The notes beneath the pieces were generated by a model that worked only from the letters and a program-made list of their open reading frames with translations, was not told the DNA's origin and did not search any database. The position numbers and the translations under genes were made by a program. From Acidobacteriaceae bacterium (GTDB lineage Bacteria > Acidobacteriota > Terriglobia > Bryobacterales > Bryobacteraceae), in NCBI GenBank assembly GCA_019245255.1, contig JAFARV010000614.1:1-55881 (forward strand): a stretch of DNA of 55,881 nt. The letters run 5' to 3'. How positions within the stretch are numbered: position 1 is the first letter of the stretch; each line of letters starts with the position of its first letter. This document shows, one piece after another, positions 1 through 55,881 of this stretch.

Positions 1-1
1 C

Positions 2-352
2 GGCGGCGAGATTGATCTCAAGGTCGATCCCCGATGGCAGCCCCGCCCGGATGTACTTGGCGCTTCCACAATTGACGGCCCATATCCGACGAAGCCAGTG
101 GAACTGGTCATTGAAATCCTTTCCGACGATCAGTTCCGGTATGTGCACGAGAAGTGCCGGCACTACCACCGGATCGGCATAGCCGCTATCTATGTCGCCG
201 ATCCGGAGCAACGCCGCTTATGGCAGTGGAATCCAGAAAGAGAGAACCTCGACCCTGTTGAGAACGTCGTTCTCCCGAACGCCGTACCCTTGACCGGCGC
301 CACCATCTGGGCTGAATTCGAGCGCCGGATCGTACAGCGCCGCGCGGATTAA
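2..352 (+). CDS. Uma2-family endonuclease-like protein, 5'-truncated by window edge
   Basis: Frame open from the window start; ...DLKVDPRWQPRPDV...VELVIEILSDDQ...KCRHYHRIGIAAIYVADPEQRRLWQW matches the intact Uma2-like protein at 13498-14031. Confidence 0.8.
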   Translation, partial: GGEIDLKVDPRWQPRPDVLGASTIDGPYPTKPVELVIEILSDDQFRYVHEKCRHYHRIGIAAIYVADPEQRRLWQWNPERENLDPVENVVLPNAVPLTGATIWAEFERRIVQRRAD

Positions 353-858
353 TCCACTGACGGCAGCGCCGTTGCCGGCCGCCGATACCGCCTCGCTCCA
401 TAAGAGCAGTCGCAACTGCGGCAATGCGCCTGGTTGGCCGCATCTGTCCGTTCCGCCAACTCGGTTCGTTCGGTAATTTGGCCCGAGCTTGGATTACGCG
501 CTGTGCAAGGCGGCTGAAGCTTCCGGCGTATCTCAATACAAACCGTGATGACAGCTACCCGGGCGTGTGCGTGGCTGTCCTGTAACTGGTTCGAATCTCT
601 CCCTTTCTGAATCCGCCCCGTTTTCAGCGCTTTAGACTTCTTGTTGGCGCGCATCTGAACACCCGGTCGTGAACATAGACACGCGGGCGGAAACGCCCGC
701 TCGTTCTTTCACAACTGAATATTTCGCGTGCGGCATCAGCTTCGTCCGGCAAGATCCTTAGCGCTAACGCATTCGATATGATCGGGGTTCTATGCCTCCG
801 CACCCGCAGAGGGCACGTTTGCATTTACCGGAGCATCTTGAGCTCCATGAAATGCAAA

Positions 859-880
859 ACCCGCCGTTCGAGCGGCGGGT
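859..880 (+). promoter_or_regulatory. Perfect GC-rich stem-loop ACCCGCCG-TTCGAG-CGGCGGGT, no U-tract
   Basis: 8-bp perfect inverted repeat 34 bp upstream of a small ORF with a strong Shine-Dalgarno. Confidence 0.4.
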
Positions 881-913
881 CGGCGTTGCTGTGGAGCTTA
901 GAAAGGAGGCCGC

Positions 914-1000
914 ATGACAATGGACTTCCTTGTGCTGCTCGTCTTCGGGCTTCTGGTGCGACGACGACGGACAGAGCTCAATATCACTATTGAGTTGTAA
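914..1000 (+). CDS. Candidate 28-aa small membrane protein MTMDFLVLLVFGLLVRRRRTELNITIEL
   Basis: AAAGGAGG just upstream of ATG; hydrophobic stretch followed by RRRR; too short for the supplied ORF track. Confidence 0.4.
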   Translation: MTMDFLVLLVFGLLVRRRRTELNITIEL

Positions 1001-1106
1001 TCCGAAGCGGGTGGCTGAGCCACAGCCGTCCGCTCAGCTCTAATATCTCACTTTCTTAAATTTCGTGGTTTCGGTTCGTTCGGTATGGTGCTCCGCCGCC
1101 AATCCC

Positions 1107-1478
1107 TCACATCACCGCTTCCACCATCTCCGGAACTTGTAGCGTCAGCACGATCCGTTGGTTCTCATCTACCCGCACCGCATAGGTCTTCAGCTTGCAT
1201 GAGCCGCCGCCGGCTTGGCTGGCTGTAAACGATGTCGGCTCGCCCGTCGACACATCGAACTTCCACGCATGCAGCGGACAAATCACCGTTGTCCCGCCCA
1301 CCAGACCATCGGCAAGCGGCCCATTCTTGTGCGGGCAGTTCGCCTGCACTGCAAACACCCCGCCCGATCGCGTGTGAAATACCGCCACACGTTCGCCTGC
1401 CACTTCAAAGTTGCGCCCCTCGCCCGGAGGGATCTGGCTCAAAGGCCCCAACGTCATTTCCAAATCAGTCGCTGTCAT
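1107..1478 (-). CDS. nirD: Nitrite reductase small subunit, Rieske-type
   Basis: MTATDLEMTLGPLSQIPPGEGRNFEVAGERVAVFHTR..CPHKNGPLADG..CPLHAWKFDVSTGEP; ATGA overlap with the nirB stop; start moved from the ORF-track call at 1541. Confidence 0.9.
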   Translation of the reverse strand: MTATDLEMTLGPLSQIPPGEGRNFEVAGERVAVFHTRSGGVFAVQANCPHKNGPLADGLVGGTTVICPLHAWKFDVSTGEPTSFTASQAGGGSCKLKTYAVRVDENQRIVLTLQVPEMVEAVM

Positions 1479-3925
1479 TGAATCACCGGGAGCAGGGAAG
1501 CAAATTCCGTCGGCCGCGCCGCCGTATACGCCTCTTGCCATGGATCGCGATAGGCCGCAATCGATGCCTCAATCGCCGCATCCAGCCGCGCCGCAATCCC
1601 GTCACTGTCATCCACCACCACGGCTCGAATCTTCTCAATCCCAAGCCGCTCGACAAACCCGTACGTGCGCTCCAGATATTTCGCATTCTCGCGGTAATAC
1701 TGCATGAATCGCGCCGAGTACTTCAGCACCTCCTCATGGCTGTCGACAACACACAGAATGTCGCCTTTCCGCACATGCGCACCCGCCGCGCCGCCAACAT
1801 AGATCTCCCACTTACCGCCCTCGACCGCCACCGCGCCAATGTCCTTCACCATCGCCTCCGAGCAGTTACGCGGGCACCCGGCCGTTGCCATCTTCACCTT
1901 ATGCGGCGTATCGATGCCCTTGAACTTGTGTTCGATCTTGATTGCCAGCGTCGTACTGTCACCCACACCGAAGCGGCAGAACTCGCTACCCACGCAGCTC
2001 TTGCATGTTCGATAACTCTTGCCGTACGCATGGCCGGAAGGAATCCCGAGGTCCTTCCAGATCTTCGGCAGATCGTCCTTCTTGACGCCGAGTAAGTCGA
2101 TGCGCTGCCCGCCTGTGAGCTTCACCATCGGCACGTTGTATTTTTCGGCAACATCCGCAATCCGCCGCAGTTCCGCCGGATTCGTTACCCCGCCGGCCAT
2201 CTGCGGCACCACCGAGAACGTCCCATCCTTCTGAATGTTGGCGTGGACGCGCTCATTGATGAACCGCGCATCGGGTTCCTTCTCGTATTCGCCGGCCCAA
2301 ATCGTATTCAGCAGCGAAGCGAGCCCCGGCTTGCTCGCCGGGTCCTCTTTGCCTCCTGCCAGCTCGCGGAACACGGCCGAGACTGACTTCAGATCTTTCT
2401 CAAAGCACGCCTTAATCAGCTCGGGCTTTGCAAGCGGCACGCCCGGCACATAGTAGTGAACCGAAGGATCTTCCTCCACCTCGCCGCCGCATGCAAACTC
2501 GACGATCTCCGTTACTATGCTCTTGCAGGATCCGCACCCGAGCCCCGCGCGCGTGGCCTCCATCACAGCCTTCGGGTTACGTTTACCCGCTTTGACGCAG
2601 CTCATGATCACGCCTTTGCTGACACCGTTGCAGTTGCACACCTGCATATCGGCCGGCATCTCTTCAATCGTGATCTTCTTCGATGGCGCACCGATATCGA
2701 ACAGCAGCGTCAAGCGGTCTTCGGGCAGCGGTGTGTTCCGGTCGAAGGCCTGCATCAGATAAGCCGCTTTGCTGATATCGCCGAGCAAGATGCCACCGAC
2801 CAAGCGGCCGTCACGAATGATCAGCTTCTTATACGTGCCCTTCCTCGGTTCGGTAAACTGAACAATCTCGTCGCGCTCGTCAACGGGTTCTGTGATACCC
2901 ATAGCGGCCATCTCGACGCCCATCACCTTTAACTTCGTCGCAACCTTCGAACCGTGATATGCCGCAGTCGGATTCGCACCCGTGATGTGGTCGGCCAAAA
3001 CCTTCGCCTGCTCCCAAAGGGGCGCAACTAACCCGTACACGTGGCCGCGATGCTGAGCGCACTCACCAACCACATAAATATCCGGATCGTCGAGCGAGCG
3101 CATCTGGTTGTCGACAATCATGGCCCGCTGCACGCGCAATCCACAGCGCTGCCCGATCTCGGCATTCGGCTTGATACCAGCCGCCATCACGACCATGTCG
3201 CACTGCAGCACGCTGCCATCGGCGAAACGCAACCCGGTGACACGATCCTCGCCGAGAATTGCCGTAGTGTTTTTCCCGAGCAGTACGCCGATTCCCATCT
3301 GCTCCATCGTTGACTTCAAAATCGCACCGGCCTGCGGATCGAGTTGCTGATTCATCAGATGCTGGCTGCGATGAATGACATCCACCTGCAGGCCGTAGTT
3401 CTGCAATCCGCGCGCAGCCTCCAGTCCGAGCAAGCCACCGCCAATAATGGCCGCGCGCCCGCGCGTGTTCTTCGCGTATTCGGCAATCTCGCGGCAGTCA
3501 TCCAAAGTGCGGAACACAAACACACCTGGCTTGTACTGCCCGTCCGGCAGAGTCAATCCATCCACGGGCGGCACATAAGAGCGGCTGCCTGTCGCAATGA
3601 TCAGCTTGTCGTACGGTTCAATGCTGCCGTCCGCGCCCAGAACACATCTGGATTTGCGCAGAATGGACTCGGCGTACACGCCTACATGCAACGTAATGTT
3701 GTTCTCGCGATACCACTCGATCGGGTTCAGGAAAATTTCTTGTTCCTGTTGCGAACCGTTTAACACGTTCGACAGCAGAATACGGTTGTAATTGCCGTAT
3801 GGCTCATCGCCAAACATGGTGATGTCGAACAGATCGTTGCCGCGGCGGGCCAGGATCTCTTCCACCGTCCGCGCACCGGCCATGCCGTTTCCGATGACGA
3901 CCAGGTTCTTTTTCTTCTTTGACAT
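1475..3925 (-). CDS. nirB: Nitrite reductase [NAD(P)H] large subunit
   Basis: 816 aa; N-terminal FAD/NAD oxidoreductase, CNCNGVSKG BFD-like segment, siroheme/4Fe-4S motif TAGCPRNCSEA. Confidence 0.95.
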   Translation of the reverse strand: MSKKKKNLVVIGNGMAGARTVEEILARRGNDLFDITMFGDEPYGNYNRILLSNVLNGSQQEQEIFLNPIEWYRENNITLHVGVYAESILRKSRCVLGADGSIEPYDKLIIATGSRSYVPPVDGLTLPDGQYKPGVFVFRTLDDCREIAEYAKNTRGRAAIIGGGLLGLEAARGLQNYGLQVDVIHRSQHLMNQQLDPQAGAILKSTMEQMGIGVLLGKNTTAILGEDRVTGLRFADGSVLQCDMVVMAAGIKPNAEIGQRCGLRVQRAMIVDNQMRSLDDPDIYVVGECAQHRGHVYGLVAPLWEQAKVLADHITGANPTAAYHGSKVATKLKVMGVEMAAMGITEPVDERDEIVQFTEPRKGTYKKLIIRDGRLVGGILLGDISKAAYLMQAFDRNTPLPEDRLTLLFDIGAPSKKITIEEMPADMQVCNCNGVSKGVIMSCVKAGKRNPKAVMEATRAGLGCGSCKSIVTEIVEFACGGEVEEDPSVHYYVPGVPLAKPELIKACFEKDLKSVSAVFRELAGGKEDPASKPGLASLLNTIWAGEYEKEPDARFINERVHANIQKDGTFSVVPQMAGGVTNPAELRRIADVAEKYNVPMVKLTGGQRIDLLGVKKDDLPKIWKDLGIPSGHAYGKSYRTCKSCVGSEFCRFGVGDSTTLAIKIEHKFKGIDTPHKVKMATAGCPRNCSEAMVKDIGAVAVEGGKWEIYVGGAAGAHVRKGDILCVVDSHEEVLKYSARFMQYYRENAKYLERTYGFVERLGIEKIRAVVVDDSDGIAARLDAAIEASIAAYRDPWQEAYTAARPTEFASLLPVIQ

Positions 3926-3928
3926 TAC

Positions 3929-4276
3929 TTAGATCTCCACGAGCCCGATGTCCAGCACAACGGCGCTCCGTAACTTCTCCGGCGCCGCAATCAGAATCTC
4001 CAAAACGGTTTCTGGTTCCAGGTCCTCCACAACGGCCAGTTCCACATGCGCCCCTGACTTGGCGCCCACCGGGAAGTAGCGCATCGGCTTCCCGTTCCGT
4101 TCGAATAGCAGGTAAATCAACTCATCAGTTGGATTACCCGCGCGGAAGTAGATGAGCTGGGACCGCTTATCGAACGGCACTTTGTAAGTAACTGCCGGTT
4201 GAAACGGCCGTGGCTGGCCGAGCCCCGCGCCTTCAAAGGAAAACAACCCCTGTACAAACTTAGGTGTCTCTAACAT
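3929..4276 (-). CDS. Uncharacterised 115-aa protein within nitrate assimilation operon
   Basis: Overlaps the nasA stop and ends 3 bp before the nirB start, so probably translationally coupled. Confidence 0.85.
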   Translation of the reverse strand: MLETPKFVQGLFSFEGAGLGQPRPFQPAVTYKVPFDKRSQLIYFRAGNPTDELIYLLFERNGKPMRYFPVGAKSGAHVELAVVEDLEPETVLEILIAAPEKLRSAVVLDIGLVEI

Positions 4277-6372
4277 CCGGCGTCCCTCTCAATACGTGCC
4301 GCGCAGATTTTGAACTCAGGCATCCGCGATGTCGGATCGAGCGCCGGATTGGTCAGCAGATTCGCGCGGCCCCGTCCTGCAAAGTGAAACGGCATGAACA
4401 GCGTGTCCATACGAATCGCGGGCGTCAGTTGCGCCCGCACACTTGCTGCCCCGCGTCGTGTAATTACGCGCACCGGATCCCCGTTCGCAATGCCGTAAGA
4501 CAGCGCCATCGACGGATGCATCTCGACGAACGCCTGCGGGACCGATTCGTTCAACTGTCGCACACGCCGCGTCTGTGTGCCCGACTGATATTGCTGCATT
4601 ACGCGGCCGGTTGTGAGATATAGCGGGAACTCTTCGTCGGGCTCTTCTGCCGCGCTCCGGTACTCCACGGAATGAAACCGCGCTCGTCCGTCCGGTGCGG
4701 CAAAGGAATCGAGAAACATGCGTGGCGTGCCGGGGTGATCCTCAGCCGGACACGGCCAGAACACACCGTTCTCTCGTTCAATGCGCTCGTATGTAATGCC
4801 GTAGTAATCGGCTGCGCCGCCGGCCGTTGCGCGGCGAAGTTCCGCGAATACTTCCCGCGGCTCGGATGAAAAGTACTCGCCCGCACCTAGCCGTTCCGCA
4901 ATCGCGTGTATTGTCTCGAGATCCGACCGGACACCCTCCGGCGCATCCATTGCGCGGCGTCTGCGCAACACACGGCCCTCGAGATTCGTCATGGTGCCTT
5001 CTTCTTCCGCCCATTGCGTCGACGGAAGCACCACATCGGCAAGCTCCGCCGTTTCCGATAGAAAGAAGTCCGACACACACAGAAAATCGAGTGCTTGCAA
5101 CCGCTCCTCAATATGCCCGGCACGTGGAACCGAAACCGCGAGATTCGAACCGAAGACCAGCAAGGCACGCACGCCGTCTTCTGTCCCAAGCCGGTCGAGC
5201 ATCTCGTAAGCCGAGCACCCCGGGCCCGGAATGATCTCTTCCGGCACGCGCCACACGCTCGCGATGTAGGAACGGTGATCCGGGTTGTCGATCTTGCGAT
5301 AGCCGGGTAACTGATCGGCTTTCTGCCCATGCTCGCGGCCGCCTTGTCCGTTGCCTTGCCCGGTCAGACAACCGTACCCGCAATATGGCTTTCCCGCTTT
5401 CCCGAGCCCGAGCGCAAGGTTGATGAATGCCAGAACGGTATCCACGCCTTTGCTCTGCTGCTCCGGCCCGCGTGCGGTCAAAATCATCGCCGTCGATGCG
5501 TTCCCGAGCAACCGCGCCGCGGCATAGAGCTGCTTTTCAGAAATGCCCGTGATGCGCTCGACACGATCCGGCCAGTAGCCCGAAACGGTCCGGCGCACGC
5601 GGTCGAATCCTGATGTCCGGCTCGCAATGAATGGTTCGTCGAGCAGGCCTTGCTTCATCGCGATATACAGCAGCCCGTTCGCAAGCGCCACATCCGTGCC
5701 CGGGGTGATCTGCAGATGCATTGTGGCTGCTGCGGCCGTGGGAGTCCAGCGCGGATCAACGACAATCAACGAACCGCCATTTTTCTTCTGCTCCTGGAAA
5801 TACTGCATGATGGGCGGCATCGTCTCGGCGACGTTGCTGCCAACCAGAAGAATGGTTTCGGCGTGTGGAATATCGGCTAAAGGGAAGGGAAGACCGCGAT
5901 CGATTCCGAAGGCTTTGATCGATGCCGCTGCGGCCGATGACATACAGAAGCGGCCGTTGTAATCGATCTGTGAAGTGCGCAGCGCAACGCGCGCGAATTT
6001 CCCGAGCGAGTACGCTTTCTCGTTCGTCAATCCACCCCCGCCAAACACGCCCACCGCATCCGGCCCATAATGCTGCTGAGCGCTGCGAATGGCCGCCACG
6101 ATGCGATCGAGCGCCTCATCCCAGGTCACCGGACGAAGCAGCGCGCCTTTGCGATCACGCAGCAACGGTGTGGTCAGGCGCTCCGGGTGCGCGAGCAACT
6201 CAGTTGCAGTCCAGCCCTTTTGACAGAGGCCGCCGCGATTCGTCGGAAAATTTCGCGCCTGTACCGTGACGCCTTCTCCATTCGCAACCAGTGACATTCC
6301 GCATTGCAAGGCGCAGTAAGGGCAGTGCGTGTCGCACGTGTCCACAGTTTGAGATGTGCTATTCGGCCACAT
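4270..6372 (-). CDS. nasA: Assimilatory nitrate reductase catalytic subunit (molybdopterin oxidoreductase)
   Basis: CDTHCPYCALQCGMSL 4Fe-4S motif, FPTNRGGLCQKGWTATELL, GRFCMSSAAAASIKAFG, C-terminal molydopterin dinucleotide-binding region. Confidence 0.93.
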   Translation of the reverse strand: MWPNSTSQTVDTCDTHCPYCALQCGMSLVANGEGVTVQARNFPTNRGGLCQKGWTATELLAHPERLTTPLLRDRKGALLRPVTWDEALDRIVAAIRSAQQHYGPDAVGVFGGGGLTNEKAYSLGKFARVALRTSQIDYNGRFCMSSAAAASIKAFGIDRGLPFPLADIPHAETILLVGSNVAETMPPIMQYFQEQKKNGGSLIVVDPRWTPTAAAATMHLQITPGTDVALANGLLYIAMKQGLLDEPFIASRTSGFDRVRRTVSGYWPDRVERITGISEKQLYAAARLLGNASTAMILTARGPEQQSKGVDTVLAFINLALGLGKAGKPYCGYGCLTGQGNGQGGREHGQKADQLPGYRKIDNPDHRSYIASVWRVPEEIIPGPGCSAYEMLDRLGTEDGVRALLVFGSNLAVSVPRAGHIEERLQALDFLCVSDFFLSETAELADVVLPSTQWAEEEGTMTNLEGRVLRRRRAMDAPEGVRSDLETIHAIAERLGAGEYFSSEPREVFAELRRATAGGAADYYGITYERIERENGVFWPCPAEDHPGTPRMFLDSFAAPDGRARFHSVEYRSAAEEPDEEFPLYLTTGRVMQQYQSGTQTRRVRQLNESVPQAFVEMHPSMALSYGIANGDPVRVITRRGAASVRAQLTPAIRMDTLFMPFHFAGRGRANLLTNPALDPTSRMPEFKICAARIERDAGC

Positions 6373-7609
6373 AAGCGGGCTCGGTCAGAGAAGCGCCGAG
6401 GCTTAGTCCCGCGCGTTCCGCCGCGTCGGCCGGCCAGGTCTTGCGCCACACCTCTCTCAAAAGGATGAGCGCCGTCAGGCCGCACAGAAACAATCCTGCA
6501 ATTACCAAGAAGCCGGTTGAGAACGTGCCTGTCCGGTCCTTCAAAGTGCCCATGAGTGAAGGCAGTAAAAAACCACCAAAGCCGCCCGCGGCGCCGACAA
6601 GCCCTGTCATGATGCCCACACGATCGGGAAACCGCTGCGGCACTAACTGGAAGATCGACCCGTTGCCCATCCCGAGCATGGCCATACAGATCGCCAGAAA
6701 CCCAAGTGCCACTGTCGCGGGTGGCAGCGTCGCAACCATGCCCACCGAAACGATCGCGATCGCAAACAGCAGCAGCAGCATGCGATAGCCACCGATGCGA
6801 TCGGCCAACATTCCGCCCACCGGCCGTAAAAAGCTGCCGAATAGAACGACACACGTCGTGAAGTCGCCGGATTGAATCTTCGTCAGGTGATATTGGTCGT
6901 GGAAGAAGATTGACAGATAGCTCGCGAACCCGCTGAAGCCGCCGAACGTGAGGCTATAGAGGAAGCAAAACCAGGCGGTATCGCCGATCTTGAGTACAGA
7001 AGCGTAGTCGCTCCACTTCTTCACACGCCGTTCACCGGGCGCGTCCTTAGCCAGAAAGAAGAAGATCAGCCAGACAATGATGATCGGGATGGCCGCGATC
7101 GCGAACACGTTGCGCCATCCGAGCGCTTGGGCCAAACGCGGCGCAAACAACGTCGCAAGCAGCGTGCCGGAGTTGCCCGCTCCGGCGATTCCCATCGCGA
7201 GCCCCTGATGTTCAGGCGGATACCATGCGCTTGCCAGCGGCAATGCAGCCGCAAAACTGGCGCCGGCGATTCCCAGCAATAATCCAAGTGCGAGAAATCC
7301 TCCGAAACTCGCTGCGAATTTCCATGCAAGGATGAGCGGGATTAAGGTGAGCGCCATTCCGGCGAGTCCCGTGCGCCGCCCGCCGAAACGCTCCGTGCTC
7401 CAGCCGAGAATGGGGCGGAAGAACGATCCGCCTAATAAAGGAAGCGCGGTAAGAAAACCCTTCTGGGTGGCAGAAAGGTGAAAGGCTTCGCCAATGAATG
7501 GACCGAGCGGGCCGAAAATGACCCATACCATGAAGCTGACGTCAAAATACAGAAATGCCGAAACCAGCGTGGGTACGTGGCCGGCGTTCCGAAACGAGCG
7601 TAGTGACAC
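6359..7609 (-). CDS. narK: NarK/NasA-type MFS nitrate/nitrite transporter
   Basis: 416-aa 12-TM-like protein; FDVSFMVWVIFGPLGPFIGEAF and GNSGTLLATLFAPRLAQ; start of the nitrate operon. Confidence 0.9.
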   Translation of the reverse strand: MSLRSFRNAGHVPTLVSAFLYFDVSFMVWVIFGPLGPFIGEAFHLSATQKGFLTALPLLGGSFFRPILGWSTERFGGRRTGLAGMALTLIPLILAWKFAASFGGFLALGLLLGIAGASFAAALPLASAWYPPEHQGLAMGIAGAGNSGTLLATLFAPRLAQALGWRNVFAIAAIPIIIVWLIFFFLAKDAPGERRVKKWSDYASVLKIGDTAWFCFLYSLTFGGFSGFASYLSIFFHDQYHLTKIQSGDFTTCVVLFGSFLRPVGGMLADRIGGYRMLLLLFAIAIVSVGMVATLPPATVALGFLAICMAMLGMGNGSIFQLVPQRFPDRVGIMTGLVGAAGGFGGFLLPSLMGTLKDRTGTFSTGFLVIAGLFLCGLTALILLREVWRKTWPADAAERAGLSLGASLTEPAYVAE

Positions 7610-7684
7610 GTATCGCGCCTCGCATGCAATGAATTTGTAATTTGCTGTTTCGCGGACGGTGCGAAAGAGGTTCTACGCAGAGGG

Positions 7685-7716
7685 CAAAGGACACTCCGAC
7701 TGAGGCGAGTCCTTTG
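7685..7716 (-). promoter_or_regulatory. Hairpin in putative leader of nitrate operon
   Basis: CAAAGGAC / GTCCTTTG 8-bp perfect inverted repeat, about 75 bp upstream of narK. Confidence 0.4.
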
Positions 7717-7860
7717 TATCTTCAGCTTAGCGAACTCGGTAAGGGGAAAGCAAGGCATAAGTCTTGTCTAACGCAAGATGAGCCTGAAGGGTGGAGAGGG
7801 ATTCCGGCTGCTGAGAATTGCGAAGCGGGTATAGAATGTCAGCGCATGGAGGGGTGGTTA

Positions 7861-8721
7861 ATGCGGCGAGTCTTATTGCTTTTAGTCACTTCGTTCGCCT
7901 TGCATGCAAGCACGTTTACGTACTCGTCTTGTACCGCAGGAACTACAACTGAGACGCCTTGCCTTGGCAATCCGTTGTTGACCACTGGACTTTCCGGTCC
8001 GAACTACTTCGTGTCCGCTTTTGCACACGCGTCCGACACACCGGCAGGAAACATCTCGGCGCTTGCGGAGACGACTGGAAGCTACGTTTTGCCTTGTTTA
8101 GGTTGTCCTCCCCCACCGCCGCTTCTTGCTGCCTCCGCACAAGCCCTGGTAAACGATACGTACCTCACGAACGGCCCAGTCCGGCCCGGGTTTATTCAAC
8201 TCAGCGTTTCGATTACTGCCGAGCACGTTATCTTTGCAGATGACAGGATTAGCGACGGGCCGTATCAATACGATACCTGTCCTCCCGGGTCCTCGACGGG
8301 GAGCGAAGGATGCAGCGGTTCGGCGCTGCTTCCCTTTGAACTGGGGATCCCCTTTGAAATGTCCGTAGCTGCGCCCGTGGAACCGTCCGGCGTTTTGATC
8401 ATGCCCGGTGATCACGGCGAAGGTGGAATCGCTTTCGTAACGCTGACCTTCAGCTTATTCGAATCGGACGGAACGACTGCTGTGGGGTTCTATCCCGCTC
8501 CCGAACCTTCGACATACGGTCTCTTATTATGCGCGTTGGCAGTGTGCGTATTGCGGCGGACTACCCTCAGCTCGAGAAAGAAGACTTTCCGGCCGTTTAT
8601 GCCTACGCTGCCGACCGCCTCCAATTGGACTCGGCGTCCTCACATAGATGAGGCTCAGCAACAACGACACCCGGCTACCTTAACCGCCAATAGCTGCCGT
8701 GAAACACGGATTCGATATTGA
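7861..8721 (+). CDS. Secreted PEP-CTERM protein with apparent out-of-frame tail extension
   Basis: Signal peptide MRRVLLLLVTSFALHAS; C-terminal APEPSTYGLLLCALAVCVLRR sorting signal, then about 53 extra residues; GGAGGGG upstream of ATG 7861. Confidence 0.8.
   Translation: MRRVLLLLVTSFALHASTFTYSSCTAGTTTETPCLGNPLLTTGLSGPNYFVSAFAHASDTPAGNISALAETTGSYVLPCLGCPPPPPLLAASAQALVNDTYLTNGPVRPGFIQLSVSITAEHVIFADDRISDGPYQYDTCPPGSSTGSEGCSGSALLPFELGIPFEMSVAAPVEPSGVLIMPGDHGEGGIAFVTLTFSLFESDGTTAVGFYPAPEPSTYGLLLCALAVCVLRRTTLSSRKKTFRPFMPTLPTASNWTRRPHIDEAQQQRHPATLTANSCRETRIRY
8559..8656 (+). pseudogene. 3'-terminal scar of a DUF433 antitoxin gene
   Basis: Near-identical to 9956-10053; in its own frame reads DYPQLEKEDFPAVYAYAADRLQLDSASS. 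Confidence 0.8.
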
Positions 8722-8944
8722 TCACGTCCTCCACAATGCGATACACGATGAGGAAGGGCGGGTGGATCAGTTTGCGGGCGCCATGCTCGGCTACACGCCC
8801 CAGATTCGGGTACAGCGCCAAGCGCTCGACCGCTACGATTAATTTTTCAACTGTCGCGCTTGCCGCGTCCGGATTATCGCGACAGATGAAGTCGTAAATC
8901 TCCTCCACATGCGCCGCTGCTACTTCGGTCCAGCGAACTCTCAC
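8675..8944 (-). CDS. RelE/ParE-family toxin
   Basis: 89 aa MRVRWTEVAAAHVEEIYDFICRDNPDAA...GRVAEHGARKLIHPPFLIVYRIVEDVINIESVFHGS. Confidence 0.9.
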   Translation of the reverse strand: MRVRWTEVAAAHVEEIYDFICRDNPDAASATVEKLIVAVERLALYPNLGRVAEHGARKLIHPPFLIVYRIVEDVINIESVFHGSYWRLR

Positions 8945-9189
8945 TTCTTCCTGCGGGACGCGTGACGCTTGGCAATACGAGCTCGCAACTCATCAGTCGT
9001 GATTGTCCGGCCGGCTTCGGTGTCAGCCCTGCCCTTTTGCATCTCAGCAAGTTGCCACTCATGCATCTCAATGTATTTGCTGATGGCATCATTGATCACC
9101 CAATTCCGGTTGCGGTCTAGCGACTCGGCGATCTGGTCCAGCCTCTCGACCACCACGTCGTCCGTGCGTAAGCTCACCAGAGTATTCAT
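8941..9189 (-). CDS. ParD/CopG-like ribbon-helix-helix antitoxin
   Basis: MNTLVSLRTDDVVVERLDQIAESLDRNRNWVINDAISKYIEMHEWQ; overlaps the toxin start; start moved inward from the ORF track. Confidence 0.85.
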   Translation of the reverse strand: MNTLVSLRTDDVVVERLDQIAESLDRNRNWVINDAISKYIEMHEWQLAEMQKGRADTEAGRTITTDELRARIAKRHASRRKK

Positions 9190-9253
9190 ACTTCTATTGT
9201 AGTGCTCTGTATTATAACTGATGTCGTACGCATATATACACTGAGGATGGAGC

Positions 9254-9448
9254 GTGCACATGAGCGCAACCAGGACATCGATCCGGCTAGATACGAAACT
9301 TGCGGATGAAGCGGCTAAAGTGCTCGGTGTCAAGACGAGAACAGAGGCGATTCACATGGCTCTGCGTGCAATCGTGGCATTAGAACGCTTCAAGAAACTG
9401 ATGAAGAAGCACGCTGGCACGTTAAAGCTCGAAGGAGCCGGCGGGTGA
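9254..9448 (+). CDS. vapB: VapB-type antitoxin (copy 1)
   Basis: MSATRTSIRLDTKLADEAAKVLGVKTRTEAIHMALRAIVALERFKKLM; four differences over 62 aligned residues from copy 2. Confidence 0.85.
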   Translation: MHMSATRTSIRLDTKLADEAAKVLGVKTRTEAIHMALRAIVALERFKKLMKKHAGTLKLEGAGG

Positions 9449-9449
9449 G

Positions 9450-9640
9450 GTGACCATCTTTGACACTTCCATTCTGGTGGCTTACTTGAGACGTGGCGTG
9501 TACCAGGAAAAGTCGACGGGCTCCATGACCTGCTACGCAACTCCTCGGTGGTTTTAGCCGAGCTTTTGGCAGGGGCGAAAGAACCTGCCCGTCCTGACAC
9601 CAACGGGGAAGAACTGGACAGAATCCGGCCGACTGTTGGC
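9450..9640 (+). pseudogene. Degraded vapC (PIN toxin), frameshifted with internal deletion
   Basis: Aligns with intact vapC at 11866-12279 but has small indels and a ~38-bp deletion; no intact ORF. Confidence 0.85.
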
Positions 9641-9745
9641 GTCGTCGCGCAATCGTTTGCTCGGCACGGTCGCGAGCGGATCTAGCAAGAAGAGGATGGA
9701 TTTAAAAGCAACGAGCATTATAGGAATGATTCTGTCGGCCATCAT
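9640..9745 (-). pseudogene. MarC-like integral membrane protein N-terminal fragment
   Basis: MMADRIIPIMLVAFKSILFLLDPLATVP resembles the MarC-family first TM and DPxGxxP region; truncated at the vapC remnant. Confidence 0.5.
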
Positions 9746-9811
9746 ATGTCATGTCACTTTTCGTGCCGGTTAAATAGGTAAGAAAGAGATACTGAAAAGA
9801 GCGTACGTCCG

Positions 9812-10045
9812 ATGACAGCAATTGCGGCGCATCCACGAATCACAATCGAGGCCGGAAAACGCGGTGGGAAGCCGTGCATACGCGGCCACCGAATTACGGT
9901 AGAAGAAGTCCTCCGGTGGCTTGCTTCGGGCGCTTCTGAAGATGAGATCCTCGCCGACTACCCTCAGCTTGAAAAAGAAGATTTTCAAGCCATCTATGCA
10001 TACGCTGCCGACCGCCTGCATTTGGATTCGGCCGCCTCACAGTAG
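9812..10045 (+). CDS. DUF433-family antitoxin
   Basis: HPRITIEAGKRGGKPCIRGHRITVEEVLRWLASGASEDEILADYPQLEKEDFQAIYAYAADR. Confidence 0.9.
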   Translation: MTAIAAHPRITIEAGKRGGKPCIRGHRITVEEVLRWLASGASEDEILADYPQLEKEDFQAIYAYAADRLHLDSAASQ

Positions 10046-10378
10046 ATGAGGCTTCTTTTTGACGAGAACCTCTCGCCAAAGCTCCTGGCACAGATTGCAG
10101 ACTTATTCCCGAACTGCGAGAATGCGCTGCTGAATGGGCTCGCACAACGCGGCGACTCCGCGATATGGGAATACGCACGCGCGAATCAGTTGACGATTGT
10201 GACCACTGACCAGGATTTCAGGACATTGTTACAGCAGTGGGGGCATCCGCCTAAGGTCATTTTGCTCCAGAGCTGGACATATCCGACGCGCATAGCGGCG
10301 CGACTGCTTCGACAGCAAGCGGTGCGTATAGCGGAGTTCGAGACGTCAAATGAAGGCTTGCTTGTCCTTCCGGCGTAA
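10046..10378 (+). CDS. DUF5615-type PIN-like toxin
   Basis: MRLLFDENLSPKLLAQIADLFPN...IVTTDQDF; abuts the DUF433 gene. Confidence 0.9.
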   Translation: MRLLFDENLSPKLLAQIADLFPNCENALLNGLAQRGDSAIWEYARANQLTIVTTDQDFRTLLQQWGHPPKVILLQSWTYPTRIAARLLRQQAVRIAEFETSNEGLLVLPA

Positions 10379-10437
10379 ACCGGATTGGCATCGGGAGGGA
10401 GTTTTACGCCCGCCGTCCTCGCTTTTATGAGCAGTCT

Positions 10438-11471
10438 CTATGCTGATTGACTGTCGAATTGCCAAGTATTAAGCCAGCAATCCGCGCTGTCGGACCAGTA
10501 AAACTGTGTTTTGATCTGCGGGTTAATGTGAAGTACCTTCGCCTTGATTAGATCACATTCAGCCTCAATCTCGGCCTGTGATCGGTCGCCTCGAAACACC
10601 GAGAATGCTATACAGCGCGTGGCGCGGCAAATGCGATCCAGAATGTGAGCATCATTGTCGTTCGCTGACCAGCCATAAACTGCGCACGTATCCCCCAGCG
10701 AATCAGGGAGCATGACTTCGTTGTAAACCGTGTGGAGATACCCACTTCGTGAGATTGCACGCTCTTTCTGATCTGTCTTCCCCTCACTAACGAACAGCGG
10801 CAAATTGTCGCCTGATTGCCAATTTTTCAGAATGCAATCCAGCAAACTAGCGGTATCGCGGATAACCTTGGATTCGAAACCGTCAAGGGACGTTGTGAGC
10901 ACCAAGTTACCGTGCGGGTAGAAAACAAGTGTAGATCCCGCCGCAGCACGGTACGGCTGTCGCATTCGACGCCAATTGCGATCGAATACACCGTTCACAA
11001 AACAGTCCTTGAACCAGTTCGGGAAGTAGGTGGTGTTGCTTTCCATCATTGCCCAGTAAACAATGAGATCGTAATTGAGGGAAAGCACAGTCTGGAAACA
11101 TTTCATGAATGTGGCAATGGGCCTAAGATAACCCCTACTCGTGTCGAAGCTTGTGTGCTTAGCACGGACCGCTCCCACGAGAGCTTTCTTAACGTCTCTA
11201 TAAGCCCGGAACGTAGCCTCATTAGGAACGCCTAACGCTTTGTTCACGACGTACGCGTGCCATATCACGTTCAGGACGAGCTCGAAATCCTCGGTGTTGA
11301 GGTCATCAAATACCATCTGGATGTCTGGTGTAATCAGCCTTCCTCGGCAGCTGCATCTTTTAACGAGCGATACGAGAAACACTCGTCGATCGCCATGCTA
11401 GCCCCATTCCCTAAGAGCAAAGTATCGCCATATTGACCCTTGATATCGGTCCATTCGTAGATGGTCGGCAT
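10438..11471 (-). pseudogene. DUF4917-like protein gene with a frameshift near 11335-11345
   Basis: Upstream frame MPTIYEWTDIKGQYGDTLLLGNGASMAIDECFSYRSLKDAAAEEG* (11334-11471) continues in the next frame as LITPDIQMVFDDLNTEDFELVLN...LSLNYDLIVYWA...FYPHGNLVL. Confidence 0.75.
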
Positions 11472-11514
11472 TTGCCCGAAAGCCCTATGATGTAGTTTAG
11501 CTTACAGAAACGTA

Positions 11515-11645
11515 CATCCTTCGTAATTGCCCTGACATCCATCCTCCTTCTTGTTGATCCGCTCGCGGCCGTGCCGATCCTCCTGGCCATGATGGACGGG
11601 CACGATAGCAAGCACCGGAAACGAATGGCGAGACGCGCAGTCTGC
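11515..11645 (+). pseudogene. MarC-like N-terminal fragment
   Basis: Frame SFVIALTSILLLVDPLAAVPILLAMMDGHDSKHRKRMARRAV, then joins the vapB promoter region. Confidence 0.55.
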
Positions 11646-11675
11646 GTATGTACAATACAGATGGAGTGTATGCAC

Positions 11676-11864
11676 ATGAGCGCGACCAGGACATCGATCC
11701 GCTTGGACATGAAACTCGCCGATGAAGCCGTTAAGGTACTGGGTGTGAAGACGAGAACAGAGGCGATTCACATGGCTCTGCGTGAAATCGTGGCGCTAGA
11801 ACGCTTCAAGAAACTGATGAAGAAGCACGCTGGCACGTTAAAGCTCGAAGGAGCCGGCGAGTGA
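11676..11864 (+). CDS. vapB: VapB-type antitoxin (copy 2)
   Basis: MSATRTSIRLDMKLADEAVKVLGVKTRTEAIHMALREIVALERF; ORF-track start at 11571 runs into the upstream scar. Confidence 0.85.
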   Translation: MSATRTSIRLDMKLADEAVKVLGVKTRTEAIHMALREIVALERFKKLMKKHAGTLKLEGAGE

Positions 11865-11865
11865 G

Positions 11866-12279
11866 GTGATCATCTTTGACACTTCCATTCTGGTGGCTTA
11901 TTTGAGACGTGGCGTTTACCAGGAAAAAGTCGCCGGAATCCATGATCTCGTACGCAACTCCTCGGTTGTTTTAGCCGAGCTTTGGCGAGGGGCAAAAGAA
12001 CCTGCCGAGCGAGGATTCCTCGAGCGCCTCGAAAAGAATCTGCCCGTCCTGACACCGACGGGGAAGAACTGGACAGATTCTGGCCGGCTGTTGGCGCGTG
12101 TGAACAGGGATGCCGGATTTACGCCTGAAAAGCTACGCGATCTGCACTTTGACGTATTGATAGCCCTGACTGCGCGGTCGTACGGCGCCCGGCTGATTAC
12201 CGCAAACAGAGCGGACTTTGAATTGATCCGGCGTTATCAGAAATTCGATTTGGAAGTCTGGGAAACGGCGCGTACTTGA
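11866..12279 (+). CDS. vapC: VapC PIN-domain ribonuclease toxin
   Basis: GTG start; IIFDTSILVAYLRRG...SSVVLAELWRGAKEPAER...FDVLIALTARSYGARLITANRADFELI. Confidence 0.92.
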   Translation: MIIFDTSILVAYLRRGVYQEKVAGIHDLVRNSSVVLAELWRGAKEPAERGFLERLEKNLPVLTPTGKNWTDSGRLLARVNRDAGFTPEKLRDLHFDVLIALTARSYGARLITANRADFELIRRYQKFDLEVWETART

Positions 12280-12418
12280 GCCAGCAGGCTGATGGTGGCC
12301 TACAACTCGTCTTCCGCCCGCGGCGGCATTGCGCTCACACTTTTTGAGAATAGAACGGACTCGGCCATGGTTTTGTCGCTTCTGCTTACGTTCGATCCGC
12401 TTAGAGTTGTACTATTTG

Positions 12419-13426
12419 TTAATTCGAAGTCCTCGAGACAGTTACATGACGCGAGGCATCACCGGGATTCCAGATTGGAAGATAGCGGTACATGTTTCCT
12501 TTGTGCTGGTGCTTCCAGGTGAGCGCGTTCCCGGACCATTCAGTGCCGACTCCTGAGTACTGGACGACGCTCACATTGTCGCGTGCCTCCGGTAAGAAGC
12601 TAAGCAAAGCCACCGTGGGTACGTCCTCGCCCGCGCTCGCCTCAACCGCCGATGCGATTTGTGGAAATTGCCAGGGCCAGACGTTTTGGGTGTTGGATGC
12701 TTCGGGAGCGGAGACGTCCACAAAGAGCAGCAAGAAGCTGGAGGGCACAGCTTGACCGGCCCTTATGGCCGGCTGGTAGCGAAGAGCGCGACTCAACCGT
12801 TCGATCGCTTGCGCTATGTTTGGCTCTACCGTGTCCAGAACCTTCACCTCCTTTGGCGTTCCCTGATCATCCAATGAAATACTTACTATCGCCAGGTAAG
12901 GCTTTGAACCGGAGCGTTCACCGAGCGTGGACAGGCCGTCAGGCGACGACCAGCCCGCCCACACAGTGGGGGGTAGAGACATAAACTTTGCGGGTTCAAA
13001 TTCGTCCCCGATCGCGGGAGTGCGAAAAGCGTACACGCGGGCGACTGAGGGGGCCAGGGCCGGGAGCTGATTCGAGGAAACCGCATACAAGCGACGCCGT
13101 TCCGTAGGATTGAAAACGGCCCCGCGTCCGTTCGCGTTCCAATCGAGCTTGGCGTCTATGGAGGTAAAGATCAGCGATTGGCACCTGCGCCCGGCAGAGT
13201 CAAGATACTCGGCGTAAAATGCAGTGTTCTCTATAGGGTCCTTTGAGGTATTTTCCACCGTCAAATAGGCCCAAAGGGTATTGCCGGCGTCGTCCAAAGT
13301 GGCGTCACTGACGCGCCAAGGGAAGCTTGTCCCATCAGCCACAACAACGGGTACAGTTATGGACTGTGCCTAAGCTAGCGGCGCGAACAGCAGACACAAC
13401 ACGCGGCAGCAACGCAGGGATTCCAC
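12419..13426 (-). pseudogene. Secreted protein with TonB-C-like region; in-frame amber at 13370-13372 after the signal peptide
   Basis: In-frame upstream GTG-start segment MESLRCCRVLCLLFAPLA*AQSITVPVVVADGTSFPW..., then 307-aa ORF including SISLDDQGTPKEVKVLDTVEPNIAQAIERLSRALRYQPA. Confidence 0.6.
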
Positions 13427-13497
13427 TTGCTCGTCCTTACTGGTAAACGGATCGCCACTGATTTAGCCATTCTCTCCTCCGCGTAGTTTCCGCCATA

Positions 13498-14031
13498 ATG
13501 AAGCACATGGCCACCGCTGCCGGATCACTCACGCTTGAGCAATATCACAAGCAATACGGGAGCGAGCCGGGTTGGGAATTCTGGTTCGGCGAGGCAGTGC
13601 GCAAACCTGTGCCGACTTGGTATCACTGTGTTCTGCAGATCCTCCTTGGGAAACTTCTCTTCCGTGCCCGTTATGTAGCGGGATCAGAACTGGACCTCCG
13701 TATCGACCCCAATTGGGAGCCTCGCCCTGATGTGACAGCGGCCCTCTCCATCACCGGGCGGTATCCGACTAAATCGAGCGATATCGAGCTAGTGATCGAG
13801 ATTTTGTCCGATGACCAGATGCGAACGCTGCTAGACAAATGCCAGCAGTATGCCCGGATCGGCATTGCGCATATCTATGTGTTCGACCCGGAAGGCCGGC
13901 GGATCTGGAAATGGAACGCCTCGATCAACGACTTGGACCACTGCGTTGACGTGGATCTGCCGAATGGCACTGTACTTCGCTACGACGACATCTGGAGTGA
14001 GTTCGAGCGTCGCCTTGCTCCCGCGAAGTGA
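13498..14031 (+). CDS. Uma2-family endonuclease-like protein
   Basis: 177 aa; SELDLRIDPNWEPRPDV...ELVIEILSDDQMRTLLDKCQQYARIGIAHIYVFDPEGRRIWKW. Confidence 0.88.
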   Translation: MKHMATAAGSLTLEQYHKQYGSEPGWEFWFGEAVRKPVPTWYHCVLQILLGKLLFRARYVAGSELDLRIDPNWEPRPDVTAALSITGRYPTKSSDIELVIEILSDDQMRTLLDKCQQYARIGIAHIYVFDPEGRRIWKWNASINDLDHCVDVDLPNGTVLRYDDIWSEFERRLAPAK

Positions 14032-14149
14032 GCGTCACGGTGTGGCGTGGGCGAGACCCGAGTTAAAGATCTGGGAAATCTCTTTCAAAACATGATCCCG
14101 GCCGTGCGCGCCTTGCGCTTTATTATGTGAGGGGGATATCACACCATCG

Positions 14150-17100
14150 ATGCACGTAATCAGACCGGCGGTTGTGCTGTTCTTGATAGCCGGTGCAGGC
14201 GGAACGGTTGCTCTAGCGCAGCAACCTAATACGGTTATCAGCACCGGTCCGGTGACGACCGTAGCTGGTAGCAGCCCCGTTACGCCGGCCAGCGGAACCG
14301 CCGGCCCGACCAGCAATTACCTGCCGTACATCGTTCCCGGCCAGCAGGTCGGTAAAGACGGCGTCACGATTCTGAATGATCCATTTGATATCGCATATAC
14401 GACGCGCCAGCAACCCGTTCAGACCAGCGATTGGTGGACCGGGCTCGGCTTGCAATGGAGCGGATGGGTTGTGGGCCGCACGCCGGCAGAAGGCAACATC
14501 GGCCGGTCCCAGAGTTTCATCAGCGAACCATTTCAGATGCAGTTCGTCGATGTGCTGGATCCCATTCCAGGACTGTCTGCGCCATTACAGGGCCTGCGTT
14601 TTTGGAATCAGAATGCAATCACTCTTCGCACCGACGGCAAGATCAACTCTACTGATTCATTCAATCCTGCCAATAACTTCGCTGGCCGCGGCGAGATCGC
14701 GAGTCAAGGGTCGCCGGAAGTTACCGTTGGCTTAGCCAACGTTCATCCTTTGGGCACCGAAGTTCCGTCGAAAGCGCCTTGGTCCAACGTCAAAGTCGTG
14801 AGTTACTCGGATTGGGGCGCAATTGTGTCCTACGCCAACCAGGGCAGCGAGCTAACGATGACGCTGAGTAACGGCACACCCTTCGCCTGGTGCGAGCGGA
14901 CGAAAGGCAATGCTCCCTTGACTGTCTGGGTGGGCGACCTCCAGCAATCTAACACTTTGAAAGTCTGGTATCACCAGAACGGAGTCCTGGGCGTCACCGT
15001 AACAACTTACTATGTGCCCTACAACAATGCCTCGCCAGCGCCGCTTCCGTCCTCCGCATCTTACGTAATTTTTTCGGATCAGGGGACCTGGACCGAACAG
15101 CGGGCAAGCTCCGCCTCAGTATCGATGTTCACCAACAGCCTGGCAAACCGTGTCGCGGTGCTCGCCATGCCACATAACATCAGTGAATCGGACACTTCAG
15201 GCTTGATTGCCGCCCTAACCGATCTCCAGCAGTACTCCTGCGCGCGCATCACAGACACAAAGCTACATTTCCCGCCGATCCCCGGTTCGGACTCGACGAT
15301 TGTTCGCGGCTCCGAGACACTGCCGCTCGGGTATGACGAAGAGAATAGTATTCTCCGCTCGAAGCTGGCTGTGACCACGACGCCCTTCCCGTTGCGCGGC
15401 TGCGTCGCGGGGGGACCACCCCTGCAAATTGTCTTTCCGCACCATCGAAAAGTAATGGACGCTGCAAGTAAACAGAACATCCTGACCACTGCCGGCGAAC
15501 CGAAATACACATGGAACGGAGTCATCGGCGAGTATCAGGCTTATCAGGGCGCATCGTACATACAGGAGCTGCCGGCTAAGGGCGTCCTCCCCTATCTTCC
15601 TGGGGTGGCATTAGATTCGCAGATGGATAACCCCTTGCAGCCAGGTCAATCAGCCGCAGAGGACATCTATCAGACCATGAAAACCTGGTTCTACATTCAG
15701 GAGCCGGTACCGGCGCCAAACAAATTAAACTCGTTTGTGCGTAATTTAGGCACTTACATGAACTATCAGGACAATACTTACATTCCCGGGCTGGCCGGAG
15801 TGTATGAGTCACTGGTCATCGCCGACGAGCTCGCGCGGTCTCCGGTGCTTGCGGCGGCCGGGAAAGATACCGACCTGGGGCGTCCAAAAGTCGCCGTCGC
15901 GGCCGAGATGCGGGACGAGATTCTACAGTCTTTGAAAGAGCTGATTGGCGAGTGGGGCAATATCTACACCACGCAGTTCTTTCAATACAATCCGCAGTTC
16001 AATTCAACGTTCGGCTATCCGGACGGGTACCAATCGGTGCAAAATTTCAACGATCACCATTTTCACTATGGGTACTTTCTGCGTGCCGCAGCCATGATTG
16101 GCCAATACGATCCCGAGTGGTTGAGGCAGTACATGCCATACCTCCATGAGCTGAGGCGCGATGTGGCCAATTTTGACCGTTCCAACCCGCGCTATCCCTT
16201 TCTGCGTGAATTCAGTCCGTTCTACGGACATAGCTGGGCGGATGGAACCAGCGGAGGCGGCGGAAATAACCAGGAATCTACGAGCGAGGCCGTCAATTTC
16301 GCTGCCGGGTTGATCGAATTGGGCCAGATTCTGGGTGAGAAGGATTGGCGCGATATCGGCATGTACTTGTTTGAGCAAGAGGTGCTTGGAGCAGAACAGT
16401 ACTGGTTCAATCAGGATGCAGACTTAACGAAACACTCCGGCACTTACTACAACGGCAATTGGCCGGATGCTTTGGTCCACTATACCGGCCCCGATGGCAC
16501 TCCCTGGCTGACCACATTGATCACCAACGTCAAACAGTTCGGCATCTTTCGCAACACTTTTTTCGGCGGAATCAAAGGTTCGTACACTATCCAAGCCACA
16601 CCGTTGAGCGCACCGTCTCTCTACTTAAGCCGGAACCAGAACTGGCTCGGCGCCACATGGAATCAGTTTGTAAAGGAGAAGAGTTATGATTCCTCACCCG
16701 CTCCGTACGAGGTGCTCGAAGCCGGCATTCAGGCGCGGTTGCCGGATTCAGGTACGGGAATCGATGACACGGGGTTGACCGGCGCCCTTCTTCGAATCAA
16801 TCAGCTACACGCGAACTTCCCCGGAGCGACGAATTCCATGGGAAAGTTTTGGGCTTATACAAATGCCAATTTAGGGCAGTTAGACGCAACGGTGGTGGCA
16901 AATACTCCCAGCTACGCAGTATTTAAGAAAACTGGTAAGCGGACCTATGTGGCCTATAATCCCAGCAGCGCTCCGCTGACGGTTACGTTTACCGACACGG
17001 TAACACTGGATAAGTTCAGCCTGACAGTACCGCCCCACTCCACAGCAACAAGCGGCGGACAAGAGCAGGTGCACATCGACACGCTCACCCCGTATGTGGC

Positions 17101-17794
17101 CGATCCGCGGCGGCTCTATTTGCGAGCCTCAGGTGATCTTACGTTGGAGCCAGGCAGTTGGATGTTGCCTGCGGGTGAGACTGCCTATCCTTCGGATGCA
17201 GCGGCGCTCGACCCTTCTTTGAAAACGGTTCCCGTCCGCCCCGATGCCGCGAAATCGACGCCTATTGATATTCCGGATTCCTCTGTCATCGTGAGTTGGA
17301 CCGGAACCTTCAGCGGCCGCCTGGTCGCCGAAGACAAGCCCGTTACCCGGTTTGCGCTGTACTTCGATCAGAGTCTGTTTCCCGGATGGCAGCGCGACCC
17401 AAAGAAGGCGCCTAACACCGTTACCATCCGGTTCCTCTACGATTTCGATTCTGACGGCACACCGGACCGGATCGAGATTGTGCAGAATGTGCCGATGGTC
17501 GACGGGAACTGCTTCTTGTACCAGAGCAAGGTAACCGAATACTACACCGACCAATACTTTGGCGGGCCAGATGGCAGGATTCCAGTATTTGTCGGCATCA
17601 AGAACCAGCCTGGCGGAAATGCGCCGTTTCCAGCCGTCGTAAAGAACGGAACGCTAACTGTCGAGATCTATGGCGGATCGGGGGCACAGCCCCTATTTCC
17701 GGTGCCGGTTTCTGTAGAAGCTGACCCGCTCTTAAATCGCGCCTCCTGGGTCGAGCCGCCCTACGGACCGCTAAGTCTTCGCCGAATACACTAG
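14150..17794 (+). CDS. Secreted GH81-type endo-beta-1,3-glucanase, 1214 aa
   Basis: Signal peptide; NFNDHHFHYGYFLRAAAMIG and GHSWADGTSGGGGNNQESTSEAVNFAAGLIELG match GH81 catalytic core motifs. Confidence 0.85.
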   Translation: MHVIRPAVVLFLIAGAGGTVALAQQPNTVISTGPVTTVAGSSPVTPASGTAGPTSNYLPYIVPGQQVGKDGVTILNDPFDIAYTTRQQPVQTSDWWTGLGLQWSGWVVGRTPAEGNIGRSQSFISEPFQMQFVDVLDPIPGLSAPLQGLRFWNQNAITLRTDGKINSTDSFNPANNFAGRGEIASQGSPEVTVGLANVHPLGTEVPSKAPWSNVKVVSYSDWGAIVSYANQGSELTMTLSNGTPFAWCERTKGNAPLTVWVGDLQQSNTLKVWYHQNGVLGVTVTTYYVPYNNASPAPLPSSASYVIFSDQGTWTEQRASSASVSMFTNSLANRVAVLAMPHNISESDTSGLIAALTDLQQYSCARITDTKLHFPPIPGSDSTIVRGSETLPLGYDEENSILRSKLAVTTTPFPLRGCVAGGPPLQIVFPHHRKVMDAASKQNILTTAGEPKYTWNGVIGEYQAYQGASYIQELPAKGVLPYLPGVALDSQMDNPLQPGQSAAEDIYQTMKTWFYIQEPVPAPNKLNSFVRNLGTYMNYQDNTYIPGLAGVYESLVIADELARSPVLAAAGKDTDLGRPKVAVAAEMRDEILQSLKELIGEWGNIYTTQFFQYNPQFNSTFGYPDGYQSVQNFNDHHFHYGYFLRAAAMIGQYDPEWLRQYMPYLHELRRDVANFDRSNPRYPFLREFSPFYGHSWADGTSGGGGNNQESTSEAVNFAAGLIELGQILGEKDWRDIGMYLFEQEVLGAEQYWFNQDADLTKHSGTYYNGNWPDALVHYTGPDGTPWLTTLITNVKQFGIFRNTFFGGIKGSYTIQATPLSAPSLYLSRNQNWLGATWNQFVKEKSYDSSPAPYEVLEAGIQARLPDSGTGIDDTGLTGALLRINQLHANFPGATNSMGKFWAYTNANLGQLDATVVANTPSYAVFKKTGKRTYVAYNPSSAPLTVTFTDTVTLDKFSLTVPPHSTATSGGQEQVHIDTLTPYVADPRRLYLRASGDLTLEPGSWMLPAGETAYPSDAAALDPSLKTVPVRPDAAKSTPIDIPDSSVIVSWTGTFSGRLVAEDKPVTRFALYFDQSLFPGWQRDPKKAPNTVTIRFLYDFDSDGTPDRIEIVQNVPMVDGNCFLYQSKVTEYYTDQYFGGPDGRIPVFVGIKNQPGGNAPFPAVVKNGTLTVEIYGGSGAQPLFPVPVSVEADPLLNRASWVEPPYGPLSLRRIH

Positions 17795-17872
17795 AGAGGA
17801 ATCCGCTTGCAGTAACGACTCTTTCGCTGCTCCAGAGCGGAAAGCGCCATTTTGCCAGCGAATAAGGCGTAA

Positions 17873-18121
17873 TTACAGCTCGTCTCCCGCTTGTGGCGGC
17901 TCTCCTCCGCGCCGATTCAACACACGCCGAAAGAGCTTGCGATCGGCCTTGGCGCGACGCTCTTCGAAGAAATCGGCCGTTTTCAAGGCAGCGATTTTCT
18001 CGGCCACGGCCGTTACCACAAACTGGTTGATGCTGGTGCCCTCTTCCTTGCTGAGCTTTTCCAGCGCCGCCTTCAGGGAAACGGGCAAGCGAAGCGGATA
18101 TGTGCTGCTTTTTGTGCTCAT
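17873..18121 (-). CDS. Ribbon-helix-helix-type antitoxin
   Basis: STYPLRLPVSLKAALEKLSKEEGTSINQFVVTAVAEKIAAL; overlaps the PIN gene. Confidence 0.85.
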   Translation of the reverse strand: MSTKSSTYPLRLPVSLKAALEKLSKEEGTSINQFVVTAVAEKIAALKTADFFEERRAKADRKLFRRVLNRRGGEPPQAGDEL

Positions 18122-18540
18122 GTTCTCACAGCCTTTAGTGCCTCACGCGGCAGCAACGCCGGGATTCCGAACCGTCTTGACGGCTCGGCGAAATGGCGCT
18201 GATTAAACGTCACGATGGCATCAGCACCGCCGTTTACTGCGGTTTCCAGCACCATCTCGTCATTCGGGTCCCGCACCTGCGGTCGCCATACAAATCGGAT
18301 GTGCACCGGTTCCGAAATAGCTATTAACGTGTTGATGAATGCATCCACCTCTTCCGTGGACAATTGACAAATGAGCCTGTGTTCCGGTAACTGACATTTG
18401 GCCTCATACTCCAGCGCCAAAGGAACACTCAGCAGGATGGTTGCCAGCCCCTGATCCAGATACCGTAACAGTGCAGCCGAAGCGCCGGTCGGACTTCGTA
18501 TAGCTGCCACAATCACGTCGGTATCAACAACCAACCTCAT
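18118..18540 (-). CDS. PIN-family toxin component
   Basis: MRLVVDTDVIVAAIRSPTGASAALLRYLDQG...RDPNDEMVLETAVNGGADAIVTFNQRHF. Confidence 0.9.
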   Translation of the reverse strand: MRLVVDTDVIVAAIRSPTGASAALLRYLDQGLATILLSVPLALEYEAKCQLPEHRLICQLSTEEVDAFINTLIAISEPVHIRFVWRPQVRDPNDEMVLETAVNGGADAIVTFNQRHFAEPSRRFGIPALLPREALKAVRT

Positions 18541-18552
18541 TCAAACGATATC

Positions 18553-18568
18553 ACATCATATATGATGT
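18553..18568. promoter_or_regulatory. 16-bp perfect palindrome ACATCATATATGATGT, candidate TA operator
   Basis: Starts 13 bp upstream of the PIN/RHH operon. Confidence 0.6.
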
Positions 18569-18643
18569 CACTTTCGTGCAATGAGCGCATCGTTTCCGCT
18601 CGCGTAGCGGCCTGCCGCATGTCGCAACATACGTGCATCACTC

Positions 18644-19690
18644 CTAGACGTGATTTTGTTCGGTCGAATTCGTACTCCACCGCAGCAATGTTGCGCCCCA
18701 GGAATAGCCGACGCCGAAGCCGACCAGCATCACGGTCGAACCCTCCTTCAGACGGCCTGCGGCTTGCGCATGCTTCAGCGCAATAGGCAGCGTCGACGAG
18801 ACGGTATTGCCGCAGTGCGCCATACTTACTTGGAATTTGTCCGCCGGAATCTTGATGCGTTTCCGTAAGTGCTCAAGCATGTACTTGTTCGCCTGATGGA
18901 AGACGAATAAGTCAACCTGATCGAGACTTAAGCCCGCGCGCTCGAGTAGAGCCGAGACGCTTTTCGGCACCGCACCGATAGTGAAATTAAATATCTCCGC
19001 GCCATCCATGAACAGGTTGTCGTCGCTGCGGACGTTGGCGCTTTCGTCTTCCTTCTCAACAGCGGTTTCAGCAGTGCGCGCCTGGCGCATGGCGCCTGTC
19101 CGCACGATGAGATTCGGCGCGCCCTGTCCGTCCGTTCCGTACACGAATGGACCCATCAGCGGTTGCTCGGATTCAATTGCCGTCAAAAGCGTTGCTGCGG
19201 CTGCGTCGCCGAATATTGTCCGGACGCTTTTGTCACGGGGATGCAGGAATTTGCTGTATGTTTCCGCTGTCAGTAGCAGCACCTTCCGGGCCTGTCCGCT
19301 TGCGATGAGGCCTTCCGCTAGCCCGAGCCCATACACATATCCCGAGCAGCCGAGATTAAAGTCGAGCGCCCCGGCACTGGTTGGAATGCCCAGACGATCC
19401 TGCACCAGACACGCGGTCGTCGGCAGAAAGTAATCCGGGCTCTGCGTGCACAGTAAAACGTAATCGATTTCTTCGGGGCGGCAGGCGCCTGACTCAAAAA
19501 GCTTTTGAGCAGCGGCCACGGCGAGATCCGACGAGCACTCATTTTCAGCCGCGATGTGGCGCTCGTGAATACCCGTCTTATCATCGATCTTTTCAACCGA
19601 CCATTCTGGAAACTCAGTTGAAAGATTTGCCGTCGAAACCACCTTTTCAGGCAGATAGTATTCGATGGCCGCGATCGCCGCATGTTTCAT
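18644..19690 (-). CDS. 3-oxoacyl-ACP synthase III family protein
   Basis: 348 aa KAS III: DKTGIHERHIA, DFNLGCSGYVYGL, VFHQANKYMLEHL, HCGNTVSSTLPIAL. Confidence 0.92.
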   Translation of the reverse strand: MKHAAIAAIEYYLPEKVVSTANLSTEFPEWSVEKIDDKTGIHERHIAAENECSSDLAVAAAQKLFESGACRPEEIDYVLLCTQSPDYFLPTTACLVQDRLGIPTSAGALDFNLGCSGYVYGLGLAEGLIASGQARKVLLLTAETYSKFLHPRDKSVRTIFGDAAAATLLTAIESEQPLMGPFVYGTDGQGAPNLIVRTGAMRQARTAETAVEKEDESANVRSDDNLFMDGAEIFNFTIGAVPKSVSALLERAGLSLDQVDLFVFHQANKYMLEHLRKRIKIPADKFQVSMAHCGNTVSSTLPIALKHAQAAGRLKEGSTVMLVGFGVGYSWGATLLRWSTNSTEQNHV

Positions 19691-20448
19691 TGCGCCGAAT
19701 ACCCTCCATCGAGCACGAGCGTTGAACCCGTAATCCAGCGGCCCGTATCCGCCAGCAGAAACGCTGCCGCATGGGCCACATCACGCGGCGTTCCGAAGCC
19801 AAGCGGATGTGCCGCTTCAAGAGCTTGCATCTGTTCCTCAGTCAATAGATCGCGTAGCTGGTCGAGCATCTCCGTTTGGACAAAACCGGGCGCGAGACAG
19901 TTCACACGTACGCGTTCCGGAGCAAGCTCGACGGCAAGCGATTTGACAAATGCCGTGAGTGCACCCTTGGTCGCGCCGTAAACGGAAATGGCCGGCTTCC
20001 CGGTGAACGCCATCACAGACGATACAAAGACAACGCTGCCCCCCTCCGCCGTATGGCAGCCCTTTTGGGCGAAACCGCGCGCCAACATAATGGCGCTGTA
20101 CAGATTCGTACGCACCAGATCGTCGACCCGCTTCTCGTTGGCGAACCGGATGGGCATAGCCGATTGCTTGCCTGCCGCGTGGACGATCCCATACAGCGGC
20201 CCGGTTTCGGAAACCAGCGTCTGGATCCATTTCGGGATGTCATCGGTTTGGGACAGATCGAAGACGATTGCTCGATGACCCTCGCCTGTTAGCGAGGCGC
20301 GCGTCTCCTCGAGCCGCTGTTCGTTCCGGCCCGTGAGGACCACCCGGGCATTTAGCTGGCTGAGGAGGATGGCTACTTCCCGCCCGATCCCCGACGACGC
20401 GCCCGTAACGAGCACCGTGCGGCCGTTGAGATCGAGGGGGTTGAGCAA
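19687..20448 (-). CDS. SDR-family oxidoreductase (FabG-like)
   Basis: VLVTGASSGIGREVAILLS, VYGATKGALTAFVKSLAVELAPERVRVNCLAPG. Confidence 0.93.
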   Translation of the reverse strand: MLNPLDLNGRTVLVTGASSGIGREVAILLSQLNARVVLTGRNEQRLEETRASLTGEGHRAIVFDLSQTDDIPKWIQTLVSETGPLYGIVHAAGKQSAMPIRFANEKRVDDLVRTNLYSAIMLARGFAQKGCHTAEGGSVVFVSSVMAFTGKPAISVYGATKGALTAFVKSLAVELAPERVRVNCLAPGFVQTEMLDQLRDLLTEEQMQALEAAHPLGFGTPRDVAHAAAFLLADTGRWITGSTLVLDGGYSAQ

Positions 20449-20472
20449 ACCGTATACTCGAACTTGAACCGC

Positions 20473-20694
20473 TTATGCGACCTTGGCCAATTTGGCCAGA
20501 TCATCGACCGTTTCACAATCCCTGATCTGCCGTGGCGACACTTTGGCGCCGTTCGAGTCCGCCAAGGCAATGTATTCGACCATCGCCAGCGAGTTCCAGT
20601 TTTCCAGGTCTTCCAGGTTCTCGGGCCCGGACAGGGTGCCTGCCGGCAGTTCGAGCAAAGTGTCCAATGCGGATAAGAATTCTTGTCGGGTCAT
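20473..20694 (-). CDS. Acyl carrier protein
   Basis: MTRQEFLSALDTLLELPAGTLSGPENLEDLENWNSLAMVEYIALADSNGAKVSPRQIRDCETVDDLAKL; candidate phosphopantetheine Ser in WNSL. Confidence 0.85.
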   Translation of the reverse strand: MTRQEFLSALDTLLELPAGTLSGPENLEDLENWNSLAMVEYIALADSNGAKVSPRQIRDCETVDDLAKLAKVA

Positions 20695-20768
20695 GTGGAT
20701 AGAGGCGGGCCGAGCCGCTATGGAATGCTTATCGGCCTTTTCTGTATAACACAACGACGCAAAACCGC

Positions 20769-21500
20769 ATGAGCGTCTTCGACAGGCTGATTCTCAACAT
20801 AAAACGCGGCGAAGGGCCGGTCTATGGCAGCGCGCGGTCGCTCGCTCGCGTGTTCCTCCGCCCCCAGGCTCCACGTTTGCCAAAATTATTAAGGCCTGTA
20901 TTTCGAGGCATTTACGAGCTGCACTACTTAGCCATCCAAAGCGCCAGAGTGCTCGTGAACGTCTGTTACCGGCATCCGTTGTTCCAGGCGCGGTGCACTT
21001 CGTTTGGCAGAAACGTGTCGCTCGACGGCCTGCCATTCGTCAGCGGCCACGTCGCAATTCACATTGGCGACAACGTCTGGCTGGGCGGCGGAATCGACAT
21101 CATGGCAGCCCGGTTTCTCGAAAATCCGCAGCTCATCATTAAAGACGGTGCCCAGATCAGCTGGAACGTGCGGATTACCGTGAACCGGGAGGTAGTGATC
21201 GAGGAGAATGCGCGCATTTCGTTCGATTGCCGGATATCCGACAGCGATGGCCATCCGCGCGAGGCCGATTTGCGGCGCCAGGATGCGCCTGTCGACCCAA
21301 GGGACATCCGGCCGGTGCGGATCTGCCGCGATGCGTGGATCGGCAACGGCGCGCACATTATGAAGGGTGTCACGGTGGGCGAAGGAGCGATCGTGGGCGC
21401 GAATAGCGTGGTGATTACGGACGTGCCGCCGTATTCACTCGTGCTCGGAAACCCGGCCGAGGTGTATTTCAAGAATTATGGGCGGCCCAAGAGGACGTAA
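20769..21500 (+). CDS. Left-handed beta-helix acyltransferase (WbbJ/NodL-like)
   Basis: HIGDNVWLGGGIDI...DAWIGNGAHIMKGVTVGEGAIVGANSVVITDVPPYSLVLGNPA. Confidence 0.9.
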   Translation: MSVFDRLILNIKRGEGPVYGSARSLARVFLRPQAPRLPKLLRPVFRGIYELHYLAIQSARVLVNVCYRHPLFQARCTSFGRNVSLDGLPFVSGHVAIHIGDNVWLGGGIDIMAARFLENPQLIIKDGAQISWNVRITVNREVVIEENARISFDCRISDSDGHPREADLRRQDAPVDPRDIRPVRICRDAWIGNGAHIMKGVTVGEGAIVGANSVVITDVPPYSLVLGNPAEVYFKNYGRPKRT

Positions 21501-21512
21501 AAGCAACATGTT

Positions 21513-22631
21513 ATGCGTGCAGACTACCGCAATATACAATGTAAGGTGCGTCAAAAAACCGCTCTTATAACAGGTTCGTGCGGACTCATTGGCTCTGAGG
21601 TTACTGTCCATCTTGCCAAGAACGGGTTTCGCGTTTTCGGCGTAGACAATAATCAACGTGCTGTCTTTTTTGGCCCGGAAGGCGATACCACCTGGTCACT
21701 CCGCCGCCTACAAACAGAAATCCCTGATTATACACACTTCGACGTTGATATCCGTAACCGGCCGGGTATACTCGAAATCGTTAAAAAGGCCCGCCCGGAT
21801 GCCATCGTCCACACGGCAGCTCAGCCATCTCACGATAGAGCCGCATCCATTCCTTTTGACGACTTCGATACGAATGCCGTTGGGACATTGAACGTTCTAG
21901 AGGCTGCTCGTCAGGCATGCCCTGAGACGCCCTTCGTTCATATGTCGACGAATAAAGTTTACGGGGACCTACCAAATACGATCGTTTTGCGCGAACTCGG
22001 CACGCGTTGGGAGTACGCCGACCCGCATTACGAGCACGGCATTCCGGAAACTTTTTCAATTGATCAATCAAAGCACTCGCTTTTCGGCGCCTCGAAAGTT
22101 GCGGCCGACATAACGGTGCAGGAGTATGGACGATACTTCAATATGCCAACCTGTTGCTTGCGCGGTGGATGCTTAACTGGACCCAATCATTCGGGGGTTG
22201 AGTTGCATGGTTTCTTAAGTTACCTGGTCCGTTGCAACATCGCGCGCCGCGAATATAAGATCTTTGGCTATAAAGGGAAACAGGTTCGCGACAACATCCA
22301 TTCCGAGGATGTCGCGAATTTTATTCTCGCATTTTGCAATGCTCCTCGAATCGCAGAAGTATACAACATTGGCGGCGGCAAGGAGAACGCCTGTTCCATT
22401 CTTGAAGCCTTTGCGATCATCGAGCAGCTAACGGGGAAGGCCCAACGCTACACCTATATAGAGCAACATCGGAGCGGCGATCACATTTGCTACTACAGCG
22501 ATCTTCGCAAACTGAAAGTGCATTACCCACAATGGGAAATTACGCACCCATTGCACAATATTTTTCGCGAAATCGCTTCTTCCTGGGACCTGCGGCTCCG
22601 GCAGGATGCTCTGGCAGGCGCCTCCGCTTAA
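21513..22631 (+). CDS. NAD-dependent epimerase/dehydratase
   Basis: [34 protein letters not shown]-paratose-2-epimerase-like NKVYGD and [14 protein letters not shown]. Confidence 0.9.
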
Positions 22632-22634
22632 GGA

Positions 22635-23711
22635 ATGAGGTTTCTCATTAGTGGCGTCTGCGGGTTTGTAGGCTCCCGTCTTGCACTTGCGCTTACGGAG
22701 CGCGCGCCGAACACAGAGATTGTGGGCGTCGATAATTTGTTACGGCCTGGTTCCGAGCTAAATCGGCATGAACTCGCCTCCAGAGGTGTTCGCTTCATGC
22801 ATGGTGACGTTCGGATGAGAAGCGATGTCGAATCTCTGCCAGTGTGCGATTTCGTCATCGATGCTGCCGCCAATCCGAGTGTGTTGGCGGGGGTTGATGG
22901 CCGATCCAGTGCACGTCAGCTATGTGAGCACAACTTAATGGGGACGCTCAACGTACTCGAATACTGCCGTAACGAAAAGGCCGGCCTTGTACTTCTGAGC
23001 AGTAGCCGCGTCTATTCAGTTCAACATCTGGCGACATTGCCAATGTGCGTCGCCGATGAGGCGTTCCACCTCCGTCCAGACCCGGGATGCCTAACAAACG
23101 GTGTTAGTCAGGAAGGTGTTGCCGAGTGCTTTCCGGTCCAACAGCCGATATCGCTTTACGGCGCCACCAAGCTCTCCTCCGAGATTATGGCGATCGAATA
23201 TGGAGCAGCTTTTTCCTTTCCGGTTTGGATCAATCGCTGCGGCGTTCTTACGGGCGCCGGTCAATTTGGCACAGCTGAACAGGGCATCTTTTCGTACTGG
23301 CTGCATGCCCACGCCGCAAGGCTTCCATTGCGCTATATCGGCTTTGGAGGGTATGGATACCAAGTTCGAGATGCATTTCATCCCGATGATTTGGCAGACC
23401 TAATCTTGGCTCAGATCCGCCGCGACCCCGCGGGCAATGCGGTATACAACATTGGCGGAGGCCCAAGCAACACGATGTCGCTTGCGCAGTTGACTCGATG
23501 GTGTAATGAGCGCTTTGGCGTACATGCCCCATCCCGCGATGTTAGCCCCAGGCCTTTCGATATCCCCTGGATCGTCATGGACAACCAGCGCGCGGGTAAT
23601 GATTTTCAGTGGCGCCCGACAAGATCACTGCTATCTATTCTGGAAGAGATTGCAAATCACGTTGAAGCACATCCCGACTGGCTGCACCGAACCGGGGCAT
23701 ATGGGCGCTGA
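22635..23711 (+). CDS. NAD-dependent epimerase/dehydratase (adjacent paralogue)
   Basis: MRFLISGVCGFVGSRLALALTERAPNTEIVGVDNLLRPGSELNR; SSRVYS; GGGPSNTMSLAQL. Confidence 0.9.
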   Translation: MRFLISGVCGFVGSRLALALTERAPNTEIVGVDNLLRPGSELNRHELASRGVRFMHGDVRMRSDVESLPVCDFVIDAAANPSVLAGVDGRSSARQLCEHNLMGTLNVLEYCRNEKAGLVLLSSSRVYSVQHLATLPMCVADEAFHLRPDPGCLTNGVSQEGVAECFPVQQPISLYGATKLSSEIMAIEYGAAFSFPVWINRCGVLTGAGQFGTAEQGIFSYWLHAHAARLPLRYIGFGGYGYQVRDAFHPDDLADLILAQIRRDPAGNAVYNIGGGPSNTMSLAQLTRWCNERFGVHAPSRDVSPRPFDIPWIVMDNQRAGNDFQWRPTRSLLSILEEIANHVEAHPDWLHRTGAYGR

Positions 23712-24465
23712 TCAACATGAAGATGCTCTTTCTCTTCTTAGCGTCATAATTCCGGCACGGGACGAGATAGGCTGCATTACATCTACCTTGGAGCATTTGT
23801 TTGTCGAACTCAGGCTGCACGCTGTCCCTCACGAAATCGTGGTAGTTGATGATGGAAGTACCGATGGCACATGGGAACGCTTATTATCACTGGTTGAGCG
23901 AGTGCCTACCTTGCGGCCTGTCCAAAACAGTGGTCCGCACGGATTTGGCCGCGCTGTCGTCTGTGGCTTCGAGCACATGACGGGCGATGCCGTTGTCATC
24001 ATGATGGCGGATGAATCGGACGACTGCCGGGATGTCGTTAGATATTGGAAGTTACTCAATGAAGGCTGGGATGCTGTTTTTGGTTCCAGGTTTATCAGAG
24101 GTGGAGGCGTCATTGATTATCCCTGGTTGAAGCTCAGAATAAATCGCTTGGCGAATCTATTAATCCGACTGCTATTCAGGATAAGATTGAATGACACAAC
24201 CAATGCATTCAAGGCATACCGACGATCTGTTGTTGAAGGCTGCAGGCCTTGGCTCTCTCCACATTTTAATCTCACCGTTGAGCTGCCGTTGAAAACAATT
24301 GTGCGTGGCTACACATGGACCGTAGTTCCAATAACATGGCGCAATCGCAGAACTGGCGAAGCAAAACTGAAGCTCAAAGAGATGGGCAGTCGTTATTTAT
24401 TCATCTGCTTCTACGTATGGCTTGAAAAGTACTTCAGCGGCGGCGATTACCGGAAATCTGATTGA
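23701..24465 (+). CDS. Glycosyltransferase family 2 (polyprenyl-phosphate glycosyltransferase-like)
   Basis: LSVIIPARDEIGCITSTLEHL..EIVVVDDGSTDGTWERL; start moved from the ORF track, overlapping the preceding stop. Confidence 0.88.
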   Translation: MGADQHEDALSLLSVIIPARDEIGCITSTLEHLFVELRLHAVPHEIVVVDDGSTDGTWERLLSLVERVPTLRPVQNSGPHGFGRAVVCGFEHMTGDAVVIMMADESDDCRDVVRYWKLLNEGWDAVFGSRFIRGGGVIDYPWLKLRINRLANLLIRLLFRIRLNDTTNAFKAYRRSVVEGCRPWLSPHFNLTVELPLKTIVRGYTWTVVPITWRNRRTGEAKLKLKEMGSRYLFICFYVWLEKYFSGGDYRKSD

Positions 24466-24477
24466 TACGGTGATGTA

Positions 24478-26115
24478 GTGGGCGAACTGTTTCGGCTAGA
24501 AAAGCCGCGTCAATCTCTTGCCTTCAGCGGAGAAAGGTTCACAACTGAAGCAGGTGGACAAATTGAGACCGAGCATCTCCACCGGTACCTGTTGGCGCGC
24601 GAATTCTGTAGGGGTAAGGATGTGCTCGATGTTGCGTCTGGAGAAGGATACGGTGCAGCTATTTTGGCGAAGGTTGCGCGATCCACCATCGGCGTAGAAA
24701 TCGACCCGCCAGCAGCGACACATGCACATCAGTCGTATTCGCGGTCAAACCTGAGGTTTGTGTGTGGTGATGCCCGCCAGCTTCCATTAGCAGACGCATC
24801 GGTGGATGTTGTGGTCTCATTTGAGACGCTGGAACACTTCGCCGAACATGACGAATTTCTACTGGAGGTGAAACGAGTTCTGCGCCCGAATGGGATTGTT
24901 GTAATATCAACGCCCGATCGAGACGTGTACTCGCCAGTCGGCAGGCCCGCAAACCCATTTCACGTACGCGAACTCACGGCTGAACAATTTAGATCAGCGT
25001 TGGGCCGGGTCTTTGTCGAGCATGCGGTGTATGTTCAGCGGCCGCTTGCCGGATCGGTGATCATGCCGTCGGAGTCTGGTAGATGTGATGGAGCGATTCT
25101 CTCATTTGAGAAGCGCGACCCCGATCACATCGAAGCGGATTCTGGGCTGCCGCGAGCTGTCTACTTAATTGCTTTTGCATCTGCTCAACCTGTTCCGAAC
25201 GTATTCTCAACCAGCCTCTATGTGAGCGATAGCTCTCTTGAACAGCCAGATGCACAACAGCGCCAAGATCACACAACACTTCAAATATTCTCGGGTGGTC
25301 ACGGTGGTTATTCCGAAGAGCTTAGCTTAAGAAAGGCGTTCCGGTTAGGTGTATGGGAAAACCTTTTTTTTGACATTCCAGCGGCGATCAGTGGGCAAAT
25401 CAGAATTGACCCGGCCGATCGTCCTGGGATAGCGGAAGTTTCGCGTATTGCACTGACCACAGACACTGGCGACTTAGTATGGAGCTCTGAAGCTTCCGGT
25501 GCGGTGCAGGAGCTAAAAGCAGCCGGTACGGCCATGATCATACCTCATAGTGATGGTTTGCTGTTGCTGAGCACGGGGCCGGATCCGCAGGTTCTCGTCC
25601 CCCAATTGACGCACAAAGGCGCGCGACTGCATGTGGAGATCTCGTTGCGATTCGATCAAAATCCACATGCGATGAGTGAGGCGGTCAATCAGCACATCAC
25701 CCGACGAATTGAAACACTGGCGCAAAATCATTATCGGGAACTTGAAGCAAAGCAAAAGGAGCTTGTCTACTGCAATGAGAGGATTTCGCAAATCTCAATA
25801 CAACTCCGGGCTTCTGAAAGTGAGCGCATGCTAACACTTGCTGATTACAAGCAGGTTTTGGCGGAACGGAACGACCTTCGGCGCGAGGTGGGCGTAATAG
25901 AGGCGGCACTCGCCGGAACTGGCCAGCAACAGAAAGCTGAGCTCGAGCGTTTGCAACGAGAGCTGAGTGTGCACCAAATTAACTTACATTCCATGGAGGA
26001 TCAGCTTCGCTCGGAACAGCAGATTAATGCCGCGGTCCTTCGCTCTGTATCCTGGAGGGTAACCCGGCCCTGCCGGACTGTGATGGCGTTTGCAAGGAAA
26101 CTGCTTCGGCGATGA
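24478..26115 (+). CDS. Class I SAM methyltransferase with long C-terminal extension and coiled coil
   Basis: DVLDVASGEGYGAAILAKVA..GVEIDPPA..VVVSFETLEHFAEHDEFLLEVKRVLRPNG; Glu/Gln-rich C-terminus; GTG start. Confidence 0.85.
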   Translation: MGELFRLEKPRQSLAFSGERFTTEAGGQIETEHLHRYLLAREFCRGKDVLDVASGEGYGAAILAKVARSTIGVEIDPPAATHAHQSYSRSNLRFVCGDARQLPLADASVDVVVSFETLEHFAEHDEFLLEVKRVLRPNGIVVISTPDRDVYSPVGRPANPFHVRELTAEQFRSALGRVFVEHAVYVQRPLAGSVIMPSESGRCDGAILSFEKRDPDHIEADSGLPRAVYLIAFASAQPVPNVFSTSLYVSDSSLEQPDAQQRQDHTTLQIFSGGHGGYSEELSLRKAFRLGVWENLFFDIPAAISGQIRIDPADRPGIAEVSRIALTTDTGDLVWSSEASGAVQELKAAGTAMIIPHSDGLLLLSTGPDPQVLVPQLTHKGARLHVEISLRFDQNPHAMSEAVNQHITRRIETLAQNHYRELEAKQKELVYCNERISQISIQLRASESERMLTLADYKQVLAERNDLRREVGVIEAALAGTGQQQKAELERLQRELSVHQINLHSMEDQLRSEQQINAAVLRSVSWRVTRPCRTVMAFARKLLRR

Positions 26116-28025
26116 CCTCGATATATGAAGACACTAAACCTGCTGCAGCGCACAATATACCGCGCTTGCTAAGCCGGCCCGTGGTGATCCTCATTCCTGC
26201 CTACGGCGCAGCGGATAGGCTTCGGACTTGTTTGAAGAGCTTGGCTGCGGACGCCCCGCGTAGCTGTAGTTTCTACGTAATTGACGACGGCACTCCAAAC
26301 GACAACATTGCGATGATTTGCGAGGAGACGCAAGCACATCTGCCTGAACTTCGATACATACGAAGCGACGTGAATCGAGGCTTCGTGCGCACATGTAACT
26401 TGGGCATGGAGCATTTTTGCCCGCAAGGGTCGGATCTCCTGCTCCTCAACTCTGATGTCGAAGTAACGCCTGATTTCCTCAACGAAATGCAGGCAGTATT
26501 AGATCTGCATGAAAAGCATGCTGTCGTTACGCCTCGAAGCAACAATGCCACGATATTCTCGATACCGTTTGCGGCTGACCGGTTGCCTCCTGCTGATTCC
26601 TTCGCACTTTGGCGTCGCCTCAAGCCGCACCTGCCGCGGTACTACGTAATGCCAACGGCCGTCGGCTTCTGCATGTTGATCAAGAGCACGGTTCTAGAAC
26701 GCTTTGGTTTATTTGACGACGTATATGGGTTTGGCTACAACGAAGAGAACGATTATGTGTGCCGCATCAACCGTTTCGGGTACTCGGCGGTTTCGGCAAA
26801 TTGGGCTTTTGTATTTCATCATGAAATGTCATCGTTCGGGCAACGGCGCGCCGATTTAGAGCGACGCAACCGCGCCGTGCTACTCACCAGGTACCCTGAA
26901 TATGAGCGCAAGGTGCATGATTACTGCCGTCTGCACGCCGATCCCATTGAAATCTTTGCGCCACTTTATTGCTCTCATCGCCCGCGGATTCTATACGACC
27001 TTTTTCATGTCTCTCCGATCTACAACGGAACAACTGAGTTCGCGCTAAATCTGCTTCGCGAGCTACCCTCTCTGCTCGGCAATGAGTATGAGTTACACGT
27101 GGGAATGAAAGGTGAACCACTCGAGTTCTTCTCGTCTGAGCTGCGAGGCCATTATCTCTATACTGATGATGCTGCTGATGCGACCGGGCGCTTCGATTTG
27201 GTATTCAAGCCCGGCCAAGTGTTCACTCTGGAGGAGTTTCGCCGAATGAATCGCTTGGCCCCTCGTGTGGCATATACCTTACAAGATATTATCGGCGTCA
27301 GGTGCGAGTATCTTAATTCGGCATATCGCCGGGTGTTGTTCAAAAGAGTTGCAGAACTGTCTGATCGCATATTTACCATCAGTGATTCCTCTCGATCGGA
27401 CTTTCGGGCCTTTTACGACTGCTACCTAGATTTGGAAGTAATTTACCATGGGACAACATTTACGGATACAAATCGAACAGGCGAGGGCGATTACATTCTT
27501 TTGGTCGGTAATCATTACTTTCATAAGGGAATAGCCGAGACGCTCCTGTTTCTGAAACATGCAGGACCGATTGTTGTGCTTGGGAGCGAATCGCACGTCG
27601 ATTCGTCCACCGCGAATGTTCGGTGGCTTGTCAGTGGCCAACTCACCAAACGCTATGTACGCAGTCTTTTCGCGAGAGCCAAGGTTATCATCTATCCGAG
27701 TCATTACGAGGGATTTGGATTGCCTGTTATGGATGCATTAGCACTCGGTAAGCCTGTCATTGCATTGGATACCGCGGTCAATCGCGAACTTGCAGCCGTC
27801 ACTCGTAATCCAAACTTGCATCTGGTATCGTCTGTTGCATGCTTAAGCGACATTCTGAAACGGGTGACGCCGATTCCTACGACTATTGGCCCCGTAAGAA
27901 CTTGGTGCGATGCCGCAAGACAGTACGTCAACGCATTTAAAGAACTGCTCGGCCGCGATATCGATGTCGTCAGGCTGCGAGCTCGCTGGGATTTCCTGCG
28001 CAGCCTTGAGGCCCTTCAGAACTAG
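26112..28025 (+). CDS. Bifunctional GT2-GT4 glycosyltransferase fusion
   Basis: N-terminal GT2 VVILIPAYGAADRLRTCLKSL..FYVIDDGT..LLLLNSDVEV; C-terminal GT4 YPSHYEGFGLPVMDALALGKPVIALD. Confidence 0.88.
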   Translation: MTSIYEDTKPAAAHNIPRLLSRPVVILIPAYGAADRLRTCLKSLAADAPRSCSFYVIDDGTPNDNIAMICEETQAHLPELRYIRSDVNRGFVRTCNLGMEHFCPQGSDLLLLNSDVEVTPDFLNEMQAVLDLHEKHAVVTPRSNNATIFSIPFAADRLPPADSFALWRRLKPHLPRYYVMPTAVGFCMLIKSTVLERFGLFDDVYGFGYNEENDYVCRINRFGYSAVSANWAFVFHHEMSSFGQRRADLERRNRAVLLTRYPEYERKVHDYCRLHADPIEIFAPLYCSHRPRILYDLFHVSPIYNGTTEFALNLLRELPSLLGNEYELHVGMKGEPLEFFSSELRGHYLYTDDAADATGRFDLVFKPGQVFTLEEFRRMNRLAPRVAYTLQDIIGVRCEYLNSAYRRVLFKRVAELSDRIFTISDSSRSDFRAFYDCYLDLEVIYHGTTFTDTNRTGEGDYILLVGNHYFHKGIAETLLFLKHAGPIVVLGSESHVDSSTANVRWLVSGQLTKRYVRSLFARAKVIIYPSHYEGFGLPVMDALALGKPVIALDTAVNRELAAVTRNPNLHLVSSVACLSDILKRVTPIPTTIGPVRTWCDAARQYVNAFKELLGRDIDVVRLRARWDFLRSLEALQN

Positions 28026-28035
28026 GAAGCTCGCG

Positions 28036-29937
28036 ATGGGATCGCTTTGGGGAGCGCGTTTTGAGGTGGATACACCAGCACCTGTCCGCCTCAGTCGAAG
28101 CGAATATTACATAGCGGGCTGGTTTACTCCAGCTCAAGACAGCGGCATACACCAGCGTCTCGTTCTGGAAGTGGATGGCGTGAGGCTCCCCGTGAGCCTC
28201 GGCTTGCGCCGGAATGATGTAGCAGAGCATCTCGGTAGTCCGAGCGCCGCAGACTCCGGGTTCATCGCCAGATTTCAAGCACCACGGATAAGCCCTCGAA
28301 TTCGTTTGTTCTTCGAAGACGTGGAGAAAAGACACGCTGTAGCTGAGTTCGTTGTCCCCGTATCGTCGCCACCGCGGCCCAGAACCCACGGCGGCATATC
28401 GGACTATCATCACTGGATTATCAATGTGGAGCCGAATCTGTTTCACCCCAGGGATCACATTCATGCTCATTTGGCCAGGCTTCCGTACCGTCCGTTGATT
28501 TCGATCATTGTTGTCCCCGCAGAGACACTAAACACGTATTTGTTCAATCGCTGTCTCATATCCGTGTTGGAACAGCACTACTCGCATCTGGAGGTTCACG
28601 CCTGCATTCCTTCGTGTGGACACATTCAGCCACAGGACCATCTGGACCAAAGGATACTAACGGATTTGCGGTTTACTATAACGGAGCGCACGTTGTTTGA
28701 TCAGATAGGATCGTGTGTAGCCGACGTACTTAGAGTAGTGCAGGGTGACTATCTTATATGGATGCGCGATGACGATGAATTACATCCGCACGCACTGGTT
28801 GAACTTGTCGATCACCTAAACAGGCGTCCACAAGCGGCGTTTCTCTACTCCGATGAGGATCATATTGACGTTTATGGCAACAGAAGCAAACCGGTTGCGA
28901 AACCCGAGTTTGATAGGGAGATGCTAGTTTCATGCAACTACATCGGATACTTAGCATGCATTCGTCGGGACACATTGGCCGGATGCGGCGACCTGCGTAC
29001 CCTCAGCGAACGGGCAGAGTATTGGGACCTGCTATTGCGTTCCACCGACCAGCACGACGAGAACTCCATCAGCCACGTTCCGAAGGTTCTGTACCACCGG
29101 CGGGTGTACGATACATCGACATCGATCGAATCCCGGAACGCCTCAGATCCTCAAGCAACCAATATAAGACTGATTACAAATTACCTTAAAAACACCAATC
29201 GACCCGGCACCGCCGGGCCGGGGATTGGTCGAAGCACCGTCCGCATACGCTTTCCGTATCCTTCGGACGTGAGGGCCGGCGTGTTTGTTCGAACACAGGA
29301 CGGCCCTTTTCAGATCTCGCTGCTGAGCCAGCAGCCCGAAAGGGAATCAATTCAGTTCTATGAAATCACAGGATGTGCAGTGCGCCCCGTAACAAGCCAG
29401 TGCCTCTCCGGCTTGGAACTGCCGCTTTCGGCGCCCGATAGTCCGCCGGAGGACGTCCTGATTTTTATTAATGAGTCGCTTGAAAGTGTTAATCACTTCT
29501 TTCTCAATGAATTACTCGGTCAAGCGATGCGCCCCGAGTGTGGTCTGGTCACCGGACTGTCGCTCGATTTAACGCGTGCTATTTTACATGCCGGATTTGT
29601 TGCTAGACATGACGGCACAGTTTACGACCCTTTTGCCGGACAGCCTTTTGCCAACCATCTGAACGTCGTGCGCACCGTTGATTCTATTTCTGATTACTTC
29701 TTTGCGGTACGGCGCGAAATATTTCTGGCGGCTGGCGGGCTTGCGTCGATATCAGAATCACACATGAGTCGTCTGGTACGTAGGATCGCAATGGAGACAA
29801 AAACCCGTACCCTCCGCGTTATAGTCACTCCTTATGCGATCGCTACCTTCGAGTGTTCGCCCTCCGATTCAGACGTCGCGAGAGTGAACCCCGATCGGCT
29901 ACAACCAGCAAGCAGCGCACATCAGATCTCCAGTTGA
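28036..29937 (+). CDS. Glycosyltransferase family 2 with N-terminal accessory domain
   Basis: ISIIVVPAETLNTYLFNRCLISVLEQHY..YLIWMRDDDELHPHALVELV..FLYSDEDHID; start moved to ATG 28036 after the preceding stop. Confidence 0.82.
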   Translation: MGSLWGARFEVDTPAPVRLSRSEYYIAGWFTPAQDSGIHQRLVLEVDGVRLPVSLGLRRNDVAEHLGSPSAADSGFIARFQAPRISPRIRLFFEDVEKRHAVAEFVVPVSSPPRPRTHGGISDYHHWIINVEPNLFHPRDHIHAHLARLPYRPLISIIVVPAETLNTYLFNRCLISVLEQHYSHLEVHACIPSCGHIQPQDHLDQRILTDLRFTITERTLFDQIGSCVADVLRVVQGDYLIWMRDDDELHPHALVELVDHLNRRPQAAFLYSDEDHIDVYGNRSKPVAKPEFDREMLVSCNYIGYLACIRRDTLAGCGDLRTLSERAEYWDLLLRSTDQHDENSISHVPKVLYHRRVYDTSTSIESRNASDPQATNIRLITNYLKNTNRPGTAGPGIGRSTVRIRFPYPSDVRAGVFVRTQDGPFQISLLSQQPERESIQFYEITGCAVRPVTSQCLSGLELPLSAPDSPPEDVLIFINESLESVNHFFLNELLGQAMRPECGLVTGLSLDLTRAILHAGFVARHDGTVYDPFAGQPFANHLNVVRTVDSISDYFFAVRREIFLAAGGLASISESHMSRLVRRIAMETKTRTLRVIVTPYAIATFECSPSDSDVARVNPDRLQPASSAHQISS

Positions 29938-29938
29938 G

Positions 29939-31765
29939 ATGCTAAAGACGCCACGCCACCGCGAATTCGTTGACCACGAGCACGCATTAGAGCAGCACGC
30001 GCCTTCTGAAACTCTATTGATTGATCGTATAACCGCGGGTCTCAGCCGGGTAATTCTTGTCGTAGGATGTTGTACCTTTCTTGCTACGGTCTGGATAGTC
30101 GTCCGCACCTACAGCCCGGTTCTATTTTGGGATCACTGGGACATTATTCGTGAGTTATTCCAGAATCATACCCGCATCACTGTTGGCGAATTGTGGGCGC
30201 AACACAATGAACACCGGATCCTTTTGGGACGGCTGCTATTCTATGCGGATTTGTTTTGGTTTGGCGGAACCAACAAGAGTCTCCTCGTGGAGATCATTGC
30301 TGCCCAGCTGTTCCTCCTTGCCGTATTTGTGTGGGCTATTGTCCGCTTTGGGGCCGTCAGTAAACCCACTCTGTGGACCGCAATTGGGCTGCTTACATAT
30401 TGCTGTTTTTCGCCATTACAAATTAATAATTTTGTGTGGCCATTTCAAATCACATTTGTGATGTCCGGAATAGGCCCAATCACGTGCTTTGCAGCAGCGG
30501 TCGAATACTCCCGCACCCCAGCGAGTAACAACAGGCGCCGGACGAGATTAATCCTACTCTGCATCGCATCGGCCCTCTTTGCGGAAGGGACCTTGGCCAG
30601 CGGGTTACTCGTGTGGCCACTGCTTTGCGCCCTTGCACTTATTTTGCGGTTTTTGCGGCGCCATCAGGCGCTAGTCGCTGGAACGGCCATGGTCGGAATA
30701 GCTGCATATTTAATCAAATATCAGGCACCCCTGGGGGTGTCAGATCCTCTGGAAACAATTAAGGAACCTGGCCGTGTTCTGGGGTTCGTGCTTACCGAAT
30801 TGGCATGGAGTTGGGATCAAAGCGTCCCAAACGCCTCCGCCTGGCCCACGTTATCTGAGGAGCTGGCATTTATCGCGATTGCGGCGAGTATCGCGGCCGT
30901 AATGTATTACGTACTCAATCCAAGACGAGAGCCGCTTTACGTATTTCTAGTTGTGTCGATATTGTATGCCATTGCTGCCGTTACACTTACCGCACTCGGC
31001 CGCCTACGATTTGGTCTGTCTCAAGCCACAGAGAGCCGTTATCAGTCTCTCGCATTACTGTTTTGGGCATTGATGGTGGTTCTATGTATCGTTTGGTTCG
31101 ACAAACAGGGAAAAGCGTTGTTGGCTGTCCAAGTTGGCTGTCTGTTGTTGTTCATGGGAGGCGCCTCTCGGTTCGTGCACATGCTCCATTGGGCAGAAGG
31201 ACAACAGGATGGCCTCGGCCGAGCGTGGCGAGCGTTAATTACTAGCTCAGGCGACCCAGCAGCGCGTGTGTTGTACTACGATTTCCCGATGTTGCGCGTC
31301 CTTGCCGCGCATCTGCACGAACATCATTGGGGCCCACAAGAGGGCAAATGGGCGTATAGCGTTCCCACTCTGATCGTAGAGCCCAGCCGCCCCTCAGCTT
31401 CGGTTTCCGGGTTCAGTATTGCTGCGGCGCAGGAATGCAGTGGTTTTATTGACGGAGCAGAACTGACACCAGATCTCCATCACGTAACGGTCCAAGGTTG
31501 GGCATGGGAAAACACAACCGCATCTCTCCCTTCTGTCGTTATACTAGCCTCCGAAAACGGCCAACCGGCCGGATCTGCACAACTCGGCCTCGCTCGGCCA
31601 GATGTGATTGGGGCTGTTCATCGGATTACATCGTCCAATACGGGATGGAGAGTCACAATTGTCATGCCCTCAAAGCGCGGTGTTTATCACGCATTCGCCA
31701 TCGGGCAAGAGCATAAGTCGGCTTGTGAGTTATCTAATGAACTGAACATTGGCTCACTCCCTTGA
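29939..31765 (+). CDS. Polytopic membrane protein with C-terminal soluble accessory domain
   Basis: Multiple hydrophobic segments, LFWDHWDIIRELFQNHTRITVGELWAQHNEHRILLGR; C-terminal VQGWAW...ARPDV domain. Confidence 0.75.
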   Translation: MLKTPRHREFVDHEHALEQHAPSETLLIDRITAGLSRVILVVGCCTFLATVWIVVRTYSPVLFWDHWDIIRELFQNHTRITVGELWAQHNEHRILLGRLLFYADLFWFGGTNKSLLVEIIAAQLFLLAVFVWAIVRFGAVSKPTLWTAIGLLTYCCFSPLQINNFVWPFQITFVMSGIGPITCFAAAVEYSRTPASNNRRRTRLILLCIASALFAEGTLASGLLVWPLLCALALILRFLRRHQALVAGTAMVGIAAYLIKYQAPLGVSDPLETIKEPGRVLGFVLTELAWSWDQSVPNASAWPTLSEELAFIAIAASIAAVMYYVLNPRREPLYVFLVVSILYAIAAVTLTALGRLRFGLSQATESRYQSLALLFWALMVVLCIVWFDKQGKALLAVQVGCLLLFMGGASRFVHMLHWAEGQQDGLGRAWRALITSSGDPAARVLYYDFPMLRVLAAHLHEHHWGPQEGKWAYSVPTLIVEPSRPSASVSGFSIAAAQECSGFIDGAELTPDLHHVTVQGWAWENTTASLPSVVILASENGQPAGSAQLGLARPDVIGAVHRITSSNTGWRVTIVMPSKRGVYHAFAIGQEHKSACELSNELNIGSLP

Positions 31766-31835
31766 TCGCAACGCATTTCAATGGCCTGTACAGGATTGCG
31801 CATGAGGACTACCGAAAAGCCGCCGCTGTTTACCA

Positions 31836-33260
31836 ATGACGACGACACTTAATCTTCTTGAACGGACAGGTCAGCTGATACATCATGGCGACGGGCGTTG
31901 CCGTCTGACTCCGAACCTCTGCGTCTGCGCAAGCGCAACAGGCTATTTCGATAAGCTAGACACCTCATCCAACCCGTGGGTGGCTACCGGCTGGGCCATC
32001 GACTTTGAGACACGCCAGTCTTGCGCTGATGTACTCGCCATACAGAATGGATGGGTACTTGATCATTCATCCTTCATTGCGTGCTCGCGGCCAGATGTCA
32101 ACGCCGCTTTTCGACTACCCTTAACCTTAAGATCCGGAATAACAGTGTCCCTCGCCGCTGATCCAAACTGCGGGCGCGTGTCTCTCTTGGGAGTCTTCGA
32201 CTCAGGGTCGGTCGCACTCCTCGCAGGACCGGGCGAGTGCGCACCTGCAAATCCGTGGACCCACAAAAGTGTCACCATCCCACTTGATGTGTGGCAACAG
32301 AAATTTCGTAAGACCCTGCATGCATTTCCTGACAGTTCACCATTTTGTAGTCTTTATTCACTCGATCCTGCTTACGACCCAAGAAGCTATTCAGGAGTTA
32401 CAACGCAGTTCCTAGAACAGTCCGATGTCTATCATGCCAAGTTCACAGACCATCGGCGCTGGACATATCTGCTCTCGCAAGCGCTATTTAGGTTGCAACT
32501 CGATGAATCCCGTGATATTTCTGTTCTCGATGTTGGCTCTGGTTCAGGCAACTCAGTTTATCCTATGCTTACGCTGTTGCCGACGGCAAGTATCGTAGCG
32601 ACTGACATCAGTCCACAACTGCTCGCTCTTTTACATAAACAGTTAAGTGTCACCGACCGTCAGCGGGTTTTAGCGGTGGCGATGGACGCCTCCCAACCGT
32701 TCCTTGCGCGGGAGTCCTTTGATCTTGTCGTTGGCGCGGCCATTCTCCATCACATAATGGATCCAAGTACGACGCTAGCGGCCTGTTGCGACGCTTTGAA
32801 GCCAACTGGTCACGCGATCTTTTTTGAGCCATTTGAAACGGGCTATGTTTTGCTTCGCTTCCTATATGAACAGCTTGTGAACAATTCAGATCGGTTCCGG
32901 CTTCCAGACACCGTCCGCCAAGTGCTTCAGGCGATCATTGTCGACATAACCGTCCGAACTGGCAGCGATAAAACCGCGGACCTCTATAAATCTTTAGATG
33001 ACAAATGGCAATTTACTAGAGCCTATTTTGAGCGCCAGCGCTCTCAATGCGGGTTTTCATCCCTGATGATATATCCATTGGATTCCCCTGTTGGCCAGTT
33101 CAGCGCGCAACTCAGGACTCACTTGCGCCTGTGCTTGAACGCTGGCCCCGAAAGTGTATCCGACTTGGTTTGGGAATTCGTCCGGGAATTCGAAGGACAT
33201 TTTTCGCCGGCTTCCGCTCCAGAACGGGCATTGGAGGCGTGTGTCATTTTTAGTAGATAG
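31836..33260 (+). CDS. SAM-dependent methyltransferase with N-terminal accessory domain
   Basis: ISVLDVGSGSGNSVYPMLTLLPTASIVATDISPQLLALL..FDLVVGAAILHHIMDPSTTLAACCDALKPTGHAIFFEPFE. Confidence 0.85.
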   Translation: MTTTLNLLERTGQLIHHGDGRCRLTPNLCVCASATGYFDKLDTSSNPWVATGWAIDFETRQSCADVLAIQNGWVLDHSSFIACSRPDVNAAFRLPLTLRSGITVSLAADPNCGRVSLLGVFDSGSVALLAGPGECAPANPWTHKSVTIPLDVWQQKFRKTLHAFPDSSPFCSLYSLDPAYDPRSYSGVTTQFLEQSDVYHAKFTDHRRWTYLLSQALFRLQLDESRDISVLDVGSGSGNSVYPMLTLLPTASIVATDISPQLLALLHKQLSVTDRQRVLAVAMDASQPFLARESFDLVVGAAILHHIMDPSTTLAACCDALKPTGHAIFFEPFETGYVLLRFLYEQLVNNSDRFRLPDTVRQVLQAIIVDITVRTGSDKTADLYKSLDDKWQFTRAYFERQRSQCGFSSLMIYPLDSPVGQFSAQLRTHLRLCLNAGPESVSDLVWEFVREFEGHFSPASAPERALEACVIFSR

Positions 33261-33274
33261 CGCGCACCCGGAAC

Positions 33275-33964
33275 ATGCAATCCACCAAGTCCTCATCTGA
33301 ATCATCTGTTCTTGCTTCCGATCTCCAGAAGATCTACGCCGCACGGTTTGCCGGAAATGAGGAATATCGAATGCGGATTTGGCGGGTCTTGGTCGAGGAC
33401 TTCTTTTCACAATGGGTCCAGCCGTCGCATAGCGTTCTGGATCTTGGAGCGGGGTATTGTGAGTTTATCAACAATGTTACGGCGGCGCGGCGCTTTGCGA
33501 TGGATCTGAATCCGTCCGCTCGCAGTCTCGTTTCTCCGGGAACCGAGTTTATTGAGCAGGATTGCAGCTTGCGATGGCAGATACCTGACAAGTCTCTAGA
33601 CATAGTCTTCACGAGTAATTTCTTCGAACACTTACCTACAAAACAGGCGCTACAGTCGACTCTGTCCGAAGCGTATAGATGCCTAAAGTCCGACGGCCTG
33701 TTAATTGCGGTCGGACCCAACATCAAATTCTTGACCGGCGAGTATTGGGACTTCTTTGATCATCATCTGCCGCTGACAGAACGATCTCTGTCAGAGGTGT
33801 TGCTCATGGCCGGCTACCACATCAACCTTGCTGTGCCCAAGTTTCTTCCGTACACCATGTCGCATGGACGTCAGCCGCCAATCTGGTCGGTACGGGTCTA
33901 TCTAAAGTTACGGCCGCTGTGGAGACTCCTCGGTCGTCAATTTCTAATTGTGGCACAAAAGTAG
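33275..33964 (+). CDS. Class I SAM-dependent methyltransferase
   Basis: HSVLDLGAGYCEFINNVTAARRFAMDLNP..LDIVFTSNFFEHLPTKQALQSTLSEAYRCLKSDGLLI. Confidence 0.88.
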   Translation: MQSTKSSSESSVLASDLQKIYAARFAGNEEYRMRIWRVLVEDFFSQWVQPSHSVLDLGAGYCEFINNVTAARRFAMDLNPSARSLVSPGTEFIEQDCSLRWQIPDKSLDIVFTSNFFEHLPTKQALQSTLSEAYRCLKSDGLLIAVGPNIKFLTGEYWDFFDHHLPLTERSLSEVLLMAGYHINLAVPKFLPYTMSHGRQPPIWSVRVYLKLRPLWRLLGRQFLIVAQK

Positions 33965-33991
33965 GTGTCATACCTCACGCGCATCTGACAT

Positions 33992-36900
33992 CTACCAGTA
34001 TCGGTAAATGGATCCCGATGCAGTTATTCCCCATATTGTTGTGCCTGAACCGATCGTTATTTGGCTTAGCAATCCTGGTATCTGCACCCACTGTTGTGAC
34101 TGCGCATCGAAATTATAAATGTTGCCGTTGGCGTCGATTGCCGAGGCGGCCCCATCGAAGGCCGCCGCTACACTGGCAAATTGCTGCGAGCCGGCTTGCC
34201 AAGAGTAAGCAGTAACGTTCCAATGAAACACATTGCCAGCAGCATCGAGAGCCCATACGTTGTTATTTGAGCCCGCAATTACTTGAGTAAAATGTCCCGG
34301 TAGTAAGTTCCATGTCTGGGCCTGAGAATTCAACCGGTAAACCGATCCACCGGAGTTTATACCCCAGACAGAACCGTCAGCGCCGACAGAAAGCTGCGTT
34401 AGCAACCCTGGAATGTTGTCCCACTTTTGGGTCACAGCGTTGAACCGATAGATATACCCGCCCCGATTTATACCCCATACCGATCCATCTCCTCCGACAG
34501 AGAGCTGTGTTAGCAACCCTGGAATGTAGTCCCAGTTCTGAGTAGCACTATTAAACCTATAAATATACCCGCCTGCATTGATTCCCCACACATTTCCGTC
34601 GGTTCCGACGGCAAGCTGCGAAAGCAGCCCAGGCATCTGCCGCCAATTCCCTGTGAGCGGATTGAAGTAGTAAATCTGATTTCCGCTTGCCAGACCCCAG
34701 ACATTGCCGTCGGATGCCGCAACCACCTGATGTAGAAGGCCAGGAATTTGATGGAAAGTATGAGCTGTCTGCTCCCAGACATCGAAGATGTAGATCTGGC
34801 CAGCCGCATCAAGACCCCACATCGATCCGTCCTCGATTGCAGAAATGTGTTTCAGTGCACCTGTAACTTGCACCCATCCTTGTGTTTGCTCATCAAACTT
34901 AAAAATCCCGCCCGAAGCATCCAAAGCCCAAACGCTGTCTGCAGATCCAACGCTAACAGTCGCCATATTTCCCTGAATTGATTCCCAATTCTGAATTGAG
35001 CGACTAAAATGATATACGTGCCCAGCGGGATTAATACCCCACACGTCTCCGTCCGCGCCAACAGCAAGAGTCGACAACCAGCCTGGAACCTGCTCAAAAC
35101 GTTGGAGGCCGACATTAAATCGATAAATCTGGCCGGCTAAATTAATGCCCCAGACGGCGCCGTCAAACCCGACAGCGATCTGACTGAGAAGACCCTGAAT
35201 CCACGACCAAGATTGAGCGCTCCGGTCAAAGTGGTAAATGGAGCCGTTATTCAGTCCCCAGGTGTCTCCATCCGCGCCGAGTGCAATATCAGTGAGAACA
35301 CCGGGTATATTGTCCCATTTTTGACTGGACGAATTGAATCGGTAAATGCTACCTGAGAACCCCAAGCCCCAAACAGAACCATCATTACCAGCTACAACCT
35401 TCGAAAGCCACCCCGGAATGTTCCGCCACGTTTGTGATTGCAAATCAAATGTGTAAATACTATTTCCACTAGTGATTCCCCAGATATTGGCAGACCCTGC
35501 TGAAACTGCGGCAAGATTACCAGGAACATACTGTCCCGCGCCTAACCCTGACAGACTTACTATTACGGCGCCCGTCATAGAACTGGTTGCTATGGTTAAT
35601 GATGCCGTGCGTAATCCAGACGTTAAGGGGCGGAATGAAATTGTGATCTGACATGCCAGTCCGGGTAAAAGGGCGGAAGTGCAGCCAGACGCCACGCTAA
35701 AATCGGACGCATTTGCTCCATTCAGAGTAATACTGATGATTTCCAGCGTGGTAGTTCCGCTATTGGAGAGTGTAAGGGTATCCAAGCTTGTAGCGGTGGG
35801 CATGGTTGGTGGGAATGTTACTGCGGCGGTATCAATGGAGGCGGATCCTGAGGGTATTGCGACTCCGCTTAATCCCACCATCTGCGGCGAACTCGCCAAC
35901 GCATCTGTAATTGCAATCGCTGCCGACTGGCTTCCCAGCGCAGTGGGGGCAAAGGATACCGACACGGTACAACTGCTCCGCGCCGCAACCGTCCCGCATG
36001 TATTGCCGGTGATCTGAAACGCAGTTGCGTTTGCGCCCGTCAGCCAGATGCTTGAAATGTTCAAGGTAGCTGATCCGGTATTCGTTATCGTCAATGTCTG
36101 CGCGGCGCTCGTACTTCCAACCGCTTGCGATGCAAAGGTCAATGCCGACGGGCTGATCTGTATCTGCGGAACCGGCCCCGACACACCTGACCCGCTGAGA
36201 CTGATCGCCTGGCTCCCTGCGTTGGTACTGAATGCAAGGGTGCCGGTTGTTGCTCCCGCCGCGCCGGGCACTGACTCGATCGGGAGCACGCAACTACCGC
36301 CGGCAGCGACCACCGAAGTAGCAGTGCAAGCAAGCGAATTCGACGGGTCTTCGCGGAACCCGGCCGGAACATTCAATGCAGAAAAGTTGAGCGGCTTGTT
36401 CCCGATGTTGAAGACCGTTTGCGATTGAGGCGCACTGAAGAGACCGGCAGTCACCGGGTTGAACGTCATTGCCTGGGCGCCAAATGTCACCTCACGAATC
36501 AGGTTGTTCCCGGTATCCGTAATGAAGATGTGTCCTGCGCCGTCGAGCCCAAGATTATTTGGTGCGTTTAGCTCCGCGAGCAACGGCGATCCGCCATCGC
36601 CGGCAAGGCCAGCCGTGCCGTTTCCGGCTATCGTTATGATCGCGCCGGTTGCGGCCGAAACCTCACGAACCGCATTGCTGTGCAGACCCGAATCGGCAAT
36701 GTACACGTTGCCTGCCGCATCGACCTTTACGCCAACAGGGCTCTCAAGCGAAGCCTGGGTCGCCAGTCCGCCGTCACCGGAATATCCGGCATTACCGTTT
36801 CCGGCGAAGGGAACCGTTACACCCGGCGCTGACAGCACAACTGAGCGGATAGCATGGTGGCCGGTATCGGCGATATACAGAACATTGCCGCCGGGATCGA

Positions 36901-37804
36901 GTGCGATGCCGCGTGGACTCGCTAAGCTGCCGTCGGCACCCGCAACGGTCGAGATGTTGCCGCTCGTATCTACTTTGCGAATCAGACCATTGCCTGTGTC
37001 AGCAATAAACACGTTCCCGAGGCCGTCTACCGCCACATCGCTCGGTGCGGAGAGGGACCCGCTTGTCGCCGGCCCACCGTCGCCGACGCTGCCGCTTGAT
37101 GGATGGCCGCCACCCGCAACAACCGCCCCCCTCGCGGTAAACGCGTTGATCTCGACAACAACGTTGTTCTGCGCATCCGCGACATAGATATTTCCAGCAC
37201 CATCGAGGGCCAGGCCGGTAGGCGCGGCCAAGGTGACGCCAGTCATGGAAACCGTGCTGATGAAACCGCCGCTGACGAGTCGTATGGCCTCATGCACCGT
37301 ATCCGACACGAACAGGTTCCCGGCCGGATCCACCGCGATGCCTTCCGGATCCCAGAGCCCGTTATTCGTCCCGGGAACGGTGGCGATGGTGCCCGGATAG
37401 ATCGCAATCTCAGGGCCCAGGCCGAGGCCGGACAGCAATGCGGTCGCGACAACCGTACCAGTAGTGTTCTTAACGATCAGTGCAGCTTTGCGAAAACCGG
37501 GTAATTGGGGCGAAAACGTTACGTGAACAGAACAGGAGGTTGGCTGCTGGCAAACGGAGGATCCGATTGCGAAATCGCCGGAGTAGTTGATTGAAAACGT
37601 TGGGTCTGCGGATAAGCCGGGAATCGAAATAGCGATATCCATTGCCCCGGACCCTCCGACCTGGACCGGCGAGCCGAAGTTTTGAGGTGGCAGGACCGTC
37701 AGAGCACCCGCTGACGACGCAACCAGCGTCAAACAGGCAAGTAATCGTAACCGCGAGCAGCCGCTTGCGACTTTGAATCTGTTCTTGAGTGCGCACACGA
37801 ACAC
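33992..37804 (-). CDS. Secreted 1270-aa NHL beta-propeller / Ig-like (ASPM-SPD-2-Hydin-type) / tectonin-repeat protein
   Basis: NHL-type GNLFVSDTVHEAIRLVS and NVYIADSGLHSNAVREV repeats; SALTFASQAVGSTSAAQTLTITNTGSATLNISSIWLTG; about 13 WGI..G.IYRFN..TQ.WD.IPGLL tectonin repeats. Confidence 0.88.
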   Translation of the reverse strand: MFVCALKNRFKVASGCSRLRLLACLTLVASSAGALTVLPPQNFGSPVQVGGSGAMDIAISIPGLSADPTFSINYSGDFAIGSSVCQQPTSCSVHVTFSPQLPGFRKAALIVKNTTGTVVATALLSGLGLGPEIAIYPGTIATVPGTNNGLWDPEGIAVDPAGNLFVSDTVHEAIRLVSGGFISTVSMTGVTLAAPTGLALDGAGNIYVADAQNNVVVEINAFTARGAVVAGGGHPSSGSVGDGGPATSGSLSAPSDVAVDGLGNVFIADTGNGLIRKVDTSGNISTVAGADGSLASPRGIALDPGGNVLYIADTGHHAIRSVVLSAPGVTVPFAGNGNAGYSGDGGLATQASLESPVGVKVDAAGNVYIADSGLHSNAVREVSAATGAIITIAGNGTAGLAGDGGSPLLAELNAPNNLGLDGAGHIFITDTGNNLIREVTFGAQAMTFNPVTAGLFSAPQSQTVFNIGNKPLNFSALNVPAGFREDPSNSLACTATSVVAAGGSCVLPIESVPGAAGATTGTLAFSTNAGSQAISLSGSGVSGPVPQIQISPSALTFASQAVGSTSAAQTLTITNTGSATLNISSIWLTGANATAFQITGNTCGTVAARSSCTVSVSFAPTALGSQSAAIAITDALASSPQMVGLSGVAIPSGSASIDTAAVTFPPTMPTATSLDTLTLSNSGTTTLEIISITLNGANASDFSVASGCTSALLPGLACQITISFRPLTSGLRTASLTIATSSMTGAVIVSLSGLGAGQYVPGNLAAVSAGSANIWGITSGNSIYTFDLQSQTWRNIPGWLSKVVAGNDGSVWGLGFSGSIYRFNSSSQKWDNIPGVLTDIALGADGDTWGLNNGSIYHFDRSAQSWSWIQGLLSQIAVGFDGAVWGINLAGQIYRFNVGLQRFEQVPGWLSTLAVGADGDVWGINPAGHVYHFSRSIQNWESIQGNMATVSVGSADSVWALDASGGIFKFDEQTQGWVQVTGALKHISAIEDGSMWGLDAAGQIYIFDVWEQTAHTFHQIPGLLHQVVAASDGNVWGLASGNQIYYFNPLTGNWRQMPGLLSQLAVGTDGNVWGINAGGYIYRFNSATQNWDYIPGLLTQLSVGGDGSVWGINRGGYIYRFNAVTQKWDNIPGLLTQLSVGADGSVWGINSGGSVYRLNSQAQTWNLLPGHFTQVIAGSNNNVWALDAAGNVFHWNVTAYSWQAGSQQFASVAAAFDGAASAIDANGNIYNFDAQSQQWVQIPGLLSQITIGSGTTIWGITASGSIYRYW
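34380..34720 (-). repeat. 111-bp coding tandem repeat (37-aa tectonin unit)
   Basis: Equivalent GACAG/GACGG positions at 34385, 34496 and 34607 give an exact 111-nt period. Confidence 0.85.
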
Positions 37805-37882
37805 AACTCATATCGGCCAAACGACTCCGTATTCCACATGTAAGGAGAACAGGCTAAGATCCGGGCGTGCACCCTACTACTA

Positions 37883-38431
37883 CTACGCACCTACAGCCCG
37901 GCGTATACTGATCAGCCCACGGCTTTCGAGGGTCCTCAATACACGCTCGGCACTCTCCTCGGGCGTCTGTAGAGCGGAATGAATGACGATTTCAGGAGCG
38001 ACAGGTGGCTCATAAGGATCCGAAATTCCTGTGAAGTTCGCGATTTCTCCCGCCAACGCCTTCTTGTATAAACCTTTGACATCACGCTCAATGAGCGTAC
38101 ACAGCGGACATTCCACATACACTTCGATGAAATTCTCGACACGGGATCGAACGTATTCGCGAGATTCGCGATAGGGAGAAATCGCCGCGACGATCGCAAT
38201 GACACCAATCCGGGACAACAGTTCACATACAAAGCCGATCCGGCGCACATTCTCGTCCCGGTCAGCCTTGGTGAAACCGAGATCCTTGCACAGATGGGTA
38301 CGGACCACATCTCCATCCAGCAATTCGACCGCGCTACCCGCCTCTCGAAGGGTCCGCTCGACAAGACGAGACACGGTGCTCTTACCAGCTCCGGACATGC
38401 CGGTGAACCACAACGTGAAACCTTGAGCCAT
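37883..38431 (-). CDS. cysC: Adenylylsulfate kinase
   Basis: GFTLWFTGMSGAGKSTVSRLVERTL..VELLDGDVVRTHLCKDLGFTKADRDENVRRIGFV. Confidence 0.95.
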   Translation of the reverse strand: MAQGFTLWFTGMSGAGKSTVSRLVERTLREAGSAVELLDGDVVRTHLCKDLGFTKADRDENVRRIGFVCELLSRIGVIAIVAAISPYRESREYVRSRVENFIEVYVECPLCTLIERDVKGLYKKALAGEIANFTGISDPYEPPVAPEIVIHSALQTPEESAERVLRTLESRGLISIRRAVGA

Positions 38432-38957
38432 AAGTCTCCGGGGCGCGCGCCAGGCAAAGACCTTTCAATTCTCGCGCAGGCCACTGATAAGAGAAGCTTA
38501 TTCAGGTTACGTTGGCGGAGCAATCGCAAAGAGAACAGGCCTCAATTCAAGGCCCGAGGTCCACGCAAACGATTTGTGGTGTGTACTCAGGCGTACTTGA
38601 AATTTGAGGAATAGGGGAGAGTCGCGGAAGGTCCCTATCGTTCGACGGCTTCCAACTCGCGCAGTATGATGACGGATCTTGGAACAGATGCCACTCTGAT
38701 CTTTTGCTGTGGACGAACCAATTGAATGACCTTTACCGCGACGCTCAGCGCGACGGATATCGAAGTCAGGCACACGTAATCTTTCACCCGGGCGACCATA
38801 CTTTGCTTTGAACCCTATAGAATGCACGCAGCGGGCCATGGACGAGAGCGCGTAAACAACTGATTCCGCAGGGTATTTTGAGACTCGCCTTTGCCCGGCC
38901 CAGTGCCGAAATTCGAGGCCAATTCCCAAATCTTTGCACTTTGGTAAACGAGCTAAG

Positions 38958-40529
38958 TTATCCTGCAACTGCGCTCTTCTCGCCGATACCAAGCTTCTTC
39001 ATTTTGTAGAGGAGCGCCTTGTAATCGATATTCAAGAGAGAAGCCGCCTGTTTGCGGTTCCAGAAACTAGAGTTCAGAGCCGCGATGATCGCTTCCGTTT
39101 CCGCCGCTCGGTGCTCATCACGCACCTTCGACAGGGCCGGCACCATGTCTGCACCCTGCATTACGTCAGGAATGGCAAGCGGGCGCGCCGGGCTCAAAAC
39201 GGTATCCGGTACGCGAACCGGAGCGATGTTGTCAGCTTCTATCGAACGGAACGGCGCCTCGCGTCTACTGATCGGCCTTACTTTGTCCGGCACCATATCC
39301 GGCCAGCTTTGTTCCGGCAGAACAACGGTGTTTGTCACTTGTGCGGCCGCTATCACGGCGTGGGTACCTTTGCGGGCGCGCTGCCGGATCTCTTCTGCCA
39401 GTGCGCCGGGGTTTCGCAGTACCAGATACTTCTGAACCACGTTCTCAAGCTCGCGAACATTACCCGGCCAAGTATGCTCCAAAAAGACCTGCTTCAACAT
39501 GCCTGGCATATCCAACGCCGGAGCGTCAGCGTTGGCATATTTGTTGATGAAGAATTCGGCGAGCGGCAAGATTTCATCGCGGCGTTCCCGCAGCGGTGGA
39601 ATCTGAATATCGATAATGTTCAATCGGTAATACAGATCCTCGCGAAAGCGCCCTTCTCGAATCGCCTTGTCGAAATCGCAGTGGGAAGCAGCCATGACCC
39701 GCACGTCCACTCGCGAGGTCTCTTTTGCGCCGAGCCGATGGAACTCCCGATCCTGAAGCACCTGCAGCAATTTTGCTTGGAGCTTGACATCCATGTCGCC
39801 GATTTCATCCAGCAAAATCGTGCCGCCCTTCGCCATCTCGAACTTTCCGGGCGTGCTCTTAAACGCACCCGTGAACGCGCCCTTTTCATACCCGAAAAGC
39901 TCACTCTCCACCAGTTCGGAGGGCAGGGCGGCACAGTTCAATTTCAGAAATGGCCGGCTTGCGCGCCGGGAACGCGCATGTAAACTGCGCGCAATCACCT
40001 CTTTCCCGACCCCTGTTTCACCGTGCAACAGCACAGGAACGTCGGAGGACCCGATGCGTTCGAGCAACGCAGTGATCCGTTGCGACCATGCTCCCGATAC
40101 GGCCAGCGGCCGCTCCGATGTCGATCCGTCTGCACTGCTGTTCTCAGCGGGTTTTAGCGGGAGCGCGATGTCGAGGGCCTTTTCAATTGCCCTCCTGAGC
40201 TCGTCATGCGCAATTGGCTTTGAGACAAAATCCTTGGCGCCCTCCGTCATTGCCGCTACGACATCTCTGGGTGTCGCCGCCGCTGACATCATCACCACCG
40301 GTACATCGGGCGTAAGCTCACGGATAGTCTTCAGCGTATCGATGCCATCTCTAACCGGCATGAACACGTCCAGAAGCAGCAAGGAGTATCGCGCCGGGTT
40401 CTCCCTTACCAGCGACACCACCTCCTCACCCGTCTGTGCACACTCCACGTGCAAACCATACACAGTAAGTGCCAGTTTGAGGTAATTTCTAATCTCGCAC
40501 TCATCTTCAGCAACCAACACGGTGTACAT
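38958..40529 (-). CDS. Sigma54-dependent NtrC-family response regulator
   Basis: Receiver; AAA+ GETGVGKEVIARSLH, intact GAFTGA; Fis-type HTH NRKQAASLLNIDYKALLYKMKKLGI. Confidence 0.95.
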   Translation of the reverse strand: MYTVLVAEDECEIRNYLKLALTVYGLHVECAQTGEEVVSLVRENPARYSLLLLDVFMPVRDGIDTLKTIRELTPDVPVVMMSAAATPRDVVAAMTEGAKDFVSKPIAHDELRRAIEKALDIALPLKPAENSSADGSTSERPLAVSGAWSQRITALLERIGSSDVPVLLHGETGVGKEVIARSLHARSRRASRPFLKLNCAALPSELVESELFGYEKGAFTGAFKSTPGKFEMAKGGTILLDEIGDMDVKLQAKLLQVLQDREFHRLGAKETSRVDVRVMAASHCDFDKAIREGRFREDLYYRLNIIDIQIPPLRERRDEILPLAEFFINKYANADAPALDMPGMLKQVFLEHTWPGNVRELENVVQKYLVLRNPGALAEEIRQRARKGTHAVIAAAQVTNTVVLPEQSWPDMVPDKVRPISRREAPFRSIEADNIAPVRVPDTVLSPARPLAIPDVMQGADMVPALSKVRDEHRAAETEAIIAALNSSFWNRKQAASLLNIDYKALLYKMKKLGIGEKSAVAG

Positions 40530-40557
40530 AGAAATAACTGTTAGGGACCGAAATCTT

Positions 40558-41775
40558 TTAATCCGCGGCTATGCCTGCCTGCGCCCGTGATGCGGCATCC
40601 ATGGGCCTCATCACCGAAAGCTGGAAAGGGAACACCATCGAAAAAGACGCGCCTCCCTCCTCGCGATTGTCAGCCCAAATAAATCCAGCGTGCGCGGCGA
40701 CGACCATTTTGCAAATAGCCAGTCCAAGGCCACCTCCGGATCGGTCCCGCCCGCCGGAATACGACGTATATTGTTCGAAAATGGCCGCCAGCAGATCGGG
40801 TTGAATCCCCGGTCCGTTGTCATGGATGTCAATGCGATAAGCGTTGCTGCTCCTGGTTCCAGGTCGGCTGTTCCGCACTCCAAATTCAGATGCGAAATCA
40901 CATGCGACACTATATCCACGGATGTCGATCGAGCCGCCTTTCGGCGTGAACTTGGAACAATTTTCCAAGACGTTCATCACTGCTTGCGTGATCTGTTCCG
41001 GGTCGAACCAAAACGGCTTCTCCGCCGCCGCAACGTTTACGGCAACGGTTTGGTCTTTATCCTGTAACAACGGGAATACTTCATAGACCGCTTGGTCGAC
41101 AGCATCCTCAATATCAGCCGCTGTCCAGTTCGGTTCCTTCCTGACGTGGCCGCGAATGATCAAGTCGAACATGCCGGTTGTCTGACGCGACAGCCGGCGG
41201 GTACTCGACTGCATTCTGTGAAACAACTCTCTTTGCTCATTGGATACAGGCCCGAGCTGGCCGTCCGCAAGCAGACTACAATAGCCGTGCAGCGCCGTCA
41301 GAGGCGCTCTCAAATCGTGCAGTGCGCGCGCAAGAAAATTCGTTCGCTGGTGATCATATTCCTGCAGTTTCAAATTTGCCGCCAACGCGTACTGAACCAG
41401 CGCATCGCGGTCCGATCTGAGCTGATCCGCTTCATGCGCACGCTCCCGTAAGGACAGGGTTCTCGTTGCCAACTCCAGAAAAGCGCGCACGGTATAAGAC
41501 TTCAGCGGCTTCACCAGAGCACACCGTCGGGCCAGTAAATCGGCGCTCATCGACGATAGCGTTCGTTCATTCACCAGCAGAATGAGCTGCTGCTCTTCAC
41601 GATCGGCCATAAGCACCGAAGGCAGCTCGCTCGCAAGATCAAGATCCCAGATACAGACATCTGCACTCAGCGCCTGGTCCGTCCAGCGGCTTTCGCACAC
41701 AACGTCCGGAGCAACTTCCTGCATGGTGGCAAGAACCTGAGAGTCGGATGTGAACAGATAAATTGTCAATCCCAT
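40558..41775 (-). CDS. Sensor histidine kinase with receiver-like N-terminus
   Basis: H-box FLARALHDLRAPLTALHGYCSLLADG; N-box; GPGIQPDLLAAIFEQY; GGGLGLAICKMVV. Confidence 0.92.
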   Translation of the reverse strand: MGLTIYLFTSDSQVLATMQEVAPDVVCESRWTDQALSADVCIWDLDLASELPSVLMADREEQQLILLVNERTLSSMSADLLARRCALVKPLKSYTVRAFLELATRTLSLRERAHEADQLRSDRDALVQYALAANLKLQEYDHQRTNFLARALHDLRAPLTALHGYCSLLADGQLGPVSNEQRELFHRMQSSTRRLSRQTTGMFDLIIRGHVRKEPNWTAADIEDAVDQAVYEVFPLLQDKDQTVAVNVAAAEKPFWFDPEQITQAVMNVLENCSKFTPKGGSIDIRGYSVACDFASEFGVRNSRPGTRSSNAYRIDIHDNGPGIQPDLLAAIFEQYTSYSGGRDRSGGGLGLAICKMVVAAHAGFIWADNREEGGASFSMVFPFQLSVMRPMDAASRAQAGIAAD

Positions 41776-42110
41776 GAGAGAAGTGCTGCCTAAACATCAA
41801 ATCGGCAACACTAATAAAATCCTTTAGCGTTACTCGTCCAATATTTTCAGAATGTATAAGAAAATCTCGCAGAAAATCCGCTCTCTCATCAAGAGCTAAG
41901 GCTGTACTGGCGGTACTGTCTATCATGGCCGCAGATACGGCCGAATATAAACCAGTTACTTAAAGCACATATGCCGAGTATCTCGGTCTGTATAGTCACT
42001 CGCCGGGCATTTCATCCGGCGATGACATATTATTTCTCGTTCGACATCCAGGGCCGGCTCTCATTCCGGTCGCAAACCTGCTCAGATGATCACGAGGTGG
42101 CACGTCAGCT

Positions 42111-42587
42111 ATGTATCTGGCCGCCTATGCGATAGCGAACTTCTCAAAATCCCAAAGTTTTGGGTCTTGTGCGGACGGTGGTGATTTGACTATAAATCGT
42201 AGATCTTGCAGGCGTTTCAACGTTTCCTTGCCGATGCTTCTCTTCACGGCTGAGTCCACCATGCCGATCGTGGCCGAAACGCGTGATATTGGCATGGATG
42301 GCTTTTTCTGTCTCGTCGCCGACGCCCTTCCGGTCGGGAAAAGGATCCGCTGCCTGATTCTGCTTAACGATATCGCCGACTCGGACCCTTCCTTTGGTAT
42401 GTGCATAGAGGCTGAAGCACACGTAGCACGTGTTGCGATCCGGGGCACGGGCAACGCCTCCATTGGGCTCGGCTGCACTATGGCCAGGTTCCACATCGTT
42501 CCAGCCGCAGCCTGGTTCCAAAACGTTCCTCACCCTATTGGACATGGCAGTCGGATTACCCCGGGGGTACGCTCATTCGAGCAGTAG
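42111..42587 (+). CDS. PilZ-domain protein
   Basis: NRRSCRRFNVSLPMLLF...TRDIGMDGFFCLVADALPVGKRIRCLILL. Confidence 0.75.
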   Translation: MYLAAYAIANFSKSQSFGSCADGGDLTINRRSCRRFNVSLPMLLFTAESTMPIVAETRDIGMDGFFCLVADALPVGKRIRCLILLNDIADSDPSFGMCIEAEAHVARVAIRGTGNASIGLGCTMARFHIVPAAAWFQNVPHPIGHGSRITPGVRSFEQ

Positions 42588-42650
42588 GAATACGCGTACC
42601 GGCACTTCCGAGCCGCATTACAGGCGGCAGGTACTCGAGGGCGGCGTTTA

Positions 42651-43277
42651 TTAAGAAGTTCGCAGACAGCGCTGCATTTCCGGGATGACTAGCTTTGCAA
42701 ATGCTTCCAACTGTTTTTCCGATACTTCGTTAGTTCCGGATATTATCCGGACTATGGAGCCGGCTGTCCTGCCTTTTGTAAGTGCGTCATATCCGAGCAG
42801 AACTTTGGCGACATATTCATTCGCCACAATGCGGTCTGAAGACTGATACCAATAGAGTGTGGTCGCGTGTTCAGACCCCTTCTGGATCTCGTACCTGTTG
42901 ATTGGAACGATCGCGCTGTTAAGCGGTAGTTTTACTGTCTCGTGCTGAGAGATATCCCACCCCGCGCCGGGCAGACAATGTTTCGGCGAATGCATGCTCT
43001 CTCCGGCCCTCTGGACAGCGTAGTAGGCAATGAACAAACTGAGCGTTGTCCGGCCGTCACTGTACTCACGCGATATGTACGATGATGCTTTCAATTGCTT
43101 CTCTGCCCCCGCGCTCAGTGGCAACTGAGCCACGACATGCCACGGACCCAACTGCGCTGGAATTTGCTCGAGCGATCGGTGCAGGCTCTCAACAGGACGC
43201 CGGTCGCTCCATGTGCCTAAGCCCAAAGCAGCGCTCAACATACCGATGGCTACTATGTATGTGCCTGTTTTACGCAT
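42651..43277 (-). CDS. epsI: EpsI family exosortase-associated protein
   Basis: SLEQIPAQLGPWHVVAQLPLSAGAEKQLKASSYISREYSDGRTTLSLFIAYYAVQRAGESMHSPKHCLPGAGWDI. Confidence 0.85.
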   Translation of the reverse strand: MRKTGTYIVAIGMLSAALGLGTWSDRRPVESLHRSLEQIPAQLGPWHVVAQLPLSAGAEKQLKASSYISREYSDGRTTLSLFIAYYAVQRAGESMHSPKHCLPGAGWDISQHETVKLPLNSAIVPINRYEIQKGSEHATTLYWYQSSDRIVANEYVAKVLLGYDALTKGRTAGSIVRIISGTNEVSEKQLEAFAKLVIPEMQRCLRTS

Positions 43278-43341
43278 GAGTATCCCCTTGACAGAAATCG
43301 AGTAAGCGTCCGAAGAGCCGACGCGTCTGACCCACAGTAAT

Positions 43342-43357
43342 TGCAATTCCTGGCCCA
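43342..43357 (-). promoter_or_regulatory. Candidate sigma54 promoter (minus strand TGGGCCAGGAATTGCA)
   Basis: TGG-N8-TTGCA with correct -24/-12 spacing, facing epsI (start 43277). Confidence 0.65.
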
Positions 43358-43396
43358 GAGACAAAGCTGCAAATAGATGTGCTCAAGGCAGTCGAA

Positions 43397-43412
43397 TGGC
43401 CCTGTGATTGCA
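43397..43412 (+). promoter_or_regulatory. Candidate sigma54 promoter (TGGCCCTGTGATTGCA)
   Basis: TGG-N8-TTGCA with correct -24/-12 spacing, facing wzz (GTG start 43457). Confidence 0.7.
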
Positions 43413-43456
43413 CTCCTTTGTATTCGCAACAAAATGTTGACAGGAGTCTGCACCTG

Positions 43457-45130
43457 GTGAACACTGCCCAAAAACGTCCCGATACGGGAACCCAACCGAT
43501 CTCGCCGTTATCGATCATCCGAATGCTGTGGAAACACAAACTTCTGATGGTCGCCGTTGCAGGCGCCGGCTCTGCGATCGCAACGCTTGTTGTCGCGAGC
43601 CTACCGGCAATTTACAAATCTGAAGCCCTGGTTCTCGTCGACTCTCAGAAGATACCCGAAAAATTTGTCAGCTCGACGGTAAGTAGTGGCGTAGCGGACC
43701 GGCTCGCCGCAATCAGTCAGGGAATTATGAGCACGACACGCCTGCTCAAGATTATTCAGGACCTCGACTTATATAAGGATGAGCGGAAAGGGAAGGCTCA
43801 GGAAGAAATCGTCGAACAGATGCGCCGGGACATCAGCGTAACTGTTCAGAAGGATAACTGGGCAACAGGCAAACCAGTTGCATTCAAAGTCGGTTATCAA
43901 GGCAAAAATCGAACCTTGGTAGCGGAAGTCGCCAATCAGCTGGCGAATCTGTACATTGAGGAGAATCTGCAAACCCGCGAAGTCGAGGCCAGCGGCACTT
44001 CGGAGTTTATTGACACTCAGTTGCAAGAAGCTAAGCGGCAGCTCGATGAGCAAGAGGCGCGGGTGGCGAAGTTTAAACAAGAGCACAACGGCTCATTGCC
44101 CGAACAGGAAAATCCTCTTTTGTCAACCCTCGATGCCCTGCGCGTTCAACTGCAAGGCGTCCAGGATGCAACAAACCGCTTACAGCAGAACAAGCTCATG
44201 CTCGAAACGTCTCTCGCAACCGAACAATCTGAGGAAGCGAACCTCGAGCGCAGCCAGCAGATGAAGGTCGCCAGTTCTGGGGCTGTTCTTTCCGGCGTAG
44301 GGCCAGCAGCCGAAGATAAAACCCTTACAGCCATGCAGGAACAGCTCCAAGATCTGGAAAGCCGCTACACCCCGGATTATCCCGATGTAATTACCTTAAA
44401 AGCTCAGATTGCGGCGCGTTTGCAAACCGATAAGGAAGCCGCACGGCGTTTCGAAGCGGAACGGAGTCCCAAAACGAACCATGCCGCAGAGATGAATTCC
44501 AAGCCGTCCGGCGTTGCGGTTCCCGTGCCCCACGAAGTCGTCGAAGAGCGCGGGAAGGTTGCGATGCTTGAAGCACAACTAGCGTCCGTCAAACACGATA
44601 TTGAGTTTCAACAAGCCGAACGCCAGCGTGTTGTGAACCAAATCAGTGCCATCCAAGGCAACGTCGACCGGCTGCCAATTGTCGAACAGGAAATGGCTGG
44701 CCTGACACGCGACTATGAGACCTCGAAGGCCAATTACAAATCCCTTCTCGACAAACAGATCGCCGCGCAAATGTCTAGCGACATGGAACGCCGGCAGAAA
44801 TCCGAGCGTTTCGAGATTATTGATCCGGCGCGCGTACCGGAAAAGCCCTTTCAGCCAAATCGCTCATTGTTGCTGGCCGTGGGCGTAATCCTATCGCTTG
44901 GAATCGCGGCTGCAGCCGCATTGGGGCTCGAGCTTCGGCGGCCGGTGTTGTTGGGCGAATGGGAGCTGCCGGAAAACGTCACCATCCTCGGCCGCGTCCC
45001 GGTCATATCCATTACAGGCACAAATAATCACCCTCTTCGGGCTCTGATGCGAGCCGCCGCGGTTGGGTCCGTGACAGCGGCGTTTGTCATCGCAGCCGGT
45101 TGCTACTACTACGTCAAATTGAGGTCCTAG
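43457..45130 (+). CDS. Polysaccharide chain-length determinant (Wzz/GNVR family)
   Basis: ISPLSIIRMLWKHKLLMVAVAGAGSAIATLVVASLP.., coiled coil, C-terminal TM; GTG with upstream AGGAG; ORF-track ATG 43379 lies upstream of the predicted promoter. Confidence 0.85.
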   Translation: MNTAQKRPDTGTQPISPLSIIRMLWKHKLLMVAVAGAGSAIATLVVASLPAIYKSEALVLVDSQKIPEKFVSSTVSSGVADRLAAISQGIMSTTRLLKIIQDLDLYKDERKGKAQEEIVEQMRRDISVTVQKDNWATGKPVAFKVGYQGKNRTLVAEVANQLANLYIEENLQTREVEASGTSEFIDTQLQEAKRQLDEQEARVAKFKQEHNGSLPEQENPLLSTLDALRVQLQGVQDATNRLQQNKLMLETSLATEQSEEANLERSQQMKVASSGAVLSGVGPAAEDKTLTAMQEQLQDLESRYTPDYPDVITLKAQIAARLQTDKEAARRFEAERSPKTNHAAEMNSKPSGVAVPVPHEVVEERGKVAMLEAQLASVKHDIEFQQAERQRVVNQISAIQGNVDRLPIVEQEMAGLTRDYETSKANYKSLLDKQIAAQMSSDMERRQKSERFEIIDPARVPEKPFQPNRSLLLAVGVILSLGIAAAAALGLELRRPVLLGEWELPENVTILGRVPVISITGTNNHPLRALMRAAAVGSVTAAFVIAAGCYYYVKLRS

Positions 45131-45133
45131 GAT

Positions 45134-46126
45134 ATGTACCACCAATTTTTTGACCTCGAGAAAAACCCCTTTTCGATCACGCCCGATCCCAATTTTTTGT
45201 TCCTCACGGCTGCTCATCGCGAAGCCTTGGCGGCGCTGTTGTTTGCGATTACGTGCCGAAAAGGCTTTCTTGTACTGACCGGAGATGCGGGAACCGGCAA
45301 GACGACATTGCTTCGCACAATATTGCGCCGCGTATCGCCCGACCGTACCCTGTTCAGCCTGGTGGTGCATCCGACGCTCAGCACATCGGAATTTCTCGAG
45401 TACACGCTGCTTGACTTTGGCCTCAAAGATATTCCCGCAAGTAAAGCGCAGCGCTTGAATCTGTTCCATCAGTTTCTGGTGCGATCTGCCGCCGAAGGAA
45501 AAACTCCCGTACTGGTTGTTGACGAGGCGCATAAGCTCTCGCCTGAACTGCTCGAGGAGATCCGGCTTTTGACCAACGCCGAAACGGCAGAGCAGAAGCT
45601 ACTGCAAATCATCCTGGCCGGTCAGAACGAACTGACGGCCGTGCTGGCGCGCGATGATATGCGGCAACTGAGGCAACGGATTGCAGTGCGCGTCAGTATC
45701 AGTCCCCTAAATAGAAACGATCTGGCGGAGTACATGCAAACCAGGTGGCTGCGGGCCGGATCTTCTCAGCCTCTTCCCTTCACCTCCGATGCCATGGAAG
45801 CGATCGCGTATTATTCTGCGGGCATTCCGCGCGTCATCAATGCCATCTCCGATGCAGCGCTTATCAGCGCCTTTGCCACGGAATCGCGTACGATAGCTGC
45901 CGCGCAGATCCATGCCGCGGCAAAAGACTTGCAACTGACACCAAACCATAACGTCGTCGATGGACGGCCTTCTCCTGCTACAAGCAGCGCATTGCGGCCA
46001 CCGGCGCCATCGCTCACGCCCCCCGTGGCAGTGAACGATCACCCGTTTAAGACCTTGGAGCGGTATGCGCCAAGGCAAGATAAAAGGCCCGGCTTTATGC
46101 GCTGGCTCGCAGGCGCAATCGGATAA
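45134..46126 (+). CDS. ExeA-like AAA ATPase (XrtA/PEP-CTERM system-associated type)
   Basis: MYHQFFDLEKNPFSITPDPNFLFLTAAHREALAALLFAI..VLTGDAGTGKTTLLRTIL. Confidence 0.9.
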   Translation: MYHQFFDLEKNPFSITPDPNFLFLTAAHREALAALLFAITCRKGFLVLTGDAGTGKTTLLRTILRRVSPDRTLFSLVVHPTLSTSEFLEYTLLDFGLKDIPASKAQRLNLFHQFLVRSAAEGKTPVLVVDEAHKLSPELLEEIRLLTNAETAEQKLLQIILAGQNELTAVLARDDMRQLRQRIAVRVSISPLNRNDLAEYMQTRWLRAGSSQPLPFTSDAMEAIAYYSAGIPRVINAISDAALISAFATESRTIAAAQIHAAAKDLQLTPNHNVVDGRPSPATSSALRPPAPSLTPPVAVNDHPFKTLERYAPRQDKRPGFMRWLAGAIG

Positions 46127-46129
46127 CAT

Positions 46130-47008
46130 ATGAGCAATTTTTTTGAATCCTTACAAAAAGCAGAACTGATCGCACCAGACGAGCTGGCATTTCCTCTGCT
46201 TAACAGCACTCCCTGGCCGGTACCGAGTGCAGCTGAGACAGAATCCACTGAAGACTTCTGCCTTCCTGGCGCGCCCGTTACTGCATTTCGAACCGCTAAG
46301 CTGCGGCTTTCAGCAGCATCGCCTGTCTTCCCGTTCGAAGCCGACAACGCCGCTGCGGACCAGTACCGAATGATCAGAACAAAAATTCTGCATCATCATT
46401 TGAAGCCTCGTGCGATTGTCGTTTCAAGCGGCGGCCCGGGTGACGGCAAAACGATCACGTCAATCAATATCGCGAGTTCCTTTGCTCTAAAGCAGGACTT
46501 GAGAATTGCTCTCATCGACGGCGATATGAGGCGGCCGCAGATTGCAGCCACGCTTGGCCTCTCCGATACGCCTGGGCTTTCCGACGTACTCAGCGGCCAA
46601 GTCTCTTTTGAAGACGCCGCCGTCTGCCCTGAAGAAGCGCCCAACCTCTGCATTCTTCCCGCGGGCACTCACGGCTCGACGCACGCCGAGCTGCTCGAGT
46701 CCGAGCGCTGGCACACGCTGGTCGAAAAATTGCGCCGGACGTTCGACTACATCGTGTTTGACGCCCCTCCCATTGCCACCCTCGCCGATTACGAGCTGCT
46801 GCAACTTGCCGCCGATGGCGTCGTTGTCGTGGCACGCCCGGATCACAGCGAACGGAAAAGCTGCCTGAAGGCAATTGAAGCCGTCCCGAAAGAAAAGCTG
46901 ATGGGCGTCGTATTGAATTGCGTTGAAGACTGGCTATTTTGGCGCAAGACAGCCTACGGCTATTACTCCCGGCCGCAACAATCCTCAAACCGGCGTTTGA
47001 AAGCGTAG
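46130..47008 (+). CDS. CpsD/CapB-family tyrosine-protein kinase
   Basis: AIVVSSGGPGDGKTITSINIASSFALKQDLRIALIDGDMRRPQIAATLGL; C-terminal YGYYSRPQ. Confidence 0.9.
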   Translation: MSNFFESLQKAELIAPDELAFPLLNSTPWPVPSAAETESTEDFCLPGAPVTAFRTAKLRLSAASPVFPFEADNAAADQYRMIRTKILHHHLKPRAIVVSSGGPGDGKTITSINIASSFALKQDLRIALIDGDMRRPQIAATLGLSDTPGLSDVLSGQVSFEDAAVCPEEAPNLCILPAGTHGSTHAELLESERWHTLVEKLRRTFDYIVFDAPPIATLADYELLQLAADGVVVVARPDHSERKSCLKAIEAVPKEKLMGVVLNCVEDWLFWRKTAYGYYSRPQQSSNRRLKA

Positions 47009-47026
47009 CCCCCGAGCGAATTATCC

Positions 47027-47251
47027 ATGTATCCCAATCTGAAACTGGAACTTTGGAAATCTGGTATCCGGCAGAACCGCTTGGCGCAGATGCTCGGCAT
47101 CGATGAGACAATGCTCAGCCGCATCGTGAACGGGTTTCGAGAACCGACTCCGCAAATGCGCGCAAAAATTGCCCAACTCCTCGATCGCGAGGAACATTGG
47201 CTGTTTGATCCGGCGGGAAGTGATAACAAATCCGTCGCGACCGGCCTATGA
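47027..47251 (+). CDS. XRE-family HTH protein
   Basis: MYPNLKLELWKSGIRQNRLAQMLGIDETMLSRIVNGFREPTPQMRAKIAQLL. Confidence 0.85.
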   Translation: MYPNLKLELWKSGIRQNRLAQMLGIDETMLSRIVNGFREPTPQMRAKIAQLLDREEHWLFDPAGSDNKSVATGL

Positions 47252-47282
47252 TCGCGCCGGTGTTCGATAAGGCTTTATAGAT

Positions 47283-49196
47283 ATGTGCGGTATTGCGGGC
47301 TACGTAACACCAGAAAATTCCATGGTCAGTCGCTCCTGGCTGCGTGCGATGTGTGATCGGATGTTTCATCGCGGGCCGGATGGCTACGGTGAATTCTTCG
47401 ATGATCACGTCGCATTAGGGCATCGCCGGCTCAGCATCATCGACCTGAGTGGAGGAGCACAACCGCTCGGCAATGAGGACGGGTCTATTCAGATTGTCTT
47501 CAACGGTGAGATTTACAACTACGTCGAATTGCAGCGCGATCTCGCGCGGCGCGGCCACCAATTTCGCACCAAGAGCGACACCGAAGTCATCGTCCACCTT
47601 TACGAAGAAGTCGGTGAGCGTGTGCCCGAATACCTCAACGGCATGTTCGCGTTCGCCATTTGGGATGCCGGAAAACGAGAGCTGTTTCTCGCCCGCGACC
47701 GCTTCGGCGAAAAGCCGCTTTACTATTCGGCCGATATCCCCGGCACCCGGTTTTGCTTTGCCTCGGAGCTGAAGGCGCTCACCGCCTTACCGGGCTTCGA
47801 CCCGAAGCTCAACGAAAGAGCTGTCGCCGATTTCCTCAGCCTTTCCTATGTACCGGACCCCCATACAATCTACGCCCATGTACACAAGCTGCCGCCCGGG
47901 CATAGCCTGATGCTCCGCAAACGGGCGCTCACCGTGCGCCGGTATTGGAAGCTGAACTTCGAGGCCGCGCATTCGGGTGCAGATCCGGTCGAAGAGGTCC
48001 GCAGTCTCGCCGCCGATTCCGTTCAACGACGCATGATCAGCGACGTCCCGCTCGGCGCCTTCCTCAGCGGGGGAGTCGATTCGAGCGCGGTTGTCGCCAT
48101 GATGACCGGTAGCGCCTCGCACCAGGTCAAAACATTTTCCATCGGATTCACAAACCGCGACTTCGACGAGCTCGAATATGCGCGGCTTATCGTCGAGCGC
48201 TACCGCACCGAACACTACGAAGAAGTCGTCTCGCCGTCGATTCACGACACGCTGGGCACACTGAGCGAGCACTTCGATGAGCCGTTTGGCGATGCATCCG
48301 CCATTCCGATGCTCTATCTGTCGCGCATGACGCGCCGGCACGTGACCGTCGCGCTCTCGGGAGATGGAGCCGACGAGATTTTCGGTGGCTATCGCAGATA
48401 TTACTTTGGAGTCCTCGAGGAGCGTTTGCGCCAGCGCTTCCCCGAGTGGTTCCGCAAATCCGTGATCAAGGTCGGTGGGAAGTATTACCCAAAATTCGAC
48501 TATTTGCCGCAAATGTTTCGTGCGAAGACACTGCTGACGAATCTTGCGGCGGATATCGGCAATGCCTATTTCACATCCATGTCAACCTTCCGGGACGGCG
48601 GGCTACGGCGTGTACTCTCACCGCCGTTGCGCAGCAGCTTAAACAATTACTGTCCACGCCGGAGTTTTGCCGAGCGGTTTCAGGCCGTTTCTCACCTCTC
48701 GCCGCTGGCTCAAATGCAGGCCGTGGATATCGAGACCTATCTCCCCGGCGACATCCTGGTGAAAACGGATCGCACGACCATGGCTTATTCACTCGAGAGC
48801 CGGCCACCGTGGCTCGACCACCGTCTGGCGGAACTCGCGTGCCGTCTGCCCATGTCCGTTCACTTGCACGGGAGAGAACGCAAGCATCTCTTTAAGCGCG
48901 CCATGACGCCGCTGCTTCCGGAACCGATTCTAACCAGACCCAAGATGGGTTTCAGCGTACCGCTCGCCGAGTGGTTCCGCACCAGTTTGAAACCGGTCTA
49001 TCGCGAGGCCGTACTCCAGCCAGACATGGAGGAATATCTGTCGCTCACCGAGGCGCGCCGCCTATGGGTGCAGCACCAGACCGGGCGCCATGACCATAGC
49101 CGCAAGTTGTGGAACCTGCTGATGCTCGGCCTGTGGCACGCTCGCCAGCGCAGACGATCGTTCGAACCGGTGGTTGAAGAGGCAGTAGCGGTTTAG
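47283..49196 (+). CDS. asnB: Asparagine synthase (glutamine-hydrolysing), XrtA-locus amidotransferase type
   Basis: MCGIAGYVTPENS; RGPDGYGEF; FLSGGVDSSAVVAMM. Confidence 0.93.
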   Translation: MCGIAGYVTPENSMVSRSWLRAMCDRMFHRGPDGYGEFFDDHVALGHRRLSIIDLSGGAQPLGNEDGSIQIVFNGEIYNYVELQRDLARRGHQFRTKSDTEVIVHLYEEVGERVPEYLNGMFAFAIWDAGKRELFLARDRFGEKPLYYSADIPGTRFCFASELKALTALPGFDPKLNERAVADFLSLSYVPDPHTIYAHVHKLPPGHSLMLRKRALTVRRYWKLNFEAAHSGADPVEEVRSLAADSVQRRMISDVPLGAFLSGGVDSSAVVAMMTGSASHQVKTFSIGFTNRDFDELEYARLIVERYRTEHYEEVVSPSIHDTLGTLSEHFDEPFGDASAIPMLYLSRMTRRHVTVALSGDGADEIFGGYRRYYFGVLEERLRQRFPEWFRKSVIKVGGKYYPKFDYLPQMFRAKTLLTNLAADIGNAYFTSMSTFRDGGLRRVLSPPLRSSLNNYCPRRSFAERFQAVSHLSPLAQMQAVDIETYLPGDILVKTDRTTMAYSLESRPPWLDHRLAELACRLPMSVHLHGRERKHLFKRAMTPLLPEPILTRPKMGFSVPLAEWFRTSLKPVYREAVLQPDMEEYLSLTEARRLWVQHQTGRHDHSRKLWNLLMLGLWHARQRRRSFEPVVEEAVAV

Positions 49197-49199
49197 AAC

Positions 49200-50981
49200 A
49201 TGGGGCAACTGTTCATCATTCAAGGAGCGCAAGAATGCGCTGTCCATGAGCTCCGCGAAAAAGCGCGGCGTGCGTTTCAATCGCTAACCGGTCTCTCACC
49301 AAGCTCGGAATTGAGTAGCGCAACGCACGCGGTCCTGAAATTTCCTAAGCTGAACGGGGACCGTTCCAAGATTGTTCAAGATGCCGCGACGCAGTCGTGG
49401 GCGTGCGGCGCGGGGACGTTTTTCACACCCCAGCGCTACGGTGATGCTGCGTTACCGCTACTGCTCGAGCAGCGGCCATCGGAGGAAACCCTTGACGAAT
49501 GGAACGGCATTTTCGCACTCGCAGCATTCGCCGGGCCGCAACGTGAACTCAGTATCATCACCGATCGCCTGGGAAGCCTTCACGTTTATAAAACGACGCT
49601 TCGCGGATGCGTGCTGATTTCGACCTCCTCGCTGATCCTCGCTGCCCTCACGCAACCCGATTGGGACCCGATCGCGTGCCGCGAGTTTCTCGCTACCGGT
49701 ACAGTCTTTGAACAGCGCAGCTTATTCCGAGGCATCGAAAAGCTGCCTCCAGCGACGATCGTTCGTTTCCGCGACGGCCTGGAGGTTTCGCGTACCCGAT
49801 ATTGGGGCCTTCACTTGATCCCCTATCGCGATGTGGACTCGCGAACCTGCGTCCATGAACTCGCGGATGCGTTGACCGGCAGTATTCAGACAATCGCGCG
49901 TCATCTGCCCCAGCCCGTGATGGACTTGACCGGCGGCTTCGACTCCAGGGCGCTTGCCGGCTCGATGCTCAGAGCCGGTCTCAATTTCGAGACCGTAGTG
50001 AATGGCCAGGCCACAGACGGCGACGTGCTTATCGCCGGACGAATTGCGCGCGAGCGGCAGTTGCAACACCGGCATTACGAACGTGGAACGCAAACGCCAC
50101 AGCAGTGGCTTGAACAGGCGAAGTCTGCGCTGCCGTTGTGTGATGGCGAAATTGATCTGCTGCTCTATGCTCCGACAATGGACGTCCAACGCGGGCTGTC
50201 TGCGGAGTTCGACGTCACGCTCAACGGGTCCAATGGGGAAATCTGCAAAGGCTATTGGTGGGAACTGCTGTTTCCGAACACCGGCCGCGATCGCTGTTTT
50301 GACCCGCACAAGGTCGCAGCGCAAAGGTTCGCCTATGCCGGCGATCCCGGATTGCTCGCCCATCACTTCGACCAGAACCTCACAGCGCACTTTGCAGAGA
50401 TACTTGCCCGGAACAACTCGGGTCTCGAGAATCATCCCAACACGGCGCAGATGGACAACATCTACCTCGGCGTGCGCATGCAGCGCTGGCAAGGGCGAAT
50501 TGCCAGTTCGACGGCGCGCATCTGGCCGTGCTTATCGCCTTTTATGTTTCGGGACGTCATGCACGTCGCGCTCTCGGCCCCCCCTCGCTTACGTGTCCGC
50601 AACCGGCTGACCCGGCGGCTGGTTGAGCATCTCGACCCTCATCTTTCCGCCATTCCGTTAGACGACGGAACTCCGGCCATGCCGCTGCGCTTGTCCACGG
50701 CGCATTATTTCTGGCCACTCGCAAAAAAGTACGCCACGAAGGCGATGCACAGAGCGTTCCAGCGCCGCGCCACCGTAACGCCCGGGAACAAGATCAGAGG
50801 TCTATGGCAGCTCGAAGAGATTCACCGCATTCTGCGGCCAGACAGCATGGAAACCGCCGGCCTCTACGAGCCCTCCAAGCTCAAAACCCTGCTCGCAGCA
50901 TCGCAACAGGAGTCTTTTTCGAGCGCGGCCCTCTTCGGCCGCGTGCTCACCCTCGAACTGGCCGCGAGGGCCGTCAAATGA
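49200..50981 (+). CDS. Asparagine synthase-related protein without N-terminal catalytic Cys
   Basis: 593 aa beginning MGQLFIIQ; PP-loop-like DLTGGFDSRALAG. Confidence 0.82.
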   Translation: MGQLFIIQGAQECAVHELREKARRAFQSLTGLSPSSELSSATHAVLKFPKLNGDRSKIVQDAATQSWACGAGTFFTPQRYGDAALPLLLEQRPSEETLDEWNGIFALAAFAGPQRELSIITDRLGSLHVYKTTLRGCVLISTSSLILAALTQPDWDPIACREFLATGTVFEQRSLFRGIEKLPPATIVRFRDGLEVSRTRYWGLHLIPYRDVDSRTCVHELADALTGSIQTIARHLPQPVMDLTGGFDSRALAGSMLRAGLNFETVVNGQATDGDVLIAGRIARERQLQHRHYERGTQTPQQWLEQAKSALPLCDGEIDLLLYAPTMDVQRGLSAEFDVTLNGSNGEICKGYWWELLFPNTGRDRCFDPHKVAAQRFAYAGDPGLLAHHFDQNLTAHFAEILARNNSGLENHPNTAQMDNIYLGVRMQRWQGRIASSTARIWPCLSPFMFRDVMHVALSAPPRLRVRNRLTRRLVEHLDPHLSAIPLDDGTPAMPLRLSTAHYFWPLAKKYATKAMHRAFQRRATVTPGNKIRGLWQLEEIHRILRPDSMETAGLYEPSKLKTLLAASQQESFSSAALFGRVLTLELAARAVK

Positions 50982-52204
50982 AATCAAGTCACCCGAAGGT
51001 GCTGTTCATTGCGAGCGCTTTTCCGCCTGTCGTCGGCGGATCGGCACATGTGTATGCGAGTCTATGCCACGAATTGGGGCCCGACGCGGCAGTACTGGCC
51101 GCTCGCAGGAGTTACGCCAACGGAGCCGAACTGCCCGGATGGATGGCCTGGGACGCGGAACAGCCGTTTCCGGTGTACCGTCTCGACTTCCTGCGTCCCC
51201 AGTATCGGCCGAGGCCCCGCACGATTGCACACGCCGCTTGTCGCTACTTCTTTGAAGACCGCGTGCTCGAGCGGGAAGTGATCCAGCAAGCTGCCGGAAT
51301 CGCGAGGAAGCACAAAATTAACCTGATCTGCCTCGGCGAGCTCTATTCGCTCCACAACATCGGTCGGCAGCTTCGTAAAGAGCTTCGCCTCCCCGTCATT
51401 CACTACATTCACGGCGAAGAGATCACTGCGGTGCCTCCCGCCCGCCGTTACGTGGCGGGCGCCTTCGCGGCTTTGAGAGAAGCGCAAGGCGTCATTGCAG
51501 TCAGCTCGTTCACACGCGATCAGATCGTTTCGCGTTGTCAACTTCCCGAGACCAACATACGCGTGATCACGAACGGCGTTGATATCACCCGGTTTCACCC
51601 GGGGCACAAAACCACCGCAATTCTCGATCGCCACGCTTTGCACGGCAAGAAGATTCTGCTGACAGTCGGCCGGCTCGAACGGCGCAAAGGCCAGGACACG
51701 ATGATTCAGGCGCTGCCACGCATCGTACACGAAATCCCGGACGCTGTTTACGTCGTTGTCGGTCAGGGCAGCCAACTGGAATTCCTGAAACAGGAAGCTG
51801 TCCGTTGCGGCGTTGCGGATCGCGTGATTTTCGCAACCAACGTACCAGCGGCCGAACTCGCCGATTACTACCGCACCTGCGATGTCTTTGCGATGCCTAA
51901 CCGCACCATGCCGGATGGCGATACGGAAGGATTCGGTCTGGTGTTTCTAGAGGCCGGCGCCTGTCGCAAACCGGTCATAGGCGGCAATGCCGGTGGCGTG
52001 CCCGATGCCGTATCTCACGGCGAAAACGGAGTGCTGGTAGACGGTGCGTCCGTCGCTTCGGTCGCAGATGCGTGTGTACGGCTGTTACGTGATTCCGAAT
52101 TGGCACGAGGGCTTGCCGAAGCGGGCCTGCGCCGCGCGCGTTCTTCCACCTGGCAGAATAAAGCCCAGGAATTCCGCCGGCTGTGCGCCGAGGTTGCCGC
52201 ATGA
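50978..52204 (+). CDS. Glycosyltransferase family 4
   Basis: KVLFIASAFPPVVGGSAHVYASL..RVITNGVDITRFHPG..VGRLERRKGQDTMIQALP..EGFGLVFLEAGACRKPVIGG; start moved to ATG 50978. Confidence 0.92.
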   Translation: MKSSHPKVLFIASAFPPVVGGSAHVYASLCHELGPDAAVLAARRSYANGAELPGWMAWDAEQPFPVYRLDFLRPQYRPRPRTIAHAACRYFFEDRVLEREVIQQAAGIARKHKINLICLGELYSLHNIGRQLRKELRLPVIHYIHGEEITAVPPARRYVAGAFAALREAQGVIAVSSFTRDQIVSRCQLPETNIRVITNGVDITRFHPGHKTTAILDRHALHGKKILLTVGRLERRKGQDTMIQALPRIVHEIPDAVYVVVGQGSQLEFLKQEAVRCGVADRVIFATNVPAAELADYYRTCDVFAMPNRTMPDGDTEGFGLVFLEAGACRKPVIGGNAGGVPDAVSHGENGVLVDGASVASVADACVRLLRDSELARGLAEAGLRRARSSTWQNKAQEFRRLCAEVAA

Positions 52205-53316
52205 GCCGGCCCGTTCCCATCCTTTACGTTCACTATGGCGACGAGTGGATCCGCGGCAGCGAGCGCTTGCTGCTCGATTTGCTGGCGCATATCGACCGCG
52301 ACCGCTTCGCGCCCGTCGTGTGGTGCAACGGGGAACAGATGGAAAATGCCGTACGGGAACTCGACCTTCCGGTTTATAGGAGCCGCTTCGATATCTTGCT
52401 AACCTCGATCCGGCCGAATCATCGCGTCGGCTGCTGGGCGCGGCAGATCCGCGAAGGCCTTCACATCGCCGCTCGGCACCGTATCCGGGTCATTCACTCA
52501 AACAGCGGGGGTCCGGTCCAGTGGATGCTGCCGGTTGCACGGTTGCGGCGGATACCGATTCTTGCGCACCTGCACGCTCCCTATCTGAAGCGCGACCGCT
52601 ACGCGTTCGGCATTCGCTTTGCTGACCGTGCGGTCGGCGTCTCGAAATATGTACTGCGCGGCTTACAGGCCGATGGCGTCAGCGGGAAGAAGCTCGCTGT
52701 TATCTATAACGGAATTGACACGGCACGGCTGAAGCCCGGCACGCCCGATGCTGACTTGCAGAAATTGCGTGCCTCGGGCAAGGTGATCGTCACATTCGCC
52801 GGCTCGCTCATTTATCGCAAGGGTGTTGATCTCGTGCTACGCGCGATTCAGAGCGTGCCGGAAGTCGAACTGGTCATTGCCGGAGATGGGCCGGACCGCG
52901 AACCACTCGAAAAATTGTCCGCTCAGTTGAACTTGAACAGGCGAGTGCATTTTCGCGGTTACTGTGCCGATCTGGGTTCGCTGTATCGGGCAACGGACAT
53001 CGCTGTTCACCCGGCTCGCAGCGAAGCCTTCGGCCTGGTGCTGGCCGAAGCCGGTCTCATGGGCATCCCTGTCATCGCTTCGCGAGTCGGTGGCATTCCA
53101 GAGGTGGTCAAGGACAGCGAAACAGGGCTTTTATGCGACCCCGAATCAATCGAATCCTTCTCGTCTGCGATCCGTCTGTTGGCCGGCGATGCAGCTCGCC
53201 GTCGCACGTTGGGAACCGCTGCTAAGCAATGGGTGACACAGCACTTCACAGTTCCCGCAATGACGTCCGGCTTCGAGCGCCTGTACGCAGAAATGGCCGG
53301 TACCTCTGTCTTATAA
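52201..53316 (+). CDS. Glycosyltransferase family 4
   Basis: VIYNGIDTARLKPG..FAGSLIYRKGVDLVLRAI..SEAFGLVLAEAGLMGIPVIASRVGGIPEVV; ATGA overlap with upstream gene. Confidence 0.92.
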   Translation: MSRPVPILYVHYGDEWIRGSERLLLDLLAHIDRDRFAPVVWCNGEQMENAVRELDLPVYRSRFDILLTSIRPNHRVGCWARQIREGLHIAARHRIRVIHSNSGGPVQWMLPVARLRRIPILAHLHAPYLKRDRYAFGIRFADRAVGVSKYVLRGLQADGVSGKKLAVIYNGIDTARLKPGTPDADLQKLRASGKVIVTFAGSLIYRKGVDLVLRAIQSVPEVELVIAGDGPDREPLEKLSAQLNLNRRVHFRGYCADLGSLYRATDIAVHPARSEAFGLVLAEAGLMGIPVIASRVGGIPEVVKDSETGLLCDPESIESFSSAIRLLAGDAARRRTLGTAAKQWVTQHFTVPAMTSGFERLYAEMAGTSVL

Positions 53317-53467
53317 CTCCGGCCCGAACCACGACTCTGCACACGCTGTGGTGCTGGTGTGGTTTATAGTTATAAAAATCCCATTGATGAATCGCCGTTA
53401 GGTGTTTTCGGGTGCTGCGGGAAAGCTCTGCGCTCGCGGTCACACTCATTTAACTTAAGGAAGGTCC

Positions 53468-55881
53468 ATGCGTCTGCAAAAGCGACTTTTAGATATCGAT
53501 TCCGATCGCTACTGCGGGATCCGAGGTAACAGAAGCCGACTCTTGAGTATCGCTTCTGTGCTGCTCGCAGCGTGCGCCGCCGTGTCTACTCAGGCCGCCG
53601 CGGTAACGGATTCCTTCAGCATTACCGACGTGGCCGGCGTAACCACGAACAACTATCCGGTTCAGATCGGACGCCAATTCATCGATTCGCCTGATATAAC
53701 AGCAATTCAAAACTTCCCTCAGGTAGGTATTTGCACCGACGCAACCTGTTCGGCCGTTTCTCAGTGGTTGACTACCCAAGCGGATATCAAGAACCGGTAT
53801 GCATCGGGCTTCGCGAAGTTCTCGATTGTGAGCTTTTACATCCCCACCCTCAAAGCGGGATCCACGGTGTACTTCACGTTTCGAAACCAGACCGGCTGCA
53901 ACTGCGGTTCTGGAACTTGGGAGCCGAAAGCGAGCCTGCTCGGAAACTACAATTTTGATGCCCAGATGCAACTGGTCAACAATGGCGCTCCGCAGAGCAC
54001 CTCCGCGCGTATGATTTTGAGCAACTGGGATGGGAATAGTAACTCGCAACTCGGTCCGGTCTACTACTGGGCTGGCGGTAGTGTGGCGACCACGCTCGTC
54101 CTATGTGATCATTCCGGCGCTTACGATATGGGCTACAACGGCAAGACAGTCAGGCCCATGTTTATCGCAACATTCTGGCCATTAACTCATCAGGTGAAGG
54201 TCCGGTTTGTAGGCGAGAACGGCAGTTCGACCGGTTGGACCGACCAAACGTATGGGCTCACGCTAACGCTCGGAAATTCGAGCCCCCAGACGGTTTATAA
54301 AAATGCTAATGTTATTCACGCTGCCGGGTCGCGTTGGACCGTAACCGAAAACAACCAACTGTCGGACTGGCCCGTTTCTACGCCCAGCGGCGGAATCACG
54401 ATAAAAAAGGAGACCTGGGTCGGTACGGTGCCGCCGCCGGTCGCGGTGAATCACAATCTTGCGTATGTCGCCGCATCCAAGGCCATCCCTAACTACGACC
54501 CGGCAAAGGTCATTCCCGAAACGCAACTGGCAACCGATTGGACGACTCAGCAACAGGGTTCTTCGGATATCTATGGCGGAAGTTGGAACTGCTGGGGTCC
54601 GGGCAACCTTCATGCCTGGGGCACAGCGGGAGCCGGGCCACATATCGGCATGGAACCGCTCTGGACAACTCGTTATTTGTATTCCGGCGACATCCGTGAA
54701 CAGGAAATCGCACACATATGCTCAGATCAGGGCGCTGCTTTTTCGTTTCACTTCCGGGAAAATGCCAACAACAAGAACATTACACGTGACGCCGGAAATG
54801 GCTGCTCCTATCAGTGCTCGGTAAACGGTCAGGGGCGAATCTTGAGCGTCTCGCAGCGGCCCACTTTCCGTAGCATATGGGTCACCTATCCCTATACGAC
54901 TCCGAGCGATCGCATCATCGTCACCGGGCCGTATGTTAACCCCAACAACGATTTCAATAACGCCGGATTTTTTACTAACGATACGTCGCATGAGCCCGAC
55001 ATTGCTTCCGCTCTGTACTTAGTAACTGGCGACTGGTTTTATCTGGAAGAGACCTGGTTTTTAGCCAGCTTCGCGGTTGGCACAGGGAATGGCGCTGACG
55101 CCGCAGGTACGGACGGGCGCGGGCCAACCGGCGCCGAGGGCAGCGTTGGATATAACGCCGGAGAAGTCCGCGCTGTAGCCTGGGGCTTCCGATCGTACAT
55201 CGCGGCCGCATCTGTATCCCCGGATAATACGCCGGAAAAATCGTATTTTGAAACTCTGATCAATGACTTCGTGGCGCAGGAAGAGGGCGCCCGATGTACA
55301 TCCGCGGATGTCTTCCCTTGGTGTACCAGTAGTCGTTTTCACGGGAATGCCAATTGGAACTGGGGTATCTCGGTTCGATCTAAGGTCAACCGCGGCATGG
55401 GGTACCCAACTCTCCATCAATGGCAGCGCGGGCTGACGCAGTTTGTCCAGGGTAGTACCGTGCCCGGCGATTACGGTATTAACTATCTGCAAGGGACGGG
55501 GACAATAACGAATTCCGGACCCTCTCCGACCGTAACACTCAGCGATCCCAGTATGTGCTCGAAGCTGATGGTGCATATGCCTGTTGCGATCGGCTGCTCC
55601 ACAGACGGCCAATGGAACTGCATGAATGGTCCTGAGGTAATTTCATCCATATCCGGATGTACCGCAACTCTGGCCGCCTATGACGGTACTCCCTTGCCGC
55701 TCAATCTCAGCTCAGCCATCTATGCGGCTGGAGGCTCAAATAGCTGGTGGATGTATTCTCCAACCGTACAAGAAGCGGAGAGCGAATTTAGCGCCGATTA
55801 CCTGATGGTCGTCCTTGGTCGCGGCGATGAATTAGGCTATCCGGTCGACAACCTGGTGAACTGGTACGGTCAATTCTTCGT
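53468..55881 (+). CDS. Large secreted protein of unknown function, 3'-truncated by window edge
   Basis: Frame-2 manual translation shows no stop from ATG 53468 to the window end; signal peptide-like LLSIASVLLAACAAVSTQAAA; absent from the ORF track, probably because no stop lies in the window. Confidence 0.75.
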   Translation, partial: MRLQKRLLDIDSDRYCGIRGNRSRLLSIASVLLAACAAVSTQAAAVTDSFSITDVAGVTTNNYPVQIGRQFIDSPDITAIQNFPQVGICTDATCSAVSQWLTTQADIKNRYASGFAKFSIVSFYIPTLKAGSTVYFTFRNQTGCNCGSGTWEPKASLLGNYNFDAQMQLVNNGAPQSTSARMILSNWDGNSNSQLGPVYYWAGGSVATTLVLCDHSGAYDMGYNGKTVRPMFIATFWPLTHQVKVRFVGENGSSTGWTDQTYGLTLTLGNSSPQTVYKNANVIHAAGSRWTVTENNQLSDWPVSTPSGGITIKKETWVGTVPPPVAVNHNLAYVAASKAIPNYDPAKVIPETQLATDWTTQQQGSSDIYGGSWNCWGPGNLHAWGTAGAGPHIGMEPLWTTRYLYSGDIREQEIAHICSDQGAAFSFHFRENANNKNITRDAGNGCSYQCSVNGQGRILSVSQRPTFRSIWVTYPYTTPSDRIIVTGPYVNPNNDFNNAGFFTNDTSHEPDIASALYLVTGDWFYLEETWFLASFAVGTGNGADAAGTDGRGPTGAEGSVGYNAGEVRAVAWGFRSYIAAASVSPDNTPEKSYFETLINDFVAQEEGARCTSADVFPWCTSSRFHGNANWNWGISVRSKVNRGMGYPTLHQWQRGLTQFVQGSTVPGDYGINYLQGTGTITNSGPSPTVTLSDPSMCSKLMVHMPVAIGCSTDGQWNCMNGPEVISSISGCTATLAAYDGTPLPLNLSSAIYAAGGSNSWWMYSPTVQEAESEFSADYLMVVLGRGDELGYPVDNLVNWYGQFF

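Follow-up and report, generated by a model that had tools for sequence, protein, structure and literature searches.

A predicted Ig-like accessory module recurs on three neighboring proteins of a surface-polysaccharide gene cluster in an Acidobacteriaceae bacterium

The locus and its three module-bearing genes

The window, i.e., the whole stretch of 55,881 nucleotides analyzed here, is contig C582 of a 5.0-Mb assembly that is 79% complete. The locus is a surface-polysaccharide gene cluster comprising genes for epimerases (a name read off the sequences), GT2 and GT4 glycosyltransferases, and methyltransferases. Two further proteins encoded downstream, both also named from their sequences, are a chain-length protein of Wzc-like type and one resembling EpsI. 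Three consecutive genes of this cluster carry the module described here.

28036..29937, + strand: GT2-family glycosyltransferase (GT), 634 codons including the stop, with an N-terminal module and a catalytic domain (Pfam Glycos_transf_2, E 3.6e-4; NCBIfam WcaA-like, E 2.9e-7)
28054..28371, + strand: module copy 1 at the GT N-terminus, a predicted Ig-like sandwich, with G28, W29, R59, D61, V62, G75, and F76 invariant in 8 orthologues
29939..31765, + strand: polytopic membrane protein (MP), 608 aa, with a GT-C-like layout according to hydropathy and D-x-W-D and HNEHR motifs in the first large loop; no Pfam match
31433..31750, + strand: module copy 2 at the MP C-terminus, on the predicted periplasmic side, with Cys flanks conserved in 3 homologues
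31836..33260, + strand: class-I SAM methyltransferase (MT), 474 aa, with an N-terminal module and a catalytic domain at residues ~226-331 (Methyltransf_12/11/25, E 7e-15 to 2e-13)
31935..32231, + strand: module copy 3 at the MT N-terminus, the most divergent copy, assigned by iterated profile, AlphaFold2, and profile-profile comparison

Scans with Pfam and NCBIfam recognized the catalytic domains of GT and MT only, and MP was without any match. On reading of the sequences, no export signal was evident in GT or MT, while the C-terminus of MP is predicted to lie outside the membrane according to hydropathy and the positive-inside rule, with helices counted by eye. Cysteines occur at both ends of the MP module in all three homologues compared. 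The GT orthologues of the genus retain the module at their N-terminus; in 7 genomes they can be aligned from around residue 6 onward. Homologous matches to MP were found in 16 of 60 genomes, its own included; a search for related loci with MP as the query returned no relative.

Homology of the three copies and predicted fold

The preliminary description of this DNA held that similar segments of 60 to 80 residues recur in GT, MP, and MT. The quoted segments are in frame as claimed (GT residues 24-83, MP residues 516-577, and MT residues 49-107), but this size was too short, the module spanning ~100 residues. GT reads R-N-D-V, and MT, the weakest of the copies, is without the aromatic residue of the second G-[FW]. 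Mutual identity of the three window copies is 15 to 19%.

When the source genome was searched with MP, matches other than MP itself were confined to its C-terminal region (residues about 471-576) and fell on proteins of contigs C915, C447, C210, and C793. Three of these proteins are secreted-type arrays with six or seven copies each of the repeat 'VYIDxP...GWAxD...V.V.VDG..G.A..G..RPDVC..YP...CPNVGW...DTT.L.NG.HTL.VTA', which holds two cysteines per copy; the single C210 copy has three and the window GT copy has none. A hidden Markov model built from 19 secreted repeats, taken from other contigs of the same genome and without any window sequence, ranked MP first (22.0 bits), GT second (7.7 bits), and MT third (6.1 bits) among the 444 open reading frames (ORFs) of the window. 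The GT (E 0.08) and MT (E 0.26) matches to this model are marginal, and in the control one of 2000 shuffled versions of the MT segment scored 13 bits. Profiles built from the window proteins and their relatives gave clearer results: that of nine GT N-termini found the secreted arrays at up to E 1e-26 and also matched, unprompted, two FkbM and two class-I methyltransferases encoded in the GT loci of relatives G002 and G009, and an MP-only profile found the arrays at up to E 5e-20. An iterated profile from which MT was withheld scored it at 16.5 bits, with E 1.4e-4 when all window ORFs were searched, the next ORF scoring 4.5 bits; the best of 5000 shuffles reached 10.5 bits, so that 0/5000 were as good as MT.

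Profile-profile alignment had been named in the preliminary description as a check on the similarity. We compared disjoint groups against column-shuffled nulls, a comparison of overlapping alignments having been discarded as circular. Most links exceeded the maximum of their null: GT versus array (49.0 versus 16.1), array versus MP (43.2 versus 13.9), GT versus MP (30.5 versus 13.0), GT versus the methyltransferase relatives (48.6 versus 16.8), and the window MT versus the methyltransferase modules of relatives (29.5 versus 15.3). The direct MP-MT comparison and that of larger GTs with MT did not rise above their nulls, and MT is therefore a member through intermediates. Judged by profile similarity beyond shuffled controls, the GT, MP, and MT modules form a common family. 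Independent profiles, shuffles, and disjoint profile-profile tests thus bear out the similarity first noticed by eye, and the identity of the three copies as one module, taken alone, appears to us nearly certain.

The fold was compared for the GT and MT copies, which AlphaFold2 predicted with pLDDT values of 88.6 and 79.3, respectively. Both models are confident and strand-rich and follow the same order, i.e., strands, two short helices starting from or just after R-x-D-V, and three further strands; since other copies contributed homologous rows to the alignment behind the MT model, this model leans towards agreement with that of GT. Foldseek neighbors were generic Ig-like and carbohydrate-binding-module (CBM)-like sandwiches, with best E values of 0.019 and 0.024 and TM by query ≤0.49, the nearest folds being mostly Ig domains (E 0.019 or worse). 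Because only such generic sandwiches were retrieved, "Ig-like" is a fair description rather than proof of membership. According to these models, the module would be an Ig-like beta-sandwich of ~100 residues with a two-helix insert beginning at R-[PNx]-D-V. The proposal of a small beta-sandwich common to three otherwise unrelated pathway proteins is in line with both the sequence profiles and the predicted fold of the GT and MT copies.

Relatives, carriers, and history of the module

Scans of the window copies against Pfam, NCBIfam, and PHROGs gave nothing useful, and the three modules did not match Big_7 (PF17957; gathering score 24.1 bits) even at E ≤10. Related secreted arrays, however, match PF17957 at E 3e-20 and 4e-18 (73 and 66 bits), and two GT-borne relatives do so below threshold (E 0.02-0.05). 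The module differs from Big_7 in having an insert with RPDV and G-[FW]; the insert of the secreted copies contains a cysteine pair, whereas the window GT and MT copies are without cysteine at those positions. Ig-like or beta-sandwich CBMs, e.g., the neopullulanase N-domain and CBM56, are weak Foldseek neighbors of the GT module (TM by query 0.37-0.49), but no match was significant (none at E ≤0.001) and no sequence motif is in common. The earlier statement that no established family could be named is right for the window copies, which appear to have no entry in Pfam or NCBIfam, but the module does have kin in the Ig-like Big_7 repeats and in the C-terminal domain of a phage amidase.

This amidase, EfAmi1, was the sole match when PDB sequences were searched with the module profile (residues 218-289, E 3.5e-4), and in the literature only the EfAmi1 paper was relevant to a named domain for the module. 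EfAmi1 is an N-acetylmuramoyl-L-alanine amidase from an Enterococcus faecium prophage (PDB 8C4D), whose C-terminal domain is unclassified in InterPro and absent from the 8C4D crystal; its authors found the predicted model of this domain to be CBM-like and proposed carbohydrate binding on computational grounds (PMC10167349). The domain shares the GW...RPDV...GF pattern of the module with Enterococcus and Listeria phage lysins, and lysin domains exceeded the null in profile-profile comparison with the GT, MP, array, and methyltransferase modules (41.6 versus a null maximum of 13.6 for the GT group). The difference is that EfAmi1-type domains are attached to peptidoglycan hydrolases. A relative was found in 57 phage records, of which 52 are Enterococcus phages. 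In the other direction, a lysin-only profile matched one secreted array at E 1.8e-8 and no window ORF at E ≤1. Searches in both directions thus support homology of the module and the EfAmi1-type C-terminal domain at the level of sequence. In a putative muramidase of Enterococcus phage EF1 (L137:349-1575), the first module is followed by another stretch with GW, which suggests tandem use in lysins.

Distribution was surveyed within the genus, family, and order with family profile A2 at E ≤1e-6. Matches occurred in 16 of 17 genomes of the genus (own included), in 1/5 of the rest of the family, and in 1/14 of the rest of the order; the Acidobacteriota sample yielded 22 genomes with matches besides the window's own, and 11 of 199 genomes had matches in the phylum of Xanthomonas. 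Carrier functions in these two phylum samples were named by reading the sequences alone. The carriers read among Acidobacteriota comprise secreted arrays, membrane proteins of GT-C-like, sulfatase-like, and other types, and a radical SAM protein (L109). In the phylum of Xanthomonas, they include a GT39-like transferase (L170), a methyltransferase (L172), a GT4 protein with two copies (L178), and an HNEHR-motif membrane protein with a C-terminal module as in the window MP (L177). A protein family of the same phylum (L171, L173, L176, L181, and L182) has the module inserted mid-protein, after a conserved 'ASFDxxxPPSKNIR'-like stretch.

Module-bearing genes also lie side by side in some relatives: three adjacent genes (MT, GT, and FkbM) carry the module in G002, GT and the next gene, MT, do so in G009, and MP and GT do so in G001. 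In half of the orthologous GT loci (G010, G015, G004, and G016), the stretch examined contained no second module-bearing gene, but these stretches were short (8 kb for G016). The module is missing from MP homologues of 460-480 aa and is thus dispensable for the membrane function. In G016, a homologue of the window MP without the module (L021 / L071:7699-9078) has one in-frame stop reported by the search.

On the tree, modules group by protein type across genomes, with nine GT orthologues (98/96) and nine larger GTs (98/95) forming groups, and the MT copy adjoins the MP copies (87/95). The tree rejects a common clade for the three window copies (p-AU 0.0023), although long branches limit trust in both the topology and this rejection. 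The picture of a domain passed among three neighbors is accordingly not borne out, and recent local duplication of the module is ruled out by the same long-branched tree. With a single clade rejected, the clustering in orthologous loci of G001, G002, and G009 appears better explained by repeated recruitment of the module than by one local duplication.

Glycan recognition and competing readings

We consider that the module is probably a glycan-handling attachment, which recurs across bacterial phyla on surface-glycan enzymes, secreted repeat proteins, and phage lysins. More specifically, it would be a noncatalytic Ig-like accessory module of ~100 residues, carried by surface-glycan enzymes and arrayed in secreted proteins, that most likely recognizes glycan; we put this reading at a probability of about 0.5. 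Each copy would engage a glycan in its presumed compartment, namely, a lipid-linked oligosaccharide or the growing polymer inside the cell and a surface or cell-wall glycan outside. Such engagement might raise the local substrate concentration, and the modules could keep successive enzymes, including the three of the window, on one polymer. Glycan is the obvious common ligand, we infer, for carriers in all compartments. The residues of G-W, R-x-D-V, and G-[FW] are invariant and identical whatever the carrier; since every one of them may serve the fold, they do not single out a ligand site. The radical SAM carrier L109, whose substrate is unassigned, counts against a role in glycan recognition, as does the fact that Ig-like modules are often inert spacers. 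We hold only tentatively the broader proposition of a general bacterial glycan-recognition element, acquired separately by cytoplasmic transferases and methyltransferases, by periplasmic transferases of lipid-linked sugars, by secreted repeat proteins, and by phage cell-wall hydrolases, through which pathway enzymes on both sides of the membrane would read the same polymer.

That GW and RPDV are merely short motifs shared by chance or convergence on unrelated folds is highly improbable: despite single-sequence identities of 15-20% and the direct MP-MT profile comparison that did not exceed its null, the independent profiles, the shuffle controls, the profile-profile tests on disjoint groups, and the agreement of the predicted folds all argue against it. 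Chance similarity is thus rejected and, for GT and MP, refuted, the direct MP-MT comparison being the exception. A structural spacer or stability domain, i.e., an Ig-like fold that lengthens or stabilizes the enzyme without a ligand, is rather unlikely. Secreted tandem arrays, which are typical of Ig repeats that act as spacers, do belong to the family, the conserved residues have a structural appearance, and the GT and MT copies are joined to a catalytic domain; however, a spacer would not account readily for the repeated occurrence on glycan enzymes and on phage lysins across several phyla, nor for invariant residues that the GT copy keeps across orthologues 31-36% identical to the window GT.

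The preliminary description also raised docking. As considered here, this reading has the modules binding one another or a shared scaffold and thereby keeping GT, MT, and MP together in one complex. The repeated clustering of module-bearing single-copy genes in one locus with differing partners (the window, G001, G002, and G009) speaks for it. Yet hydropathy places the MP copy across the membrane from GT and MT, which would preclude direct docking to them, the three weakly similar copies do not form one clade, and the orthologous GT loci with a single module-bearing gene, short as these stretches are, also weigh against it; we therefore regard docking as unlikely, behind even the spacer. Glycan recognition is favored over docking to one shared protein partner because the module occurs on proteins that are cytoplasmic, probably periplasmic, or secreted, as well as on phage lysins. 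If these predicted locations are right, no single protein partner could serve all copies, while glycan is present on both sides. Glycan recognition is accordingly ranked first, an inert spacer second, and docking third.

The similarity rightly perceived at first reading is real and extends to a family across bacteria, for which the role in glycan binding is proposed. Unannotated stretches in many surface-polysaccharide enzymes and in enterococcal phage lysins can now be given a name-able domain with diagnostic residues. If the module does bind glycan, it would offer a sequence handle on how polysaccharide enzymes stay on one polymer and would connect the domain at the C-terminus of EfAmi1-type lysins with a wide family that has assayable ligands.

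Other features were observed in the cluster. The gene at positions 26112-28025 of the window encodes a GT2-GT4 fusion protein; 'IPAYGAA' proteins resembling it are encoded near the module-bearing GT in G001, G002, G009, G015, and G004, which suggests that the cluster has a conserved core. In the protein encoded at 24478-26115, a methyltransferase domain is followed (residues ~233-410) by another recurring accessory domain, 'G-x-IRIDPADxPxxxxI'. Neighboring genes of orthologous loci have this domain as well, as a single copy or as two (L059:6167-8584, L060:13210-15126, L062:6390-8393, and L042:3502-4257). One protein of G002 has both this domain and the GW..RPDV module.

Follow-up and report, generated by a model that had tools for sequence, protein, structure and literature searches.

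In proteobacterial systems with PrsK/PrsR, the PEP-CTERM box is an activator motif that lies about 63 nt upstream of a sigma54 site, before PEP-CTERM genes (Haft et al. 2006, PMC1569441). This box has been reported in Proteobacteria only, and the same paper held that exosortase systems had more regulators and DNA motifs yet to be discovered (PMC1569441). RpoN dependence has been described for pepA of Aquincola (PMC9850573), and in Desulfovibrio the sigma54 response regulator DVUA0057 acts over exopolysaccharide and PEP-CTERM genes (PMC3333781). Downstream sites, 40-70 bp away, are known for Desulfovibrio sigma54 activators (PMC4641369), and the site of FleQ, a sigma54 activator of Pseudomonas, can also be downstream of the promoter (Jyot et al. 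2002 as cited in PMC10723142). Acidobacteriota are abundant soil bacteria whose regulation is little known. A literature search found no earlier description of sigma54 exopolysaccharide control in Acidobacteria/Acidobacteriota, although one may exist. Here we describe a candidate case of exosortase-system regulation in this phylum, in which a named clade of regulators would act on a single target operon that carries a 13-bp box.

Gene content of the locus

The stretch analyzed here (the window) is 55,881 nt long and comes from an assembly of 1041 contigs with a completeness of 78.7 percent; the named relatives are Bryobacterales and other Acidobacteriota. The plus strand carries a polysaccharide operon that begins with wzz, while epsI, a kinase gene and the gene for an NtrC-type regulator with GAFTGA follow one another on the minus strand, and a 179-bp spacer separates epsI from wzz (Table 1). 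The wzz product is a relative of the TIGR03007 XrtA chain-length determinant that falls just under the cut-off despite a full-length match, and the identity of EpsI passes TIGR02914 (110.6 bits versus a cut-off of 42.8). The preliminary description had Wzz start at GTG 43457, which has AGGAG in front of it and is the better start; the upstream start at 43379, which it called ATG, reads GTG.

Table 1. Features of the locus, numbered from the first letter of the window
Feature	Position	Strand	Remarks
Sigma54 -24/-12 element facing wzz	43397..43412	+	TGGCCCTGTGATTGCA; predicted start site about 43423
Sigma54-like match facing epsI	43342..43357	-	TGGGCCAGGAATTGCA; not conserved
Conserved palindrome, candidate regulator binding site	43427..43439	.	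CAACAAAATGTTG, then AC to 43441; about +4 to +16
Shine-Dalgarno-like AGGAG for wzz GTG 43457	43442..43446	+	direct reading
wzz-type chain-length determinant, XrtA system	43457..45130	+	TIGR03007, 263.9 bits vs cut-off 278.85
XrtA/PEP-CTERM-associated ATPase	45134..46126	+	TIGR03015, below cut-off
Tyrosine autokinase	46130..47008	+	TIGR03018 / TIGR01007
XrtA/PEP-CTERM amidotransferase-like protein	47283..49196	+	TIGR03108, 709.9 vs cut-off 816.9
Downstream operon genes: divergent amidotransferase-like protein, two GT4 glycosyltransferases	49200..53316	+	
epsI	42651..43277	-	TIGR02914, PF11984; ATG 43277, AAGGGGA upstream
Histidine kinase partner (HisKA, HATPase_c)	40558..41775	-	adjoins regulator in relatives too
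NtrC-type response regulator (REC, sigma54 AAA+ with GAFTGA, Fis-type HTH), proposed wzz promoter activator	38958..40529	-	

Several neighboring genes deserve mention. Directly 3' of the canonical amidotransferase gene, 49200-50981 (+) encodes a divergent amidotransferase/asparagine-synthase-like product that scores under all cut-offs. Between epsI and the kinase gene lies a PilZ-like ORF (42111-42587, +; PF07238, 21.3 bits versus a cut-off of 22.5), which may tie the locus to c-di-GMP, and a PilZ protein encoded in the sister locus (L128:6736-7122) exceeds the cut-off. The 1270-aa product of 33992-37804 (-) has NHL repeats, choice-of-anchor D and tectonin domains. No exosortase was seen within the window, where epsI has no adjoining exosortase; the genome carries two exosortase genes (PF09721) elsewhere, on contigs C170 and C712 of G000, and several relatives have an exosortase-like gene ahead of epsI.

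The Sigma54_DBD domain (PF04552) was found in 14 of 16 congeners and was not found in the source genome. A TIGR02395 search of this genome recovered an N-terminal piece of rpoN where a contig ends (G000:C254, L223), and direct reading of the fragment revealed Sigma54_AID and an lptB-like ABC gene before rpoN. The contig end cuts the gene, and the standard DNA-binding-domain model alone would have scored rpoN absent.

The predicted promoter facing wzz and the epsI-facing match

The sigma54 consensus used was TGGCACG-N4-TTGCW. A sequence check confirmed the positions and strands of both 16-mers named in the preliminary description, which are separated by 39 bp and face wzz and epsI, respectively. 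Both fit the sigma54 pattern, with GG and GC 10 nt apart in a sequence near the consensus, and the wzz-facing site scores 10 of 12. The motif TGG-N8-TTGCA was enriched neither in the window (3 matches versus 2.24 expected) nor genome-wide (127 versus 166 for the reversed control), so a lone match carries no meaning and the case rests on comparison. The chance of one correctly oriented match per strand in the spacer is ~1e-5, uncorrected for looking elsewhere.

For this comparison, the 200 bp before wzz were scanned for GG-N10-GC sites in 35 homologous loci from Bryobacteraceae and other Acidobacteriota. Sites in the wzz direction scoring at least 10 occurred in 13 of the 35 loci (shuffle mean 0.3, maximum 2) and sites scoring at least 8 in 25 (shuffle mean 6.7, maximum 13), counts that are not independent because the loci are related by descent, and whose effective numbers are smaller because the set includes near-duplicates (L129/L130/L135 and L147/L151) and two loci from one genome (L152 and L153). 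On the opposite strand of the same regions, no locus had a site scoring at least 10 and five had one scoring at least 8. Conserved at orthologous positions and above shuffles, the predicted sigma54 promoter facing wzz is well supported, as the preliminary description had proposed. It is very improbable that the sites fit a loose consensus by chance: the motif alone shows no enrichment, but the conserved sites before wzz and the scan for the composite motif described below speak against this reading, which for the wzz-facing site is already contradicted by the family-wide scan.

The two sites had also been proposed to form a divergent sigma54 pair through which one regulator switches wzz and epsI together. 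As a unit this pair was not borne out, because the epsI-facing site is conserved neither in the 35 loci, where reverse-direction sites are at or under background, nor in the closest syntenic relative (L061/L128), in which wzz, epsI, kinase and regulator stand in identical order. In that relative CGGTTGCTCAATTGCA is the sole epsI-facing candidate; it begins with C where the motif has T, and its distance from the epsI start is too short. For most relatives, the divergent neighbor of wzz is a gene other than epsI; epsI lies farther off in other loci, in some behind an exosortase-like gene. In favor of a true pair, the TGG-N8-TTGCA match on the epsI side is exact (for that strand of the spacer the chance is about 0.003) and would leave a plausible leader of 53 nt, and the palindrome described below would be near -100 of the epsI-facing promoter, a usual enhancer distance. 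However, roughly 5 percent of shuffled regions yield a score of 9, and overall we consider a true pair unlikely. The epsI arm is possible but unsupported, and the epsI-facing match, which is unconserved and in our reading a separate one, may have arisen by chance.

A palindrome near the predicted start site and its candidate regulator

The regulator has a receiver with the acceptor Asp, an AAA+ domain with GAFTGA and a Fis-type HTH, as expected of NtrC-type enhancer-binding proteins. Its orthologs form a group set apart by score from other NtrC-type proteins, with a near-invariant recognition helix, DYKALLYKMKKL. The preliminary description noted that PEP-CTERM/EPS loci often carry a PrsK/PrsR-like two-component system; the regulator resembles PrsR in domain architecture only, and as PrsR itself (TIGR02915) it was rejected, scoring 332.7 bits against the curated cut-off of 502.6. 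PrsK (TIGR02916) was not among the best matches listed for the kinase, in which no obvious membrane segment was apparent on reading and whose first 135 residues have no Pfam match.

Within its own family as sampled, the regulator clade is present in 11 of 11 genomes with a close wzz versus 2 of 25 without (p about 1e-7). A wzz sigma54 site scoring at least 8 was found at 20 of 24 loci in regulator-positive genomes versus 3 of 9 in genomes without the regulator (p = 0.01); one of those three loci, L129, carries the palindrome, and judging from sister loci its regulator would fall just past the contig end. This phylogenetic co-occurrence, together with synteny and the intact GAFTGA, supports the link from the regulator to the wzz promoter that the preliminary description had drawn, and the regulator likely controls this promoter.

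The most specific element present is a 13-bp box absent from the preliminary description, the palindrome CAACA-N3-TGTTG(AC); among 6- and 7-mers, words from its half-sites rank first for enrichment in the wzz upstream regions. A second enhancer word 5' of the sigma54 site did not stand out by word enrichment. When 237 family genomes were scanned for the composite of sigma54 site and palindrome, 12 matches were obtained, as compared to 0 for the reversed control and an expectation of about 0.2; every one of the 12 lies directly upstream of wzz. Most of them come from the locus set that supplied the pattern, and two (G208 and G229) from outside it; both of these are at wzz, with a regulator homolog 2.6 kb from the wzz box in G208 and a contig of only 5.4 kb in G229. 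The palindrome lies 13 to 23 nt from the -12 element, with its center near +9 to +19, a position that for an enhancer would be unusually near the start. As an RNA hairpin the palindrome is weak (-2.7 kcal/mol in isolation), and its arms are invariant among the matches, with no compensating changes, which favors a DNA site. Away from wzz, other exact palindromes followed by AC apparently lie within coding sequence, judging from their contexts, with one exception: an intergenic GCAACAAAATGTTGAC box (L208; G067:C299, about 2885) in a regulator-positive genome, with no recognisable EPS gene nearby, which is a possible second target.

From the sequence comparisons, we consider it probable on balance that the EPS operon is controlled through the wzz promoter by a sigma54 activator of its own, perhaps acting via the palindrome. 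The polysaccharide operon, from 43457 onward, would be transcribed off the promoter at 43397-43412, and the adjacent kinase would phosphorylate the regulator, the dedicated activator of this promoter. The regulator would most likely recognize CAACA-N3-TGTTG, just 3' of the predicted start site, as an enhancer or operator; bound there, it could keep the operon silent in its inactive state and, once phosphorylated, open the sigma54 complex. Here we infer the binding, the sign of the regulation, the signal and the start site.

The regulator plausibly binds the palindrome, but about half of the loci from regulator-positive genomes lack the box, many of them retaining the sigma54 site. The regulators of these palindrome-less loci mostly keep the recognition helix, and the palindrome may therefore belong to another protein. 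Presence of the palindrome alone does not differ significantly with presence of the regulator (11 of 24 versus 1 of 9 loci, p = 0.11), and in loci without an exact copy degenerate palindromes were not above shuffles, except in L147 and the regulator-negative L146. The wzz promoter could accordingly be sigma54-dependent with the regulator acting from an unrecognised or distant site and the palindrome serving as the operator of another protein, for example a repressor blocking early transcription. The +4 to +16 position is typical for a repressor, and the variable spacing to the -12 element, like the sigma54 sites kept without a palindrome, fits this arrangement. We nevertheless consider it rather unlikely: the composite motif is confined to wzz, the composite-carrying genomes checked have the regulator clade, save G064, whose regulator would lie past the contig end, and an unsystematic look noticed no second conserved regulator gene at the locus. 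In the preferred reading, with the regulator itself at the palindrome, its strictest form would be a one-operon Acidobacteriota system distinct from PrsK/PrsR, in which the regulator, via the single +4 to +16 palindrome of a single target, blocks the promoter in its inactive state and activates sigma54 polymerase upon phosphorylation; this we put forward tentatively, as a possibility.

Comparison with known systems

In having a site that can lie downstream of a sigma54 promoter, the proposed regulator resembles FleQ and the Desulfovibrio activators, and polysaccharide genes are likewise under FleQ control. The likeness drawn here is one of position, and unlike the 40-70 bp of Desulfovibrio, the Acidobacteriota box is only 13-23 nt from the -12 element. 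DVUA0057, likened here as a sigma54 response regulator of exopolysaccharide and PEP-CTERM genes, differs in that it has several PEP-CTERM gene targets and belongs to another phylum. A parallel in layout is the PEP-CTERM box with PrsK/PrsR: in both cases, a sigma54 promoter and a conserved activator motif, candidates here, occur at an exosortase-linked polysaccharide locus, and an NtrC-type response regulator adjoins its kinase. Unlike PrsK/PrsR, however, the regulator scores under the PrsR cut-off and the kinase lacks PrsK among the best matches listed. At wzz, a word count gave no enriched word upstream of the sigma54 site. While the proteobacterial box lies upstream of its sigma54 site and before PEP-CTERM genes, the candidate Acidobacteriota box lies downstream, and its target would be the polysaccharide operon itself.
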